Origin: Bacillus sp. THAF10
GTDB taxonomy: Bacteria > Bacillota > Bacilli > Bacillales > Bacillaceae_I
DNA length: 64,000 nucleotides
Assembly (NCBI RefSeq): GCF_009363695.1
Contig: NZ_CP045403.1
Coordinates: 2,646,001-2,710,000 of the forward strand
Reading direction: 5' to 3'
Of this stretch, positions 1 through 64,000 are shown in pieces; the stretch's first letter is position 1, and every line of letters begins with the position of its first letter. The notes under the pieces were generated by a model, which was not told where the DNA came from, searched no databases, and worked only from the letters and a program-made list of their open reading frames with translations. The position numbers were made by a program, and so were the translations under genes.

Positions 1-343
1 TAATACTTCCACCAAGATCAGCCATGTTTCCTGATTGGAATAGCAAAGGGATTGTAATAAAATCGTTAAAGAAACGATAATAAACCGCATTTGCATAAAG
101 AACAAAGGAAACGATAAAACTTGTGATAATTAAATATCGTTTCATGCCTTTTTCTTTAAAAAATAAACCTATTCCTGCAATTAATAAGATAAAGCTTAAC
201 GGATTAATAAACAAAATAAATTCTTGTTTTAGGGATTCAATTGTAATATTAAAGCTTGTTTTATAAACGATATAGGTTTTTACCCAAAGCAGCACAACTG
301 CTATTAAGATAAATGGAACTTTTGATTTAAAGGCTTGCTTCAT
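1..343 (-). CDS. yqgS: LtaS-family lipoteichoic acid synthase, N-terminal part (cut by window edge)
   Basis: This is the first 114 codons of a polytopic membrane protein that continues beyond position 1. The start ATG follows a strong GGAGG site (351-356). The visible part has three hydrophobic helices and ends in [10 protein letters not shown] followed by [11 protein letters not shown], a region typical of LtaS/YqgS/YfnI enzymes, which polymerise glycerol-phosphate on the outer face of the membrane. The catalytic sulfatase-like domain lies outside the window. Position next to glcK matches yqgS in B. subtilis. The preceding 287 bases (344-630) hold only its leader; I see no convincing promoter there. 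Confidence 0.85.
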
Positions 344-630
344 CTACATTACCTCCTTATAGCAACAGTCACGGAAGCTCTTCCTTTTATTATTCTTATA
401 AGTATCTTATTAGATGTATTAAAAACAACTTTTTTAACTCGCCATTATTTTGACTAAAGCATATCTTAAAACTTTTTTAACAAAAAATCAATGGATAATT
501 AATACTGTCTTCATAAATAAAAAGTAGAATGCTAGTATAGGCATCGTATTTGCGTCACATTACTTAGACGTTGTACAAGCAAAAAAGTTTCAACTAAAAT
601 TAATGTTTTTAAATTTAGAATATTCAAAAC

Positions 631-661
631 AAAGAGGCTTCTTCCATGAAGAAGCCTCTTT
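631..661 (-). terminator. Intrinsic terminator of the yqgQ-glcK unit
   Basis: A perfect 14-bp stem (631-644 with 648-661) with a 3-nt loop is followed on the minus strand by a T-rich tail. It lies 64 bases after the glcK stop and separates glcK from yqgS. Confidence 0.85.
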
Positions 662-724
662 ACTAGCATTATTCACGCTTCCTTCTATCTTTTTTACCCA
701 TAAGATAGAGAGCATAAACCACTT

Positions 725-1684
725 TTATAATTTCATTTTTGCAAGGTACGCTGCTCCAATAACCCCCGCGTCGTTACCTAACGTAGCCTCTGCAACCTTC
801 ACACCTACTTTAGTTCGTGGGAAAAGATGTTTCACAAAATGTTCACGAACTGGGTTTAAAAGCTTATCTCCAGCTTTTGAGACGCCGCCACCAATGACGA
901 TCTTCTCTGGATTCATGGCATTTGCTAAATTCGCAAGAGCAAGTCCAAGATAAGAAGAAACGACTTCGACAACTTTCATTGCGGTTTCTTCTCCTTTTGC
1001 GCTTTGGTCAAAAACAAGCTTTGCTGAAAGTCCCTCTAGGGCTGCTAGTTCTTCTAATTTGCTTCCAGGATTTTTCTCGATTAACTCTTTAGCAATTCTT
1101 ACAATTGCCGTTGCGGAAGCCATCGTTTCCAAACATCCTGTTTTGCCACAATTACATGGTGCTCCACCTTCTGGTACAACTGTAATATGCCCTATTTCTC
1201 CACCAGCGCCATTAATTCCGTGAACGATTTCACCATTTGTTATAATACCACCGCCAACTCCTGTTCCAAGAGTCACACAAATTAAATCTTTCGATCCCTC
1301 TCCAGCACCCTTCCACATCTCACCGATCGCAGCTAGGTTTGCATCATTGTCCACAACAACTGGAAGTCCTGTTTCCACTTCTAGGAGGTCTTTTAGTGGA
1401 TAGTTTTCCCACCCGAGGTTAATCGCTTCATAAATCAAGCCTGTTGCCATATTAACAGGACCTGGTGCGCCCATTCCAAGAGCCTTTAATTTAGATTTTG
1501 ATTCACCTAATTCTTCCAACTTTTTATCGATTGCCTTTGCGATATCCGTTGTTATGTATTTTCCTTTTCCACTGATGTTTGTGACGATTTCCCATTTATG
1601 TACAATTTCCCCGTATTGAGAGATAAATGCCATTTTTATTGTCGTTCCACCTAAATCTACACCGACCAACCATTTATTATCCAC
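725..1684 (-). CDS. glcK: Glucokinase, ROK family
   Basis: The enzyme phosphorylates glucose with ATP at the entry of glycolysis in the cytoplasm. The N-terminus has the ATP-binding [11 protein letters not shown] motif. Further along are the ROK signature with the zinc-binding CNCGKTGC cluster (about residue 175) and the HXNE-like GGEIGH sequence. The frame is open further upstream, but the GTG at 1682-1684 has AAAGGTG at correct spacing, giving 319 residues, close to B. subtilis GlcK. It lies 15 bases after yqgQ and is cotranscribed with it, as in other bacilli. No defect seen. Confidence 0.93.
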
Positions 1685-1699
1685 TACTCTCACCTTTTC

Positions 1700-1891
1700 T
1701 TACTGTATTTTAGATAATTCTTTCCTCATAAGTATCATGGCAGATTGAAAGCTTTTTGCATCGAGCATGTTGGAGAGATAGAGTTCTCTTATTTCCTCTT
1801 CCATCATTTCAATGTCTGCCTTCTTATCACCTGTATAGACAAAGATACCAAAGTTTTTTAATAATTGTCTCACGTCATACATTGTGTTCAT
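1700..1891 (-). CDS. yqgQ: YqgQ family small protein (DUF910)
   Basis: This 63-residue protein begins MYDVRQLLK after a second possible start three codons upstream and contains the conserved GIFVYTGD and EIRELY stretches of the YqgQ family. The structure of the B. subtilis protein is known to be a small helical bundle, but its function is not established. An AAGGTG ribosome site precedes the ATG. It always sits upstream of glcK in bacilli, which suggests translational or functional coupling to glucokinase, but nothing in the sequence shows a catalytic role. Confidence 0.85.
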   Translation of the reverse strand: MNTMYDVRQLLKNFGIFVYTGDKKADIEMMEEEIRELYLSNMLDAKSFQSAMILMRKELSKIQ

Positions 1892-1977
1892 ACTTTCACC
1901 TTTTCCTTGGTGTTTGTTCCATTTTTAGTATATCGGATTCATTAGTAACGTCAAGGATGATTGTGTGTAATACCGCT

Positions 1978-2020
1978 GTTGATTTTGGCGAAATGGCTCC
2001 GCGTCCTGCGGGGCCAATCA
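1978..2020. repeat. Short copy of the GC-rich dispersed repeat (copy A)
   Basis: This 43-base segment starts with the left end (GTTGATT...GGCTCCGCGTCCTGCGG) and ends with the right end (CCAATCAA) of the element found in full at 38587, 46978 and 47953. The centre is missing, so it looks like an internally deleted copy. It lies between the spoVAF terminator and the yqgQ leader. Confidence 0.7.
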
Positions 2021-2021
2021 A

Positions 2022-2047
2022 AAAACAGCCCTATTATGGGCTGTTTT
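2022..2047 (-). terminator. Intrinsic terminator of spoVAF
   Basis: A 10-bp stem (2022-2031 with 2038-2047) and a 6-nt loop lie immediately after the spoVAF stop codon. The minus-strand arm ends in four T residues. Confidence 0.8.
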
Positions 2048-2050
2048 GGA

Positions 2051-3517
2051 TTACCGATCCGGGTCTTCCGAGTGAAGGATGACTGGTCGGCGGTTTTTTA
2101 GTGGGATTGGCGATCGAATCAAGACATCTCTAAAGCCTCGATAATTGAACGGGATAAACGGCCAGAGATATGGTACTTTGTATGATTTCATCGACATTAG
2201 GAACAGCACAAGTCCCAGTAAACCTATCATAAAGCCAATCACACCGAAGAAGAAAGTTAATCCCAGCATAACAAACCTTATCAGTCTGTTGGCCAAGCTT
2301 AATTCATAGCTCGGTGTCGCAAAAGTCCCAATTGCTGCAATAGCTAGGTAAAGGATAATTTCAGGGACAAATAATCCTACCTTCACCGCAACATCTCCAA
2401 TTAATATGGCGGCAACCAGACCTAGTGCCGTCCCTAATGATGTGGGGGTATGTATAGCGGCCATCCTTAGCATGTCCATTCCAACTTCAATAATGAGAAT
2501 TTGCACGATCAAAGGCACCGTTCCTGTTTCACTTGGACCAACATAGGATAGCTGCTCTGGTAAAAGCTGCGTATTGGTTGCAAGAAGAAACCATAATGGA
2601 AGAATAAATATGGATGCCCATACTGCAAAAAATCGAACTAAACGCAAATATGCTCCTACAACAGGTTTATTTCGGTATTCCTCTGCATGTTGGAGGTGAT
2701 GCCAAAACGTTGCAGGTGTAATAATAACACTTGGAGAATTATCAACGATGACAAGTACATGTCCTTCATAAAGATGGGCAGCAGCTGTATCAGGTCGCTC
2801 TGTAAATCTCACTGTCGGATAAGGATTCCAATGCCTTCCTCCAACAAATTCTTCGAGGGTTTTTTCCGCCATCGGTAAGCCGTCTGTATCAATATTCTCT
2901 AATGAAGATTTTATTTCTTCCACTAGCTTTGGGTCAGCGAGTTCATCAAGATAACATAAGCTTATATCTGTTTTTGACCTTCTTCCTACCTGTAAGTATT
3001 CCATTCTTAACGAACTATCTCTTACACGTCTTCTTATTAAGGCACAATTAAATACCATGGTTTCTACAAACCCATCCCGTGAACCACGAACCACTCTTTC
3101 CATATCTGGTTCTTCCGGACCCCTAACAGGATAGGTCCTAGAATCAATCACTACGGCTTCCTCTAATCCCTCAACTATGAGAACAGTCGGACCGGATAGT
3201 ACCATATCGACGACATGCTCAAGGTCATCTGTTTTTTCAATCTCTACATATGGGATATATGTTTTTAACAATTTATCTAAGGGATGTTCTTCTAAATCCT
3301 CAGGAAGCAAATCCGAAAGAAATTTCATAAGGAAGAGCATGATGTCATCTTTGCCGAACCCGTCTACCAGGAACATGGTAATTTTTCTTCCTGCATAATG
3401 GAGATCAAGAGAGATTAAGTCAAAGCTTTTATCAACGGCCATTCTTTCCTTTAAATACCCAACGTCCTTGTCGAAATCCCCGGACATTTTCTTTTCTGGT
3501 TTGTGCCAGGTCATCAT
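2051..3517 (-). CDS. spoVAF: Stage V sporulation protein AF, GerA-type spore germination family
   Basis: The protein (488 residues from the start chosen) has the GerA architecture. A soluble N-terminal half of about 280 residues is followed by several membrane helices containing the family stretch MLRMAAIHTPTSLGTALGL and FATPSYELSLANR. It most resembles SpoVAF, an inner-spore-membrane protein that works with the dipicolinate channel and germinant receptors. The ATG at 3515-3517 (a second ATG follows directly) has AAGGAGGTG upstream. The open frame extends nine codons further but without a ribosome site. It is not next to other spoVA genes here. A GerAA-type subunit is the alternative reading, less likely because no GerAB or GerAC gene follows. 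Confidence 0.8.
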   Translation of the reverse strand: MMTWHKPEKKMSGDFDKDVGYLKERMAVDKSFDLISLDLHYAGRKITMFLVDGFGKDDIMLFLMKFLSDLLPEDLEEHPLDKLLKTYIPYVEIEKTDDLEHVVDMVLSGPTVLIVEGLEEAVVIDSRTYPVRGPEEPDMERVVRGSRDGFVETMVFNCALIRRRVRDSSLRMEYLQVGRRSKTDISLCYLDELADPKLVEEIKSSLENIDTDGLPMAEKTLEEFVGGRHWNPYPTVRFTERPDTAAAHLYEGHVLVIVDNSPSVIITPATFWHHLQHAEEYRNKPVVGAYLRLVRFFAVWASIFILPLWFLLATNTQLLPEQLSYVGPSETGTVPLIVQILIIEVGMDMLRMAAIHTPTSLGTALGLVAAILIGDVAVKVGLFVPEIILYLAIAAIGTFATPSYELSLANRLIRFVMLGLTFFFGVIGFMIGLLGLVLFLMSMKSYKVPYLWPFIPFNYRGFRDVLIRSPIPLKNRRPVILHSEDPDR

Positions 3518-3606
3518 AAGCACCTCCTTATTCAGGCTTATCAAGAAAAACGAATTTCATTTATTCATTTTTTACCATTCGATCGTAAATCATGCACAAA
3601 AGTAAA

Positions 3607-3634
3607 GAGACTGCCAATCTTTTATGACAGTCTC
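3607..3634 (-). terminator. Probable intrinsic terminator after gluP
   Basis: A 7-bp stem (3607-3613 with 3628-3634), extendable past one mismatch, ends at the gluP stop. The T tract is short, so termination may be partial. Confidence 0.5.
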
Positions 3635-3636
3635 CG

Positions 3637-5157
3637 TTAATCCATATCTAATTGTTTTCTTACTTCCGTTCTTACATTTATATAATTTTCTCCAGATGAA
3701 TCTAACTCAATTGCTTTGTTGATTGAATCTAGTGCTTTTTCCCACTCTTCTTGCTTCACAAAAGCAAGAGATAGATTATAATGAGCTTCGTGCAAGTCTG
3801 GCTCTAGTGAAACTAACTTTTCTAATTGACGAATTGCTTCTTCAACTTTTCCCTCTTCTAAATTAATATACGATAAATAAAACAGCATTTGAGGAAAATT
3901 TTCTTCCTTGCCCTCTAAAGCTGAAAGGGTATTTCTAGCTTCTTGAAGATTACCTTCTTGAATTTGTTTTTCAGCTTGATTCAACAAAGCTGCAGGATTT
4001 TCTGCATGAAATCCTTGATTTAACATGAAGGTGGTGGCTCCAACGGCAATTACTAGCCCAAATAACCTGTGAAGATATTTTTTATGCTGTGGCAAATGTA
4101 CAGTGGCTGATGCTAAAAATCCTCCAATAAGACCGCCAATATGACCTGCATTATCAATACCAGGAATGGTAAATCCAATCGCTAAATTTATCCCAATCAA
4201 AACAAGAATATTCGCTCCCATCGTACGGAAGAAAATCTTCGGATGAACGATACCAAGAAAAAGCAACGCTCCAAAGCAACCAAAAATTGCTCCCGATGCT
4301 CCTGCTGAAAGCGAAGGAGAAAATACAAAGCTTGCAAGTGAGCCTGAAAAGCCTGCAAATAGATAGATAATGAGAAAACGAAAGTTACCGTAAATCCTCT
4401 CAACGGCAACTCCTAAATAGAACAATGCCATCGTATTTAGGAGCAAATGGATCATTCCAATATGAAGAACGATGGGAGTAAAAAAACGCCACCATTCGCC
4501 TTCTAAGATGGCCTGATTAAACTTCGCCCCATATTTCACTAAAGTTTCAGGATTTTGGCTACCTCCATTTGTTTCCAAAATATAAAACATGATGAGATGA
4601 AAAAGAATAAAAATATAGGTGAAAAACGGTTTCCCTTGCTGAAAGAGCTGCTTTTCTTTATTGACCTTTTGCTGAGACGTCGTTAAAATGGTTTCTTTTA
4701 AATGAAAAATTTCCATTTCATCCATTTCTTTATAATTATCCACGTTCAGTTCTGTACCTATAAAGGAAGAAATTTGCGCAACTGACTGATCACGATTGCC
4801 CTCATGAAGAACGATAGATGACACGGTAACTTTGTTCTTTTCATAAGGGTCTTTTACTCGAAATTCCCAGTCATCTACAGGGGGATAGGTGCTTACATAG
4901 ATATTTACAGCTTGTAAGCTTCTTTTACCGAGCTGTTTCTTAAATTCCACTACTTGCTGCGATACATATTCAAGGTCTCGTTGTAACCAGGTACTCCAAT
5001 CAAGGTCATATCGATAGAGCCGTATGATAGGTGCCTTTTTATTGGAAAGTCCCTCTAACCATACTTCTTTTTGTTCAGATGATATATGTATAATTCGATA
5101 GTCTTTTTCTATCACTAGCTGTTGAACTAATTGCCAAAATATACTTTCTTGATTCAA
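3637..5157 (-). CDS. gluP: Rhomboid intramembrane serine protease with C-terminal TPR repeats
   Basis: This is the GluP/YqgP rhomboid, 506 residues. Residues 1-170 form a cytoplasmic domain, followed by a rhomboid core of about seven helices with the catalytic serine in GASGAIFG and the histidine in HIGGLIGG, and a conserved HLLLN asparagine-histidine motif. From about residue 385 to the end lie two to three TPR repeats (YLSYINLEEGKVEEA, YNLSLAFVKQEEWEKA). In B. subtilis the protease cuts membrane proteins such as the magnesium transporter MgtE. The ATG follows GGAGGTG. A terminator on each side suggests a single-gene unit. Confidence 0.93.
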   Translation of the reverse strand: MNQESIFWQLVQQLVIEKDYRIIHISSEQKEVWLEGLSNKKAPIIRLYRYDLDWSTWLQRDLEYVSQQVVEFKKQLGKRSLQAVNIYVSTYPPVDDWEFRVKDPYEKNKVTVSSIVLHEGNRDQSVAQISSFIGTELNVDNYKEMDEMEIFHLKETILTTSQQKVNKEKQLFQQGKPFFTYIFILFHLIMFYILETNGGSQNPETLVKYGAKFNQAILEGEWWRFFTPIVLHIGMIHLLLNTMALFYLGVAVERIYGNFRFLIIYLFAGFSGSLASFVFSPSLSAGASGAIFGCFGALLFLGIVHPKIFFRTMGANILVLIGINLAIGFTIPGIDNAGHIGGLIGGFLASATVHLPQHKKYLHRLFGLVIAVGATTFMLNQGFHAENPAALLNQAEKQIQEGNLQEARNTLSALEGKEENFPQMLFYLSYINLEEGKVEEAIRQLEKLVSLEPDLHEAHYNLSLAFVKQEEWEKALDSINKAIELDSSGENYINVRTEVRKQLDMD

Positions 5158-5216
5158 AGGCTCACCTCCTAAGTCTTTTTATTTTAAATGTTATTAACTA
5201 AAATGTAAAAAAATAA

Positions 5217-5240
5217 CGGCCTAGGATTCTCTCCTGGCCG
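5217..5240 (-). terminator. Intrinsic terminator of the chemoreceptor gene
   Basis: The stem pairs 5217-5221 with 5236-5240 and 5223-5226 with 5232-5235, with one bulged base and a 5-nt loop. A run of T residues follows on the minus strand. Confidence 0.75.
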
Positions 5241-5250
5241 ATTAAAATTT

Positions 5251-6975
5251 TTAAATATGAAATCTAGTGGTAATTTGAGATAAAGAAGAGGATAAAACCC
5301 GTAATTTTTGACCGATGCTATTTATGTATTCGATTTGAGAAACCTGATTCTCTCCTGCAAGTAACATTTCCTCAGAGCTTGCGGATGTTTCCTGAGATAC
5401 AGACAAAAGTCCATCTGCCGCATTTTCTAAATTTGGTAAAATATCTTCCCATTGCTTTAGGTCATTATCTACACTCGTAAGTTTCAGATGAACCGTAGCC
5501 ATTTCTTTTAATAATTCATGAAACACCAATTTTGAATTTTTCGCTGTTTCAAGGTTCGTTTTCATTTTCATGTGCATCTCTTCAAATTCTTGAGCTGCAG
5601 AAAAAGTAACTCCCTCCATGTTGCTAATAGAATTAGTTATCTCTTCCGTGGCAGAAGATGCTTGGTCCGCAAGTATTCTTACTTCTTTAGCAACAACTGC
5701 AAAACCTCTACCAGCCTCACCCGCCCGCGCAGCTTCAATTGTTGCATTAAGCGCAAGCAATTTAGTCTGTTCGGAAATTCCTTTAATTAATCCAACCAAA
5801 CTAGATATTGCTTTGGAATACTCTTTTACATTATTGATGGTTTTTGTAAATGTATCAAATTCATCTTTAAAGCTTGTGATATTTCCAATTAATGAATCTA
5901 TATTTTGTTTTCCAATTTCTCCTGAGTCCTTCATGCTATTTGCGCTCAAAAATAAATCCTTCATTTTTGTTTGCATCTGGACAATTTGCTCTTTCATTTC
6001 TTTAAAATGACTAACACTTTCCTCAGAGCTTGCAGCAGTTTGGACAGCACCATCCTTCACCATTTGAACAGAGGATATGAGTTGGTGGGTAGACACCAAT
6101 GATTCTTCTGAGGAGGTACCTAATTCACTTCCCGTTTCTTTTAGTTGAGTGGTAGTTTCCTTCAAACTTTCAATAATATCTTTCATTTGATCCATCATCG
6201 TGTTATAGCTTTTATGTAAGGAAGTTAATTCAGGTATGGTGCTGTGTATATCGTTAATCGTATTTAAATTTCCATTCCTTCCTGCTCTCATCGTCTCTTG
6301 TAAAATGGACAAAGGCTTAGTAATGGTTCGGACAAATAGCATCGTCAAAGCTACAAAGAGTAAAAAACTAATGAAGATGGTACCTATTGTGAAGTAGCCC
6401 ATTTCATGAACAGGACCAAAATAAGTCCTAGTAGGAATAATTAATCCATACACACCATTTATTTCTGAAATATTTTTATAGCTTATCGTATAAGAAATTC
6501 CATCTATATTCGTTTGCAGAACACCGTGTTCATTATCTAACATGTCATTGACGATAGAGTCTGGTATTTGCGGCAATTGATTTTCACTTACTTGATAAGG
6601 AGTGACTACCCCATTTTCGAGGTGAAAAAATTGTGAAAGAATGCCATCACTTTCAAGTTTTTCTTTTTGAACTCGGACATTTACTTCTAACTGCTGCTTA
6701 AAATAATCCGTATCACTTACATACATAAATTGCAATGATTCTGCAATGTAATCCATTAGTTCCGTTTCTCTAAGTAATCGTTTTTCCAGACTATCGGTAG
6801 TCATATCTTTTGCTTTAAAATAGGCACTCGCCCCCACGATGAGAATAGAAATAAGAAAGATTGTAGAGAAAAGTAAAAGCAATCGTGAGCCTAAGTTTAC
6901 TTTTTTTATGAGTGTATGATACCTATTTCTAAGCTTTTGAAGATTAATTTTCAAGCAAGTGTCCCCCTGTCTCAT
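5251..6975 (-). CDS. Methyl-accepting chemotaxis protein
   Basis: A membrane helix at about residues 30-52 is followed by an extracytoplasmic sensing domain of about 140 residues, a second helix near 195-218, a HAMP linker and a long coiled-coil signalling domain. The signalling tip is the conserved [20 protein letters not shown] followed by [12 protein letters not shown], which binds CheA/CheW. Ligand is unknown. The ATG at 6975 has a weak site (GAAAGG). A TTG at 6954, preceded by AGGGGGA, is an equally good start. It is flanked by terminators and no other chemotaxis gene is near, so it is a stand-alone receptor. Confidence 0.88.
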
Positions 6976-7056
6976 GTACCTTTCGACAAGAATATTACAG
7001 GAAAAATATTAACGTATTGTAAATTTAATGTAATTTTTGTAGATAATATAGAAAAA

Positions 7057-7081
7057 GGGCCGAAAAAATTTCTTCCGGCCC
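7057..7081 (-). terminator. Intrinsic terminator after yqgO
   Basis: A GC-rich 6-bp stem (7057-7062 with 7076-7081) is followed on the minus strand by five T residues. Confidence 0.7.
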
Positions 7082-7094
7082 GAATTATTATAGA

Positions 7095-7274
7095 TTATCC
7101 TCTAAAAACAGAGTGCATAAAGCGGTCTCTCACAAATGGAATGTCCAAGCCGAATGCAACGACAAATCGTCTGATACTGCTCACACCTAAAATATAATTT
7201 AGGATTTTGTAGCGGCTTTTGTATATGGCGTATGACCCTACTGATATCAGAAATATCCTTAATAAAAATCCCAT
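7095..7274 (-). CDS. yqgO: YqgO-like small membrane-associated protein
   Basis: This 59-residue protein has a hydrophobic N-terminus (GFLLRIFLISVGSYAIYK) and a basic C-terminal half (FVRDRFMHSVFRG). The frame is open for 24 more codons, but AGGAGG is spaced seven bases from the ATG at 7272-7274, which fixes the start. Length and position between yqgN and gluP match B. subtilis YqgO. Function unknown. A weak stem with a G:T pair near 7311-7338 may partly separate it from the upstream DUF92 gene. Confidence 0.72.
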   Translation of the reverse strand: MGFLLRIFLISVGSYAIYKSRYKILNYILGVSSIRRFVVAFGLDIPFVRDRFMHSVFRG

Positions 7275-7345
7275 TATCATCCCTCCTGTTATTATTCTGC
7301 TTAAAAAAGAAAAAAACATGCTTGAAAGACATGCTTTTATCAACA

Positions 7346-8146
7346 TTAAATTAAAATAGAAAAAAACAAGGCTGCTAGACTTGTTAGAGCGATAGCGGAT
7401 ACATTGACAGCGTCATTTGTCATCAGGGATAAGCCTCTTGTTCTTGTTGATGGTACGTTGCAATGCGATTTATTTTCTATGACCTTTCCACAAACCTCAC
7501 AGCGGTACTGAGCTTGTAATGTAGCGCCTAGAATCGTATCTAAAAAACATCCTGCAACCCCTGAAATCACAATCAGAAGAACATCAGAAAGAGTTATAGA
7601 CTGAAAAAACGCATAGGAGAATACAGCAATAAGAGCTGAACCTGCGATAGCTGCGAAGGTCCCTAACACCGAGACCGCTCCAGAAGTCCCTCTTTCCACT
7701 TTCCTCCAAGAAAAAAATGAGACCGGTAACCTTTTGCTTAATGATCCAATTTCTGATGCCCACGTATCTGCATTCGCAACCGCTATACTAGTAACAAAGC
7801 CAAACACCCAATATTCTGAAGGAAAGAAATAATGTAACACACCAAATAATCCAGGAACCATGCCATTGGCAAACACTTGAATGATATCCCGTTTCGAACC
7901 TTTACCATGCAATTCTTCCATCGTTGCTTTTTTTCGTTTCTTAAACTTACTCCAAAAGCTAGAACTAACGAAAAACACACCAATTAATAGAAGACCATAT
8001 CCATTGAAGCCAATGGCAATCAAAATGCCGATTATGATCGTTCCAAATGCTCCTGATGACGAAAGTGCCTTTAAGTAAAAACCACCGATTGCCAAACAGA
8101 CAATTCCTAAGAATAGAACAATACTATTTTCTAATAATGGTGTCAT
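7346..8146 (-). CDS. DUF92 / TMEM19 family integral membrane protein
   Basis: The 266-residue protein has about six to seven hydrophobic helices and the family stretch NADTWASEIG followed by VERGTSGAVS. DUF92 proteins include plant phytyl-phosphate kinases, so a kinase or CTP-dependent transferase role at the membrane is possible, but it is not shown here. The start overlaps the end of yqgN by 23 bases and uses a GAGGG site inside yqgN, so the two genes are translationally coupled. The last part carries two cysteines (CEVCGK) and a His/Cys-containing loop. Confidence 0.8.
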   Translation of the reverse strand: MTPLLENSIVLFLGIVCLAIGGFYLKALSSSGAFGTIIIGILIAIGFNGYGLLLIGVFFVSSSFWSKFKKRKKATMEELHGKGSKRDIIQVFANGMVPGLFGVLHYFFPSEYWVFGFVTSIAVANADTWASEIGSLSKRLPVSFFSWRKVERGTSGAVSVLGTFAAIAGSALIAVFSYAFFQSITLSDVLLIVISGVAGCFLDTILGATLQAQYRCEVCGKVIENKSHCNVPSTRTRGLSLMTNDAVNVSAIALTSLAALFFSILI

Positions 8147-8699
8147 ACTCGCCCTCGTTCGTCATTATTTTATGTACTGGTATATCGTAGTTCTCTTTTG
8201 GAACTTGGTTCACTATTTGTTCCTGAAATGCCAAGGCAAATTTATGTCCAGTGAAGTCTATCAAGAAACGATCATAATAGCCTCCACCAAAGCCAATACG
8301 GTACCCGGCAGTATCAAATATCAATCCAGGAACCAGCAGCATGTCCATCATATTTTTACCCATCGGCGCTGTCTCTTCCACAATCGGTTCTTTTAAGCCA
8401 AAATAGACTGTTTCCAATTGGTGAAACCCCTCAATGGAAAAGAATGTCATCTCTTTATTTTTGGGATAACATTTTGGCACAGCGACGCGTTTACCTTCTC
8501 CCCAAGCAGCTTCTATAATATTTTTCGTATCGACCTCAGGAATTCTAGATATTGTAACTCCTATGGTAGCAGCATTCTTCCACTCTTTTGAAGTAAAAAA
8601 TCTCTCCTGGATCATTTTTGATTTTAGTTCATATTCCCTTTGACTAATCGTACTTAGCCTAGCTTTCATTTGCTGTCTCATTTGCTCTTTCACGCTCAT
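8124..8699 (-). CDS. yqgN: 5-formyltetrahydrofolate cyclo-ligase
   Basis: The enzyme (MTHFS) converts 5-formyl-THF to 5,10-methenyl-THF with ATP. The diagnostic C-terminal sequence PGLIFDTAGYRIGFGGGYYD is present, together with an N-terminal basic KxxMR-type helix. Length (191 residues) is normal. The ATG at 8697-8699 is used here; the TTG directly before it at 8702 is better spaced from GGAG and may be the true start. Same neighbourhood as yqgN of B. subtilis, upstream of the coupled DUF92 gene. Confidence 0.92.
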   Translation of the reverse strand: MSVKEQMRQQMKARLSTISQREYELKSKMIQERFFTSKEWKNAATIGVTISRIPEVDTKNIIEAAWGEGKRVAVPKCYPKNKEMTFFSIEGFHQLETVYFGLKEPIVEETAPMGKNMMDMLLVPGLIFDTAGYRIGFGGGYYDRFLIDFTGHKFALAFQEQIVNQVPKENYDIPVHKIMTNEGEYDTIIRK

Positions 8700-8799
8700 C
8701 AATACACCACTCCCTGTTGTTTCTTCCGATTTAAAGATACCAAATTCACACTCGAAAAACTATGTTGATATAAAAAGTCGACTTGTTCTTAAAAAAAAC

Positions 8800-8828
8800 T
8801 GGATTTCATGAAAAATAAGTGATACTAT
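8800..8828 (+). promoter_or_regulatory. Probable SigA promoter of rpmG
   Basis: A weak -35 (TGGATT, 8800-8805) and a -10 (TACTAT, 8823-8828) are separated by 17 bases. No palindrome resembling a Zur operator overlaps them. Confidence 0.5.
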
Positions 8829-8871
8829 AGTAAGGTCTGAATGGAAAGTTTTTATGTTTGGAGGGATAATG

Positions 8872-9021
8872 ATGCGCGTTAACGTAACTTTAGCTTGTAC
8901 TGAAACTGGAGATCGTAACTATATTACTACTAAAAATAAACGTAACAACCCAGATCGTCTTGAGCTTAAAAAATACAGCCCAAGATTGAAAAAAGTAACT
9001 GTACACCGTGAAACAAAATAA
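8872..9021 (+). CDS. rpmG: Ribosomal protein L33, cysteine-poor form
   Basis: This 49-residue basic protein of the large ribosomal subunit begins [17 protein letters not shown] and ends HRETK, the usual length and sequence of bacterial L33. Zinc-binding L33 has two CxxC pairs. Here only Cys9 remains (T12, S36 and L39 stand at the other positions), so it cannot hold zinc and is a C-minus form. The ATG at 8872 is spaced seven bases from GGAGG; the ATG directly before it is too close. A terminator follows immediately. rpmG next to yqgN is the same order as in B. subtilis. Confidence 0.95.
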
Positions 9022-9055
9022 GCAGCCAGGATTTTCCTGTCTGCTTATTTTTTTT
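9021..9055 (+). terminator. Intrinsic terminator of rpmG
   Basis: The stem pairs 9021-9025 with 9041-9045 and 9028-9031 with 9035-9038, followed by a long T run on the plus strand. Confidence 0.85.
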
Positions 9056-9060
9056 GCCCA

Positions 9061-9816
9061 TTACCGGACAGATTCATGTGTTTTATAATCTTCTCTCATA
9101 GGAAGCTTTACCCTATTGGCTAGCAAGTCATACTGCGCTTGCCAATAATCCTCATGGCAGCCAATATCCTTCCAATATCCAGAAGCTTTATAACCGAACA
9201 AGCTCATTTCATTTTTAATTAGCTTAGGAAAAATGTCTTTACTGAAATCATATTCGATGTCATTTTTCATTAAACAAAAAATGGAAGGGTCCACAATATA
9301 GATACCTGTATTAACTTTTTTGCTGAAGCTTGCATGCTGCTTAGGCTTTTCGATAAACTTTGTAACTTGACCATGATAATCTGTTTTCATGACTCCGAAC
9401 TTTTCTGTCTTTCTTACTTCCTTCATAAAGATTGTAAAAAGCGAATGTTTCTTTCGATGAAACGCTACTCCAGCCATTAAATCAAAGTCAGTTAGTGCAT
9501 CTCCACTTATTACGATAAAGGGATCTTTTAAAAGATGTTCAGCATTTTTCACACCCCCTGCTGTCCCGAGAGGTGTCTGTTCTTCCAAGTAAGTTATATT
9601 AACCCCCCACTTTGAGCCATCTCCAAAATAATTCTTAATTCTTTCCCCCATATATTGAAGCGTAACGATGATCTCTTGGATTCCTTGTGCTTTTAAAAGC
9701 TGAAGGCTATATTCCATGACAGGCTTATTTAGTAATGGTACGAGAGGTTTTGGAAGCCTGAGTGTTAAGGGATTCAACCTTGTTCCCCTACCTCCAGCTA
9801 AAACAACAGCTTTCAT
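9061..9816 (-). CDS. Sugar-1-phosphate nucleotidyltransferase
   Basis: The protein starts with the nucleotide-binding signature [18 protein letters not shown], has the substrate lysine motif RLPKPLVPL, the metal-binding SGDALTDFD and the second lysine motif FIEKP. This is the NTP-transferase fold of mannose-1-phosphate guanylyltransferases and glucose-1-phosphate thymidylyl/uridylyltransferases. The exact sugar and base cannot be told. At 251 residues it lacks a C-terminal hexapeptide repeat domain. It follows the GT4 gene by 13 bases, so it probably makes the donor used by that glycosyltransferase. Confidence 0.85.
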
Positions 9817-9829
9817 GTCCTTATCCCTC

Positions 9830-11515
9830 CTATTTAATAGAAGAAGCCGTTTTGCAAAATGACCAATAAACTGATTCCGTCTGTTTTCTCACATCATCCC
9901 ATCGATAACATTGCTCGGCTCTTTGACGAGCATATTTCCCTAAAGCGATACAATGTTCCTTGTTATTCAATAAATAAAGCAACCTATCTGCAAGTTCTTT
10001 TTCCACTCCTGGTGAAAAAAATAATCCTGATTTACCTTCTTCTATTATCTCAACCAAACCACCTGTTTTAGCCGCTAAAATCGGTTTCCCTGTAGCCATC
10101 CCCTCTAGTGCAACGATTCCAAATGGCTCATAGAGACTTGGAATAACGAGAATATCGCAAAGCTTTAGCATCGTCGTCTTTTCATGATCATGAAGAAAGC
10201 CTACAAACAAAAAGTGTTCTTCAAGATCTTGCTCCCTAACTAACATCCTGTAGAAGGAAAGCAATGGACCATTTCCTGCAATGACATACTTTATGTTGTG
10301 GCCACTTTTTTTTAGAAAAGAGGCCGCTTTAATAAGAGTATCTACTCCTTTTTCAGGCACAAGCCGTCCAAGGAATAAAATTATCTTATAATCGTGATAT
10401 TTTTGAATAAATGTCTTTAAACTATCACTTTCCACAGAAGAAAGCTCCACTCCATTTGGGATAACACAAACATTCTGAGAAGTAATTCCTTTCTCCAGAA
10501 TCTCTCCCTCCATATAACTACTACAAACAATAAGCTCGTCAGATTCCGTTATTAACAACTTTTCTTTTTTATCGATTTGCTGTTGTATCTTTTTTTCCAG
10601 ATTACTTCTGCCATTTTCCAATGCATGTATGGTTGTGATCAATGGTAGATTTGCTATCTTCTTTAGATACCTTGCTGCCGATCCCACCTGCCAATCATGG
10701 GCGTGAATCAAGTTAAATTCCTGCTGAGGAAGTAAAGTCATGACAAGCTCGACTAATTTCATATTAATCTGAGAATTATACAGGTGAAATCCCTTATATA
10801 TTGGTGAAAATTCATCTGTGCGGTAAACCGTGACACCGTCTACCTCTTCCTGCCTTGGAGCACCATATACGCCATGAGTTACCACTGTTACTTTGTGACC
10901 TGCTACAGCAAGCTGTTTGGACAACTCCAATACATGTCTTCCAAGCCCTCCTTGTATGAATGGAGGATACTCCCATGAAAGCATAAGGATACTTAAACAC
11001 CTATTTTCGACCTGTTGAATGGAACGCTTTTCTTTTACATGCAATCTTTCTACAGGAGGAGAGATTTGTGAGGGTTGTGATTCCTCACCAATATAATAGC
11101 TATACACGGATAAATAATCGTGTAAGTCAGCACTGTCAGCAAATCTGATTTCCCTCCATGAAGTAGACCAGCCTTCCTTCTGTTCGGATAATCGTATTTC
11201 AGTTTCGGAGTATAAAAGTGGAATAAACTCTTCCCCTTCCCCAACACCGATTTCAACAAGAAGAACAGAACCTGGAATAGTTTCTGTAAATCTTAAATTA
11301 CCACTGTGGTTCTTGTCCTTAATTTCCAAAAAATATCCTAGACCTTCCTCTTTTTTCATTTTAGCTACTAACCTAATTGTTAAGGTCTTACATTCACCAT
11401 GAATGAAGGCACAACAATCAAATCTCCAACCATAGATAGACCAGGTGATTTCAATATCACCTTTCTCCAGTTCTCTTACTAGAAGAAATTCCGATTGTTG
11501 CTTTTTTTCTTCCAT
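9830..11515 (-). CDS. GT4 glycosyltransferase with N-terminal DUF4912-like domain
   Basis: The 561-residue protein is a fusion. Residues 1-150 resemble DUF4912 ([20 protein letters not shown]), a domain found on several Firmicute carbohydrate proteins. Residues 175-550 form a GT-B retaining transferase with the donor-domain pattern [17 protein letters not shown] and the C-terminal [18 protein letters not shown] motif holding the EX7E glutamates. It resembles glycogen-synthase-like GT4 enzymes. Start ATG has GGAGG nine bases upstream. With the adjacent nucleotidyltransferase it forms a two-gene unit that likely makes a glycan or glycoconjugate whose identity is unknown. Confidence 0.83.
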
Positions 11516-11801
11516 AAAAATATGCCTCCGCTCTTCACCTTTCTTTCATCTTACATCCGTATTCTATATTCCACAACAGCCGGTTTTTGTCGTCTTTTGT
11601 TCTATTTTTATAGATTGGGTAATTAGGCTCATAAGAACTTATAAAATGTTTCCACAAGAAAAACCAATGATTCTTTATGTCCGTTGTCATAAAATGTTCA
11701 CAAAATAGTCAAAGGTTTCTATGTAATTTGTCGAAAGACTATTTTTCCATGTCTCCACCTATGATATAAAATAGAAGAGAAACTTTTATTGAGGTGACAA
11801 A

Positions 11802-12182
11802 ATGTTAATTGCAAGTATAAGTTTAATTGTTATTGCTGTAGCTTTAATTGTCATTTCCTTTTTCGTTACGGACAAGTTTTCGGAGCTGGAAAAAGAAATG
11901 GAGCAGCTTTCATTCGATGTTGTTCAAGATAAGTATAAGCTTGAAAGAAAAATGAAAGTACTAGAAGAGGAATTACTAGGCGGGCCTTCCCCAATACATA
12001 AGAAAAAAAACAAAAAGGGAGCCTCTCTTAATTCAGTAAGTGATGAGGACGTTGCCATTTCCCTGTATCAAAAGGGATATTCCCCTTCCCAGATTTCACA
12101 ATTTACCTCTACCTCTATCGAAAAAATTGAGCAAATTCTAAATGGTGCTAATGTAAAAAGGAATGTTGCAAATGAGAACTAA
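11802..12182 (+). CDS. Membrane-anchored coiled-coil protein with HTH-like C-terminus
   Basis: I do not recognise a named family with certainty. The 126-residue protein has an N-terminal membrane helix (residues 2-23), a charged coiled coil (27-66), a basic linker (PIHKKKNKKG) and a C-terminal helix-turn-helix-like segment (AISLYQKGYSPSQISQF), an arrangement similar to SwrB/DUF6115 proteins of bacilli. That resemblance is by pattern only. The ATG has GAGGTG upstream. The downstream gene overlaps it by 11 bases, so they are coupled. The 286 bases before it (11516-11801) hold the divergent leaders and a single Spo0A-box-like heptamer at 11729-11735; no clear promoter. Confidence 0.65.
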   Translation: MLIASISLIVIAVALIVISFFVTDKFSELEKEMEQLSFDVVQDKYKLERKMKVLEEELLGGPSPIHKKKNKKGASLNSVSDEDVAISLYQKGYSPSQISQFTSTSIEKIEQILNGANVKRNVANEN

Positions 12183-12663
12183 TTTACGTGCATTTGCAAT
12201 CGGAATACTTTTTGCTACAGGAGTAATGGGAGTTGCCTACTCTATCGTTAGTGCAAACACGGGAACACTAAATGATGAATCCGTGAAAGCCTATGCAGAG
12301 GAAAATAATCTTACAGTATTAACACGGGAAGAATACAACGAGCTTTTACCACCTGCTGAGCCTAAGAAAGAAACAAAGACTGAAACTAAAGAACCAAAAG
12401 ACAGTGATAAAGAGAAACAAGAAGCTTCAAAAGAGCAAAAACAAGAGGAAGAAGCGAACGAACCATTTGAAGTCGTTATTCCAGATGGGATGGCTACCTA
12501 CGAAATCACGGCCTTACTTGCTGAAAAAGGAATCATTAATGATGACAAAGAGTTCGACAAGTTTTTAGAAGACCGCGGAATTGCAACAAAAGTCCGTTCT
12601 GGTACATTTATGCTTAAAAAAGGAATGAGTTATCAAGAAGCGGTAGATGTATTGATAAAATAG
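12172..12663 (+). CDS. Secreted or anchored protein with MltG/YceG-type LysM-like domain
   Basis: After an N-terminal membrane helix (residues 4-24) there is a highly charged Lys/Glu linker (about 60-105). The C-terminal domain, with IPDGMATYEITALLAEKGII and SGTFMLKKGMSYQEAVDVL, matches the small LysM-like subdomain at the front of the endolytic transglycosylase MltG. The catalytic domain is absent, so it is not a transglycosylase itself and may bind peptidoglycan. Start ATG at 12172 is chosen because AAAGGA lies nine bases upstream; an ATG at 12163 is too close. It ends before a strong bidirectional terminator. Confidence 0.68.
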   Translation: MRTNLRAFAIGILFATGVMGVAYSIVSANTGTLNDESVKAYAEENNLTVLTREEYNELLPPAEPKKETKTETKEPKDSDKEKQEASKEQKQEEEANEPFEVVIPDGMATYEITALLAEKGIINDDKEFDKFLEDRGIATKVRSGTFMLKKGMSYQEAVDVLIK

Positions 12664-12667
12664 AACA

Positions 12668-12708
12668 AAAAAAGAGCATCTCCACTAAACGGGAGGATGC
12701 TCTTTTTT
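12668..12708. terminator. Bidirectional terminator between the envelope pair and the ars operon
   Basis: A stem of at least 11 bp (around 12668-12680 with 12696-12708) has A and T runs at both ends. It can end the plus-strand pair and the minus-strand arsenic operon. Confidence 0.9.
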
Positions 12709-12711
12709 TCC

Positions 12712-12999
12712 TTAACAACAATCATTATCCTTCATACCCAGTAACACAAGGCCTTTTCCTTGTGAGGTTTCCTGAACATCTAGTACAAGGTCTGTGGTCA
12801 TGCTTTCAATTTTCGAATCAATTGCCACTTTTATTTCATTTATGGTTTCCATTTTATCATCTGCTTTTGCCTCATCCAGAGACAATCCTAATTGTGGGCT
12901 TCCTCAGCCCCAGCCTGCAAAATAAACCCGTATATTGCTTGCCCCGTTTTCACGCAGGACACTATGGAGAACGTCTCTTGCTTCGTTTGATATCTTCAC
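12712..12999 (-). CDS. HesB/IscA-like protein with in-frame UGA; candidate selenoprotein
   Basis: The frame reads 95 residues if the UGA at 12904-12906 (codon 32) is decoded. The protein begins MKISNEARDVL, has RVYFAGWG just before the UGA and GSPQLGLSLDEAKADD just after it, then ends NDCC. Known HesB-like proteins have FAG.GC or FAG.GU at this site, so UGA stands exactly at the reactive Cys/Sec. No frameshift or other stop is present. The GTG start has AGGTG six to seven bases upstream, 24 bases after the phosphatase gene, as last gene of the arsenic operon. HesB-like selenoproteins are described in other bacteria. The alternative is a pseudogene by one nonsense change. Selenocysteine genes are not in the window. 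Confidence 0.75.
12867..12885 (-). promoter_or_regulatory. Candidate bacterial SECIS hairpin after the in-frame UGA
   Basis: On the minus strand a 7-bp stem (TTGTCTC with GAGGCAA, one G:U pair) closes a 5-nt loop TGGAT. Eighteen bases separate the UGA from the stem and 25 from the loop, and the loop has G at its second position. These agree with the usual bacterial SECIS model. An alternative 5-bp hairpin (12882-12895) closer to the UGA overlaps it. Confidence 0.5.
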
Positions 13000-13023
13000 A
13001 ACGAATCACCTACCTTGTTCATG

Positions 13024-13452
13024 TTAGTGTTTTTTGTACATTTTTTGTAGCACATTTTTTAATTCAGGCTTCACGTTAATGACCGGACGAATGGAAGTTA
13101 CAAGCTGTTCTGCCTCCTCCACAGTACTAGCCTTCCCTGAGTGAAGTAGCATACCCATTGCGACCGTTCCTGTTCTGTTTCGGCCACCGGAACAATGGAA
13201 ATATACTTTCTTTCCATCCTGTTTCGCCCTCATCACGTATTCAATGGCTGCTTTCACAGATTCTTCCTGTTGTTCCGCATTATCCACTATTGGCATATGG
13301 ATCCTAGGGAGATTATCTTTCACCATATCCGTTTCGGCACGCAAATCAATGATAACATCTAATCCTTCCATTGTGTGTGCTTCTTGTACTTGATTCGCAC
13401 CGCCAATATAGACATTGTCCATTAATAATTGATAGTTTTTTTCCATTGTCAT
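13024..13452 (-). CDS. Dual-specificity / tyrosine phosphatase-like protein in ars operon
   Basis: The 142-residue protein has the PTP signature HCSGGRNRTGT (about residue 95), in which Cys is the nucleophile and Arg binds the phosphate, and an upstream Asp (VDNAEQQ) that could be the general acid. The beginning (YIGGANQVQ...VIIDLRAE) is typical of small bacterial DSP-like phosphatases. The ATG at 13450-13452 is preceded by GGAG at eight bases; a GTG three codons upstream overlaps that site. It lies 12 bases after arsA and before the HesB-like gene. Its substrate is unknown; position suggests a role linked to arsenate/phosphate chemistry. Confidence 0.78.
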   Translation of the reverse strand: MTMEKNYQLLMDNVYIGGANQVQEAHTMEGLDVIIDLRAETDMVKDNLPRIHMPIVDNAEQQEESVKAAIEYVMRAKQDGKKVYFHCSGGRNRTGTVAMGMLLHSGKASTVEEAEQLVTSIRPVINVKPELKNVLQKMYKKH

Positions 13453-13464
13453 GCTTTTCACTCC

Positions 13465-15207
13465 TTAAAGAAGGTTCTCATTTTCCCACGGTAGAATTGC
13501 GCATTTATCTTTTGTACCCTTTACTCTTTGTATCCATGTTAGCTCCTGCTTTCCTCTACCGGATAATACTTTGTCTTGCGTTTTTGTCACAGCAAAACTC
13601 TGATTAATAATCCACCAACGGGGCGTTATGCCTGCACGCTCTAGATCAGCATGTAACCTTTCGGCTTCTAATACTGGTGTTGCCTCAGGTAAAGTAACAA
13701 TTAAGACCGCTGTTTCTTTCGCATTACGAAGACGAGGAAGAAGATTTTGCACTTCTTTTGAAATCTCCCCAGTAGAACGTAACAATTCCTTTTGATAGGA
13801 CTGGGCAGCGTCAAGCAACAGCAAGGTATGACCAGTTGGCGCAGTATCAATAATCACCACTTCTTCGTCTGCTTGTCCCACTATGTTTGCGAATTTCTGA
13901 AACACAGCTATTTCTTCTGTACAAGGAGAGTTTAAATCTTCCTCAAGGTATGCAAGTTGTTCCTCCTTTAACCCGTCTCCAGCTTGTTCTAAGACATGCT
14001 TTTTATACGCTTCCACTTCTTTCTTAGGATCCACTTTACTGACCGTTAACTGATGCTTTAAGGTTCTATTCTTTAATGCATGCTCCAAATGAGCAGCTGG
14101 ATCCGTTGTCGTAAGATGGACTTTCACATCTTTTTCCGCAAGTTTCATTGCTAGCTTAGCTGCAAGTGTTGTCTTTCCTACGCCACCCTTGCCCATCGTG
14201 AATACTACACGTAGATTTTGCTCCATAACATCCGCTACCACTTGATCAAAGTCAGCAAGTTCTGTAAGTAATCCCGAGATTTCCTGATTAGGATTGTCCA
14301 CTTGTATCGTTTTTCCATTTAACCAAGCCTTTAACGAGGTGGTGCCAGTTAAGGAATACGAAATATAAGGCAGGTACGTTATGGGAAAATCTTCAAAAGT
14401 TTTTCGTGCCATGCTCCATGCTTGTTGCTGTTTCTCATAAAAGCTCATGGATACTTCATCACCTTTGACCGATTCTTTCAATATACCATTAACAATCAGC
14501 TGTTGATTTTGAAGACCTATTGCTTTCAATTCTTTTGAGGCACGTGCTGCTTCCAATATTGGCGATTCATCAGGACGTGTGACAAGGAACAATTGAGTTT
14601 GTAATGGATTAGATAATGCCTTTACTGTTTGCTCGTACAATTCCTTCTTGGCTCCAAGTCCTGAAAGTGGTCCTAAGCAAGAAGCGCCATGCGTGCTTTC
14701 TTCCAAAAAATTATTCCATGCGCTCGGTAAAGAAAGCAGTCTAAGTGTATGTCCAGTTGGAGCCGTATCAAATATAATCACGTCAAATTGTTCTGTTATT
14801 TCTTTTTCCGTTAGTAACGTTGAAAATTGGTCAAAGGCAGCAATTTCGACCGAACAGGCACCAGATAGCTGTTCCTCCATAGTCGCTAATACCGATTCAG
14901 GAAGTTTACCCTTATAAGGACCAATTACTTTTTCCCTGTAGTCTCTTGCCGCCTCGTCAGGATCAAGATTACATGCAAATAGTCCTTTTACACCTGGCAC
15001 CTCGGCGATTTCATTCGTCAATTCCGTTTCAAACACATCCTGCAGGTTAGAAGCAGGGTCTGTGCTCACTATAAGTACTCTTTTTCCTTCGTTTGCAAGA
15101 ACAATAGAAGTGGCACACGCAGTGGAAGTTTTTCCTACTCCACCTTTTCCTGTAAAGAAGAGATAAGGTGTTTGTATATGTTTTAATGGTTGGAATATTG
15201 GGAGCAT
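13465..15207 (-). CDS. arsA: Arsenical pump-driving ATPase ArsA
   Basis: ArsA energises arsenite export through ArsB. The 580-residue protein has two homologous halves, each with a deviant Walker A motif (GKGGVGKTS near residue 20 and GKGGVGKTT near 338) and the DTAPTGHTLRLL/LLLL signature. The three metalloid-binding cysteines are present in LSGACSVEIA, GASCLGPL and NSPCTEEIA. Length is normal for a bacterial two-domain ArsA. The ATG has an AGGAGGT site, and arsD lies 13 bases upstream. No defect seen. Confidence 0.95.
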   Translation of the reverse strand: MLPIFQPLKHIQTPYLFFTGKGGVGKTSTACATSIVLANEGKRVLIVSTDPASNLQDVFETELTNEIAEVPGVKGLFACNLDPDEAARDYREKVIGPYKGKLPESVLATMEEQLSGACSVEIAAFDQFSTLLTEKEITEQFDVIIFDTAPTGHTLRLLSLPSAWNNFLEESTHGASCLGPLSGLGAKKELYEQTVKALSNPLQTQLFLVTRPDESPILEAARASKELKAIGLQNQQLIVNGILKESVKGDEVSMSFYEKQQQAWSMARKTFEDFPITYLPYISYSLTGTTSLKAWLNGKTIQVDNPNQEISGLLTELADFDQVVADVMEQNLRVVFTMGKGGVGKTTLAAKLAMKLAEKDVKVHLTTTDPAAHLEHALKNRTLKHQLTVSKVDPKKEVEAYKKHVLEQAGDGLKEEQLAYLEEDLNSPCTEEIAVFQKFANIVGQADEEVVIIDTAPTGHTLLLLDAAQSYQKELLRSTGEISKEVQNLLPRLRNAKETAVLIVTLPEATPVLEAERLHADLERAGITPRWWIINQSFAVTKTQDKVLSGRGKQELTWIQRVKGTKDKCAILPWENENLL

Positions 15208-15220
15208 AAAGCCCGACCTC

Positions 15221-15589
15221 CTAGTTTATTGTGTTTAACGTGATATTCAGCTTTTTCTTCGGTTTTTCATGCGTAAGCTCTTCTTCTTTTAACCCGGTCC
15301 ATTCTGCAAACTCATTATTTGTGGGATACTCTGCTATTTTTTTCACCTCACCATCACAAAGTACGATTGGAAGACAATCTGGCCCTTTTTCCATTAAGAG
15401 ATTATTCACCTTTTCGTAAGTGACAAACGGCTCTGGTTCAGCTCCTAAATTATAGCGTGTAATCTCCAAGCCTTTTTGTTGAATGGTAAAGATAGCACTT
15501 GCCACTCTTGTTAATTCCGGATCTACGCTAGGTCCACACACACCTGTTGCACAACACATTGCAGGATCAAAAATTTCAATTTTTGCCAT
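15221..15589 (-). CDS. arsD: Arsenical metallochaperone ArsD
   Basis: ArsD hands As(III) to ArsA and can act as a weak repressor. The 122-residue protein begins IEIFDPAMCCATGVCG, with the conserved Cys12, Cys13 and Cys18 that bind arsenite. The C-terminal vicinal cysteine pairs of plasmid R773 ArsD are absent, as in many Firmicute versions. GGAGA precedes the ATG. An arsC-arsD intergenic terminator-like hairpin (15619-15642) precedes the gene. Confidence 0.93.
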   Translation of the reverse strand: MAKIEIFDPAMCCATGVCGPSVDPELTRVASAIFTIQQKGLEITRYNLGAEPEPFVTYEKVNNLLMEKGPDCLPIVLCDGEVKKIAEYPTNNEFAEWTGLKEEELTHEKPKKKLNITLNTIN

Positions 15590-15618
15590 TGTTCTATCTC
15601 CTTTCGAATATAGGAAAA

Positions 15619-15642
15619 AGCCGAGTTATGATGCACTCGGCT
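15619..15642 (-). terminator. Intercistronic terminator-like hairpin between arsC and arsD
   Basis: An 8-bp perfect stem (15619-15626 with 15635-15642) with an 8-nt loop is followed by five T residues on the minus strand. It divides the operon into arsRBC and arsDA plus the tail genes and would let only part of the transcripts continue. Confidence 0.7.
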
Positions 15643-15649
15643 ATTTTTA

Positions 15650-16069
15650 TTATTTTCCAGTCTCTGCAAACATCTTAATTCTGTCGCCGATTTCATCACG
15701 CACGCGTTGGAAGAACTTCCATTTCTCTTCTTCTGTTCCTTCTGCTTTTGCTGGATCATCAAACCCCCAATGTACTCTCTCTTTATTTGGAGGAGTAGCT
15801 GGACAAACATCTGCAGCATGACCGCAAAGAGTTACGACTAGATCCGCTTTTTTCAAAATTTCTGCATCAATCATGTCAGAAGTTTGGTTCGTGATGTCTA
15901 CATCCACTTCATTCATAGCTTTTACTGCATTTGGGTTTACTCCGTGTGCTTCAATTCCTGCTGAATACACATCCCATTCGTCACTTAAATATTTTTTCCC
16001 CCAGCCTTCTGCCATTTGGCTACGGCAGGAATTCCCCGTGCATAAGAAATAAATTGTTTTTTTAGCCAT
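15650..16069 (-). CDS. arsC: Arsenate reductase, thioredoxin-coupled
   Basis: The protein reduces As(V) to As(III). It has the low-molecular-weight phosphatase loop [14 protein letters not shown] (nucleophile Cys about residue 10, Arg16) and the second redox pair in [15 protein letters not shown] (about residues 82 and 89), as in S. aureus pI258 and B. subtilis ArsC, which use thioredoxin. Length 139 is exact for the family. A GGAG site precedes the ATG. It lies between arsB and arsD in the operon. Confidence 0.95.
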
Positions 16070-16105
16070 GTTGAAAAACTCCTTTATGATGTAGTATTTT
16101 AATGT

Positions 16106-17404
16106 TTAACCTATTATTAAAAGCCAGAAATACAGGCCTAATAGCGTAATGAATAGGGTGGGAATAGTAAGAATGATACCAACCTTAAAATAGTATCCCC
16201 AACTTATTTTTACACCTTTAAGACTTAATACATGTAACCATAGTAGTGTAGCTAGAGATCCTATAGGTGTAATTTTTGGACCAAGGTCTGAACCTATGAC
16301 ATTTGCATAAATCAAAGCTTCGCGAAGTGTTCCGGAAGTAGCAGTATCTTTAATTGCCAGTGCATCAATCATGACTGTTGGCATATTATTCATGAAGGAC
16401 GACAGAACTGCGGCTATGAATCCCATGGATATGGTTGCCACAAAGAGTCCTTCATCTGCTGCCATTTGGATGACATCTGTTAATAGATTTGTCAAACCTA
16501 CATTTCGCAGGCCATACACTACCACGTACATTCCAATGGAGAAGAATACGATTGCCCATGGTGCCCCTTTTAGAATCTGTTTCGTATGAATAGCCGGGCT
16601 TTTTCTGCTTATTAAAAGAAAGATAACAGCAACAGAAGCCGCAATGAACGAAACAGGAATGCCCGCAAATTCACTGGCAAAATATCCTACAAGAAGAACG
16701 GCAAGTACAACCCATGATAGCTTGAACAGCTTTCCATCTTTTATCGCTTCACCAGGTTTTTTTAATACTGACAAATCATAATTTTCCGGGATGCTCTTAC
16801 GGAAAAACAAGTAAAGCACCACAATACTGGCACCTAGTGCAAAGAAGTTCGGAATAATCATCCTTGATGCATATTCAACAAACCCGATGTCAAAAAAGTC
16901 TGCAGAAACGATGTTCACCAAGTTACTTACTACTAATGGTAACGACGTGGTGTCAGCGATAAATCCACTTGCCATGATGAATGGCAAAATCATTTTTTCT
17001 TTGAACTGTAAATTCCTCACCATGGCAAGTACGATTGGTGTCAAGATAAGTGCCGCTCCATCATTAGCAAAGAAAGCAGCAACTACTGCTCCTAGCAGCG
17101 TAATATAAATAAACATTCTTACGCCGCTTCCCTTTGCAAAACGTGCCATGTGTAACGCTGACCATTCAAAGAATCCTACCTCATCCAAAATGAGGGATAT
17201 TATAATCAATGCCACAAACGTTAAAGTTGCATTCCACACAATGCTTGTCACATCAATAACATCCGTATAAGTAACCACTCCAAAAAGTAAGGCTAGCAGC
17301 GCTCCTCCACAAGCTGACCATCCAATTGACAATCCTTTAGGCTGCCAGATAACAAATATTAATGTAAGTAAAAAAATCACAGATGCCAAAATTATATCCA
17401 GCAA
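16106..17404 (-). CDS. arsB: Arsenite efflux membrane protein ArsB
   Basis: The 432-residue protein has about twelve hydrophobic helices and belongs to the ArsB/NhaD (ion transporter) group, not to the Acr3 type. Conserved parts include [18 protein letters not shown] and [15 protein letters not shown]. It exports arsenite and antimonite, alone using the proton gradient or with ArsA. The start is TTG at 17402-17404, with GGGGG eight bases upstream. arsR ends 12 bases upstream. Confidence 0.94.
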
Positions 17405-17416
17405 GAAAATACCCCC

Positions 17417-17758
17417 TTAACAACAAGTAATTCTAAGTCCTTTTTCCTCAAGCTCCTTTACCTTCTCATCTAGTGAAGGAACATGCATTAAAATAGCCGT
17501 AATTAATGCATAGTGTGGATGCTCTGTATTGATGGAATACATAATCCACTGCCCTTTTCGTGATTCTTTTACAAGCCCTACTTCTTTTAGCTTTTTAACA
17601 TGTTGGCTGATGGAGGGCTGACTCATTTGAAAAATCTCGACAAACTCACATACACAGCAATCATGATCTTGTAACAGCGTTAGCATAGACAATCTAGTTT
17701 TGTCACCCAAAATTTTTAATGTCAATGCCGCTTCGTCCATCTTCAATATTTGTTGCAT
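17417..17758 (-). CDS. arsR: Arsenical-responsive repressor ArsR
   Basis: This 113-residue winged-helix protein of the ArsR/SmtB family represses the operon and is released by As(III). The sensing cysteines lie at the front of the DNA-binding helices in DHDCCVCEFVEIF, followed by MSQPSISQHVKKLK as recognition helix. A further CC pair ends the protein. The ATG has AGGTAGGTG upstream. It is the first gene of the operon and lies directly after the operator repeats. Confidence 0.94.
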   Translation of the reverse strand: MQQILKMDEAALTLKILGDKTRLSMLTLLQDHDCCVCEFVEIFQMSQPSISQHVKKLKEVGLVKESRKGQWIMYSINTEHPHYALITAILMHVPSLDEKVKELEEKGLRITCC

Positions 17759-17800
17759 ACCAGCACCTACCTTTGGAAAAGATAATCATATAAACAACTA

Positions 17801-17851
17801 CTTATATAATAATATGCTTATATAATAAAACACTTATATGTTTACTTGCAA
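17801..17851 (-). promoter_or_regulatory. ars promoter with three operator repeats at 16-bp spacing
   Basis: Three copies of CTTATATAAT or CTTATATG begin at 17801, 17817 and 17833, exactly 16 bases apart. A likely promoter overlaps them on the minus strand: -35 TTGCAA (17846-17851) and -10 TATTAT (17822-17827), 18 bases apart. The repeats fit an ArsR operator covering the promoter and start site. Confidence 0.65.
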
Positions 17852-17883
17852 GCATTCTTTCGTAAATTTTTCGTAAAGGAAAT

Positions 17884-17912
17884 TTGCGAAGTTATCAGTC
17901 AATTGATATAAT
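17884..17912 (+). promoter_or_regulatory. Strong SigA promoter of the 50-codon ORF
   Basis: The -35 is TTGCGA (17884-17889) and the -10 is a perfect TATAAT (17907-17912), with a 17-base spacer. Transcription should start near 17918-17920. Confidence 0.8.
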
Positions 17913-17917
17913 TATAT

Positions 17918-17931
17918 TGAAAACGCTTCCA
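17918..17931 (+). promoter_or_regulatory. Candidate cre (CcpA operator) at the transcription start
   Basis: The 14-mer TGAAAACGCTTCCA matches the cre consensus TGWAANCGNTNWCA at all but one fixed position. It covers the predicted start site of the promoter at 17884-17912, where bound CcpA would repress. Confidence 0.6.
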
Positions 17932-17964
17932 AAATCATATGAGTGAGAAAGGTGATGCTGTGTT

Positions 17965-18117
17965 ATGATGGATTATCAGTACAGACGACGAGCTTTTCAG
18001 AACCTGCATGTGGAAAAAGAAGAAGCAGTAACAGATTTTAAACAGAAAGTGAAAAAATCCAAATCCATGCTGGCATCTATAGCGGCATTCTTTTCTATAT
18101 TTCATCACACCCCATGA
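17965..18117 (+). CDS. Small basic protein of 50 residues, unknown
   Basis: I do not recognise this product. It begins MMDYQYRRRAF, has a charged middle (HVEKEEAVTDFKQKVKKSK) and a hydrophobic end (MLASIAAFFSIFHHTP), so it could be an amphipathic or membrane-associated peptide. AAAGGTG lies 10 bases upstream of the ATG. Support comes from its surroundings: a near-ideal promoter with a cre-like site upstream and a perfect terminator 20 bases downstream, which make a transcript of about 250 nt. The RNA itself could also be the functional product, or both, as in dual-function small RNAs. Confidence 0.6.
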   Translation: MMDYQYRRRAFQNLHVEKEEAVTDFKQKVKKSKSMLASIAAFFSIFHHTP

Positions 18118-18137
18118 TAGTACTCGTTAAATTTTAA

Positions 18138-18168
18138 AAAAACGGAACCGACAATCGGTTCCGTTTTT
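18138..18168 (+). terminator. Strong intrinsic terminator of the 50-codon transcript
   Basis: A perfect 13-bp stem (18138-18150 with 18156-18168) with a 5-nt loop ends in five T residues. The 144 bases from here to the SulP gene hold nothing else I can identify. Confidence 0.9.
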
Positions 18169-18312
18169 CTAATGGTTATATTCGCAAACTTTGTTGCTAT
18201 TGCGTACAGTTAAAACACCTCTATCAACGTTTGTGTCGTGCTCTTTTTCGTGGAGGTAGTTTAAACATGTGGCATTTTTTCTTTACATAATGATTGGAAA
18301 AAGCTTTCTAAA

Positions 18313-19767
18313 TTAATGGCCTGACGTGACAGTAAGACCTATTCTTTTAACAAGTGCTTGGCTATCATCATTCAAACCTACAATAGTTACATTCTTCCCT
18401 AGTCTTTGGTATTTCTGTACTGTTTTTGCAATTGCCGTAACAGCAGATTGATCCCACACATGAGAGTTACTGAAATCAATGACAATTTCTTTTGGATCAT
18501 GGTTATAGTCAAATAAATCTACAAAGTGACTCATCGTGCCAAAAAACATTTGTCCATTAATTTTGTAATGCATTTTTTCATCAATCAACGTCATCGTTGC
18601 TTTTATTTTGGCCATTTTCCATCCAAAGATAAGCGCACTGAGGACAACTCCAGCTGCCACACCTTTTGCAAGGTCATGAGTGTAAACGACAATGGCAACT
18701 GTTACGATCATGACAACTGCATCTGCACGTGGTGTTTTATGAAGTTCACGCAAGGACTGCCAGTCAAAAGTACCGATGGACACCATAATCATTACTCCAA
18801 CAAGCGCTGCCATCGGAATTTGAACGACAACATCTCCTAAAACCATGATTAAAAACAATAGGAATGTTCCTGCGACTAATGCAGAAAGTCTTCCTCGTCC
18901 ACCAGATTTTACGTTAATTACTGATTGCCCTATCATCGCACAACCAGCCATCCCACCGAAGAATCCAGTTACTACGTTTGCGATTCCTTGGCCCTTCATT
19001 TCGCGGTTTTTATTACTCTTTGTGTCTGTCATTTCATCAACAATCGTTGCCGTTAGTAATGACTCAAGATTACCAACAATAGCAAGTGTGAAAGCATATG
19101 GCAAAATAATCATGAACGTTTCCCAAGAAAGCTCCACCATTGGGAGATGAAATACAGGTAATGCTCTTTTAATTTCCCCCATATCTCCTACCGTATTAAG
19201 CCCATAACCTCCACCGAAAATGACGATGGCCGTAATGACGATTATGGCAAATAGTGCAGAAGGAATTGCTTTTGTAAAACGAGGAAGAATATAGATAATG
19301 GCAAGCGTTGCTGCTACAAAAGCATACATTACCCAAGTAGCTCCAACGAATTGTTCCAGCTGAGCCATAAATATTAAAATAGCTAAAGCATTAACAAAGC
19401 CAATGATGACAGCTTGAGGTAGAAAGGATAAATATTTCCCAAGCTTAAACATACCCATTAGAATTTGAATAATACCTGTAAGTACCGTTGCAGCAAAAAG
19501 ATACTCTAACCCATGATCTGCCACAAGTGTTACCATCAATAGTGCCATTGCACCTGTAGCTGCTGAAATCATTCCTGGTCTACCACCGGTAAAAGCGATG
19601 ATCACCGCAATACAAAAGGATGCGTATAGTCCAACCATCGGATCTACTCCTGCAATGATAGAAAAGGCAATTGCTTCAGGGATAAGAGCCAATGCAACGG
19701 TCATTCCTGAAAGTACGTCTCCACGTACATTCCCAAACCATTCTTGTTTTAAGTTTGCTACGTTCAT
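18313..19767 (-). CDS. SulP family anion transporter with STAS domain
   Basis: The 484-residue protein has about 11-12 membrane helices with the SulP pattern [21 protein letters not shown] at the start and a C-terminal STAS domain (from about residue 395, with [18 protein letters not shown]). Members carry sulfate, bicarbonate or other anions. The substrate cannot be told from sequence. Single gene with an AGAGGTG site before the ATG. A role in sulfate or bicarbonate uptake is equally likely. Confidence 0.88.
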
Positions 19768-19973
19768 AGCACACCTCTTTCTCTGTTATTTAGTTTTGTG
19801 ACTTTCTACTCTCAAGAAAGTCGGGTCCGTTTGCAACAGGATGAATCATAACATATATTATGGAAGCTGAAAATCTTTCTGAAAACGGAAACAAAACCAT
19901 TTATCTCTCTCTATCTTCTTCTTTCTTTGTTTTTCGCCTTTTTTCGCACCTTCTTCAAATATTAAACAAAAAA

Positions 19974-19998
19974 ATCCGACCTAGTCATTAGGCCGGAT
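19974..19998 (-). terminator. Intrinsic terminator of the pst-phoU operon
   Basis: A 10-bp stem with one mismatch (19974-19983 with 19989-19998) lies just after phoU, and the minus strand continues with seven T residues. Confidence 0.85.
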
Positions 19999-20008
19999 AT
20001 CTTTAATA

Positions 20009-20668
20009 TCAGTCATTTAATTCATAGTGACTGCCTTTTACAAGGTAGAAAATATTTTCTGAGATGTTTGTCGTGTGATCAGCCATACGTTCAATGTATC
20101 GACAAATAAAGCTCAGCTGCGTAATCTCTGGAATCATATCAGGGTGATCTTTTGTTAGTTGCAGAAGCTCACGGATATTTTGCCCGTAAAGTTCATCCAC
20201 CTGATCGTCCATATCGGCAACTTTTTTTGCTAATACGATATCTTCATCGTAATAAGCTTTTAATGCTAGCGAAAGCATCTCCGTGGCGATACTATGCATT
20301 TTTTCGATTTTCTCAATGGATTTTAAAGGTTGTGCATTTTTTCCAATTCGAATGGTTGACTTTGCAATGTTCACAGCAAAATCAGCAATACGCTCTACAT
20401 CTGTAGAAATTTTTATCGCAACAAAAATTCTGCGAAGGTCGATGGCAACTGGCTGTTGCTTAGCAATGAGGAGAATTGCAAAATCATTTATTTCTTCATC
20501 TAAACGATCTGCTTTGTTATCTTCCTCAATGATTTGTAATGCTAAATCGACATTTTTATTTGTTAATGCATTAATTGATTTTCCCATTGCAACTTCAGCT
20601 AAGCTTCCAAGCTCAAGTAATTTATCTCTTAATGTTTCCAAGTCTACATGAAATTGACGTGCTACCAC
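20009..20668 (-). CDS. phoU: Phosphate signalling protein PhoU
   Basis: The 219-residue all-helical protein has two copies of the PhoU repeat, with the metal-binding E(R)xxD patterns DVERIADFAVNIA near residue 80 and YIERMADHTTNISE near 190. PhoU links the Pst transporter to the phosphate-sensing kinase and to persister and metal metabolism. The start is GTG with AGGAAG upstream. It is the last gene of the pst operon, 24 bases after pstB. Confidence 0.94.
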   Translation of the reverse strand: MVARQFHVDLETLRDKLLELGSLAEVAMGKSINALTNKNVDLALQIIEEDNKADRLDEEINDFAILLIAKQQPVAIDLRRIFVAIKISTDVERIADFAVNIAKSTIRIGKNAQPLKSIEKIEKMHSIATEMLSLALKAYYDEDIVLAKKVADMDDQVDELYGQNIRELLQLTKDHPDMIPEITQLSFICRYIERMADHTTNISENIFYLVKGSHYELND

Positions 20669-20692
20669 CCTACTCTTCCTCTCTATTGGTTA

Positions 20693-21517
20693 TTATCCGA
20701 AACGACCAGTGATATAATCTTCTGTTCGTTTATCAGATGGGTTAGAAAACAGTTTATCTGTTGCTGTGTATTCTACTACCTCACCATTTAAGAAGAAGGC
20801 AGTACGATCGGAAATACGGGCAGCTTGTTGCATGTTGTGAGTTACAATGACAATGCTATAATCTTTCTTCAATTCCTGAACAAGCTCTTCTACTTTTAAC
20901 GTGGAGATTGGATCAAGAGCAGATGTTGGTTCATCCATTAAAATGACATCTGGTTCAATCGCTAAGCAACGTGCAATACAAATACGTTGCTGTTGCCCGC
21001 CGGAAAGCCCATACGCATTTTCTTTTAAGCGGTCCTTTACTTCATCCCAAATAGCTGCTCCACGCAAACTCTTTTCAACAATTTCATCTAGAACTTTCTT
21101 ATTGCGGATACCATGAATTCGTGGTCCGTAAGCAATATTATCATAGATGGACTTAGGAAATGGGTTTGGCTTTTGGAAGACCATTCCCACATTGGTACGC
21201 AATTCTTCCACCTTATACGATTTAGATAGAATGTTCTTGTCTCTATATAAAATTTCTCCAGAAATTCTCACGATTGGTACAAGCTCAACCATTCGATTTA
21301 ACGTTTTAATATAAGTGGACTTACCGCAACCGGATGGCCCAATTATGGCTGTTACTTCATTTTCATAAATAGGGAGATTAATGTTTTTTAACGCAAGATT
21401 TTCTCCGTACCATAAATTCAAATCTTTTGTATTGTAAACAATCTTTTTATCTGTTGGAGTTGTGTTAGTTGAAGAAGCATCGCTCTTCTGATTACGTTCA
21501 ATTGTTAAAGGTTGCAT
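20693..21517 (-). CDS. pstB: Phosphate ABC transporter ATP-binding protein
   Basis: PstB is the ATPase of the high-affinity phosphate importer. Walker [10 protein letters not shown], signature LSGGQQQR and Walker [14 protein letters not shown] are intact. The first 25 residues form a polar Ser/Thr/Asn-rich leader not needed for the fold. GGAGGAG precedes the ATG. B. subtilis has two pstB genes in tandem; only one is present here. Confidence 0.96.
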
Positions 21518-21537
21518 AAATGACTCCTCCTCTTGAA

Positions 21538-22422
21538 TTAAAATCTTCTTTGAAATTTATTTCGGATAATAACTGCGATTGAGTTCATGATCAGTAAAAT
21601 CAATAGAAGAACTACAATCGTAGCAGCTGCTAAATTCGCATATTCTGAAACTAAAGCAGCGTCAATTGTCCAATAATAAATTTGCATAGGTAATACCGTA
21701 AATTTATCAAAAATTCCATCTGGTAGTGGAATTAACAATGCTGGAATTCCGAGAACAACAAGTGGAGCTGTTTCACCGATAGCACGAGACAACGCGAGAA
21801 TCACACCTGTTAAAATTCCTGGTATTGATGCTGGTAAGACAATATTTTTTATTGTTTGCCATTTTGTTGCACCCATTCCATAGGATGCTTCACGCAAATA
21901 TCCAGGTACGGAACGAATCGCTTCTTGACTTGCCACTACCACTATTGGTAATACAAGTAAAGCCATTGTAAGACCACCCGCAAGAACGATGTTTCCAAGG
22001 CCAGCTGCTCTGACGAAAATAGTCAATCCTAAAATACCAAATACAATGGAAGGAACACCTGCAAGGTTAGAAATATTCATTTGAAGGAAACGTTGCAGAC
22101 GACCTTTCTTCGCGTATTCTTCTAAATAGATTGCCGTTCCAACGCCAAGAAACAACGTGATTGGTGCCACAACTAGCATCAGCCAGAGTGTCCCCATAAT
22201 GGCACCCATAATTCCTGCTCGATCAGCCATTGTTGATAATTTACCTGTAATAAATTGAAGATCAATCCAACCCATACTTTGTGAAATAACACGGTAGAAT
22301 AAGATAACTAGAACAACAAGTCCAATTAATATTGCTGCTGTGAACAAGAATTTGGCAGCATTATTGATGGATAATCTTGAATTCATTTTCTTCTGTACTT
22401 GTGCTGCATCAACATACTTCAT
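21538..22422 (-). CDS. pstA: Phosphate ABC transporter permease PstA
   Basis: The 294-residue membrane protein has six helices and the permease EAA loop ([23 protein letters not shown]). It forms the channel with PstC. The ATG has GGGAGG upstream and lies a single base from the pstC stop, so translation is coupled. Confidence 0.95.
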
Positions 22423-22423
22423 C

Positions 22424-23365
22424 TTAATATTCCTCCCTATACTTGCGAGAGATATACTGAGCGATTAAGTTCATAATTAAGGTAAATACAAATAATGTCA
22501 TCGCAACAGCATACAAGCTGTAATATAAAGTTGAACCAGCTGGTGCATCTCCCCCGGTTACTTCCACAATGTAAGCAGTCATTGTTTGCATCGATTGTGT
22601 AACGTCAAACGTAAAGTTCTTTGTACTTCCACTTGCAATCGTGACAATCATCGTTTCCCCGATTGCACGGGAAATAGCAAGAACGAATGAAGCGACGATT
22701 CCAGACATAGCTGCAGGAACGATTACTTTCCACGCTACTTCTAATCTAGTAGATCCAAGAGCTAATGCTCCTTCTCTCATGGAATTCGGAACAGAACTCA
22801 TTGCATCTTCAGATAAAGAAGCAACCATCGGAATAATCATAATTCCCATCACTATTCCCGGACTGAGGATATTAGTAGGTTCCAAAGTAGGAATTATCTT
22901 TTGTAGAACTGGTGTAACAAAAGTAAAGGCGAAGAATCCATATACAATCGTCGGAATTCCTGCTAAAACTTCTAAAACTGGCTTTAATACTCGTCGAACC
23001 TTATCTGAGGCATATTCACTTAAATAAATAGCAGACATCAAACCAATTGGAATAGCAACCAGCATCGCTATTATAGAAGAGATTAATGTACCCGTTAATA
23101 AAGGTAATACCCCAAATTGAGCATTTTCACCCAATGGTTTTAAGGTAGTTCCTGTAAAAAAGTCAAGGAATGGTATTCTTTTAAAGAATTCCACTGTTTC
23201 AAATAACAAAGTGAAAACAATACCAATGGTTGTAAATATTGATATTGTTGCAATTACTAAAAGAAATTTTGGTACAAGTGCTTCAATAAGTCTATTTGAG
23301 TTAAGAGTCGATTTATTTTTTTTAATCATCTCTCTTACACTTGTGCTAGCCTTTTGATTAGCCAA
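22424..23365 (-). CDS. pstC: Phosphate ABC transporter permease PstC
   Basis: The 313-residue permease has an N-terminal cytoplasmic tail, six helices and the EAA loop MSSVPNSMREGALALGSTRLE. It pairs with PstA. The start ATG has AAGGGG upstream. A hairpin in the 84-base gap to pstS probably limits read-through from that gene. Confidence 0.95.
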   Translation of the reverse strand: MANQKASTSVREMIKKNKSTLNSNRLIEALVPKFLLVIATISIFTTIGIVFTLLFETVEFFKRIPFLDFFTGTTLKPLGENAQFGVLPLLTGTLISSIIAMLVAIPIGLMSAIYLSEYASDKVRRVLKPVLEVLAGIPTIVYGFFAFTFVTPVLQKIIPTLEPTNILSPGIVMGIMIIPMVASLSEDAMSSVPNSMREGALALGSTRLEVAWKVIVPAAMSGIVASFVLAISRAIGETMIVTIASGSTKNFTFDVTQSMQTMTAYIVEVTGGDAPAGSTLYYSLYAVAMTLFVFTLIMNLIAQYISRKYREEY

Positions 23366-23412
23366 AGTTGAAAACCCCTTTCATCCTACACCCAAACTAT
23401 AAACAGAGAGAA

Positions 23413-23437
23413 GATGAGCAGCCCGAAGCTCCTCATC
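23413..23437 (-). terminator. Attenuator-like hairpin between pstS and pstC
   Basis: The stem pairs 23413-23418 with 23432-23437 and, after a G:G mismatch, 23420-23422 with 23428-23430, with a UUCGG-type loop. The T tract is poor (TTCTCTC). It likely stabilises pstS mRNA or ends part of the transcripts, so that more PstS than permease is made. Confidence 0.6.
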
Positions 23438-23449
23438 CTCTAATATGTC

Positions 23450-24433
23450 TTACTTTAATCCTTCAAGCTCTTCTACTGCAGATTTAATTTCTTCATCTGT
23501 TAAAGGAGCAAACCCAGTTTCACTTGCTACTTGTTGTGCATTATTCATTGTGTAGATGGCATAGTCTAAAACTTGTGGTTTTTCTTTTGCCATAGCCTTA
23601 TTCAAGTATGTGTATACTGGACGAGTGAAATTAGCATAATCGCCATCTTCAGCAATTGTATCTAGAGAAGGTTCAACAGGTCCGTTTCCAAAATCAACCT
23701 TTACAGCAGTTAATTTATCTGTGTTGCTTGCATAGTAACCATAACCAAAGAATCCAATTGCATTTTTATCTTTAGAAACAAGATCAACTAGTGTGGAGTA
23801 TTCTTGTTGTAAGTTAATACCATCCGCTAAGTCTTTCTCTTCTAAAATCTTTTCCCAGAAGAATTCGTATGTTCCGTGGTTTTCGTTTGGACCATAAGTT
23901 TTAATTGGCTCATCTGGAAATTCAGGACGTACATCAGACCATTTTTTCTTGTTTCCTTCAGCTAAGAAGATATCAATGATTTCTTGTTCTGTTAATTCTT
24001 GAGCCCAGTCATTTTCTTTATTTATAACGATGGTTAAACCATCAAGAGCAACCTTCATTTCGTGAACATCCAAGCCAAGCTCTTCCGCTTGTGCTTTTTC
24101 CTCGTCTTTAATCGTACGAGAAGCGTTGTTAAAATCTGTTCCGTTTTCTGTTAAGAATTTCTTAAATCCTGCAGAAGTACCTGCACGGCTCACTTCTACG
24201 GATACACCTTCTTGTGCTTCCGTCATGTATTTCTCTGCCATTAGAGACATGAATGGAAATACTGTTCCAGATCCATCAATAACGACACTACCTTCAAGTT
24301 CTTTGCCTTCTTCAGCAGCAGTACCTTCTGTAGATCCTTCGTTACCACCGTTGTTAGCATTTCCACATGCTGCAGCGAAAACCGCAAGAGATGCTACGAT
24401 AGCTAGTAATAAAAAACGTTTAAAGCTTTTCAT
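23450..24433 (-). CDS. pstS: Phosphate-binding lipoprotein PstS
   Basis: This is the extracellular phosphate receptor, 327 residues. A signal peptide with lipobox (FAAAC, Cys23) is followed by a Gly/Asn/Ser/Glu linker. The binding domain has VIDGSGTVFPFM and VSRAGTSAGFKKF, with phosphate ligands typical of PstS. Acidic composition is usual for an exported Gram-positive protein. AGGGGGA precedes the ATG. It is the first gene of pstSCAB-phoU, preceded by a PhoP box. Confidence 0.96.
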   Translation of the reverse strand: MKSFKRFLLLAIVASLAVFAAACGNANNGGNEGSTEGTAAEEGKELEGSVVIDGSGTVFPFMSLMAEKYMTEAQEGVSVEVSRAGTSAGFKKFLTENGTDFNNASRTIKDEEKAQAEELGLDVHEMKVALDGLTIVINKENDWAQELTEQEIIDIFLAEGNKKKWSDVRPEFPDEPIKTYGPNENHGTYEFFWEKILEEKDLADGINLQQEYSTLVDLVSKDKNAIGFFGYGYYASNTDKLTAVKVDFGNGPVEPSLDTIAEDGDYANFTRPVYTYLNKAMAKEKPQVLDYAIYTMNNAQQVASETGFAPLTDEEIKSAVEELEGLK

Positions 24434-24490
24434 TTCATAATTCCCCCTAAGGATTTTGTTTTTGATGTTTCTGTTTATCTTGCCCTACGA

Positions 24491-24549
24491 ATTATAGAAT
24501 ATAACCTGTGTGTTAATTCCGTATGAATCAATTGTAAAGGTTTTGTAAA
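24491..24549 (-). promoter_or_regulatory. PhoP box and -10 of the pst operon
   Basis: Four direct repeats of the PhoP motif (TTTACA, TTTACA, TTCATA, TTAACA on the minus strand) lie at 24544, 24533, 24522 and 24511, exactly 11 bases apart. A perfect -10 TATAAT sits at 24491-24496. This is the classical arrangement for PhoP-P activation under phosphate starvation. Confidence 0.88.
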
Positions 24550-24634
24550 TGTCGAATAAAAGAACAAATGCGCAATGCGCCCGTTTTGCGACGTACAAAC
24601 TGGACTGAGCCGTATGAGATAAAGAAAACACGAA

Positions 24635-24711
24635 GAGCGGAAGCGATTCGATGTTGCCTTATCGTAAGGAGGCGAGGGAAGTTTGCTAGTCGCTGGCGCA
24701 TGGAGCTGGAC
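24635..24711. repeat. Possible remnant of a second GC-rich dispersed repeat
   Basis: The segment GAGCGGAAGCG...GGCGCATGGAGCTGGAC is GC-rich in an otherwise AT-rich gap and lies between the pst promoter and the pbpA terminator. I recall similar sequences between genes of other bacilli, but it occurs once here, so this is recollection and not proof. The rest of the 384-base gap holds the pst promoter and the terminator. Confidence 0.3.
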
Positions 24712-24774
24712 GTTGCTACTTTTGTTCCAGATATCCACAGACATATTATTTATAATTTCCTAATCAATCAAAAA

Positions 24775-24807
24775 AACCGAAAGCCAATTAGTTGCTGGCT
24801 TTCGGTT
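24775..24807 (-). terminator. Intrinsic terminator of pbpA
   Basis: A perfect 12-bp stem (24775-24786 with 24796-24807) lies just after the pbpA stop and continues into T residues on the minus strand. Confidence 0.9.
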
Positions 24808-24817
24808 AGAAGTTCTG

Positions 24818-26956
24818 TTAATCGGTATCTTCGTCAGTTTCATCTGTTTCTTCTTCTGTATTCTGGTCTTCTAGTTTCGGTTGACCTTTGTCTCTTTTAT
24901 CCTTCAGTTCAAAGTACGCTTCCATTAGGGCATCGCCTATTCGTGTACTCACCCCACCTGTAACGCTAAAGTCAGTAGAAGCATTAGGAACCATAATTGC
25001 ATAAGCAATTTCAGGATTATCATATGGAGCATAGCCTACTAGGTTAAAGTTAAGTGTATCCACTCCAGAAATACGGGCTTCTGCTGTACCGGATTTTCCA
25101 GCAGGCTTATATTCCTTTGCCTTTGAACTACTCGCCGTACCTCTCGTACCATGATATACCCGTTTGAACCCTTCTTGAACATGTTTAATTTGTGCATCTG
25201 TCATTGCGATTCGGTTAAGAACTTCTGGTTGAAAAGGTTTCACCATTTTTCCTAACCCTTCTTCATTGCTTGGCTCTCTAATTTCTCTAACAAGCTGCGG
25301 TTTCATTCGGTAGCCACCATTTGCAATAGTAGAAACATATTGAGCAAGTTGTAAAGTGGTATAGGTATCGTACTGTCCAATGGATAAGTCGAGAAAAAGA
25401 CCAGGTAAGCTTTTTTCAGAACCTTGAACACCAGAAGATTCTCTCGGTAAATCAATTCCAGTTTCCACTCCAAGACCAAATTGTGCTAGGTAACCTCTGA
25501 ACGTATCATACGCATCAGGTGGAATGTACAACGGTTGCCTTGGTTGATAATTAGCACCTGCAATTGCCATTGCAATTCGGAACATATACACGTTTGAGGA
25601 CCTTTCAAGTGCCGTTAGATCTGGAATACTGCCCATATTTGTATAGGATGCTTTCCTTAAAGCATCGTCTCCTCTTCCTAAATAAAGAGGGGTATCATAA
25701 AAATAACTTCCCGGTGAAATTACTCCGTGCTGATAACCCGACAATACCGTAGCACCCTTCACCGTTGATCCTGGTTCGTAAGCTTCTTGAATAGCACCTA
25801 ACGCATGGTCATACATTTTCAGTTGGCCATCTTCTTCATCTTTTACTAATTGCTTACCCGCCAAGGAAAGAACTTCGCCGGTTTGTGGATTCATCACTAC
25901 TACAAATGCTCTTGTTAAAAATCTAGCCTTTGCACCTTGCTCCGCTCTAGTTTGGTAAATAGCATCAATTAATATCTCTTCTACTTTTTGTTGAAATTCC
26001 ATATCAACTGATAATACTAAATCCTTGCCTCGCTGACCGTCAAAGACCTTTTCCTGCCTTAATAGGTTACCTGCTGTATCTGTGATATTGCGAACTCTCG
26101 CCTTTTGTCCTTGAAGCACATTTTCGTACTGTGCTTCAATCTGACTAATTCCTACACGATCGTTTCGACTATATCCTCTTGCTAAAAATTCATCTTCACG
26201 TTCTCTTGGAATTCCAGTTTCAGATGTAGAAACTTTTCCAAACACAGAACCAAGGGTACTATCAAATTGATATGACCTTACAAAATCTGTGGTTATATCC
26301 ACACCTGGTAGTTCTGATAGCATTTCACTTACCATGGCGAATTCCTTCGCTGTTACGTTTTCATTCTTTACAATTTGCGGAGTAAGAGAATAGCCTTTAT
26401 TAAATTCCCTGAAAATAGCCAGTACCTCTAATTCCTCTTTTGTGATTTCATTTAAGTGTTTCTCCGTAATTCTGTCGAGTTGTAATTGATAAAGCTCACT
26501 TTCTTCTATGTCTCCATCGGCTACTTTTTTACGATCTTCCTTTGTGATAAGAGCTGCTGCTTCTTCTTTTCTAGTTAATATCCAATAATCTTTTTTATCA
26601 CGTTCTTGAATCTTTTCTGTGTCCATTGTAATTACTTCAGAAAGCTTTTTAGCGACTTCTAGCTGTTCTTGTGCAGAAGTAGATTGCATTCTTGTATATG
26701 TAATTGCATTTAAAGGGGTATTATCCACTACTACATTGTGATTTCGATCGAAAATCTTCCCTCTTGGCACAAGCGTGTTTACCGTGACATTTTCTGTTCT
26801 GTCCACTTCTTTGCGGTAATCCTCACCAAAGACAATTTGCACAAATCCTAAACGGAGAATTAATGCGGAGAAAAGAAGGAAGACGGCAAAAAATAATAAG
26901 TTCAATCGCGACGGGACATAATTCTTTTTCTTCTTTTTTTGTTTCTGATTGGTCAT
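24818..26956 (-). CDS. pbpA: Penicillin-binding protein 2 family transpeptidase
   Basis: This is a class B PBP of 712 residues: a short basic cytoplasmic tail, one membrane helix (about 18-40), a dimerisation domain, and the transpeptidase with SxxK in EPGSTVKGA (about residue 395), SxN in RSSNVYM and KSGT in GKSGTAEA. B. subtilis PbpA, encoded at the same place upstream of pstS, takes part in lateral wall synthesis with PbpH. The tail of about 25 residues is very acidic. GAAAAGGTG precedes the ATG. Confidence 0.93.
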   Translation of the reverse strand: MTNQKQKKKKKNYVPSRLNLLFFAVFLLFSALILRLGFVQIVFGEDYRKEVDRTENVTVNTLVPRGKIFDRNHNVVVDNTPLNAITYTRMQSTSAQEQLEVAKKLSEVITMDTEKIQERDKKDYWILTRKEEAAALITKEDRKKVADGDIEESELYQLQLDRITEKHLNEITKEELEVLAIFREFNKGYSLTPQIVKNENVTAKEFAMVSEMLSELPGVDITTDFVRSYQFDSTLGSVFGKVSTSETGIPREREDEFLARGYSRNDRVGISQIEAQYENVLQGQKARVRNITDTAGNLLRQEKVFDGQRGKDLVLSVDMEFQQKVEEILIDAIYQTRAEQGAKARFLTRAFVVVMNPQTGEVLSLAGKQLVKDEEDGQLKMYDHALGAIQEAYEPGSTVKGATVLSGYQHGVISPGSYFYDTPLYLGRGDDALRKASYTNMGSIPDLTALERSSNVYMFRIAMAIAGANYQPRQPLYIPPDAYDTFRGYLAQFGLGVETGIDLPRESSGVQGSEKSLPGLFLDLSIGQYDTYTTLQLAQYVSTIANGGYRMKPQLVREIREPSNEEGLGKMVKPFQPEVLNRIAMTDAQIKHVQEGFKRVYHGTRGTASSSKAKEYKPAGKSGTAEARISGVDTLNFNLVGYAPYDNPEIAYAIMVPNASTDFSVTGGVSTRIGDALMEAYFELKDKRDKGQPKLEDQNTEEETDETDEDTD

Positions 26957-26995
26957 TCCCTACACCTTTTCATCATGTATTTCCAAAAAAGGAAG

Positions 26996-27025
26996 AGACA
27001 CCTAAGTAGAATATGTTAGGTGTCT
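26996..27025 (-). terminator. Intrinsic terminator of yqgE
   Basis: A 10-bp stem (26996-27005 with 27016-27025) is extended by an outer 6-bp pairing (26991-26996 with 27029-27034). Confidence 0.8.
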
Positions 27026-27078
27026 GTGTCTTCCTTTATTGTATAAGAAAAATCGAAAAATATCTATTGATAAATAGA

Positions 27079-28374
27079 TTAAGGTTTGGATTCCCCTTCT
27101 CCATCTCGAAAAGTTGTCACAATTGGATGAGGTTCCTCCCTAGAAGGAGAAGGAGTTGGAGTTGCATCTAAGTCGACTTTTCTCACAAACGGATAAATTA
27201 ATGCATGCCCTGCTCCAATGATACACATGAGAATGGGAATACTTTTTTCGGAATCGAAGAATAGAACCGCGATTAAGAAAAGGCATATGGAAGATATTCT
27301 CCCGAAATTCAAGAAAACCTCTCTGACGACAATATATTCTATTCTCATTTCCGCTGCCTTCCAACCTCTTCCTATCACGTCATAAGTCAAGGATATATAA
27401 GGAACAAGTAACAGCGGGTAAGCAATGGCAATCGTTACTGCGTATAAAAGTAGCTTTGTATAGGTTAAGTCAAAAATCAAAAAGAAGATAGCACCATAAA
27501 GAATTAACCCTCCAGCCAAAATCGCTTTCTTTCGATATTGCTTTTTTATCAACCTTGTTGCCAGGTAATAACAAACGAAGGCTACTGCAGAATTCAACAG
27601 TCCAAAAGTCCCAAGCGCAAGCTCACTATTAGTGGTAATAAACACGAGCACCGATACAGCAAAAAGAAATGTTCCTTCCCTTAAACCTTGAAAAAAGTGA
27701 GCATCGGTGATGTAACGCCAGTTAAGGTTGTTTTTTCTTTCCATAAAAATTCGTTTTAACTCATAATTACCTTCAGCCCCACGTCTTTTCAAAAATAAAC
27801 TCAAGACGACAGCTGCAAAAAACAGCCCAAGAGAAATCGTAAAGATAACGGTATATCCTGTGAACTGTTCTAAAGTAGAAATAATATAGCCAGCTGCTAT
27901 TGGGCCAATCATTCCTCCAACAGAAGTCACAATCCCTAAAAATCCATTAAAGAAGTCCCTTGTTTCAGGCTCCGTAATTTCAAATGTTAACACATTAAAC
28001 GCTAGCCAATAAAAGCCATACCCTATCCCAAGTATGGCGCCAAGGACCAATAAGTAGGTAGAAGCCTGCTCTCCTATAAACAAAACAAACAAATAAAAAA
28101 GTGCTAAGAAGATGACTCCCAGTCGTAGCACAATTACTCGATCAATTTTTTTGGCCCATCTGCCTGCGAGGATGAAGGTTAACGGCTGGAACACAACAAT
28201 GGCTAGGTTGTAAAGTCCCAAGTCGCTAAATTCTCCTGATTGCTTCCATAAATAAACATTTACAAAGGTATTGGATAAGGCGATGCTAAGGGAGTAAAGT
28301 CCACCGATAATTAAGAGTAACAGCAGGTCTTTATTTACTTCCACATCACCAATAAGTTTTTTAAGTGCTGCCAT
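27079..28374 (-). CDS. yqgE: Major facilitator superfamily transporter
   Basis: The 431-residue protein has twelve predicted helices with the MFS loop 2-3 pattern AGRWAKKIDRVIVLRLG. Its position between sodA and pbpA matches yqgE of B. subtilis. The substrate is unknown. The C-terminal 30 residues are hydrophilic (TPTPSPSREEPHP). GGAGCGGGG precedes the ATG. Confidence 0.85.
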   Translation of the reverse strand: MAALKKLIGDVEVNKDLLLLLIIGGLYSLSIALSNTFVNVYLWKQSGEFSDLGLYNLAIVVFQPLTFILAGRWAKKIDRVIVLRLGVIFLALFYLFVLFIGEQASTYLLVLGAILGIGYGFYWLAFNVLTFEITEPETRDFFNGFLGIVTSVGGMIGPIAAGYIISTLEQFTGYTVIFTISLGLFFAAVVLSLFLKRRGAEGNYELKRIFMERKNNLNWRYITDAHFFQGLREGTFLFAVSVLVFITTNSELALGTFGLLNSAVAFVCYYLATRLIKKQYRKKAILAGGLILYGAIFFLIFDLTYTKLLLYAVTIAIAYPLLLVPYISLTYDVIGRGWKAAEMRIEYIVVREVFLNFGRISSICLFLIAVLFFDSEKSIPILMCIIGAGHALIYPFVRKVDLDATPTPSPSREEPHPIVTTFRDGEGESKP

Positions 28375-28437
28375 ATGACCCCGCTCCTTTATCTACGTTT
28401 ATTGTGGCTTTTAGGAGCGAGAGTTATGTAAAAAAAG

Positions 28438-28470
28438 AAAAAACCCTCGCCATTAAAGACGAGAGTTTTT
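28438..28470 (-). terminator. Intrinsic terminator of sodA
   Basis: A stem with one mismatch (28438-28449 with 28460-28470) is flanked by A and T runs, just after the sodA stop. It lacks perfect pairing but has a long T tract. Confidence 0.75.
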
Positions 28471-28478
28471 TACCATTA

Positions 28479-29087
28479 TTATTTTGCTTCGTTATAAAGC
28501 TTGCCAACAACATCCCAGTTTACAACATTGTAAAATGCGTTGATGTAATCAGGACGGCGGTTTTGATAATTTAGGTAGTAAGCATGCTCCCAAACGTCAA
28601 GACCTAGAACTGGCGTTTTGCCTTCCATTAATGGATTGTCTTGGTTTGGAGTGCTCATAATTTCAAGCTCACCATTGTTTACCACTAACCAAGCCCAACC
28701 AGAACCAAAACGAGTAGCAGCTGCTTTAGAGAACTCTTCTTTGAAGTTGTCATAGCTACCAAATTTGCTTGTAATAGCGTCCGCTAGTTCTCCAGTTGGA
28801 GCAGATGCACCACCAGGAGTTAGGATGTTCCAGAACAAGCTATGGTTCGCATGGCCACCACCGTGGTTACGTACTGGAGTTTTGATGCTCTCAGGAACTG
28901 CATCCATGTTAGAGATTAACTCTTCCACACTTTTGCCTTGAAGATCTGTATGACCTTCTAACGCCGCGTTGATTCCAGTAACATATGTGTTATGGTGCTT
29001 AGTGTGATGAATGTTCATTGTTTCTTTGTCAATGTGAGGCTCTAATGCATCATAAGCATAAGGTAATTGTGGTAATTCGTATGCCAT
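28479..29087 (-). CDS. sodA: Superoxide dismutase, Mn type
   Basis: The enzyme converts superoxide to hydrogen peroxide. The four metal ligands are visible: His in [11 protein letters not shown], His in NHSLFWN, and Asp and His in [12 protein letters not shown]. Length (202) and the Gly/Gln pattern are those of the Mn/Fe family; in bacilli SodA uses manganese. GGAGG lies before the ATG. It stands alone between terminators. Confidence 0.97.
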
Positions 29088-29206
29088 AATTAACTCCTCC
29101 TAATTTGTTATGTAAGTTTCAGAATCATAAGAAACATCGTTCTAATGACCTGTATTTTCAGATTACCAAAACTTGCACAATCTTTCAATAAATCTGCATG
29201 AATGAT

Positions 29207-30214
<1,008 letters not shown>

Positions 30215-30287
30215 TTACTTTTAAACAATTCTAGTATATCCTTATTGGATTAATCCATGAAGGATTTATACAACTAAGTAATGAAAG

Positions 30288-30767
30288 TTATATGAAGAAA
30301 AGAAAGACAATAATCATGATGACTTGGATAATTCCTTTTACAAGCGCAGAGCTAAACAAACCTACAACAGAACCAACACCTGCTTTTAACGCCAGTTTTA
30401 CACTATTCTTTCGAACCAACAGCTCTCCTATCACTGCTCCAATGAAAGGACCAAGAATGATTCCTGCTACCGGAATAACAAACGGACCAATTAAAAGCCC
30501 AATGGTACTTCCCCAAATTGAAGCTTTACTGCCTCCAAATTTTTTCACTCCTAATACATTGGAAAAATAATCAGCAACAAAAAGAAGGATGACAAATAGT
30601 GCGGTAATCACCCAAAACAGCCAGGTTAATTCTTCAAAAGAAAAAAAGATACCATAAAGAATAAACCCACCAACAAGAAACAAAACACTAGGGATAATCG
30701 GATACACTAGTCCAATAAAGGAAATGACAAAAAGTGCGATAATGATAACCCAATACAGAATGTCCAT
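30288..30767 (-). CDS. yqgC: DUF456 family membrane protein
   Basis: The 159-residue protein has four to five hydrophobic helices with glycine-rich turns ([20 protein letters not shown]) typical of DUF456. Function unknown. Length and position between sodA and the yqgB/yqfZ region match B. subtilis YqgC. The preceding gene is the Na/Pi cotransporter, from which it is separated by a terminator. Confidence 0.85.
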
Positions 30768-30791
30768 TTTTTCCCTCCAACCATAATAAAA

Positions 30792-30817
30792 AGCCAGACT
30801 CGAAGTAGAGTCTGGCT
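30792..30817 (-). terminator. Intrinsic terminator of the Na/Pi cotransporter gene
   Basis: A perfect 10-bp stem (30792-30801 with 30808-30817) with a 6-nt loop is followed on the minus strand by five T residues. Confidence 0.9.
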
Positions 30818-30828
30818 ATATTTTACCA

Positions 30829-32469
30829 TTATAATGTTCCGTGGTCTTCTCCTAATACTGCTTCAGCAATATTAACTGCGTGGTCACCAATACGCTCAAG
30901 GTTACTGATGATATCAACAAAGACGATACCTGCTTGACCTGTGCATAATCCTTCATTTAAACGAAGGATATGCTTTTTACGTAAGGATCTTTCCATTTTA
31001 TCTATTTGGTCTTCTTTCATTCTTACATCATTTGCAAGTTCTTTATTATTTAATTTTAGTGATTCAATCGCTTCTTTTACTGTAGAGATCGTCAACGTGA
31101 ACATTTCTTCAAGATCTTTTTCTGCTTGCTCTGTAAGATCCACTTTATTAGCCAATTTATAATCCACAAGCTCTACAATGTTTTCAAAGTGATCTCCAAT
31201 TCTTTCTATATCACGAACGGTATCCATTAAAACGGAATGCTCTTCTGATTCATTATCTGTCAAGGAGCTAGAAGATAGCTTCACAAGGTAATCCGTAATT
31301 TTTCTGTCTAAATTGTTGATTGCTTCTTCAATAGAGTAAGCTTGCTCAGAATATTTAGCTGTACCCGTTTTTAAATATTCATAGGAAGATTCAAGACCAA
31401 CTACTGAAAAATCTCCCATTCTCAACACTTCCTCTTTTGCTTGTCCTAAAGCAAGAGAAGGAGATTGCTCTATAAAAATAGGGTCAAGATGTTTTGCCTT
31501 ATATTCAATCACTGAATCATCACCTGGAATAATCTTTGTTACGATTAACGCAAGTAGCCCAATGAATGGGAACTGAATAATAACATTGGCGATATTAAAA
31601 GAACCGTGTGCAAATGCTATCGTCATTTCAGGATTTAAATTTAATGTATTTTGCAAGTACAAAACAAACTTCTCAAACGGCACTAATAGGATTAATACAA
31701 TCGTTGTTCCAACAAGATTAAACATTACATGGGACAATGCTGCACGTTTTGCTGCCACAGAAGCACCAATTGCCGCCAATACTGCTGTAATGGTGGTTCC
31801 GATATTATCACCAAATAATACTGGTAATGCAGCGTCCAAACTAATAGCACCCTGTCCAAATAGTTCCTGCAATATTCCTATAGTCGCACTAGAACTTTGT
31901 ACAATAACAGTAAATACCGTACCAATTACTACACCAAGAATAGGATTGTCACTCATGGTTACTGTTAAATCATAAAAAGCTTGTAACTCTCTTAATGGCT
32001 TTAAGCCGTCGCCCATAATACCTAAACCTAAGAATAATGCCCCAAATCCAAATACTACTTGACCTAAGTACTGTATTTTCTGCTTTTTAAAGAAAAACAG
32101 TAAAATTGCTCCGGCTGCAATAATAGGCAGCGCATAATCGGATATTTTGATTCCGATGATAAAAGCTGTAACTGTGGTACCAACATTGGCACCCATAATA
32201 ACTCCAATGGCTTGCCTTAAGGACATAAACCCTGCACTTACTAACCCAACCGTTAAGGCAGTGGTACCTGAGCTAGATTGAATTAGAATCGTTACAATAA
32301 TACCCGCTAATACACCCATAAACGGATTTGTCGTAAAACGATCCAGGATATCTCTTAGCTTATCTCCTGCTGATTTTTGTAGTCCGTCACCCATGTATTT
32401 AATCCCAAAAAGGAAAATACCCAGACCACCAATAAATTCAAATATTAACTTCTGAACATCCAAGTCCAA
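30829..32469 (-). CDS. Na/Pi cotransporter family protein with C-terminal PhoU-like domain
   Basis: The protein has about nine helices containing the two QSSSxTT-type repeats of SLC34/NptA transporters (LIQSSSGTTALTVG and VIVQSSSATIGIL). From about residue 345 there is a PhoU-like helical domain (VRDIERIGDHFENI, SNLERIGDHAVNIA). It moves phosphate with sodium, and the PhoU part may gate it. The longer open frame starts 14 codons upstream without a ribosome site; the TTG at 32467-32469 follows AAGGGG and gives MDLDVQKLIF, the usual start. Uptake or export cannot be told from sequence. Confidence 0.87.
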   Translation of the reverse strand: MDLDVQKLIFEFIGGLGIFLFGIKYMGDGLQKSAGDKLRDILDRFTTNPFMGVLAGIIVTILIQSSSGTTALTVGLVSAGFMSLRQAIGVIMGANVGTTVTAFIIGIKISDYALPIIAAGAILLFFFKKQKIQYLGQVVFGFGALFLGLGIMGDGLKPLRELQAFYDLTVTMSDNPILGVVIGTVFTVIVQSSSATIGILQELFGQGAISLDAALPVLFGDNIGTTITAVLAAIGASVAAKRAALSHVMFNLVGTTIVLILLVPFEKFVLYLQNTLNLNPEMTIAFAHGSFNIANVIIQFPFIGLLALIVTKIIPGDDSVIEYKAKHLDPIFIEQSPSLALGQAKEEVLRMGDFSVVGLESSYEYLKTGTAKYSEQAYSIEEAINNLDRKITDYLVKLSSSSLTDNESEEHSVLMDTVRDIERIGDHFENIVELVDYKLANKVDLTEQAEKDLEEMFTLTISTVKEAIESLKLNNKELANDVRMKEDQIDKMERSLRKKHILRLNEGLCTGQAGIVFVDIISNLERIGDHAVNIAEAVLGEDHGTL

Positions 32470-32584
32470 TTCATTCAACCCCTTAATCGAAAGACTAATT
32501 TCGCTCGACAAAAATCTACAAATTGAAAACCACCTATTATTATTAACCCAATATTATGGTATTGTAAATAACCAACTTCATAAA

Positions 32585-32601
32585 TTTACATTATCTTTAC
32601 A
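32585..32601. promoter_or_regulatory. Pair of PhoP-like TTTACA repeats
   Basis: TTTACA occurs at 32585-32590 and 32596-32601, 11 bases apart, in the region between the divergent Na/Pi cotransporter and DUF1189 genes. Two repeats alone are weak; four are usual. Confidence 0.3.
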
Positions 32602-32709
32602 AAACGTAATGAAGATTTTACATTGTACATGTTGACAAAATAATTAATTGTTCTCTCTCTTCAATTAAGGTACGATAAAAAAGTAATTTTACATAAAAGG
32701 ATGAGCAAA

Positions 32710-33222
32710 TTGAACCTATTTTCGCAATTTATTATAAGTCTCTATTCTCCAAAAACCATGGCAACTTTTCGGTTTCAAGGAATTGGCAAAACTATTCTTT
32801 ACATATTTTTTCTTGTTCTTGTCACTTCTATTCCCCTTTTCATCAGTTTCGGAACCAATGCTTTTACCGTAACAGCTAATACGGAGGAATTTTCTGAAAC
32901 GAATTTAGAACATTTAATGATCGTTTTTATTGTCCTTGGATATTTGTATTTTTGCGGAATAAAATTTGTACAAATTAGCATGTTGGCATTGGTTGGATTA
33001 CTCATAAAAAGCAGACTAAAACGGACAAATTTACAGTATCGCCACACATGGAGATTATCCGCTTATGCTGTGACGCTTCCGACCCTACTTTTTTCTTTAC
33101 TACAAGCATTTCAAATAGAGTACCCTTATTCTGAAAGCTTAAATCCTCTGATTAGCTTTGGGTTATGTACTCTCCTACTGTTTTTCATTATTAAAGAAAT
33201 TAAAGTGAAAAAGCCTCAATAA
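32710..33222 (+). CDS. DUF1189 family membrane protein, short variant
   Basis: The start (SLYSPKTMATFRFQGIGKTILY) and the end (KFVQISMLALVGLLI...RHTWRLSAYAVTLPTLLFSLL) are typical of DUF1189, which in B. subtilis corresponds to YqgB near here. The usual proteins are about 250 residues with an external domain between the first two helices. Here that part is only some 20 residues (TNAFTVTANTEEFSETNLEH), so the protein is 170 residues with four or five helices. The ATG at 32701 directly abuts AAAAGG; the TTG at 32710 with seven-base spacing fits better and gives MNLFSQF. Function unknown. Confidence 0.7.
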   Translation: MNLFSQFIISLYSPKTMATFRFQGIGKTILYIFFLVLVTSIPLFISFGTNAFTVTANTEEFSETNLEHLMIVFIVLGYLYFCGIKFVQISMLALVGLLIKSRLKRTNLQYRHTWRLSAYAVTLPTLLFSLLQAFQIEYPYSESLNPLISFGLCTLLLFFIIKEIKVKKPQ

Positions 33223-33252
33223 AAACATCGGCGGTATGTCGATGTTTTTTTA
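33221..33252 (+). terminator. Intrinsic terminator of the DUF1189 gene
   Basis: A 10-bp stem (33221-33230 with 33240-33249) with a 9-nt loop is followed by T residues. It begins at the stop codon. Confidence 0.85.
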
Positions 33253-33261
33253 TCATTTTTT

Positions 33262-33300
33262 TCTCGGACAAGCATATAGTGAACTAAACACAGTCCGAGA
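33262..33300 (+). other. Perfect 8-bp inverted repeat in the yqfZ leader
   Basis: TCTCGGAC (33262-33269) and GTCCGAGA (33293-33300) flank 23 bases containing the AT-rich CATATAGT. The right arm runs straight into the AGGAG ribosome site of yqfZ, so pairing in RNA would cover it. It could instead be a protein-binding operator around a -10 element. Confidence 0.4.
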
Positions 33301-33312
33301 GGAGAAAATTTC

Positions 33313-33654
33313 ATGATTCGTTTTTTCGTTGTCGCTCTTATTTTCATTACAATATACAGCATATATTATGACCTATCCTCTGGAACCATTCCTGAGACGG
33401 TATCCTCAAATACAACGGTTTCACCATTACAAGCTGATACCTCGGGTAATGAAGAGAGCTCTGAAACCTCTAAACCCTACATAGAAGTGGAGATAAAGGC
33501 CGGTGACACTGTTCTGACTGTTGCTGAAAAAATGACAAATAAACCTATCCCCGTGTCCATCCAACAGCTTATTGAAGATTTTCAAATTTTAAACAATGGC
33601 ACCGCTCCAGAAAAAATTCAAATCGGAAAAACATACAAGTTTCCTGTCTATTAG
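33313..33654 (+). CDS. yqfZ: LysM-like domain protein YqfZ
   Basis: The 113-residue protein has an N-terminal signal-anchor helix (residues 2-17), a Ser/Thr-rich linker and a C-terminal LysM-like fold beginning KAGDTVLTVAEKM and ending IQIGKTYKFPVY. It is likely bound to peptidoglycan outside the membrane. In B. subtilis yqfZ sits beside ispG and is thought to belong to the sporulation set. AGAGGAG lies before the ATG. A terminator overlaps the stop codon. Confidence 0.82.
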   Translation: MIRFFVVALIFITIYSIYYDLSSGTIPETVSSNTTVSPLQADTSGNEESSETSKPYIEVEIKAGDTVLTVAEKMTNKPIPVSIQQLIEDFQILNNGTAPEKIQIGKTYKFPVY

Positions 33655-33672
33655 AAGACAGGAAACTTTTTC
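33639..33672 (+). terminator. Intrinsic terminator of yqfZ
   Basis: An 11-bp perfect stem (33639-33649 with 33658-33668) includes the end of the coding region and is followed by four T residues. Confidence 0.85.
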
Positions 33673-33809
33673 ACTTGTCATTACAGAAGGTGATTGTTAA
33701 AATATGTTGGGAGTTAGTGGATATTACTAGCTTTTTTAATCATGAAAAGGTAATCTGAGGTTATAGATGTTTGATCACAAAGATCATTTTCTAAAGGAGC
33801 GATTCACTC

Positions 33810-34916
33810 GTGAATGAAATTATACATCGTACGAAAACCCGCCCTGTCAAGGTTGGAGATTTGACAATCGGCGGTAGTAATGAACTGTTTATTCAAAGTA
33901 TGACCACAACCAAAACGCATGATGTAGAAGCTACGGTTGCTGAGATTAAACGCTTAGAGGAGGCAGGCTGTCAGGTTGTTCGTGTTGCTTGTCCAGACGA
34001 GCGGGCAGCGAATGCCATTGCTGATATCAAAAAACAAATTAACATCCCCCTTGTAGTGGACATTCATTTTGATTACAAGCTTGCTTTAAAAGCAATCGAA
34101 GGCGGAGCAGACAAGATTCGAATCAACCCTGGGAACATTGGCCGTCGTGAGAAGGTAGAAGCAGTTGTGAAAGCCTGTAAGGAAAAAGGCATTCCAATCC
34201 GCATTGGTGTAAACGCAGGCTCACTTGAAAAACGTATTATCGAGAAATATGGCTACCCTACAGCTGACGGCATGGTGGAAAGTGCCCTTCATCATATCAA
34301 GATTTTAGAGGACCTTGATTTTCACGATATCATCGTGTCCATGAAAGCATCTGATGTGAACCTGGCAATTGAAGCTTATGAAAAAGCGGCGAAAGCATTT
34401 GACTATCCGCTTCACCTCGGAATTACTGAGTCAGGTACTCTTTTTGCTGGAACCGTTAAAAGTGCTGCAGGATTAGGAGCAATTCTCAGCAAAGGCATCG
34501 GGAATACATTACGTATTTCCTTAAGCGCAGATCCAGTAGAGGAAGTAAAGGTTGCCCGTGAATTATTGAAGTCATTTGGATTATCATCCAATGCTGCTAC
34601 CTTGATATCCTGCCCTACTTGCGGAAGAATTGAAATTGACCTAATTAGTATTGCGAATGAAGTGGAAGAATACATTTCTACCATTAAAGCTCCAATTAAA
34701 GTCGCTGTTTTAGGTTGTGCAGTGAACGGACCTGGTGAAGCTCGCGAGGCCGATATTGGTATTGCTGGTGCGCGAAATGAAGGCTTGCTGTTCCGCAAAG
34801 GAGAAATTGTTCGGAAAGTTCCTGAAGCCACCATGGTTGATGAGTTGAAAAAAGAAATTGATAAAATTGCAGAAGAATATTTCGCTCAACAGGAAGAAGA
34901 AAAAGCAAAAGCTTGA
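33810..34916 (+). CDS. ispG: 4-hydroxy-3-methylbut-2-enyl diphosphate synthase IspG
   Basis: IspG (GcpE) makes HMBPP from MEcPP in the methylerythritol-phosphate isoprenoid pathway with a 4Fe-4S cluster. Ligands are in SCPTCGR (about residue 268) and [10 protein letters not shown] (about 303), with the fourth, Glu, in [11 protein letters not shown]. The TIM barrel starts [11 protein letters not shown]. The start is GTG, with AAAGGAG ten bases upstream. Normal length 368. Its partner IspH is at 44 kb in this window. Confidence 0.97.
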
Positions 34917-34941
34917 CACCATTAAGGTGCCAAGCTTTTTT
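34907..34941 (+). terminator. Intrinsic terminator of ispG
   Basis: A long stem with one mismatch (34907-34920 with 34926-34939), overlapping the stop codon, ends in six T residues. Confidence 0.88.
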
Positions 34942-34954
34942 CGTTCTCTCACGG

Positions 34955-35368
34955 TTAAAACAAAGGCAGAACAAAGATCCCAACGACAATCGAAACAATA
35001 CCTATTCCGATTGCCCATGCTCCTAACCCTGCTGCCCCACGTTTACGGGCAATAAAGCCGACGATAATTCCAGCAGCTCCCATAATGATTGGGAGGAAGA
35101 ACAAGGAGAGAATGGATAAGGCTAAACCTAAAAATCCTAGACCTCTTCCGCTCATTCCCATTACGTCACTGCGTTCTTCTTCAAATATAGCCTCACGTTC
35201 CCTATTTCTGTCCGCTTCGACAATCGGGCGAGCTGGAGCAACTTCCGCTGCGTGCTCTTCTAAAAATTCCCGGTGGCCCTTCGCTCTAGAAACATGAGGT
35301 TCTTCATAAGCCACGTCTGAATCAAAACGGTCAAGTTTCTCTTCGTTTTTCTCAAATTCACTTGCCAT
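34955..35368 (-). CDS. yqfX: YqfX family membrane protein (DUF4190-like)
   Basis: The 137-residue protein has a charged N-terminal half (EFEKNEEKLDRFDSDVAYEEP) and two glycine-rich helices (GRGLGFLGLALSILSLFFLP and GLGAWAIGIGIVSIVVGIFVLPLF), a pattern of the DUF4190 group. Function unknown. It is convergent with ispG and sits between ispG and yqfW as in B. subtilis. Confidence 0.82.
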   Translation of the reverse strand: MASEFEKNEEKLDRFDSDVAYEEPHVSRAKGHREFLEEHAAEVAPARPIVEADRNREREAIFEEERSDVMGMSGRGLGFLGLALSILSLFFLPIIMGAAGIIVGFIARKRGAAGLGAWAIGIGIVSIVVGIFVLPLF

Positions 35369-35509
35369 TCGTATCCCTCGCTTTCTTAAGAAGTTAGGAG
35401 CATTACTTATTATGAACCATTGAATGCATAAACATGGTTGTTAATCTTTGTTAAGTTTAAAGGGACAAAATATGATAAACTATAGTTAACATCAAGCTGG
35501 GAGGAAGAC

Positions 35510-36091
35510 ATGAGAAAAAGATTTGGAATCGATATCGATGGGACGCTAACATGCCCTACAACCTTTATCCCTTTTATTAATAATACGTTAAATAAAAACA
35601 TTACTTTTGAAGATATGACTCAATACGACTTAACTCCATTAATGGGGTTAACCGAAGAACAGTTTTGGAAATGGATGGACGAGATGGAACCACTCATATA
35701 TAAGGATGCCCCTCTTGCCAAAGGAGCTAAAGCGATTGTTCAAAACTGGAAACAACATCATGACTTATATTTTATTAGTGCAAGAAGAAAGCACTTATTA
35801 GATGTCACATGCAAGTGGTTTAATAAAAAGGATATTGATTATGATCACCTAGAGCTCATTGGTACACATAATAAAATTGCCGCAGTAAAAAATCATAACA
35901 TCGACATCTTCTTTGAAGATAAACATGATAATGCTTGTGATATTAGTGAGGAATGCAAAATACCAGTTATCCTATTTGATACCCCCTATAACCGCGAGCC
36001 TATTCCTTCAAATGTTCATCGAGTGAAGAGTTGGAGAGAAGCAAATAAAAAAGTGGAAACCCTATTTACTAAAATACCCGCTTATAAATAA
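35510..36091 (+). CDS. yqfW: HAD-superfamily nucleotidase YqfW
   Basis: The 193-residue protein has the HAD motif I FGIDIDGTLTC with the nucleophile Asp, motif II in YFISARRKH, and motif IV FFEDKHDNA. It resembles 5'(3')-deoxyribonucleotidases (NT5C-like) and YqfW. The phosphatase substrate is inferred to be a nucleotide monophosphate. GGAGGA precedes the ATG. It ends at a terminator shared with the small gene facing it. Confidence 0.85.
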   Translation: MRKRFGIDIDGTLTCPTTFIPFINNTLNKNITFEDMTQYDLTPLMGLTEEQFWKWMDEMEPLIYKDAPLAKGAKAIVQNWKQHHDLYFISARRKHLLDVTCKWFNKKDIDYDHLELIGTHNKIAAVKNHNIDIFFEDKHDNACDISEECKIPVILFDTPYNREPIPSNVHRVKSWREANKKVETLFTKIPAYK

Positions 36092-36128
36092 GAAGTTCTA
36101 CTAGCAACAATTCTTTTGAAAAACTAAA

Positions 36129-36164
36129 AAACTGCGGAAGCCCAAATTTAGGCTTCCGCAGTTT
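36129..36164. terminator. Bidirectional terminator between yqfW and the 52-residue gene
   Basis: A perfect 14-bp stem (36129-36142 with 36151-36164) with an 8-nt loop ends one base before the stop codon of the minus-strand gene. A runs precede it and T runs follow, so it works for both genes. Confidence 0.9.
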
Positions 36165-36323
36165 CTATTTTTTCATCATACGAATTAAATATGACTCAAC
36201 CTCTTTCACAAAGTCTTCTGCATTCATATCTTCTCCGTTTGTACCCAATTCTTTTAAGGTTTGCATCAAATTCATCAGCTCTTCTTTTCTTAAAGAAGCA
36301 AATGTTTCATTCCCTGTTGTCAT
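36165..36323 (-). CDS. Small acidic/amphipathic protein of 52 residues, unknown
   Basis: The product begins MTTGNETFASLRKEELMNLM and ends LIRMMKK. It is helical and charged with a short EDMNAEDFVKEVE section. I do not recognise a family. Support: an ATG with AAGGG eight bases upstream, and a stop codon that abuts a strong terminator shared with yqfW. It lies between zur and yqfW. It was too short to appear in a usual 60-codon cut-off. Confidence 0.62.
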   Translation of the reverse strand: MTTGNETFASLRKEELMNLMQTLKELGTNGEDMNAEDFVKEVESYLIRMMKK

Positions 36324-36443
36324 CTAGAACACCCTTATATAATCATTTAGGACATCTTTCGATTCATCCCTCTTATTTCTTAGGGCACGAATTAAAAAAT
36401 AGGAGGTATTAACTATATATGAAAATAAGGGAGAAATGTGACT

Positions 36444-36854
36444 TCACACGCATTCAGGGCATTTTCCGTAAATTTCAAATTTATGGCCGGTAACATCATA
36501 GCCTTTTAAATTTTCTTCTAACATCTGCATTGGGCATGTTTCAATTTCCTTCGTTTTTCCGCAAGCCAAACAAATAAAATGATGATGATGGTGCTTGGTA
36601 GAACAAGTAAATCGAAAATGCTTTTCCCCTGAAAGCTCTGTTGTTTCAAGAATGCCTAACTCAACAAAAAGAGCAAGGTTTCGATAAATTGTATCAAAGC
36701 TTAGCCCAGGATAGTCGTCTTTCATAAAATCCAAAACATCTTTTGCCGTCAGATACTTGTCCTCATTTGCGAACAATTCCAGCATTTCCTGGCGCTTCCC
36801 TGTATATTTAAAGCCCTTATCTTTCATTAAAGTCAAAGCCTGTGAAACATTCAT
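36444..36854 (-). CDS. zur: Fur-family zinc uptake regulator Zur
   Basis: This is the zinc-sensing repressor (136 residues). The winged-helix part ends [16 protein letters not shown], followed by the regulatory metal site [19 protein letters not shown] and the structural zinc cysteines C..C and CPEC at the end. Fur or PerR are alternatives, but the operon with a zinc ABC transporter makes Zur most likely. The start overlaps the permease end by 4 bases. Same place as zur (yqfV) of B. subtilis. Confidence 0.9.
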
Positions 36855-37690
36855 CCTTTTGACCCCCTTATCTTATTCAAAATAATTGTTCCAATCAAAA
36901 TAAGGACAGAAATAATGACAATGGTTCCTCCTGGCGCCAAATCTAGATAGAAGGAGGAAATAAGCCCCCCAATCACTGCTATCTCCCCAAATAAAATAGC
37001 AAGAAATATCGTTTGCTTAAAACCCCTGCTCAGCCGCATACTCGCTGCCACTGGCAATGTCATTAACGAAGATACTAACAGAATCCCTACAATACGCATG
37101 GAAGCAGCAATCACAAGCGCAACCATTACTATAAATAAGAGATGAAAAAACTTACTATTGACTCCTGATATCTTTGCATGCTCCTCATCAAAGGAAAGCA
37201 CAAATAATTCCTTATAGAAAAGGATAACGGTAATCGTTACTCCTATTGTCACAATAAAAACCGTCCAAAAATCTCCCGCTGTAACGGCACTTACACTTCC
37301 AAAAAGAAAATTAAATAAATCAGTATTAAAACCATCAGCAAGTGATATAAAAATAACACCCAGACCTATTCCTGATGATAATATAATCGGAATAGCAAGT
37401 TCTTGATAATGCTTATACACTTCTCGTAGCTTTTCTATAAATAAAGCCCCTGTAACGGAAAATGCCATCCCAAAATAAATAGGGCTCACACCAGTCATCA
37501 TGCCAAATCTCTTTTCAACTAACAGGCTTGCAGCGATTCCGGCCAAGGTGACGTGACTTAAGGCATCTGCAATAAGAGACAAGCGCCTCACCACCACAAA
37601 CACACCTAATAGTGGTGCTAAGAAACCAATTAAAATTCCTGTAAAAAAAGCATTTCTTAAAAATTCAAACTGCATTAAAGCTGTAATCAT
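36851..37690 (-). CDS. Zinc ABC transporter permease (ZnuB/ZurM type)
   Basis: The 279-residue ABC-3 permease has eight to nine helices and the family stretch [27 protein letters not shown]. It works with the ATPase encoded directly before it, overlapping by 4 bases. The import substrate is inferred from Zur in the same operon and its Zur box. Manganese is the alternative for the family. Confidence 0.9.
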
Positions 37691-38466
37691 GTTCGAGAAC
37701 CTCCATGGTGGTGATGATGATCATGACTTAACACATGAACATCATGGCCATAAAACTGCGATAGTTCCGTTGATTGTAACTCCTCAAATTCATCTGTCAC
37801 ACCATGAAAGTGCAAATGCTTATTTAAACAAGCCACATGCGTCACTTTTTCTGTTATGGTCCCTACATCATGGGTAACCAGGATAAGTGTAATCCCTAAC
37901 TTCTTGTTCAAATGAGCGAGCATAGAGTAAAAGTTTTGCACATTTTTAATATCCACTCCGACAGTAGGCTCATCTAGAATTAACAATTCTGGTTCACTCA
38001 CAAGTGCTCGAGCAATAAATACTCTTTGCTGCTGCCCTCCAGAAAGCTCACCAATATTTCTATACGTGAACTCCTCCATACCTACTGAATGAATCGCTTC
38101 AATCACTTGTTTTTTATGATTTTTATTAAAAAATTTAAATAGACCAACCTTCGATACTAAACCTGTAGAAACCACTTCAAATACAGTAGCAGGAAAACCA
38201 GAATTAAAGCTATTGGCCTTTTGCGAAACAAAACCAATCTTGTCCCATTCCTTAAATTTACGAGAATCCTTCCCAAACAATTCAATTGTACCTTTTTGTG
38301 GTCGTAATAAACCAAGAATACACTTCAAAAGCGTTGATTTTCCCGAGCCGTTTGGGCCAACTAGACCTAAAAATGCACCTTTTGGAATGGTCAAATTGAT
38401 ATCCTCTATCACGTTTTGCTTATCATATTTATACGAAACACCTTTAACATCCAATACATTTTCCAT
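37687..38466 (-). CDS. Zinc ABC transporter ATP-binding protein (ZnuC/ZurA type)
   Basis: Walker A GPNGSGKST, signature LSGGQQQR and Walker B LLILDEPTVGVD are intact. The last 20 residues hold a histidine cluster (HDHHHHHGG) that could bind zinc. The ATG at 38464-38466 has AAGGTG eight bases upstream; the frame begins at a GTG three codons earlier that overlaps this site. The operon znuC-znuB-zur has no substrate-binding lipoprotein gene, so that part (ZnuA/AdcA) must be elsewhere. Confidence 0.92.
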   Translation of the reverse strand: MENVLDVKGVSYKYDKQNVIEDINLTIPKGAFLGLVGPNGSGKSTLLKCILGLLRPQKGTIELFGKDSRKFKEWDKIGFVSQKANSFNSGFPATVFEVVSTGLVSKVGLFKFFNKNHKKQVIEAIHSVGMEEFTYRNIGELSGGQQQRVFIARALVSEPELLILDEPTVGVDIKNVQNFYSMLAHLNKKLGITLILVTHDVGTITEKVTHVACLNKHLHFHGVTDEFEELQSTELSQFYGHDVHVLSHDHHHHHGGSRT

Positions 38467-38484
38467 ATCTATCACACCTTAATA

Positions 38485-38505
38485 AAATAAGAATGATTAC
38501 GTTTT
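38485..38505 (-). promoter_or_regulatory. Zur box in the znuC-znuB-zur promoter
   Basis: The 21-base sequence matches the B. subtilis Zur operator AAATCGTAATNATTACGATTT at 16 of 20 fixed positions, with a near-perfect left half. A -35 TTGGTA and -10 TATTTT overlap it on the minus strand, so Zur bound with zinc would block transcription, including its own. Confidence 0.75.
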
Positions 38506-38586
38506 TTACCAATAGGCAATTATACAGCAGGTGGATGCAAAAGTAAATATATAAGCATATTTTCAAAAAGCTCTGTTAAACTTCGC

Positions 38587-38710
38587 GATTGATTTCCGCA
38601 AATGGCTCCGCGTCCTGCGGTGCTATTTGTGAGCCTCTTCGGCTTCGCCTGCGGGGTCTCTAGTCTATCGCTTTATTCCCGCTGGAGTCACCGCCTTTGC
38701 TGCAATCAAC
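38587..38710. repeat. GC-rich dispersed repeat, full copy B
   Basis: This 124-base element runs from GATTGATTTCCGCAAATGGC to TTTGCTGCAATCAAC, with terminal inverted repeats, between the znuC promoter and the terminator of the histidine kinase. It contains GCTCCGCGTCCTGCGG, GCCTGCGGGGTCTC and CCGCTGGAGTC blocks shared with copies at 46978 and 47953. It has no coding content that is conserved between copies. Confidence 0.85.
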
Positions 38711-38763
38711 AGCGAAAAACTTCTTTAAATCTATCATTGCCTTTTACAAAACCTCTCAAAAAG

Positions 38764-38785
38764 AAAAAAGCCTTATACAGGCTTT
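38764..38785 (-). terminator. Intrinsic terminator of the histidine kinase gene
   Basis: A 6-bp stem (38767-38772 with 38780-38785), overlapping the stop codon, is followed by a T-rich tail on the minus strand. Confidence 0.7.
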
Positions 38786-40182
38786 TCGGAAATAAGAGGC
38801 AGACGAAAGCAAAAAGTGGAGCCTTCTCCTATCTTACTATTTACAAACAATTCTCCCTCATGATCTTCAATAATTTTTTTACATAGAGGAATACCTAAGC
38901 CATTGCCTTTTTCTTTTGTGGTAAAAAATGGCTTCCCTATTCGATCCAACACATCCTCATTCATGCCTTTTCCATTATCAATCACCTTAATCTCATAAAA
39001 GGTATCGAATTTTTTGGCACGCAGTAAAAACAGCTTATTTTTTTGATCCTTTGGGTAGGCCTCAATGGCGTTGCGTAGAAAATTAAGCATTACCTGTTTA
39101 ATCATTGCTTCATTTACTAACACATATTCATCGACTTCATCGATATCAAAATCAAAATCAATATTATGTAATAGGCACTCTGATTGGAAAATATAGACCA
39201 ATGACTGAAAAATACGTTGCGGAAGGATAACTTGCTTCTTCACTTTTTTCCTAGAAACAGATAAAAAGTCCTCAATGATGGAATTCATTCTGTTAATTTC
39301 AGCCATGATTGTATCGTAGTACTTGCTCCAATTATTCGTGATTTGTGATAGCTGGATAAAACCTTTAATTACAGAGAGAGGATTTCTAAGCTCATGGGCC
39401 ATTCCCGCTGAGATTTGCGAGACAGATTCCATTTGCTGTTTATACACTAGCAGGTTTTCAAATTTTTGCTGATACGATCTATCATGAATAATGAAAAATA
39501 CTTTATCCGAGCGTTCGAAGAAAATACCCTGAATCTGGTAGAGAACTTCATCATCGTAACAGATTCTTTCTTTAAATTTCTTATTCCCAAGTACTTCTTC
39601 ATAAATTTCATATAGTTTGTCCTTCAAAAATACTGGCGTAAGCAGTTCTTCAAATTCAAGGTTTACATAGTCTTCATCTACATCGAGCTCTAAAAGAGTC
39701 AAACACCGATGATTAATGTATTCAATCTTTCCTCCCTTAGAAAGCACCAAAATAGCGATATCAAGGGAATTAGTCATGAATTCATTCACTTTAAGTGACT
39801 GTTCTATCGTTCCATAATGAAGTGGTAAGACAACGGAGCTTTCTTTATTTTCAATTACATAGCCTGAAAGGTACAGTCTCTCCCCAGAAAACACACCTGT
39901 ATAACAGACCTCATGAAACTTTCCATTTACCCGATGAAACAAAAACCGTTTTACACTCTTTCCTTCTGCTTCCATGATATCTTTTAAGTAAGCATACACT
40001 TCATGGCGATAGGTGGAAGGAAAGCTCAGGAAAAAAGAACGCTCCTCCTCTAAATAAGCTAAAAACTTATTAGCGTGGGTATTCCATTCCTCGATAAAAC
40101 CATTCGTATTTAATATTAATCTAATTTCTGAATTTAATTTTTGAAATATATCCTGCTCTTTTTTATCTATTATAAACGACAA
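38773..40182 (-). CDS. Orphan histidine kinase of the sporulation-kinase type
   Basis: The 469-residue protein has no clear membrane helix. A PAS-like N-terminal region (about 135-240) is followed by the dimerisation domain with the H box GMAHELRNPLSVIKGFIQLS, and the catalytic domain with N box NFLRNAIEAYPKD, G1 DNGKGM and G2 KGNGLGIPLCK. The H box is that of Bacillus KinA-E kinases that phosphorylate Spo0F. No response regulator is adjacent, which supports a phosphorelay input. The start is TTG with GGGGGAG seven to eight bases upstream. Confidence 0.85.
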   Translation of the reverse strand: MSFIIDKKEQDIFQKLNSEIRLILNTNGFIEEWNTHANKFLAYLEEERSFFLSFPSTYRHEVYAYLKDIMEAEGKSVKRFLFHRVNGKFHEVCYTGVFSGERLYLSGYVIENKESSVVLPLHYGTIEQSLKVNEFMTNSLDIAILVLSKGGKIEYINHRCLTLLELDVDEDYVNLEFEELLTPVFLKDKLYEIYEEVLGNKKFKERICYDDEVLYQIQGIFFERSDKVFFIIHDRSYQQKFENLLVYKQQMESVSQISAGMAHELRNPLSVIKGFIQLSQITNNWSKYYDTIMAEINRMNSIIEDFLSVSRKKVKKQVILPQRIFQSLVYIFQSECLLHNIDFDFDIDEVDEYVLVNEAMIKQVMLNFLRNAIEAYPKDQKNKLFLLRAKKFDTFYEIKVIDNGKGMNEDVLDRIGKPFFTTKEKGNGLGIPLCKKIIEDHEGELFVNSKIGEGSTFCFRLPLISEKPV

Positions 40183-40325
40183 GGTGACTCCCCCTTGTTT
40201 CCCCTTTAAATATCGTTCGTTAATGGAATATTTTAATTATACAATAATTTCCCAACAGTTGTCATATTATTTCTAAAAGGTAGCCTTTTTGTTTTTTTAT
40301 CATAGGCTATGTTTGGGAGGGGAAT

Positions 40326-40586
40326 GTGATAATGAATATTTACCAGCAGATTGTCAACAAGAAACTCCATGGCATCACGCCAAAGGAATTGTTGAAGTAT
40401 AGTGATGAGTATAACATTAACCTAACAAGTGATCAGGCAAAGAAAGTAGCAGCTTTATTAAATTCGAAAAAGGTAAATGTGTTTAATACGTCGGAGAGAA
40501 TTCAGTTGATGAAGGAAGTTGCCAAAATAACCGGTCATGAAACAGCGAAAAAAGTAAATCAATTATTTTTGGAATTTATCAAATGA
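40326..40586 (+). CDS. yqfT: YqfT family small protein (DUF2624)
   Basis: The 86-residue protein begins MNIYQQIVNKKLHGITPKEL and matches DUF2624/YqfT. It is helical and charged. Function unknown. The GTG at 40326 has GGGAGG five to six bases upstream; the ATG at 40332 is also possible. Convergent with nfo through a shared terminator, the same order as yqfS-yqfT in B. subtilis. Confidence 0.82.
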   Translation: MIMNIYQQIVNKKLHGITPKELLKYSDEYNINLTSDQAKKVAALLNSKKVNVFNTSERIQLMKEVAKITGHETAKKVNQLFLEFIK

Positions 40587-40621
40587 AAAAAGCTGTACGG
40601 ATTTTGTCCGTACAGCTTTTT
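40587..40621. terminator. Bidirectional terminator between yqfT and nfo
   Basis: A perfect 15-bp stem (40587-40601 with 40607-40621) with a 5-nt loop has A and T runs at its ends and abuts both stop codons. Confidence 0.92.
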
Positions 40622-41524
40622 TTATTGTTCATTAATTATCTTTGATAAAATTTCTTCCTCAAAACTTTTGCTTTTAAGCATGGCAATTTCATGCTTGTAT
40701 GGAGGTTTTCTGTCCTTTTTATCTTCTCCAACATATGGTGTTTCTAAAATTTTCGGAATATGCGTTAATTGGGCATGATGGACTATATAGTTGATGGCAT
40801 CGAAGCCAATGTGTCCAAAGCCAATGTTTTCATGACGATCTTTAGCTGCTCCACAACTATTTTTACTATCATTAATATGCAATACTTTTAACCGATCAAG
40901 ACCAATGATATCATCAAATTGCTTTAATACACCGTCAAAGTCATTGACAATGTCATATCCTGCATCATGAACGTGACATGTATCAAGGCATATGGATAGC
41001 TTTTCATTAAGATGCACTCCATCAATAATCCTCGCTAGTTCTTCAAAGGTCCGTCCGCATTCTGAGCCTTTTCCAGCCATTGTTTCTAGAGCGATTTGGA
41101 CATTTTGTTCCTTTGTCAGGGCTTCATTCAATCCTTTGATAATTTGAGTGATTCCCTCATCCGTTCCGGCACCTACGTGAGCACCAGGGTGAAGCACAAT
41201 CTGCTTTGCTCCGATAGCTTCTGTTCTCTTTACTTCTTCTGCAAGGAATCTAACTCCAAGCTCAAAGGTCTCTGGTTTTTGGGAATTACCAATATTAATA
41301 ATATAGGGCGCATGGACGATAATTTCTTGTATTCCATGCTCCTTCATATGAATGCGGCCAGCCTCAATATTCAAATCTTCTATCTTTTTTCTTCTTGTAT
41401 TTTGAGGAGCACCAGTATAAATCATGAATACATTTGAGCCATAAGAAGCTGCTTCTTCACTAGCTGCAAGTAACATCTTTTTTCCACTCATGGAAACATG
41501 AGAGCCAATTAATACGTTTTCCAC
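40622..41524 (-). CDS. nfo: Endonuclease IV
   Basis: The AP endonuclease repairs abasic sites in DNA and in B. subtilis protects spores. The trinuclear zinc ligands lie in [37 protein letters not shown] and [12 protein letters not shown]. Normal length (300). The start is GTG with TGAGGTG upstream. It equals yqfS of B. subtilis, downstream of cshB. Confidence 0.95.
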
Positions 41525-41597
41525 AACATCACCTCATTTAAAATCAGTTATTATTTTATCATAATGATGCTGGGAAAGGTCATGAAAGTGCTCATTT

Positions 41598-42905
41598 TCA
41601 GCGTTTTTTGAGACGTCTTTGTCTCTTTTTATACTGCTCTACTTCGTATTTATGTTTCTTTTTATACCCAGGCTTTACTTTGGTTGATTTTTTGACTGCT
41701 GTTTTCGCAGCAACATCAATTTCATTGATTTGTTTTTTTCTAGCTTTTCTCTTATTACGAGGTCCAACCTCAACCAGCTCTCCAGCACGAATTTCTAACT
41801 GTGTGAACTGTATGCCAAGATTTTCAATTTGATTAATAGCATTCTCATCTGATGGTTCATAGATTGTTACGGCAATACCGGAATAATCCGCACGGGCAGT
41901 TCGTCCAACTCTGTGAATATAGAAGTCAAGATCAGTTGGAAGCTCATAATTGATCACATGACTGACTCCTTCAATATCGATACCCCTTGCAGCGAGATCG
42001 GTTGCAACAACATATTGAAATTCAAGGTCGTTAATTGACTTCATCATTTTCTTGCGTTCACGCGGGTTAAGATCGCCGTGAAGTCTCCCAACCTTTAAGC
42101 CTTCTTGCAGCAATTCATCTGCCACTTCATCTGCTTTCTTTTTCGTGTTAGTGAACACGATGGCAAGGTACGGGTTGTATTTTACTAAAAGGTCACGTAC
42201 CGTTCTCGTTCTTGTTTTTGATTTTAATGGCATTAAGAGATGTTTTATTTTTTCAGCTGCAACCTGCTTTGGCGCAACATGCGTATATTTAGGGTTTTCC
42301 ATGTATTTTCTTAAGAAAGGCTTTAGCTTTTCTGGTATGGTTGCGGAGAAGACTAGTATTTGCAGATTTTCTGGCATCGCTGCTGCAACTTTATCAACGT
42401 CTTCAATAAATCCCATGTCAAGCATGAGGTCTGCTTCATCGACAACAATTGTTTTGGCAGTATGGACGAGTAACGCATTCTCTACCATAAGGTCCTTAAT
42501 ACGACCAGGGGTACCTACCACAATATGAGGCTGTGTTTTTAAGCGGTCTATCGTTCTTTGTTTATCCGTTCCGCCAACATAGCAACGGGCAGAAATCATG
42601 TCTTCACCAGTACAAAACTTTGTAATCTTTAGAACCTCTTGATAAATTTGGTTTGCCAGTTCTCTTGTTGGTGCCGTAATAACTGCTTGAACTTCCTGTT
42701 TTGCAGCATCAATATTGCTAAGGATTGGCAATAAGAAAGCATGTGTTTTTCCTGTTCCAGTTTGAGATTGCCCAATGGCACTTTCTCCGTTAAGTAATGC
42801 AGGAATCATTCTCTCTTGCACTTCCGTTGGTTTTTGAAAACGAAGCTCGTTTACAGCTTCCAGGATAAATGGTTTTAAATTAAATCGTTCAAATTGCTTT
42901 GTCAT
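41598..42905 (-). CDS. cshB: DEAD-box RNA helicase CshB
   Basis: The two RecA domains carry Q motif FxxFxxKPxI, motif I GQSQTGTGKTHA, DEAD-like VVDEADLML, SAT, and motif VI HRVGRTARADYSG. The C-terminal 60 residues are Lys/Arg-rich (KPGYKKKHKYEVEQYKKRQRR). CshB is a cold-shock helicase that works with CspB. The order cshB-nfo is that of B. subtilis yqfR-yqfS. GGAGGT precedes the ATG. Confidence 0.93.
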   Translation of the reverse strand: MTKQFERFNLKPFILEAVNELRFQKPTEVQERMIPALLNGESAIGQSQTGTGKTHAFLLPILSNIDAAKQEVQAVITAPTRELANQIYQEVLKITKFCTGEDMISARCYVGGTDKQRTIDRLKTQPHIVVGTPGRIKDLMVENALLVHTAKTIVVDEADLMLDMGFIEDVDKVAAAMPENLQILVFSATIPEKLKPFLRKYMENPKYTHVAPKQVAAEKIKHLLMPLKSKTRTRTVRDLLVKYNPYLAIVFTNTKKKADEVADELLQEGLKVGRLHGDLNPRERKKMMKSINDLEFQYVVATDLAARGIDIEGVSHVINYELPTDLDFYIHRVGRTARADYSGIAVTIYEPSDENAINQIENLGIQFTQLEIRAGELVEVGPRNKRKARKKQINEIDVAAKTAVKKSTKVKPGYKKKHKYEVEQYKKRQRRLKKR

Positions 42906-43122
42906 ATATTTGTACCTCCAAGGTTGCTTCCATAAAAAATGTTTAAAAGAAAAGCTGTTCCGTTCGACTTTTCAACTCCAAACCCCTATTATAAAGGAGT
43001 TTTTACTTTTTGGCTACACTACGGTTGTGCCCATTCTTTCAAGACTATAAACATGACTAGCCCTTTCTGCATAAATTAAAGAAGAATAGAAAGACGATGT
43101 GAGGAAAGAAAGGAGGATTACC

Positions 43123-43974
43123 ATGTTATTTGGACCTAATCGACCAATGCGAGAGATGAACCAGCAACCATTCTTCCGCATCGGTCCCTCCCAAATGATG
43201 CAACAACCACCTAATAATAATTTCTTTAATAGTTTAAATATGTCCAACCAAAATATGAGAAATGCCCCTATGCCAGGGATGTCTACCATGCGAAACCCAA
43301 TGATGAGGCAAAACCCTTCTGGATTTATGGGAGGAGCTGGTAGAGGTTTTAATCGCGGTGGCGGCGGTCTCTTTAGTCGACTTGGTGGTGGCGGCGGTGG
43401 CGGCTTCAATCAAAGTGGTGGCGGCGGTGGTTTGCTTTCCAAACTTTTCGGTAGATCAGCCGCAGGAAATGCTGCAAACATGGGCGGAGTCGGTCAACTT
43501 GGAAATATGGGTGGTCTAAATCAACTCGCAACAAGAGGCGGTCTTGGTCAGTTAGCGAATGCTGGTGGTCTCGGGCAGTTAGCGAATGCTGGTGGGCTTG
43601 GGCAATTCCTAAACCCCAGTAATTTAACAGGAATGTTAGGGAACGTTCAAAAAGCACTTAAAATGGCCGAAGGGGTTATGCCGATGGTTCAGCAATATGG
43701 ACCTCTCGTGCGCAATGTTCCTGCTATGCTGAAACTCTATAGTGAATTAAAAAATGCAGATGACATCGAGGTGGAAGATGAAGAAAACACAACCTCGGAT
43801 AAAACAGATAAAACAGAAAACACCGAATCCTCTTCCACCGAAGAAGGAAAAAAGAAAAGAAAACAAAAAAAGGTTCGAGTGAAAATGGAGAATTCGGAGA
43901 AAACGGAGAAAACTACCAAAGATGAAGTTAGCCAAAAAACATCCACCACTCCCGCCCCTAAACTATATATTTAA
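43123..43974 (+). CDS. yqfQ: VrrA/YqfQ family glycine-rich protein
   Basis: The 283-residue protein starts MLFGPNRPMREMNQQPFF after AAAGGAGG (the frame is open eight codons upstream without a ribosome site). It has an Asn/Gln/Met-rich head, a glycine-rich part (GGGGGGFNQSGGGGG), a nine-residue repeat GGLGQLANA, a helical core (NVQKALKMAEGVMPMVQQYG) and a Lys/Glu/Thr-rich tail. It matches the VrrA/YqfQ family known from the variable-number repeat of B. anthracis. Role unknown, possibly in the spore. Confidence 0.87.
   Translation: MLFGPNRPMREMNQQPFFRIGPSQMMQQPPNNNFFNSLNMSNQNMRNAPMPGMSTMRNPMMRQNPSGFMGGAGRGFNRGGGGLFSRLGGGGGGGFNQSGGGGGLLSKLFGRSAAGNAANMGGVGQLGNMGGLNQLATRGGLGQLANAGGLGQLANAGGLGQFLNPSNLTGMLGNVQKALKMAEGVMPMVQQYGPLVRNVPAMLKLYSELKNADDIEVEDEENTTSDKTDKTENTESSSTEEGKKKRKQKKVRVKMENSEKTEKTTKDEVSQKTSTTPAPKLYI
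43510..43617 (+). repeat. 27-bp tandem repeat inside yqfQ
   Basis: Four units encode GGLNQLATR, GGLGQLANA, GGLGQLANA and GGLGQFLNP. The second and third units are nearly identical at DNA level. This is a candidate variable-number repeat. Confidence 0.85.
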
Positions 43975-43993
43975 GAGCTACTAATATCTTCTT

Positions 43994-44023
43994 TTGTACT
44001 ATCCCTCCAATTTATACTATAAT
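43994..44023 (+). promoter_or_regulatory. SigA promoter of ispH
   Basis: The -35 TTGTAC (43994-43999) and a perfect -10 TATAAT (44018-44023) are 18 bases apart; the start site would be near 44030. Confidence 0.75.
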
Positions 44024-44037
44024 AGAAATCAGGAATG

Positions 44038-44059
44038 AGAGAGTGATGCATCACTCTCT
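44038..44059 (+). other. 22-base perfect palindrome in the ispH leader
   Basis: The sequence AGAGAGTGA-TGCA-TCACTCTCT is fully self-complementary. It starts about eight bases after the predicted start site and ends 11 bases before the ribosome site. It can be a 5' stabilising hairpin or a dimeric-protein operator. The three T residues after it are too few for a terminator. Confidence 0.7.
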
Positions 44060-44086
44060 TTATTGATGTTAGGAGGGTATGCCCTT

Positions 44087-45037
44087 ATGGAAATTATTAA
44101 GATTGCCCCACGTGGTTATTGCTATGGCGTTGTAGATGCAATGGTCATTGCCAGAAATGCAGCATTAGATCCAACCTTACCCCGACCAATCTACATCTTA
44201 GGTATGATTGTTCATAATAAACATGTAACGGATGCATTTGAAGAAGAAGGAATTATTACTCTGGATGGCGCAAATCGTCTTGAAATATTAGATCAAATTC
44301 ATGAAGGTACCGTGATTTTCACAGCACATGGTGTATCACCTGAGGTAAAAAAGCGGGCTCGTGATAAAGGATTGACTACCATCGATGCAACATGCCCTGA
44401 TGTTACTCGAACTCATGATCTAATTCGAGCGAAGGAAGCGGAAGGCTATGAGGTCATCTATATTGGGAAAAAAGGACATCCAGAACCAGAAGGAGCGGTT
44501 GGTGTAGCACCTAATATCGTTCATCTTGTGGAAAGTGAAGAGGATGTAGCGAATCTTTCTATTAACCGCGAAAAAATCATTGTTACGAACCAAACAACCA
44601 TGAGTCAATGGGATGTAGCTGATATTATGGTGAAAGTACAAGAAAAATATCCACACGTTGAGCAACATAAAGAGATTTGCCTTGCTACTCAAGTTAGACA
44701 AGAAGCAGTTGCCGAGCAGGCAGGACAAGCAGATGTCACCATTGTTGTCGGTGATCCAAAAAGTAATAACTCTAATCGACTTGCTCAAGTATCCCAAGAG
44801 ATTGCCGGGACACCTGCCTATCGAATCTCTGATTTAAGTGAACTACAAATCCAATGGTTAATGAATGCCAAAACAGTAGCTGTGACAGCTGGTGCTTCGA
44901 CACCAACTCCTATTACTAAAGAGGTTATCCAGTTTATTGAGCAGTTTAATCCATTAAACAAAGATACTTGGAAAACGGAAAAAAATGTTCCGTTGCAAAA
45001 GATTCTACCAAAAGTCAAGAAAACGAAGACGTCATAA
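44087..45037 (+). CDS. ispH: 4-hydroxy-3-methylbut-2-enyl diphosphate reductase IspH
   Basis: IspH (LytB) makes IPP and DMAPP from HMBPP in the last step of the MEP pathway with a 4Fe-4S cluster. The three cysteines are in PRGYCYGVV (residue 12), TCPDVTRTH and [15 protein letters not shown] nine to ten bases before the ATG at 44087 fixes the start; the frame is open eight codons further. The protein is 316 residues with a lysine-rich end ([10 protein letters not shown]). Convergent with yqfO. Confidence 0.96.
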
Positions 45038-45039
45038 CA

Positions 45040-45078
45040 AAAAGCAACATCCTAAGTGACAAGTAGGATGTTGCTTTT
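45040..45078. terminator. Bidirectional terminator between ispH and yqfO
   Basis: A perfect 15-bp stem (45040-45054 with 45064-45078) with a 9-nt loop has A and T runs on both sides. Confidence 0.92.
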
Positions 45079-45082
45079 TAAG

Positions 45083-46201
45083 TTACATAAATGTAAATGG
45101 GTCGGTGTTACTTTCAGAAACCAATACCTGTAGTTCCCATTTATTTTCGGATGCTGCTTGTTGGAGCTCGTCTGAAACACCCTTTTTCATAATTTTTTCG
45201 GCATAGTGGCCAGGATCAATTACGTTCAAACCGATCGCCAAAGCATCATGGGCGGTATGAAAATACAGATCCCCTGTTACATATACATCAGCTCCAGCAA
45301 ATTTCGCAGAATGAATGTACTTATTTCCGTCCCCACCTAGCACCGCTACTTTTTTGATTAACGCTTTTTGATCACCAACAACTCGGACATTTTGCACATC
45401 CAGTGCTTTTTTTGTATGCTGGGCAAATTCGGCTAAGCTCATTGGCTCTGCAAGTCTACCAACTCGACCAAGTCCAAGGGAATCTCCTTCATTTTCAAGC
45501 TTATAAATATCGTATGCTACTTCTTCATAAGGGTGGGATTTCATCATTGCAGAGAGAACTTTCTTTTCCATGGAAACAGGATAGATGGTTTCCACCTTAA
45601 CTTCCCGCACTTTTTCCAAGTGTCCTTTTTCACCGATAAACGGATTTGTCCCGTGGAGTGGCATGAAACGGCCTTCTCCCTCAATATTAAAAGAACAATG
45701 ACTGTAATTGCCGATATGACCCGCTCCGGCATTGCCGAGGGCATCTCGCACATTATCTGCATGCGTGAGAGGAACAAACACGCTAATTTTTCTTAGTTCC
45801 TCTTTTTGTGTGGGAACTAGTACTTCTGTTTCCTTAAGACCTAACGCATCTGCTAGTAAATCATTGACACCACCAGGAGCCACATCCAAGTTGGTGTGAG
45901 CAACATAGACAGCAATGTCATGTTTAATGCACTTTGTAACAATTTTCCCAGCTGGAGTTTGATCTGTTATATGAGGCAATGCTCTAAAAATCGGTGGATG
46001 ATGGGCAATGATTAAATCCACTTGATTGTTCATTGCCTCATCAACTACATTTTCCAGCACATCCAATGTAACCATCACTTTTTTTACTGGTTTGTTTAAT
46101 GAACCAATTTGCAAACCAATTTTATCTCCCTCTACGGCATATTTTTTTGGAGAGAACTGTTCAAACCATTGAATAATTTCAAAACCGTTCACTGTTTTCA
46201 A
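45083..46201 (-). CDS. yqfO: Nif3-like dinuclear metal centre hexameric protein
   Basis: The 372-residue protein is of the NIF3/YqfO family, annotated as GTP cyclohydrolase 1 type 2 homologue. Metal ligands are IIAHHPPIF, AHTNLDVAPGGVND and the C-terminal DPGHYAEKI. A CutA-like ferredoxin-fold insert occupies about residues 130-240 as in B. cereus YqfO. The start is TTG with GGAGG nine bases upstream and overlaps the end of trmK by 23 bases, so translation is coupled. Biological function unknown. Confidence 0.9.
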   Translation of the reverse strand: MKTVNGFEIIQWFEQFSPKKYAVEGDKIGLQIGSLNKPVKKVMVTLDVLENVVDEAMNNQVDLIIAHHPPIFRALPHITDQTPAGKIVTKCIKHDIAVYVAHTNLDVAPGGVNDLLADALGLKETEVLVPTQKEELRKISVFVPLTHADNVRDALGNAGAGHIGNYSHCSFNIEGEGRFMPLHGTNPFIGEKGHLEKVREVKVETIYPVSMEKKVLSAMMKSHPYEEVAYDIYKLENEGDSLGLGRVGRLAEPMSLAEFAQHTKKALDVQNVRVVGDQKALIKKVAVLGGDGNKYIHSAKFAGADVYVTGDLYFHTAHDALAIGLNVIDPGHYAEKIMKKGVSDELQQAASENKWELQVLVSESNTDPFTFM

Positions 46202-46907
46202 GGTCTAGGACCTCCTCAACCAATTTTATCTTGCTTTTTAATTCTTGCATTTTTGTAAGATTTGCTTCCGTTTGAGCTGCTGCTTCTAGTTGAGAAACAA
46301 TCTTCTTCCAATGAGCATGTTCATGTGACCACTTTTGAATGAAAACTTCATTTTTTTCTTTTGCTAAAAACGGCCCCATCAGTAAATATGCGTCTTTATT
46401 TTCTTTATAAAGCTCCTGTGTTATTCCTCGCTCTGCAACTAGTATTTCATAAATCCTATTATCCTCGATAAGTATACGTTCTGCTGTAAGCTCCCAACTA
46501 TTTTGAAGCAACCACTCTCGAATTTTTATGGCTCCAATATTCGGCTGAAGCACAAGGGTTTTCACACCTTTGAGCTTTTCTTTTCCTTTTTCCAAAATGG
46601 ATGTTATTAATGTTCCGCCCATACCAGCTATGGTGACACAAGTAACTTCATTAGGTGAAATAACATCTAGTCCATCCCCTTTTCTGACTTCAATGGCATG
46701 TGTTAACTCTGTTTTTTTCACCTGTTGAACGGCAGATTGATATGGGCCTTCTACTACCTCTCCTGCAACTCCTCTTTCGATATAACCCTGTAAATAAGCA
46801 TAGCATGGTAAATAGGCATGGTCAGAGCCGATATCAGCTAGGATACTTCCTTTAGGTATATACGATGCTACGGCTTCAAGTCTTTTTGAAAGTTTAAGTT
46901 CATTCAT
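46179..46907 (-). CDS. trmK: tRNA (adenine-22-N1)-methyltransferase TrmK
   Basis: The enzyme methylates A22 of tRNA with SAM. The SAM site is ILADIGSDHAYLP, with GDGLDVI and TIAGMGGTLI, characteristic of TrmK/YqfN. The C-terminal helical coiled coil follows residue 160. The ATG at 46905-46907 has GAGG nine bases upstream; a GTG five codons earlier overlaps it. It follows sigA-cccA in order as B. subtilis yqfN. Confidence 0.92.
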   Translation of the reverse strand: MNELKLSKRLEAVASYIPKGSILADIGSDHAYLPCYAYLQGYIERGVAGEVVEGPYQSAVQQVKKTELTHAIEVRKGDGLDVISPNEVTCVTIAGMGGTLITSILEKGKEKLKGVKTLVLQPNIGAIKIREWLLQNSWELTAERILIEDNRIYEILVAERGITQELYKENKDAYLLMGPFLAKEKNEVFIQKWSHEHAHWKKIVSQLEAAAQTEANLTKMQELKSKIKLVEEVLDLENSERF

Positions 46908-46977
46908 TTGTTTGGTCCTCACTGCTTATGTATTTTCATTCTTCTCGTATTAGTATAAGGCTTTGTTAATTTTTTCA

Positions 46978-47102
46978 GTTGATTTCCGCAAATTTGCTCC
47001 GCGTCAACGGGGCGATTTGTAAGCCTCCTCGGGCATGCCCTGCTGGGTCTCCCGTCAATCGCTTCAATCTTGCTGGAGTCTCCGCCATTTGCTTCAATCA
47101 AC
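46978..47102. repeat. GC-rich dispersed repeat, full copy C
   Basis: This 125-base copy begins GTTGATTTCCGCAAATTTGC and ends GCCATTTGCTTCAATCAAC, an imperfect inverted repeat. It has diverged in the centre (CTGCTGGGTCTCCC). It lies in the 361-base gap between trmK and cccA; the gap also holds the cccA terminator (47149) and a hairpin (47205). Confidence 0.85.
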
Positions 47103-47148
47103 TGCTAGAAAATCATGTTAACCACATGTATCTTTACATAGTCTAGTA

Positions 47149-47179
47149 TAAAAAAAAACCCTTCACAAATGCAAAGGAT
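47149..47179 (-). terminator. Intrinsic terminator downstream of cccA
   Basis: A 6-bp stem with one G:U pair (47158-47163 with 47174-47179) and a 10-nt loop is followed by a long run of T residues on the minus strand. Confidence 0.65.
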
Positions 47180-47204
47180 CTTTTCATGATTCTCTTAAAC
47201 GACG

Positions 47205-47250
47205 CTGGTGATTGGATTAAAAAGGTATCACTTTTTGCTCTAATCACCAG
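47205..47250. other. Two-stage hairpin in the cccA 3' region
   Basis: A perfect 9-bp outer stem (47205-47213 with 47242-47250), a symmetric 5/5 internal loop and an inner stem AAAAAG/CTTTTT form a compact structure 19 bases after the cccA stop. It has no T tail and may protect the 3' end of the mRNA. Confidence 0.5.
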
Positions 47251-47268
47251 ACAAAGACAAATTATTTA

Positions 47269-47682
47269 TTAATGGTCTTCTCCGTCTTCTTTGCCTTCTT
47301 TTCCTTCGCCGCCTTCTTCATTTTCGGCACCACCTGCTAGCCATTCAGCTAGGACTTCTGCTTCTTTCGGTGTAGCTTGGTTAGCTGGCATGGTTCCTCG
47401 ACCATTGACAATTACGTTTTTAATTTCTTCTTGAGAAAGGCGCTCTCCAACATCTTTCAATGCTGGTGCAGAACCTGCTCCTTCAAGGTCAGCCCCGTGA
47501 CAGCCGATACAAGATCCTTGAGAGTAGATTTCTTCTGCTGACATATCAACCTCTTCATCTTCCCCAGATGCAATTTTTTCCGCTTGATCCAGTCCTACAA
47601 AAGATAATAAGAACATAAGCCCAAGACCTAATACTGCAATAAATGCAAATGGAATAAGTGGATTTCGATTCATGCTATTCAA
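47269..47682 (-). CDS. cccA: Membrane-anchored cytochrome c550
   Basis: The 137-residue protein has one N-terminal membrane helix (about 11-28), an acidic linker and a haem-c domain with CIGCH and the distal Met in GTMPANQ. The tail is extremely rich in Glu and Gly (EEGGEGKEGKEDGEDH). It carries electrons outside the membrane in the respiratory chain. Location downstream of sigA agrees with cccA of B. subtilis. AGGAGG precedes the ATG. Confidence 0.93.
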   Translation of the reverse strand: MNSMNRNPLIPFAFIAVLGLGLMFLLSFVGLDQAEKIASGEDEEVDMSAEEIYSQGSCIGCHGADLEGAGSAPALKDVGERLSQEEIKNVIVNGRGTMPANQATPKEAEVLAEWLAGGAENEEGGEGKEGKEDGEDH

Positions 47683-47806
47683 ACCTCCTTATGTACATGT
47701 ACATGTGTCTATTCCTATACAAGCACTCTCTATTTTACTTTATATTTTACTATAGGAAAAGACTTAAATGGCAACTTCTCTTTGAAATTCACAGTTTAGA
47801 CAAAAA

Positions 47807-47828
47807 CCTTCATCGTGATTGATGAAGG
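47807..47828 (-). terminator. Intrinsic terminator downstream of the acyl-CoA dehydrogenase
   Basis: An 8-bp perfect stem (47807-47814 with 47821-47828) with a 6-nt loop is followed by five T residues on the minus strand. It lies about 310 bases after the gene, with the repeat copy D between them. Confidence 0.75.
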
Positions 47829-47910
47829 CTTCGTTGTATCCTTTTGTTATTGTACCTCAAGTTATGGGACAAGATGTGTTGATAGTAAAATATTTTTTTA
47901 CAATAAAATG

Positions 47911-47935
47911 CCGCTGTTGTTTTCCGCAAAATTCA
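47911..47935. repeat. Fragment of the dispersed repeat (left end)
   Basis: GCTGTTGTTTTCCGCAAAATTC resembles the left end of the repeat and lies 18 bases from copy D. The remaining element is missing. Confidence 0.45.
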
Positions 47936-47952
47936 GCACTTATAAACGACGC

Positions 47953-48082
47953 TAATAATTTCCGCAAAATGGCTCCGCGTCCTGCGGGGCGGCGTGGAGC
48001 CTCCTCGGCATTACATGCCTGCGGGGTCTCCACCCTGCCGCTATTTTCCCGCTGGAGTCTACGCCATTTGCTCCAATCATCA
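47953..48082. repeat. GC-rich dispersed repeat, full copy D
   Basis: This 130-base copy has GGCTCCGCGTCCTGCGGGGC, GAGCCTCCTCGGC, TGCCTGCGGGGTCTCC and CCCGCTGGAGTCTACGCC blocks shared with copies B and C, and ends TTTGCTCCAATCATCAGC. It fills most of the 455-base gap between cccA and the acyl-CoA dehydrogenase and lies upstream of that gene's terminator, so it would be transcribed. Confidence 0.87.
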
Positions 48083-48137
48083 GCTGGGTTGGTAAATAAA
48101 TTCTATCATGCATTATCTAACACTAAAATTTACGATA

Positions 48138-49277
48138 TTAGATACCTAGTGAGCGGGCGATGACCATTCTTTGTACTTCCGAGGTCCCTTCGCCGATTTC
48201 TAATAGTTTGCCATCACGCATAAAACGTTCTACATGGTATTCCTTCATGTAGCCATAGCCTCCGTGAAGCTGTACCGCTTGATCGGCAATTTCCATACAA
48301 ACTTCAGATGCATATAATTTAGCCATGGATGCTTCTTTTGTAAATGGGCGAGCTTGATCCTTTAACCAAGCAGCCTTATAAACCATTGTTCTTGCAAGCT
48401 CAAGTTTCATGGCCATATCTGCAAGTTTAAATTGGTTAATCTGGAAGCTGGAAAGCGAACGACCAAATTGTTTTCTTTCTTGAGAGTAAGCGAGCGCTCG
48501 CTCAAAAGCTGCCTGAGCAATTCCAACTGCCATCGCACCTATTCCAATTCTTCCACCATCAAGGGTTATTAAAAACTGTCTAAAGCCTTCTCCACGTTTA
48601 CCTAAAAGATTTTCCTGCGGTACACGGACATCCTCCAAAACGAGCTCCGTTGTGTTGGATGCATTCAAGCCCATTTTTTCATAGTTATCAATAACCTGAA
48701 AGCCCTTTGCATCTGTTGGAACAATAATAGCGGAAATTTCTTTTTCATTTCCGTTCTTCCCTGTAATGGCTGTTAATGCTAAATGCTTGGAGTAAGAAGC
48801 ATTCGTGATAAAGCATTTATTACCGTTAATAATATAATCCTGTCCATCCTCTACCGCTGTTGTCTTCGTTCCACCAGCGTCTGATCCCGCATTTGGCTCG
48901 GTTAATCCAAAGGCTCCCAGGGATTCTCCGGTACAAATTGGAACAAGGTACTTTTGCTTTTGCTCTTCTGTTCCAAAAAGGTTGAGTGGTGCTCCACCTA
49001 AAGACACGTGAGCTGAATAAGTTATTCCTGTGGAGCCACAGGCCCTGCTCAGCTCTTCTACCACAATTGCAAAGCTTACCGTATCAGCTCCTGCACCTTC
49101 ATACTCTTCAGGAAAAGGAAGTCCCATCATTCCTAAATCAGATAACTGCTTAAATATCTCTACTGGGAATTTTTTATCTCGATCTCTATCCAGTGCCCCT
49201 GGAGCTACTACCTCATCCGAAAACTCTCGAATTGTTTTCTTAATCATCGCTTGTTCTGCCGTTAAATCAAAGTTCAA
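48138..49277 (-). CDS. Acyl-CoA dehydrogenase
   Basis: The FAD enzyme catalyses the first step of fatty-acid or branched-chain acyl-CoA oxidation. Conserved parts are CTGESLGAFGLTEPNAGSD (signature 1), ASNTTELVLEDVRVP, GGRIGIGAMAVGIAQ and QLHGGYGYMKEYHVERFMRD (signature 2). The catalytic Glu is in the last segment (IGEGTSEVQRM). The TTG at 49275-49277, after GGGGGG, gives 379 residues, the typical length. The gene is not in the B. subtilis order at this locus, so it is an insertion relative to it. Chain specificity unknown. Confidence 0.92.
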   Translation of the reverse strand: MNFDLTAEQAMIKKTIREFSDEVVAPGALDRDRDKKFPVEIFKQLSDLGMMGLPFPEEYEGAGADTVSFAIVVEELSRACGSTGITYSAHVSLGGAPLNLFGTEEQKQKYLVPICTGESLGAFGLTEPNAGSDAGGTKTTAVEDGQDYIINGNKCFITNASYSKHLALTAITGKNGNEKEISAIIVPTDAKGFQVIDNYEKMGLNASNTTELVLEDVRVPQENLLGKRGEGFRQFLITLDGGRIGIGAMAVGIAQAAFERALAYSQERKQFGRSLSSFQINQFKLADMAMKLELARTMVYKAAWLKDQARPFTKEASMAKLYASEVCMEIADQAVQLHGGYGYMKEYHVERFMRDGKLLEIGEGTSEVQRMVIARSLGI

Positions 49278-49422
49278 AATCTTTCCCCCCTTGTTGTTAT
49301 AGGAAAACAATAGCCAGAGCTAGTTTTCTTTCCTTTAATACACTTGAATACGCTTTCATTTGTATTATAATAGAAAGAAGGGAATTTTCACAACTTTTTA
49401 AACTAACAAAATTATATGTAAA

Positions 49423-49950
49423 TTACTTTAAAATAATTTTTATAATGAGAATAATAATGGCGATAATCGATGCAATATTTAAGTAATACCATTTTTTCCA
49501 AAACCCAATTACAAACCATGCTAAAGCTTGCAACGTGATCACAGCAAAGGTAATCGCCACACTGTATGTATTTTTTTCTAAAAATATTATTGAAAATATC
49601 ATCAGCAACAATGCACTAACAATAACAGGTATATGTACGATATAAGGCTCTTTTCTAAAAACAATGTAGCCTAAGCTAGAAATAATAAGAAAAAAAGTTA
49701 AGAGGAGCATTTGCAAAAAGATTGGCATTTCAGTAAAATAAATGACAAGAAATGTTATTGGCACCAGCATCGTGATAAGGAGAGCAAAGCTATTTAACAA
49801 TATGTTTTTTTTACGCGTTGTTCGTTTATTAATCCCTTCCCCTTCTGTATAAAGTGCTAAAAGATATTCACAATATTGTTCTGGAAGCAGACGATTTTTC
49901 TTCCAGTAATCTATTTCGTGAATAATGATTTCTTTTCTTTGTTTGTTCAC
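49423..49950 (-). CDS. Membrane protein of unknown function, 175 residues
   Basis: I do not recognise a family. The protein has a charged N-terminal cytoplasmic part (IDYWKKNRLLPEQYCEYLLALYTEGE) and five to six hydrophobic helices from residue 48 to the end. The N-terminal short motif resembles that of DUF2157-type proteins. The start is GTG, with AGGAG nine bases upstream. It sits between sigA and the acyl-CoA dehydrogenase. Confidence 0.65.
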   Translation of the reverse strand: MNKQRKEIIIHEIDYWKKNRLLPEQYCEYLLALYTEGEGINKRTTRKKNILLNSFALLITMLVPITFLVIYFTEMPIFLQMLLLTFFLIISSLGYIVFRKEPYIVHIPVIVSALLLMIFSIIFLEKNTYSVAITFAVITLQALAWFVIGFWKKWYYLNIASIIAIIILIIKIILK

Positions 49951-50023
49951 TTAAAAACACTCCTAATGTACGTGTATGGACAGAATACTGAATATTAAAA
50001 AATCTACAAACGGCAAAAAAAGA

Positions 50024-50054
50024 GAAATAGTCTACTTTTAAAGCAAACTATTTC
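50024..50054 (-). terminator. Intrinsic terminator of the sigA operon
   Basis: An 8-bp stem (50024-50031 with 50047-50054) is followed by a T-rich tail on the minus strand after the sigA stop. Confidence 0.78.
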
Positions 50055-50067
50055 CTTATTTGAAATT

Positions 50068-51192
50068 CTATTCGAGAAAATCCTTGAGTCGCTTGCTACG
50101 GCTTGGGTGTCTTAATTTGCGTAGCGCTTTTGCTTCGATTTGACGGATTCGCTCTCTTGTTACACCAAATACTTTTCCAACCTCTTCTAAGGTTCTAGTA
50201 CGCCCATCGTCTAAACCAAAGCGAAGTCTTAAAACATTTTCTTCACGATCTGTTAGAGTATCAAGAACATCTTCTAACTGCTCTTTTAACAGCTCATAGG
50301 CAGCGTGGTCAGAAGGGGATGTGGCATCTTGGTCTTCAATGAAATCTCCTAAATGAGAATCATCCTCCTCACCAATCGGAGTTTCAAGTGAAACAGGTTC
50401 CTGAGCTATTTTTAGGATTTCTCTAACCTTGTCAGGTGTAAGGTCCATGTCTTCTGCAATTTCTTCAGGTGATGGCTCTCGTCCTAAGTCCTGCAGCAAT
50501 TGGCGCTGTACGCGGATTAGTTTGTTGATTGTTTCGACCATATGAACAGGGATACGGATTGTTCTAGCCTGGTCTGCAATGGCACGAGTAATTGCCTGGC
50601 GAATCCACCAAGTAGCATACGTAGAGAATTTGAAGCCTTTACGGTAATCGAACTTCTCTACTGCTTTGATGAGTCCCATATTCCCTTCTTGAATAAGGTC
50701 AAGAAATAGCATCCCACGACCAACGTATCGTTTCGCGATGCTGACAACCAGTCGAAGGTTTGCTTCTGCTAAACGACGTTTTGCTTCTTCATCACCTTCT
50801 TCAATACGATTGGCAAGATTAATTTCTTCCTCTGCAGAAAGAAGGTCTACTCTTCCGATTTCTTTTAGGTACATTCTTACTGGGTCATTAATTTTCACCC
50901 CAGGTGGTACCGTTAAGTCGTTCAAATCGAATTCTTCTTCCTTTTCAAGCTGCTGAGTATTCGGATCTTCATCCGTTTCTGTTTCACTGATGATTTCTAC
51001 GCCTTGTTCTCCAAGGTACTCGTAATACTCATCCATTTGATCCGACTCTATTTCAAAGCCAGCCATTTTTTCGGCTATTTCTTCATAGGTAAGGACACCG
51101 CGTTTTTTACCTACTTCTGTTAACTGTTCTTTGACTTGGTCGATGGTTAATTCTGTTTCCATCTCTTTTGATTGCGCTGATTTTTCAGGCAT
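50068..51192 (-). CDS. sigA: Primary sigma factor SigA (RpoD)
   Basis: The 374-residue vegetative sigma factor has region 1.1 ([15 protein letters not shown]), region 1.2-2 ([50 protein letters not shown] for the -10 element), region 3 and region 4 ([27 protein letters not shown]) for the -35 element. The second ATG is used because GGGGA lies seven bases upstream; a TTG codon precedes it. It is the third gene of the yqxD-dnaG-sigA unit. Confidence 0.97.
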
Positions 51193-51237
51193 CAAATGTC
51201 CCCTCCTTCCAACATTAAACGCGATAAAGAGGTATAT

Positions 51238-53049
51238 TTATTGTTTTAACTCTTTTTTCATTTGGATAATTTCCATCGCGATTTTTGCAGCACCCAAGTA
51301 ATCACTTTGTGCTTCTGCTTGTTTCTTTTCTTGCTCTTTTTCTTTTATTGTTAACAATTTTGGATAATTAAACACCTGTTTCATGTAATCATGTAGCACA
51401 GCTTCGCTAAGTTCTTCTTCAAGCATTAGCATTCCAAGCTCTGATATGACTTTTTTCAAGTTCTGTTCAGGAATGCGCTCCATGAACATGCTGATATCAG
51501 GCTCATATCCTTCCTCGTAAAAAGCATATAAATATGCAGCAATTGCCCGATGCTCTTCCACAATGAAGGCTCCTTCAATGGATGCCTGCACTTTTTCCGA
51601 AACATCTCGGTTTTTAAGCATATGTGCCAATAAATAGCGTTCTGCATTTAAATATGCAGGTTTGAGAGATTGCGTAAAGACTTTTGGCCTACTAGGTATA
51701 GTAATTCGATTTTGTTCGCCATATTCCTTTTTTTGCTTGAAAGATTTGTATACCTGAAACTGTTGCTCCTTCAAGGCGTCTAAGGAAATGGAGAATTCCT
51801 CTGAAAGCTGCCTGAGATAATGGTCTCGTTCTACTGCTTTGGAAAGCATACTAATTTCTTTTAGTACATCTTCCACGTATCGCATCCGCTCTCCTTCATC
51901 TTTCATGTTTCTGCCTTTTCGAAGATATTTCAGCTTATACGACATGAATGTGACACTTGCCCCTATTATATCCTGTTTAAATGCATCAGCACCCTTTTTT
52001 CGGATATAGTCATCAGGGTCCATCTTATCGGGGAGCATGGCGATTCTGACATAACAGCCTTGCTGAATTAATAGTGCAGCAGCCTTGTAAGCCGCATCCA
52101 TTCCTGCCTGATCGCCATCATAGCAAATCGTAACATTCTCTACATGCCTTCTTAGTATTCGAGCATGCTCTTCTGTTAGTGATGTTCCCATCGTTGCTAC
52201 AGAATTAGAGAACCCTGCACCGTCTGCAGCAATGACATCAGCAAAGCCTTCAAATAAAAGCACTTGCTCCTGCTTTCTAATATGGGGTCTTGCTTGATGA
52301 AAGTTATAGAGAATTTGACTTTTATTGAAAAGGGCAGTTTCAGGAGAGTTTAAGTATTTTGGTTCTCCTTCCCCCAAAACCCGGCCGGAAAAGGCAATTA
52401 CATTTCCTTTATGATCATGAATGGGAAACATAATTCTGTTCCGAAATCGATCATAATATTCAGCTGTATGCTCTTTTTCTATTAATAGCCCTGCTTTTTC
52501 CATTAGTTGAGAGCTATACCCCCGCTTTGTAAGGAACTTTAATGCAAAATCCCAGCTATTTAAGGCGTACCCTACACCAAACCTTTTCAAAATCTCATCT
52601 GTAAATCCTCTACCTGTTACGTAATCGTAAGCTTCTTGGCCTTCTTTTGTATTTAATAACAAATGATGGTAAAATTTATGCAATAGCGCATGTGCATCCA
52701 TCATCCATTTTATGTCGCTTTGTTTTCCGTCATGAGTTGATTTGGTTTCCTCAGGTATATCCAAAGCCACATTTGCTGACTTAGCCAACTTTTGAGCCGC
52801 TTCAACAAAGCTAATTCCCTCTATGTCCATGATAAAGTTAAAGGCATTTCCTCCAGCTCCGCAGCCAAAGCAGTGAAAGATTTGTTTGTCTGGCGAAACG
52901 GAAAAGGATGGAGTGCTTTCGCCATGGAAGGGACATAAACCAAAATAGTTACGACCTTGTTTTTTTAGCTGTACATACTCACTTATTACATCCACTATGT
53001 CACTGGATTGTCTAATTTGGTTAATGGTTTGCTCAGGAATTCGACTCAT
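51238..53049 (-). CDS. dnaG: DNA primase DnaG
   Basis: DnaG lays RNA primers in replication. The CHC2 zinc finger CPFHGESTPSF...HCFGCGAGG is at residues 40-65, the TOPRIM domain has LLFEGFADVIA and CYDGDQAGMDAA, and the C-terminal DnaB-binding domain begins about residue 450. Length 603 equals the B. subtilis protein. It follows yqxD and precedes sigA by 46 bases, the classical macromolecular synthesis operon. Confidence 0.97.
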   Translation of the reverse strand: MSRIPEQTINQIRQSSDIVDVISEYVQLKKQGRNYFGLCPFHGESTPSFSVSPDKQIFHCFGCGAGGNAFNFIMDIEGISFVEAAQKLAKSANVALDIPEETKSTHDGKQSDIKWMMDAHALLHKFYHHLLLNTKEGQEAYDYVTGRGFTDEILKRFGVGYALNSWDFALKFLTKRGYSSQLMEKAGLLIEKEHTAEYYDRFRNRIMFPIHDHKGNVIAFSGRVLGEGEPKYLNSPETALFNKSQILYNFHQARPHIRKQEQVLLFEGFADVIAADGAGFSNSVATMGTSLTEEHARILRRHVENVTICYDGDQAGMDAAYKAAALLIQQGCYVRIAMLPDKMDPDDYIRKKGADAFKQDIIGASVTFMSYKLKYLRKGRNMKDEGERMRYVEDVLKEISMLSKAVERDHYLRQLSEEFSISLDALKEQQFQVYKSFKQKKEYGEQNRITIPSRPKVFTQSLKPAYLNAERYLLAHMLKNRDVSEKVQASIEGAFIVEEHRAIAAYLYAFYEEGYEPDISMFMERIPEQNLKKVISELGMLMLEEELSEAVLHDYMKQVFNYPKLLTIKEKEQEKKQAEAQSDYLGAAKIAMEIIQMKKELKQ

Positions 53050-53079
53050 AACAACACTCCGTGACTACTATTTCTCTCT

Positions 53080-53550
53080 CTAATCGAGAATCCCTGCAAG
53101 TTTCGACAAAGTTTTTTCGAAAGCAGTGATAAATTTTTCTCTGTCGTTATTGGTGAAAGCCTTTGGGCCTTTGGAATAGTTCCCTCTTCTCCGCTCTTTT
53201 GCGGAAAGATATCTCATATGGAGGCTTTTTTCCATGTCCCTTTCTTCATACTGTTTTCCACGAGGAGAAAGAACGTAAACGTTTCGGGAAACGAGCATAC
53301 TGGCAAGACCAATATCCTGTGTGACCACTACATCATGTTTCACAGCGTGATTTAAAATATACAAATCTGCTGATTCTTTTGCATTGTCTACATATACCCA
53401 CGTTTCATCGGTTATATCGTTTTTGTAATGAGAATAAGAAGCTACATAGCATACACCGGTATTATATGTATGGCTGATTACTTTAATTTCTTCTTTAACT
53501 GGGCAAGCATCCGCATCTACCCAAACCATAGACTTGCGATTATTTTGCAT
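53080..53550 (-). CDS. yqxD: YqxD/YaiI family protein (UPF0178)
   Basis: The 156-residue protein starts with VDADACPVK and has the conserved DLYILNHAVKHDVVVTQDIGLAS sequence of UPF0178, a PIN-like fold with acidic residues, so it is possibly a nuclease. No good ribosome site is seen next to the ATG; AAGGGATG lies more than 15 bases upstream. First gene of the dnaG-sigA operon. The 255-base gap upstream holds the promoter region, where I see nothing definite. Confidence 0.9.
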   Translation of the reverse strand: MQNNRKSMVWVDADACPVKEEIKVISHTYNTGVCYVASYSHYKNDITDETWVYVDNAKESADLYILNHAVKHDVVVTQDIGLASMLVSRNVYVLSPRGKQYEERDMEKSLHMRYLSAKERRRGNYSKGPKAFTNNDREKFITAFEKTLSKLAGILD

Positions 53551-53784
53551 GTTAAATGGTTTCTACATCCCTTCCCAAAAACCTTCTTTTTTCGCTATCT
53601 TTTTTGCTACTGTCGAAAAAAACATTAGGAACGCCCTTGACTTATTGCTAGTTTTAGTTTATTCGATAATACACTACTCTAAACCTTGTAGAGTAATTTT
53701 TTCTCACAATTTTTTATTATAATATAAACTTTATAAATTTACTACTAATTTAACCCGTCCTTTTGCTTATTTACAGACAATAAA

Positions 53785-53807
53785 AAGAGCACTTTAAAAG
53801 CGCCCTT
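53785..53807 (-). terminator. Intrinsic terminator of ccpN-yqfL
   Basis: An 8-bp stem with two G:U pairs (53785-53792 with 53800-53807) overlaps the yqfL stop and ends in five T residues on the minus strand. Confidence 0.75.
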
Positions 53808-54615
53808 ATTTTAAACGGTTACTATAAATATTGGCAATCAAGTTAGCCGTTTCTTCTACTGCTTTGTTTGTAACATCGATGACTTCACAGCCTATTTTAT
53901 TCACAACAGTTTCAAAAAAGTCCAACTCTTCTTTAATTCTTTCTAGATTTGCATAGGATGCTTTGTCATTCAAGCCAAGTGCTTTTAATCGTTCTTTTCG
54001 AATATCATTCAATTTCTCAGGACTGATTTTTAAACCAAAGCACTTTTCTGGATTGACCTTGTATAGTTCCTCAGGTGGGTCTACCTCAGGTACAATTGGA
54101 ACATTTGCCACCTTTAAGCGCTTGTGTGCAAGATATTGCGATAAAGGAGTTTTCGATGTTCTAGATACACCAACAAGGACAATATCTGCTTTAATAATTC
54201 CTCTTGGATCCCGTCCATCATCATATTTCACTGCAAATTCTACTGCTTCTATTTTTTTGAAGTAATCATCATCCAACTTCCGTACAAGGCCTGGTTGATA
54301 TTTTGGTTTCACTTTGTACTCTTGTTCCATCATATCGACAAGAGGACCAATGATATCATAAACAGGAACTCCTTCTCGACTCGCTTCCTTCTTAAGGTGG
54401 CTTCTCATTTCAGGAACAACTAAGGTGAAAGCAATAATTGCTTGGTTTAGTTTCGCAATCGAGACAACCTCTGATAAAGTAGCAACATCCTCTACATAAG
54501 GAATTCTTTTTAGCTGAATATTTGCGCCATTAAATTGGCTGATGGCAGCTTTCACTGCTAATTCTGCAGTTTCCCCTACCGAATCTGATACGATATATAC
54601 CGTTCTTTTATCCAT
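53806..54615 (-). CDS. yqfL: PPDK regulatory protein family, YqfL
   Basis: The 269-residue protein belongs to DUF299 kinase/pyrophosphorylases, with an ADP-binding P-loop-like [18 protein letters not shown]. Family members regulate PPDK or PEP synthase by phosphorylation and pyrophosphate-dependent dephosphorylation. In B. subtilis, YqfL works with CcpN in gluconeogenic control. GGAGG precedes the ATG, and it is 16 bases after ccpN. Confidence 0.93.
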
Positions 54616-54631
54616 CGTTCTCCTCCAATCT

Positions 54632-55261
54632 TTATATTATTTCATCATGTGCTAAGGCGACAAGCACTTTAGTAATGTTGGTTTTTGTAATTCTACCGAT
54701 TACTTCATAGCCTTTGTCGGTCTCTTTCACGACTGGAAGAGCATCTATTTGTTTTTCAATTAACTTCTTTGCCACATCAATAAGTAAATCTTCCTTGAAG
54801 CAATACGTGACATTTGGCATTCTCGTCATGATGATATTTACGGGAATGGAAGTCAATTCTTGTTTTCCAATACTAGCCCGCAAAAGATCCTTCCTGGAAA
54901 GCACACCAACGATGATAGAAAATTTGTCTACTACAAAAAGCGTTCCGACATCCTCTAAAAACATGGTGCAAATTGCATCATATACGGATACACTTTCATG
55001 TACGACGACCGGAATAGACTGGTGCTCATTTACCTGGATTTTATTAATTTTATCTGATAATAATTGTGACCCTGTTTTTCCTGTGTAAAAATAGCCTACA
55101 CGTGGTCTGGCATCTAAATAGCCAGCCATTGTTAAAATAGCAAGATCTGGTCGTAGGGTTGCTCGGGTCAGATTTAGTTGATCTGCTATGGATTCTCCGG
55201 TAATCGGTCCCTGTTCTTTTACAATTTGCAAGATTGTTTCTTGTCTGTTATTCAGTTCGAT
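54632..55261 (-). CDS. ccpN: Repressor of gluconeogenic genes CcpN, non-AUG start
   Basis: CcpN represses gapB, pckA and the small RNA SR1 on glycolytic carbon. The protein has a winged-helix HTH ([26 protein letters not shown]) and two CBS domains (about 65-190). Homologues start M(S/N)TIELN.RQE. Here the codons for [12 protein letters not shown] are in frame but contain no ATG, GTG or TTG, and a TGA lies at 55268-55270. The AAGGTGG site (55271-55277) points to ATC at 55259-55261 at nine-base spacing, chosen here; the first usual codon is TTG at 55231 without a site. A one-base insertion at about 55265 (GTGAAC-G-ACA) is the alternative. Confidence 0.85.
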
Positions 55262-55394
55262 TGTCGTTCACCACCTTAAACGGATATGCCATTGTCCAAC
55301 GTATGTATGATCATTTTTCTGTCTGTGTTTGTAATTATGACATACTATTTATAAATAATATATACTAATTATACTTTTAAACGGAAAAATTGAA

Positions 55395-55433
55395 AAGAGG
55401 CTGACTCCTGTTTCTTTCGCAAGTCAGCCTCTT
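55395..55433 (-). terminator. Intrinsic terminator of glyQS
   Basis: A perfect 12-bp stem (55395-55406 with 55422-55433) encloses a 15-nt loop and is followed by T residues on the minus strand. Confidence 0.88.
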
Positions 55434-55455
55434 GCTGTTGAACTTAAATTTATAA

Positions 55456-55477
55456 GGTGTCCGCAAATGGCTTTGCG
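55456..55477. repeat. Left-end fragment of the dispersed repeat at the glyS stop
   Basis: AGGTGTCCGCAAATGGCTTTGC matches the repeat's left end (TTTCCGCAAATGGCTCCGCG) imperfectly and abuts the glyS stop codon. Confidence 0.4.
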
Positions 55478-57559
55478 TTATTTTACTAGGATTCCATTTA
55501 CATTTCCAAAGATGTGGATTAAGTTGGATAGCTTTTGCATTAGCGCTAGGCGATTTGCTCTGATTTTCTCATCTTCCGCCATCACCATTGTATGCTCGAA
55601 AAATTCATCAATGGATGGCTTTAATGACGCAAGCTGCTCATAAACCTCTTGATAGTCTCCTGAGGAAGCTGCATTCTTAACCGAATCTTTCTTTGCTTGG
55701 TAACCACTAAACAATGCACGTTCTTCCTCTTGTTGAAATAACGCTTCGTCTATCTCGATTGCATCCTCCGCTTTTTTCGCGATATTACATACCCTACTAA
55801 AGGATTCGATGGTCTCTTTGAAACCAGGCTCATCCTTTTTCTCATGGAGCATTTCCGCTTTTTTGACCGCTGCACATACGTTGTCTATTGGCAGCTCAAG
55901 GATTGCATCGATTATATCATATCTAACCTGTCTGTCAGATAAGATATATTTTACTCGTAACTTAAAGAATGTCTGTAATTCTTGAAGGATTTCTTCTGTG
56001 GATTTTTTAGCGATACCCTCTTCCACAAAACGATTCACGACTAGCTCTAAGCATTGCTCAACTGAGATCGTCCATCCTTTATTCAATAAGGTTTGGATGA
56101 CTCCTGATGCCTGTCTTCTTAATGCATAAGGATCTTGTGAGCCTGTAGGTATTACACCTATCGCAAAGAAACCTGCAATTGTATCCAGTTTTTCTGCGAT
56201 ACTAAGGACAGCTCCAACGTCTGTTGATGCTGTTTGATCCTCTGCAGAACGTGGCATATAATGCTCATTGATTGCTGTTGCAACTTCTGGTTTTTCTCCT
56301 TTTGAAAGGGCATATTTTTCTCCCATTATCCCTTGAAGCTCTGGAAATTCGTATACCATGTGAGAGACAAGGTCGAATTTATAAATAGCCGAAGCTCTCT
56401 CTAAATGCGCACGACTTTGTTCATTTAATTGCAATTGTTCAGCAAGGTCAGCTGCGATAGCTCCAACACGTTTTACTTTATTACCGGTTGTACCAATCTC
56501 TTCATGGAAAACAATTTTGTCGAGTTTCTTGACTGCCTCATCAATAACAAGTTTCTCATCTTCTTTAGAGAAGAACGCTGCATCTGATAGTCTTGCTCGC
56601 AGTACTTTTTCGTTTCCTTTTGCTACTGTATCTAAATTCTCGTGATTACCATTCCGTACAGTGACAAAGTAAGGAAGAAGCTTTCCGTCTTTTGCTTTCA
56701 CAGGAAAATATCGTTGATGTTCTTTCATAGAGGTAATTAACACTTCTTCAGGTAAGGATAAAAATTCTTCCTCATATTTTCCAAACAATGCGGTTGGATA
56801 TTCCACAAGGTTGTTAACTTCCTCTAAGAGATCTTCGTCAATGGGGATATGCCAACCATTTTCCTCACTCAAGTTCGCAAGCTGTTGAGCTATGGCCTCT
56901 TTTCGTTCTACTGGGTTTACGATAACATATTCGGAAAGAAGAGCTTTCTCATAGTCAGTAGCTGTCGCGAGTTCTATTTTCCCACCAAGGAAACGATGAC
57001 CTATGGATAGACGGTCTGCTTTCACTTTCGAGATTTCTACTGAGATAATCTCTTCGCCAAACAAAGCAACAAGCCATTTAATAGGACGTACATATTTTAA
57101 CTCTTCATCGGCCCAGCGCATATTTTTTGGAAAGTGAAGGCTAGTTGCGACAGTAGAGATTTCACTTAGTAGCTCTTTCGTTTCTTTTCCTGTTACATGC
57201 TTTTTCACATGTGCATACTCCACACCATTTATTTCTTTAAAATAAACATCCTCTACCGTAAGCCCTTGGCCTCTTGTAAATCCTTGAGCAGCCTTTGACC
57301 ATGATCCATCTTCTGTGATTGCTACTTTCTTTGCAGGTCCTTTTGCTTCTAGGGTCACGTCTTCTTGTTTTTCTGCCAATCCTTCTACTAAAAGGGCAAG
57401 TCTTCTTGGTGTAGAGTACATGTGGATATTGTCATATGACAGCTGATTTTCTTGTAGCCAAGCACTGACCTTCTCTTTTAATTGATTCATGGAGTTCGTT
57501 ACAAATCTTGCTGGCATTTCTTCTAATCCTATTTCAAATAGAAAGTCGCGCTTATTCAT
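55478..57559 (-). CDS. glyS: Glycyl-tRNA synthetase beta subunit
   Basis: This is the tRNA-recognising subunit of the bacterial alpha2beta2 enzyme. The N-terminal [15 protein letters not shown] is the family signature, an HD-like domain is in the middle, and an anticodon-binding DALR-like region is at the end. Length 693 is normal. The start overlaps glyQ by 8 bases, so translation is coupled. No defect seen. Confidence 0.97.
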
Positions 57560-58439
57560 GTGAATTCTCCTCCTTTTTCAAAATAGGGAATCCTAGTTTT
57601 TCTCTTTCTTCATAGAAGGTTCTTGCAACCTTCCTCGCCAAATTACGCACACGACCAATATAGCCTGTTCTTTCAGTAACAGATATTGCTCCTCTTGCGT
57701 CTAGCTGGTTGAACGTGTGTGAGCATTTTAATACATAGTCATAGGCAGGATGGACAAGTCCATGTTCCATTTGACGGTGTGCTTCTTTTTCATAGATATC
57801 AAAGAGGGTAAACAGCATTTCTGGATCGGACGTTTCAAACGTATATTTCGAATGCTCTACTTCAGGTTGATAGAAGATATCTCTGTATTTGAAGCCCTCT
57901 GTCCACTCTAAGTCAAAAACATTTTCTTTGTCTTGAATGTAGGAAGCTAGTCGTTCCATTCCATACGTTATTTCAACAGATACCGGTTTACATTCCAGTC
58001 CTCCCACTTGTTGGAAATAAGTGAATTGAGTGATTTCCATTCCATCAAGCCACACTTCCCATCCTAAGCCGGATGCCCCGAGTGTTGGTGCTTCCCAGTT
58101 GTCTTCTACAAAGCGAATATCATGTTTTAACGGGTCAATTCCTAATTTCACTAAAGATTCTAAGTATAACTCTTGGATATTATCAGGAGAAGGTTTCATA
58201 ATAACTTGGAATTGATGGTGCTGAAAAAGTCTGTTAGGATTCTCTCCATATCTACCATCAACTGGTCTTCTGGATGGCTCTACATATGCGACATTCCAAG
58301 GCTCAGGACCGATACTTCTAAGAAATGTGTAAGGACTCATGGTCCCTGCACCTTTTTCCACATCATAGGCTTGCATGAGAATACAGCCTTGCTCTGACCA
58401 ATGTTGTTGTAGGGTTAATATCATGTTTTGAATATTCAT
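57552..58439 (-). CDS. glyQ: Glycyl-tRNA synthetase alpha subunit
   Basis: The catalytic class II subunit has motif 1 (QPYD variant [15 protein letters not shown]), motif 2 ([18 protein letters not shown] [14 protein letters not shown]) and motif 3 with RGAISVTER. Length 295. GAAGGTG precedes the ATG. The gene is controlled by the glycine T box upstream, so expression rises when uncharged tRNA-Gly accumulates. Confidence 0.97.
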
Positions 58440-58477
58440 TCTGGCACACCTTCCTTTTCATTTTTGTGTTGGCCGAA

Positions 58478-58712
58478 ACAAAAAAGAAGAATCCCTTGTC
58501 TCTATGCCAACTCTTTTTGTTAGCATAGGGACGAGAGATTCTCCCGCGGTTCCACCCTATTTGTAGAAGTGAAACCACTTCTACCACTTTGACCGTTTTG
58601 CTCAGGAACGCCTTCCTTATCGCCCATATTTCCTGGCTCGCACTATCCCAGGTTCGCTTGAATCGGGTTGTGATAAGTACTCTTTTCCTTCAACGCAAAC
58701 TTTATGAATGTA
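58478..58712 (-). promoter_or_regulatory. Glycine T-box leader of glyQS
   Basis: The minus-strand leader contains the T-box core AGGGTGGAACCGCG (58544-58557), which pairs with the tRNA acceptor end. The specifier is GGC (glycine) at 58610-58612 within GGAAGGCGTTCC, like the known glyQS leaders. The terminator stem (58486-58543), pairing around AGAATCCC and GAGATTCT, competes with the antiterminator. Uncharged tRNA-Gly lets transcription continue. Confidence 0.93.
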
Positions 58713-58718
58713 ATTTGG

Positions 58719-58747
58719 ATATTATATGATTTTTTGAGCAAAGTCAA
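58719..58747 (-). promoter_or_regulatory. Promoter of the glyQS T-box transcript
   Basis: The -35 TTGACT (58742-58747) and -10 TAATAT (58719-58724) are 17 bases apart. The -35 overlaps the recO stop codon (58744-58746). Confidence 0.75.
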
Positions 58748-59508
58748 TTTTTTTTATCGAAATTTGCCTTCATGGTTCCTATCTGATTTAGAAAACGTTT
58801 TGATTTTAACATAATGCCTGAATAAGCCTCATAATATTCATCTAAAACAAAACGAATTTCTTTTCTTGTTTCTTCTTTGAGAGAGATATTGCCGATACGA
58901 CTTAAATCATAATAATAAAATGCTCGAAGGATCTTTAGCGTTGCAGGACTTATTTTTATAAGATGTGGATCCTTATGAAAGCATTGATTGCAAAGGAAGC
59001 CACCCTCTTTAATGGAAAATGCAAAGCTTCCCTCCGTTGCCCCGCAGGACGCACAGCAATTAAGCTGAGGCGTTATTCCAAGTCGATCACACATCTTCAA
59101 TTCAAAAATAAACAAAAGAATTTCCGGATCAAAGCCTTCGTCTATGTAATGGAGGGTTTGATACAAAAGCTCATACAAAGCGCTATTCTTATTGCCTTCC
59201 TCTGTTACTCTGTCCATTAGTTCCACCACATAAGAAGCATAAGCGGTAAGAAAAATATCTTCTCGAATCGATCGCATCGATTCCAAAATTTCACCTTGCT
59301 GAAGACTTCCTAACCCACGACCCTTTTGAAAAACGAATGTTGCATGTGAAAAAAGCTGTGAAACCGCAGTAAATCGACTGCTCGGTTTTGTAGCACCTCT
59401 AGCCATTACTCCTACCTTCCCGAGTTCTTTTGAGTAGATGGTGAGTATTTTATTACTTTCTCCATATGCATTCGTACGAATGACTATCCCTTCACATTTG
59501 TGTAGCAA
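58744..59508 (-). CDS. recO: DNA repair protein RecO
   Basis: RecO loads RecA at gaps with RecR. The N-terminal OB fold begins MLHKCEGIVIRTNAYGESNK, and the zinc-binding cysteines are CCASC and CNQC (about 150-180). The TTG at 59506-59508 has GGAG and GGAAG within ten bases and gives 254 residues, the usual length. The frame is open 18 codons upstream without the right sequence. A terminator separates it from yqzL. Confidence 0.93.
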   Translation of the reverse strand: MLHKCEGIVIRTNAYGESNKILTIYSKELGKVGVMARGATKPSSRFTAVSQLFSHATFVFQKGRGLGSLQQGEILESMRSIREDIFLTAYASYVVELMDRVTEEGNKNSALYELLYQTLHYIDEGFDPEILLFIFELKMCDRLGITPQLNCCASCGATEGSFAFSIKEGGFLCNQCFHKDPHLIKISPATLKILRAFYYYDLSRIGNISLKEETRKEIRFVLDEYYEAYSGIMLKSKRFLNQIGTMKANFDKKN

Positions 59509-59586
59509 CTTTCTTCCACTCCAATCAATCGAACTTCCTAAGGGCAGAAGTTGGTATACCATTTATTTTAAAGTGATATAAATCAA

Positions 59587-59617
59587 AAGGCAATCTACAG
59601 TCTGCGTAGATTGCCTT
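59587..59617 (-). terminator. Intrinsic terminator between yqzL and recO
   Basis: A perfect 12-bp stem (59587-59598 with 59606-59617) with a 7-nt loop is followed by TTTT on the minus strand. recO then needs read-through or its own promoter. Confidence 0.85.
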
Positions 59618-59639
59618 AGAAGCCATCAGTCATCGTTTA

Positions 59640-59780
59640 TTATGAAATTGGTAAGTCACGAGTTGCTAGCTCTTCAGTTTGTTCGGGTAACTCCACAAAA
59701 TCCTTTTCAAGCTCTTTAAAAAGAAGATAGGTATCAATATTACCTGTTTCTTTGAATACTTTCCAGGTAAAATCCAACAT
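59640..59780 (-). CDS. yqzL: YqzL family small protein
   Basis: The 46-residue protein begins MLDFTWKVFKETGNIDTYLL and matches YqzL, always encoded between era and recO in bacilli. AAAGGGTGGGA precedes the ATG at 59778-59780; the frame is open a further 29 codons. Function unknown. Confidence 0.87.
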   Translation of the reverse strand: MLDFTWKVFKETGNIDTYLLFKELEKDFVELPEQTEELATRDLPIS

Positions 59781-59928
59781 TGTAAATCCCACCCTTTCTG
59801 TTATAAAGACCAGCATGCTTATTCCAATTCCTATATGACTATGATGACCTTTGATGGGCCAAAACATGTTAGATAAATTTTGTAAATTTATACTACATCT
59901 CAGCTAGCTTACGCTCGTCTTTTTTGTA

Positions 59929-61276
<1,348 letters not shown>

Positions 61277-61346
61277 TTACTTATATTTTACCTTATTTTC
61301 GAGAGTAAATCACGTTAAAATTAAATAAAAATTTAAAATTTTCAAT

Positions 61347-61745
61347 TTATTTAAAAATATTCAGTAAGTACGGGCTAAATAAGATTACACCAATTATAAA
61401 AGAGATACAAGCGAAAACCAAGGCAGCTGATGCTGCTACATCTTTGGCAATCTTTGCTAACGGGTGATATTCCTTTGTTACTAAATCCACCACATTTTCA
61501 ATGGCAGTATTAAAGATTTCTATGACAACCATCATTCCAATGACGAGGAAAACGATCGCCCATTCGGTTGTGGTTATTTGAAAGAATAAAGATAACAGGA
61601 TAACCAAAAAAGCAATGCATATATGAATTTTTATATTTCGTTCCGTTTTAATAACATGTTGAAGGCCTTCTAATGCAAATTGAAAACTCTTACCAAAAGA
61701 GCCACGGAAACTTTTCGGTTTAGGATCTTTGGAGTCCATAGTCAT
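61347..61745 (-). CDS. dgkA: Undecaprenol / diacylglycerol kinase family protein
   Basis: The 132-residue membrane enzyme has three helices and the signature [28 protein letters not shown] with the catalytic Glu. In Gram-positives it phosphorylates undecaprenol, recycling the cell-wall lipid. AAAGGA precedes the ATG, which lies inside the end of ybeY (26-base overlap), giving coupled translation. Confidence 0.92.
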
Positions 61746-62202
61746 TTAAAATTTCCTTTTGTTTATCAAACATTTCTTTTTCATCGCTTTCATTTTCATG
61801 GTCATATCCTAACAAATGTAAGAGTCCATGAAGGGCTAAGAAGCCTAATTCTCTTTTTAAAGAATGGCCATATTCCGATGCCTGCTCTTCTGCTTTTGGA
61901 ACAGAAATAATGATATCTCCTAGCATGCGCGGGGCACCTTGCTCATTTTCATAAGTGATCTCTAACTCCCCTTCGCCTAATTCTTCCATCGCAAAGGAAA
62001 TGACATCTGTTGGTTTATCTTTATCTCTGTAGTCTCGATTTATTTCCTGTATTCTATGATTGTCCACAAAGGTAACAGAAACCTCTGCCCCACTTTGTAC
62101 TCCTTCTTTTTCCGCTGCAAAAAGGAGAAGCTTTTCCACATCTTGCATTTGTTCCTCAACTAATGTGGACGTTTCATCATGCATATCAATTTGGATCATC
62201 AT
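61720..62202 (-). CDS. ybeY: Endoribonuclease YbeY (rRNA maturation)
   Basis: The protein needed for 16S rRNA processing has the zinc motif [11 protein letters not shown] (H3XH5XH). Length 160 is normal. The start overlaps pgpH by 4 bases. Order pgpH-ybeY-dgkA-cdd-era is the conserved one. Confidence 0.96.
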
Positions 62203-64000
62203 TCTTCATCTCCTTTTGGGTATTCTATTCTAGAGTGGAAGATGCCTTGCAGAGTTTCACAGAAAGACTTTCCAATTTCCTCTAATTCCTTGAAGGTTAA
62301 AGAGCAATCACTATATTGACCATCCTGAAGACGATCTTTAATAATAGCTTTTACAATACTTTCAATTTTATCGGGAGTTGGGTTATTTAATGACCTTACC
62401 GCTGCTTCAATGCTGTCAGCTGTACCGACAATGGCAGCCTCTTTTGATGATGCCTTTGGTCCAGGATAGCGATATTCCTCTTCTGATACATTCTCATTTT
62501 GTTCCTTTGCCTTATGATAGAAGTATTTCAAAAGAGTCGTTCCATGATGTTGTGCAGCAATATCGACTATTTCCTTTGGCATATGGTGATCTCTTAATAA
62601 TTGCGCACCATCTGTTGCGTGGGCAATGATAATATTTTTACTTGTTTGAGGTGGGAGCTTATCATGTGGGTTTACTTGTCCCATTTGATTTTCAATAAAA
62701 TAATTCGGTCGCTTTGTCTTCCCGATATCATGGTAATAAGAAGCCACACGAGCTAGTAGACCATTTGCCCCTACTGCTTCACAAGCAGATTCTGATAGGT
62801 TTGCAACCATTACACTATGATGATATGTACCAGGTGTTTCCATCAAAATCTTTCTAAGTAACGGATGATTTGGGTTAGAAAGCTCTAAAAGCTTCATCGT
62901 TGAAAGCATGCCAAACCCTACTTCAAAAAACGGCAGGATTCCTATGGTAAGGACGGCAGAAACTACCCCTGAACCAACAGCCATTGTTCCATTGACTCCA
63001 AGCTCCATAAGTTCCGTCATACCTGAGAGGTCTTTATTGGTTAGTAGAACCATAGCAACAACTGTTATTACGTTTATTAATGATACGAATAAGCCTGTTT
63101 GCAGAATCGTCAAACGGCGATTATGTTGATTTAAAAACAATACAGATGCTACTGCTGAGATAATTAAATACGTTCCAACAGAATAATTCATCGCACCAGG
63201 TACAAGGTTAAAAATAAAGCTGCCACAGATACCGAATATAATGCTCGATAAAATCGCAATTCTATCATTAATCAGCATCTTAATAAGCATAGCTCCCATG
63301 GCAACAGGTGCAATATAGCCTATTTCTGTTGTATTTAATGATTGAAAAAGACTGAATACCTTCATGAGGATGAGGGTAATGCTAAAAATTAGAAGGTACA
63401 TCGTCAGATAGGTATTCTTACTGTGAATGCTGATATCTACTTTTCTAAAGAGATATTCAATCGCAACGACCATTATAGAAATGATGATACCTAGACCTAT
63501 AAATGGGGAAACACTAGACTGATCTCCAAAACCAGCTGTATTTAATAATCTAATCGTGTCACGGTCAATGTATTGCCCTGCTTTTACGATTGTATCTCCT
63601 TGTGATATTCTCACTGGTTCAACAGCATCCATTGCCTCCTGTCTCTTCACCTGAGTCAAGGCTGGATCATAGATGACATTATTGATTACGGCAATACTAG
63701 ATAAATTGATAATAACACTAGGTATGTTACCTGATTGAGAGAGTTCCGTTCTCACGCTATTTCTGGCTTCTGTAAGGTGCTCTTCAATTTGAATATCTCT
63801 AGACATGGCATTGGCAATTGCTGTAATCGATGCATTTTCAAACTGCCTAAGCTCTGCAGACTTGAAGTTTAGCAGAAATAAAATATTATCATCCGTCAGT
63901 GCTTCCTTCCATTTAACAGGAAGTTGATCACCTAAGTTATCTTTGAACAACTTGAGTAGTTCTTTGTCTGATATTTTTACTGGTTCAGCAGCAGGTTCAG
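62199..64000 (-). CDS. pgpH: Cyclic-di-AMP phosphodiesterase PgpH (7TM-HD), N-terminus outside window
   Basis: The C-terminal 600 residues are visible; the frame stays open to position 64000 without a start, so the beginning lies outside. The extracellular 7TMR-HDED domain is at the beginning, seven helices follow (about residues 150-340 of the visible part), and the HD domain has [13 protein letters not shown] and [14 protein letters not shown] with the catalytic His-Asp. It breaks down c-di-AMP to pApA. Confidence 0.94.

Follow-up and report, generated by a model that had tools for sequence, protein, structure and literature searches.

A predicted HesB-like selenoprotein gene as the final member of an arsenic-resistance operon in Bacillus sp. 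THAF10 and its relatives

Introduction

HesB-like selenoproteins were recorded in 86 organisms, according to the accessible text of a 2016 survey (PMC5029168), and the available sections of a 2026 review give UxGP as their motif (PMC13188914). The M. maripaludis member came to light through mutagenesis and 75Se labelling, and the part of that report at hand states that its function 'is not clear' (PMC11097638). Selenocysteine (Sec) is also used in arsenic metabolism, the arsenic-linked selenoproteins named in the available sections being an arsenite methyltransferase and an arsenate reductase (PMC13188914). As for arsenic-resistance (ars) operons, ars1 of Bacillus sp. CDB3 is given in the accessible descriptions as arsRYCDATorf7orf8, with genes for a HesB-like protein and a dual-specificity protein phosphatase (DSP) at its end (PMC4562236, PMC5481582), and a hairpin between its arsC and arsD is reported to lower expression of the full operon. 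Within the accessible portions of the open-access literature we found no report of a Sec-containing HesB protein in an ars operon.

Here we describe such an arrangement, predicted in a 64,000-nt stretch of the Bacillus sp. THAF10 genome (the window; contig NZ_CP045403.1, positions 2,646,001 to 2,710,000). From comparative sequence analysis we hold it very probable that a functional Sec-encoding hesB gene and an arsenic-resistance operon are joined at this locus, the gene being the last of the operon and tracking it within the genus.

Results

A HesB-like reading frame interrupted by a single UGA

The predicted hesB-like selenoprotein gene occupies 12712..12999 on the minus strand. Its frame starts with a GTG at 12999 and comprises 95 codons before the TAA that ends at 12712, open throughout except for one TGA, codon 32 (12904..12906, minus strand), the predicted Sec codon. 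A Shine-Dalgarno-like AAGGTAGGTG stands before the start on the same strand (13007..13016), and the 95-residue product, VKISNEARDVLHSVLRENGASNIRVYFAGWG-U-GSPQLGLSLDEAK...DNDCC, ends in a Cys-Cys pair. The first-pass annotation had proposed this frame with its single UGA and had described the start, ribosome site and C-terminal Cys pair as intact, all of which the sequence confirms. It had also put the UGA at the reactive Cys/Sec position of HesB proteins, and in a profile alignment codon 32 does align with the conserved HesB/IscA Cys in HI1723, AQ_1857 and IscA. The best of four NCBIfam matches of the product was TIGR01911 (HesB_rel_seleno; E 4.8e-16), at 59.1 bits (58 in a second search) and so short of its 66.35-bit cut-off; Pfam gave no family match at E 0.001. 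The UxGP motif is absent, the window protein reading UGSP, and G stands at that place of the motif in 58 of the 93 UGA loci surveyed below.

A search of 5.8 billion predicted proteins returned five matches to hesB, none of them full length and four of them 57-residue pieces from behind the UGA. Genes of this kind are thus overlooked. In two metagenome proteins (P0057, P0069) the HesB domain comes after a common junction that is met in two frames, one being an ArsA-like P-loop start; an artefact or a deletion may account for this.

Finding only pieces behind the UGA is also what a nonsense pseudogene or a sequencing error would give, and in one genome of the wider survey (G387, see below) a UGA form stands without detected SelA or full SelB and may be decaying. 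Against this, the UGA is common to 11/11 genus orthologues and to 93 loci in all, and both the hairpin described below and the protein sequence behind the UGA are conserved. For the 11 genus genes, dN/dS was 0.152 before the UGA and 0.089 after it (Nei-Gojobori, 55 pairs), that is, selection acts strongly against amino-acid change downstream of the UGA. Since all 11 genes have TGA and purifying selection after it is strong, chance or sequencing error is excluded for this codon, and on UGA conservation, hairpin and dN/dS we rejected the pseudogene and sequencing-error readings, to which we give next to no probability. Relatives with TGT or TGC in this codon and a genome devoid of sel genes had been named beforehand as signs of a nonsense pseudogene or a sequencing error; the genus orthologues all keep TGA, and sel genes are present.

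The genome encodes the machinery for Sec decoding

Judged by its genes, the genome is one that decodes selenocysteine. A tRNA-Sec with anticodon TCA (58.6 bits; gathering score 47) and genes for SelA, SelB and SelD, the set for which the first-pass annotation had proposed a search, lie within about 10 kb on the single 4.09 Mb contig. SelD, called by its AIRS domains and its UGA motif, has an in-frame UGA of its own (KAGUGCKLG), and directly before selA is a SelW-like (Rdx) gene with an in-frame UGA in CMQU (L002:8851-9089, at about 1884850 on C1); each of these two genes has a hairpin fitting the bacterial SECIS model. Counting hesB, the UGA genes of this genome therefore number three or more. 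A search of it for the formate dehydrogenase alpha subunit (TIGR01591) found none.

A SECIS-like hairpin is conserved with the UGA

A bacterial SECIS-like hairpin (12867..12885, minus strand; stem TTGTCTC/GAGGCAA, loop TGGAT) lies 25 nt after the UGA. As set out in the accessible part of its description, the bacterial SECIS model has a loop of 3-9 nt, a stem of 4-16 bp, a G within the first two loop nucleotides, a distance of 16-37 nt from the UGA and a minimum free energy of at most -7.5 kcal/mol (PMC13188914). With a 5-nt loop, a 7-bp stem, G at loop position 2 and a spacing of 25 nt, the hesB hairpin agrees with this model in form, and its energy is borderline: the bare 7-bp structure gives -7.4 kcal/mol, just outside the limit, the best fold of the 19-mer -7.5 and the 19-mer with two flanking bases per side -8.2. 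Among 2000 synonymous recodings, only 19 scored as low as -7.4.

We compared the 93 UGA genes of the order-wide survey with 52 Cys genes (the 58 non-UGA rows minus six that have no alignable Cys motif, L200, L202, L205, L212, L213 and L222), in counts that still contain the kinship among rows. The inner five pairs can form in 85/93 UGA genes and all seven stem pairs in 68/93, as against 0/52 Cys genes in both cases, and the loop reads TGGAN in every UGA gene. Codon choice follows the same division, Leu being CTG in 93/93 UGA genes versus 2 of the 31 Leu-bearing Cys genes, and Glu being GAG in 87/87 versus 4/23. At stem pair 2, G-C replaces U-A in six of the 93 UGA genes, a change on both sides of the stem. 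These hairpin and codon counts show selection on the RNA where the UGA is present.

Public annotation implies a different reading, in which the locus makes a peptide of 31 residues and, separately, a protein of 57 residues initiated at a TTG behind the UGA, and the public 57-residue proteins do start at that TTG. The same TTG, however, forms the base of the hairpin stem, the Cys homologues are single continuous proteins, and codon choices that preserve the hairpin would serve no purpose if two products were made; we therefore regard this reading as extremely improbable. The sel genes, the conservation of the UGA and a SECIS-like hairpin specific to UGA genes strongly support what the first-pass annotation had offered as a candidate selenoprotein. 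On this evidence hesB is almost certainly a functional selenoprotein gene, in which SelB and tRNA-Sec would read UGA-32 as Sec through the SECIS hairpin 25 nt downstream.

hesB ends a predicted arsenic-resistance operon

On the minus strand the gene order is arsR-arsB-arsC-arsD-arsA-DSP-hesB. The genes upstream of hesB encode the repressor ArsR (17417..17758; PF01022), the arsenite pump ArsB (16106..17404; PF02040, E 4.2e-217), the arsenate reductase ArsC, which has the low-molecular-weight phosphatase fold (15650..16069; Pfam), the arsenite metallochaperone ArsD (15221..15589; PF06953, E 1.1e-40), the arsenite pump ATPase ArsA (13465..15207; PF02374, E 7.1e-104) and the DSP (13024..13461; Pfam DSPc, E 5.4e-15). 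Only 3 nt separate arsA from the DSP gene and 24 nt the DSP gene from hesB. Directly 3' of hesB, a strong hairpin followed by a T run (12664..12712, minus strand) is the likely operon terminator; none of 200 shuffles was as stable (z -5.56). A consensus scan, which found nine terminator-like sites against 4.0 expected, also placed one such hairpin in the gap from arsC to arsD (15619..15642, minus strand). From gene spacing and terminator, the genes are predicted to form one operon. The window gave no Rfam match at gathering thresholds. Upstream of arsR and on the same strand, a frame at 18313-19767 resembles, by eye, a SulP-type anion transporter. The first-pass annotation had called hesB the last gene of arsRBCDA: its place as last gene stands, but it does not directly follow arsA, the DSP gene (13461-13024) between them having been missed.

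We surveyed 18 genomes of the family, 16 of them of the genus, which named loci (S. horikoshii and relatives) place as Sutcliffiella. The gene is present in 11 of the 16, each time with one TGA in the same codon, and the other ten genus genes are 82-88% identical to it; the two same-family genomes outside the genus have a homologue of 41-43% identity with no stop. The full operon is found in all eight named genus loci. The five genus genomes without hesB also lack ArsA (E 1e-30; one of the five is only about 80% complete), and two of these five have SelA and SelB. Since hesB-less genomes lack ArsA, in two cases despite SelA and SelB, hesB appears to follow the ars operon. Both the structure of the operon and the joint absence of hesB and ArsA support the arsenic link suggested in the first pass; any biochemical action of HesB on arsenic or thiols is one that we infer. 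It is highly probable, from gene order and distribution, that hesB closes an operon for arsenic resistance, arsRBCDA-DSP-hesB, and that the presence of the gene in the genus tracks this operon.

UGA forms and ars operons across the order

Among 397 genomes of the order, 176 have a hesB match (E 1e-8) and 180 have SelA (E 1e-60). We took 151 loci (G001 and the 150 stronger matches that were listed; 131 of the 176 matching genomes are represented) and examined about 5 kb on each side, or less at contig ends; a locus was counted as beside ars genes if a tblastn match (E 1e-5) to the window's ArsA, ArsB, ArsC or ArsD lay within about 5 kb. One row (L123) lacks a start codon, so that its first residues are unreliable. 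Of these loci 93 are UGA forms and 58 are not, and 52 of the latter have an alignable Cys at the UGA position. Cys homologues (P0010, P0012 and others) are often labelled 'adhesin' in public records, apparently a misnomer.

SelA is present in 81 of the 82 genomes for which a UGA form is listed, versus 6 of the 49 with only non-UGA forms (Fisher 7.6e-27, counting genomes and uncorrected for kinship). Reduced to phylogenetically independent pairs, of which three lie on supported branches (1.8 on average in the same direction and 0 in the opposite one), the association is not significant, three pairs being too few for a test. The single UGA genome without SelA is G387, which has an ars operon with a UGA hesB and an intact hairpin sequence (L122, G387:C15:464071-474346), and in which neither SelA (E 1e-60) nor a complete match to SelB was found; this exception could reflect transfer, a gap in the assembly or sel genes that were lost recently. 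G282, for its part, matches SelA (E 6.7e-108) without a complete match to SelB. With SelA in 180/397 genomes of the order and 62 listed UGA hesB genes off ars loci, Sec decoding seems widespread among these bacilli.

Of the 93 listed UGA genes, 31 (in 30 genomes) are ars-linked and 62 lie away from detected ars genes. At all 31 loci every detected ars gene is on the hesB strand, and at 29 hesB is the last of the detected genes; the order R-B-C-D-A-DSP-HesB occurs at 18, of which 11 are those of the genus, and six operons have no detected ArsA or ArsD. Among the non-UGA genes 37/58 are ars-linked, 29 of these 37 in genomes without SelA and eight in genomes with it, so even where Sec could serve, it is not always chosen. 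Five hesB-like loci of family f39 (L200, L202, L205, L212 and L213) stand beside arsR, arsB and arsC and have lost the active-site Cys and the C-terminal cysteines; four read GQGEGSPE, and ArsA, ArsD and the phosphatase gene were undetected there. Plasmid ars operons of Cytobacillus also hold UGA hesB copies. For the C. firmus plasmid the gene table gives the ars genes and the phosphatase gene and not hesB; for the other plasmid copy it omits further ars genes as well, and these tables, incomplete and listing no pseudogenes, are weak evidence on how hesB is annotated.

A tree of the 151 short rows has good support at only 56 of 147 inner branches, and its bootstrap did not reach stability, which makes any number for gains of the ars link approximate. 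All 11 rows from the genus fall into a single clade (100/99). Nine changes are needed on the tree for the label 'ars with UGA', at least five of them forced by well-supported branches, and five for UGA against not-UGA. The link between Sec-HesB and ars operons probably had more than one origin, or was frequently lost. At the 83 loci without detected ArsA, ArsB, ArsC or ArsD (62 UGA, 21 not), none of the 30 neighbour clusters examined is a shared functional partner, the recurrent ones being mostly lineage-bound.

Discussion

A Cys lies among the last five residues in all 93 UGA rows, and a Cys-Cys pair in 81. None of the five rows without an active-site Cys has a terminal Cys. Five other non-UGA rows (L217, L218, L220, L226 and L228) have the active-site Cys and no Cys at the terminus, so the two are not always retained together. 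On the HesB fold, Sec-32 and the C-terminal Cys-Cys would form a site that we take to occupy the place of the IscA metal-binding cysteines. As(III) favours three soft ligands, as in ArsR and ArsD, and selenolates are softer than thiolates; for these reasons an arsenite-binding carrier is our first choice of role. SelB and tRNA-Sec, directed by the SECIS hairpin, would insert Sec at UGA-32; Sec-32 and the Cys pair would make up a putative three-ligand soft site able to bind As(III); and HesB, beside ArsD, would scavenge arsenite or carry it towards ArsA/ArsB, with Sec raising affinity or speed. We put this reading forward tentatively, as one that could well prove wrong. The six ars-linked UGA operons with no detected ArsA or ArsD speak against it.

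The same selenoprotein, being related to the A-type carriers IscA and ErpA, might instead deliver or repair Fe-S clusters during arsenic stress. The fold family and the position of the key residue are consistent with such a role, the first conserved Cys position of the A-type carriers being present, and the many UGA forms off ars operons would fit a general function. The protein nevertheless scores well under the cut-offs for these carriers (26.5 versus 58.8 bits for the general family TIGR00049, 26 versus 117 for ErpA), its C-terminus has adjacent cysteines where that of IscA carries CxC, and a second HesB/IscA-family match, free of stops, exists elsewhere in the genome (C1:3293268-3293540). 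We rank an Fe-S role second and think it possible, if rather doubtful. Third comes a selenol/thiol oxidoreductase that recycles ArsC or reduces arsenicals. Sec with a terminal Cys pair would suit redox work, some of the operons include trxB, and ArsC is here of the low-molecular-weight phosphatase type, which depends on thiols; the window protein, however, has neither UxxC nor CxxU, and all of its family matches are of HesB/IscA type, which makes a redox role unlikely.

Whichever role applies, the 62/93 listed UGA genes away from detected ars genes indicate that the core function of HesB is not arsenic-specific. Returning to the arsenite carrier, a wider and more speculative scenario, which we consider doubtful on present comparisons, is that Sec-HesB was recruited several times to the ars operons of Sec-decoding bacilli, acts there as an As(III) carrier with ArsD-ArsA-ArsB, and makes arsenic tolerance depend on selenium supply. 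Selenium would then be tied to arsenic detoxification in the related bacteria that share the Sec-hesB/ars arrangement. Sec-HesB fixed in ars operons, together with Cys versions at the same position mostly in genomes without SelA (29/37), offers a route to the function of the family, and arsenite tolerance with and without selenium makes the function of a HesB-like selenoprotein testable.

The window gene resembles the described systems in different respects. With the HesB-like selenoprotein family (TIGR01911), as far as its accessible descriptions go, it shares a UGA at the HesB Cys, a small HesB-type product and a SECIS element inside the frame; it differs in scoring under the family cut-off, in having UGSP for UxGP and in standing in an ars operon. 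E. coli IscA (1r94, 1s98) and HI1723 (2apn) match over most of its length, with position 32 at the Cys of their GC-G motif; the similarity is weak (E 0.0044 to 9.8e-6), they contain no Sec, and their C-terminal cysteines are arranged differently. The selenoprotein forms of arsenite methyltransferase and arsenate reductase likewise place Sec in arsenic metabolism but, in the available accounts, are enzymes of other families. Compared by gene names and description, in available accounts of CDB3 that mention no Sec, ars1 is alike in that HesB-like and DSP genes end a long ars operon with a hairpin between arsC and arsD, and the window operon has this CDB3-type layout, in which HesB and DSP genes come after the ars genes. 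The two operons differ in the pump, ArsY in ars1 and ArsB in the window, in arsT, which ars1 has and which is missing between arsA and the DSP gene in the window, and in the relative order of HesB and DSP, with HesB first in ars1 and second in the window. Within the accessible literature, then, HesB-like selenoproteins were already known and so, separately, were HesB genes in ars operons; we found no account there that joins the two.
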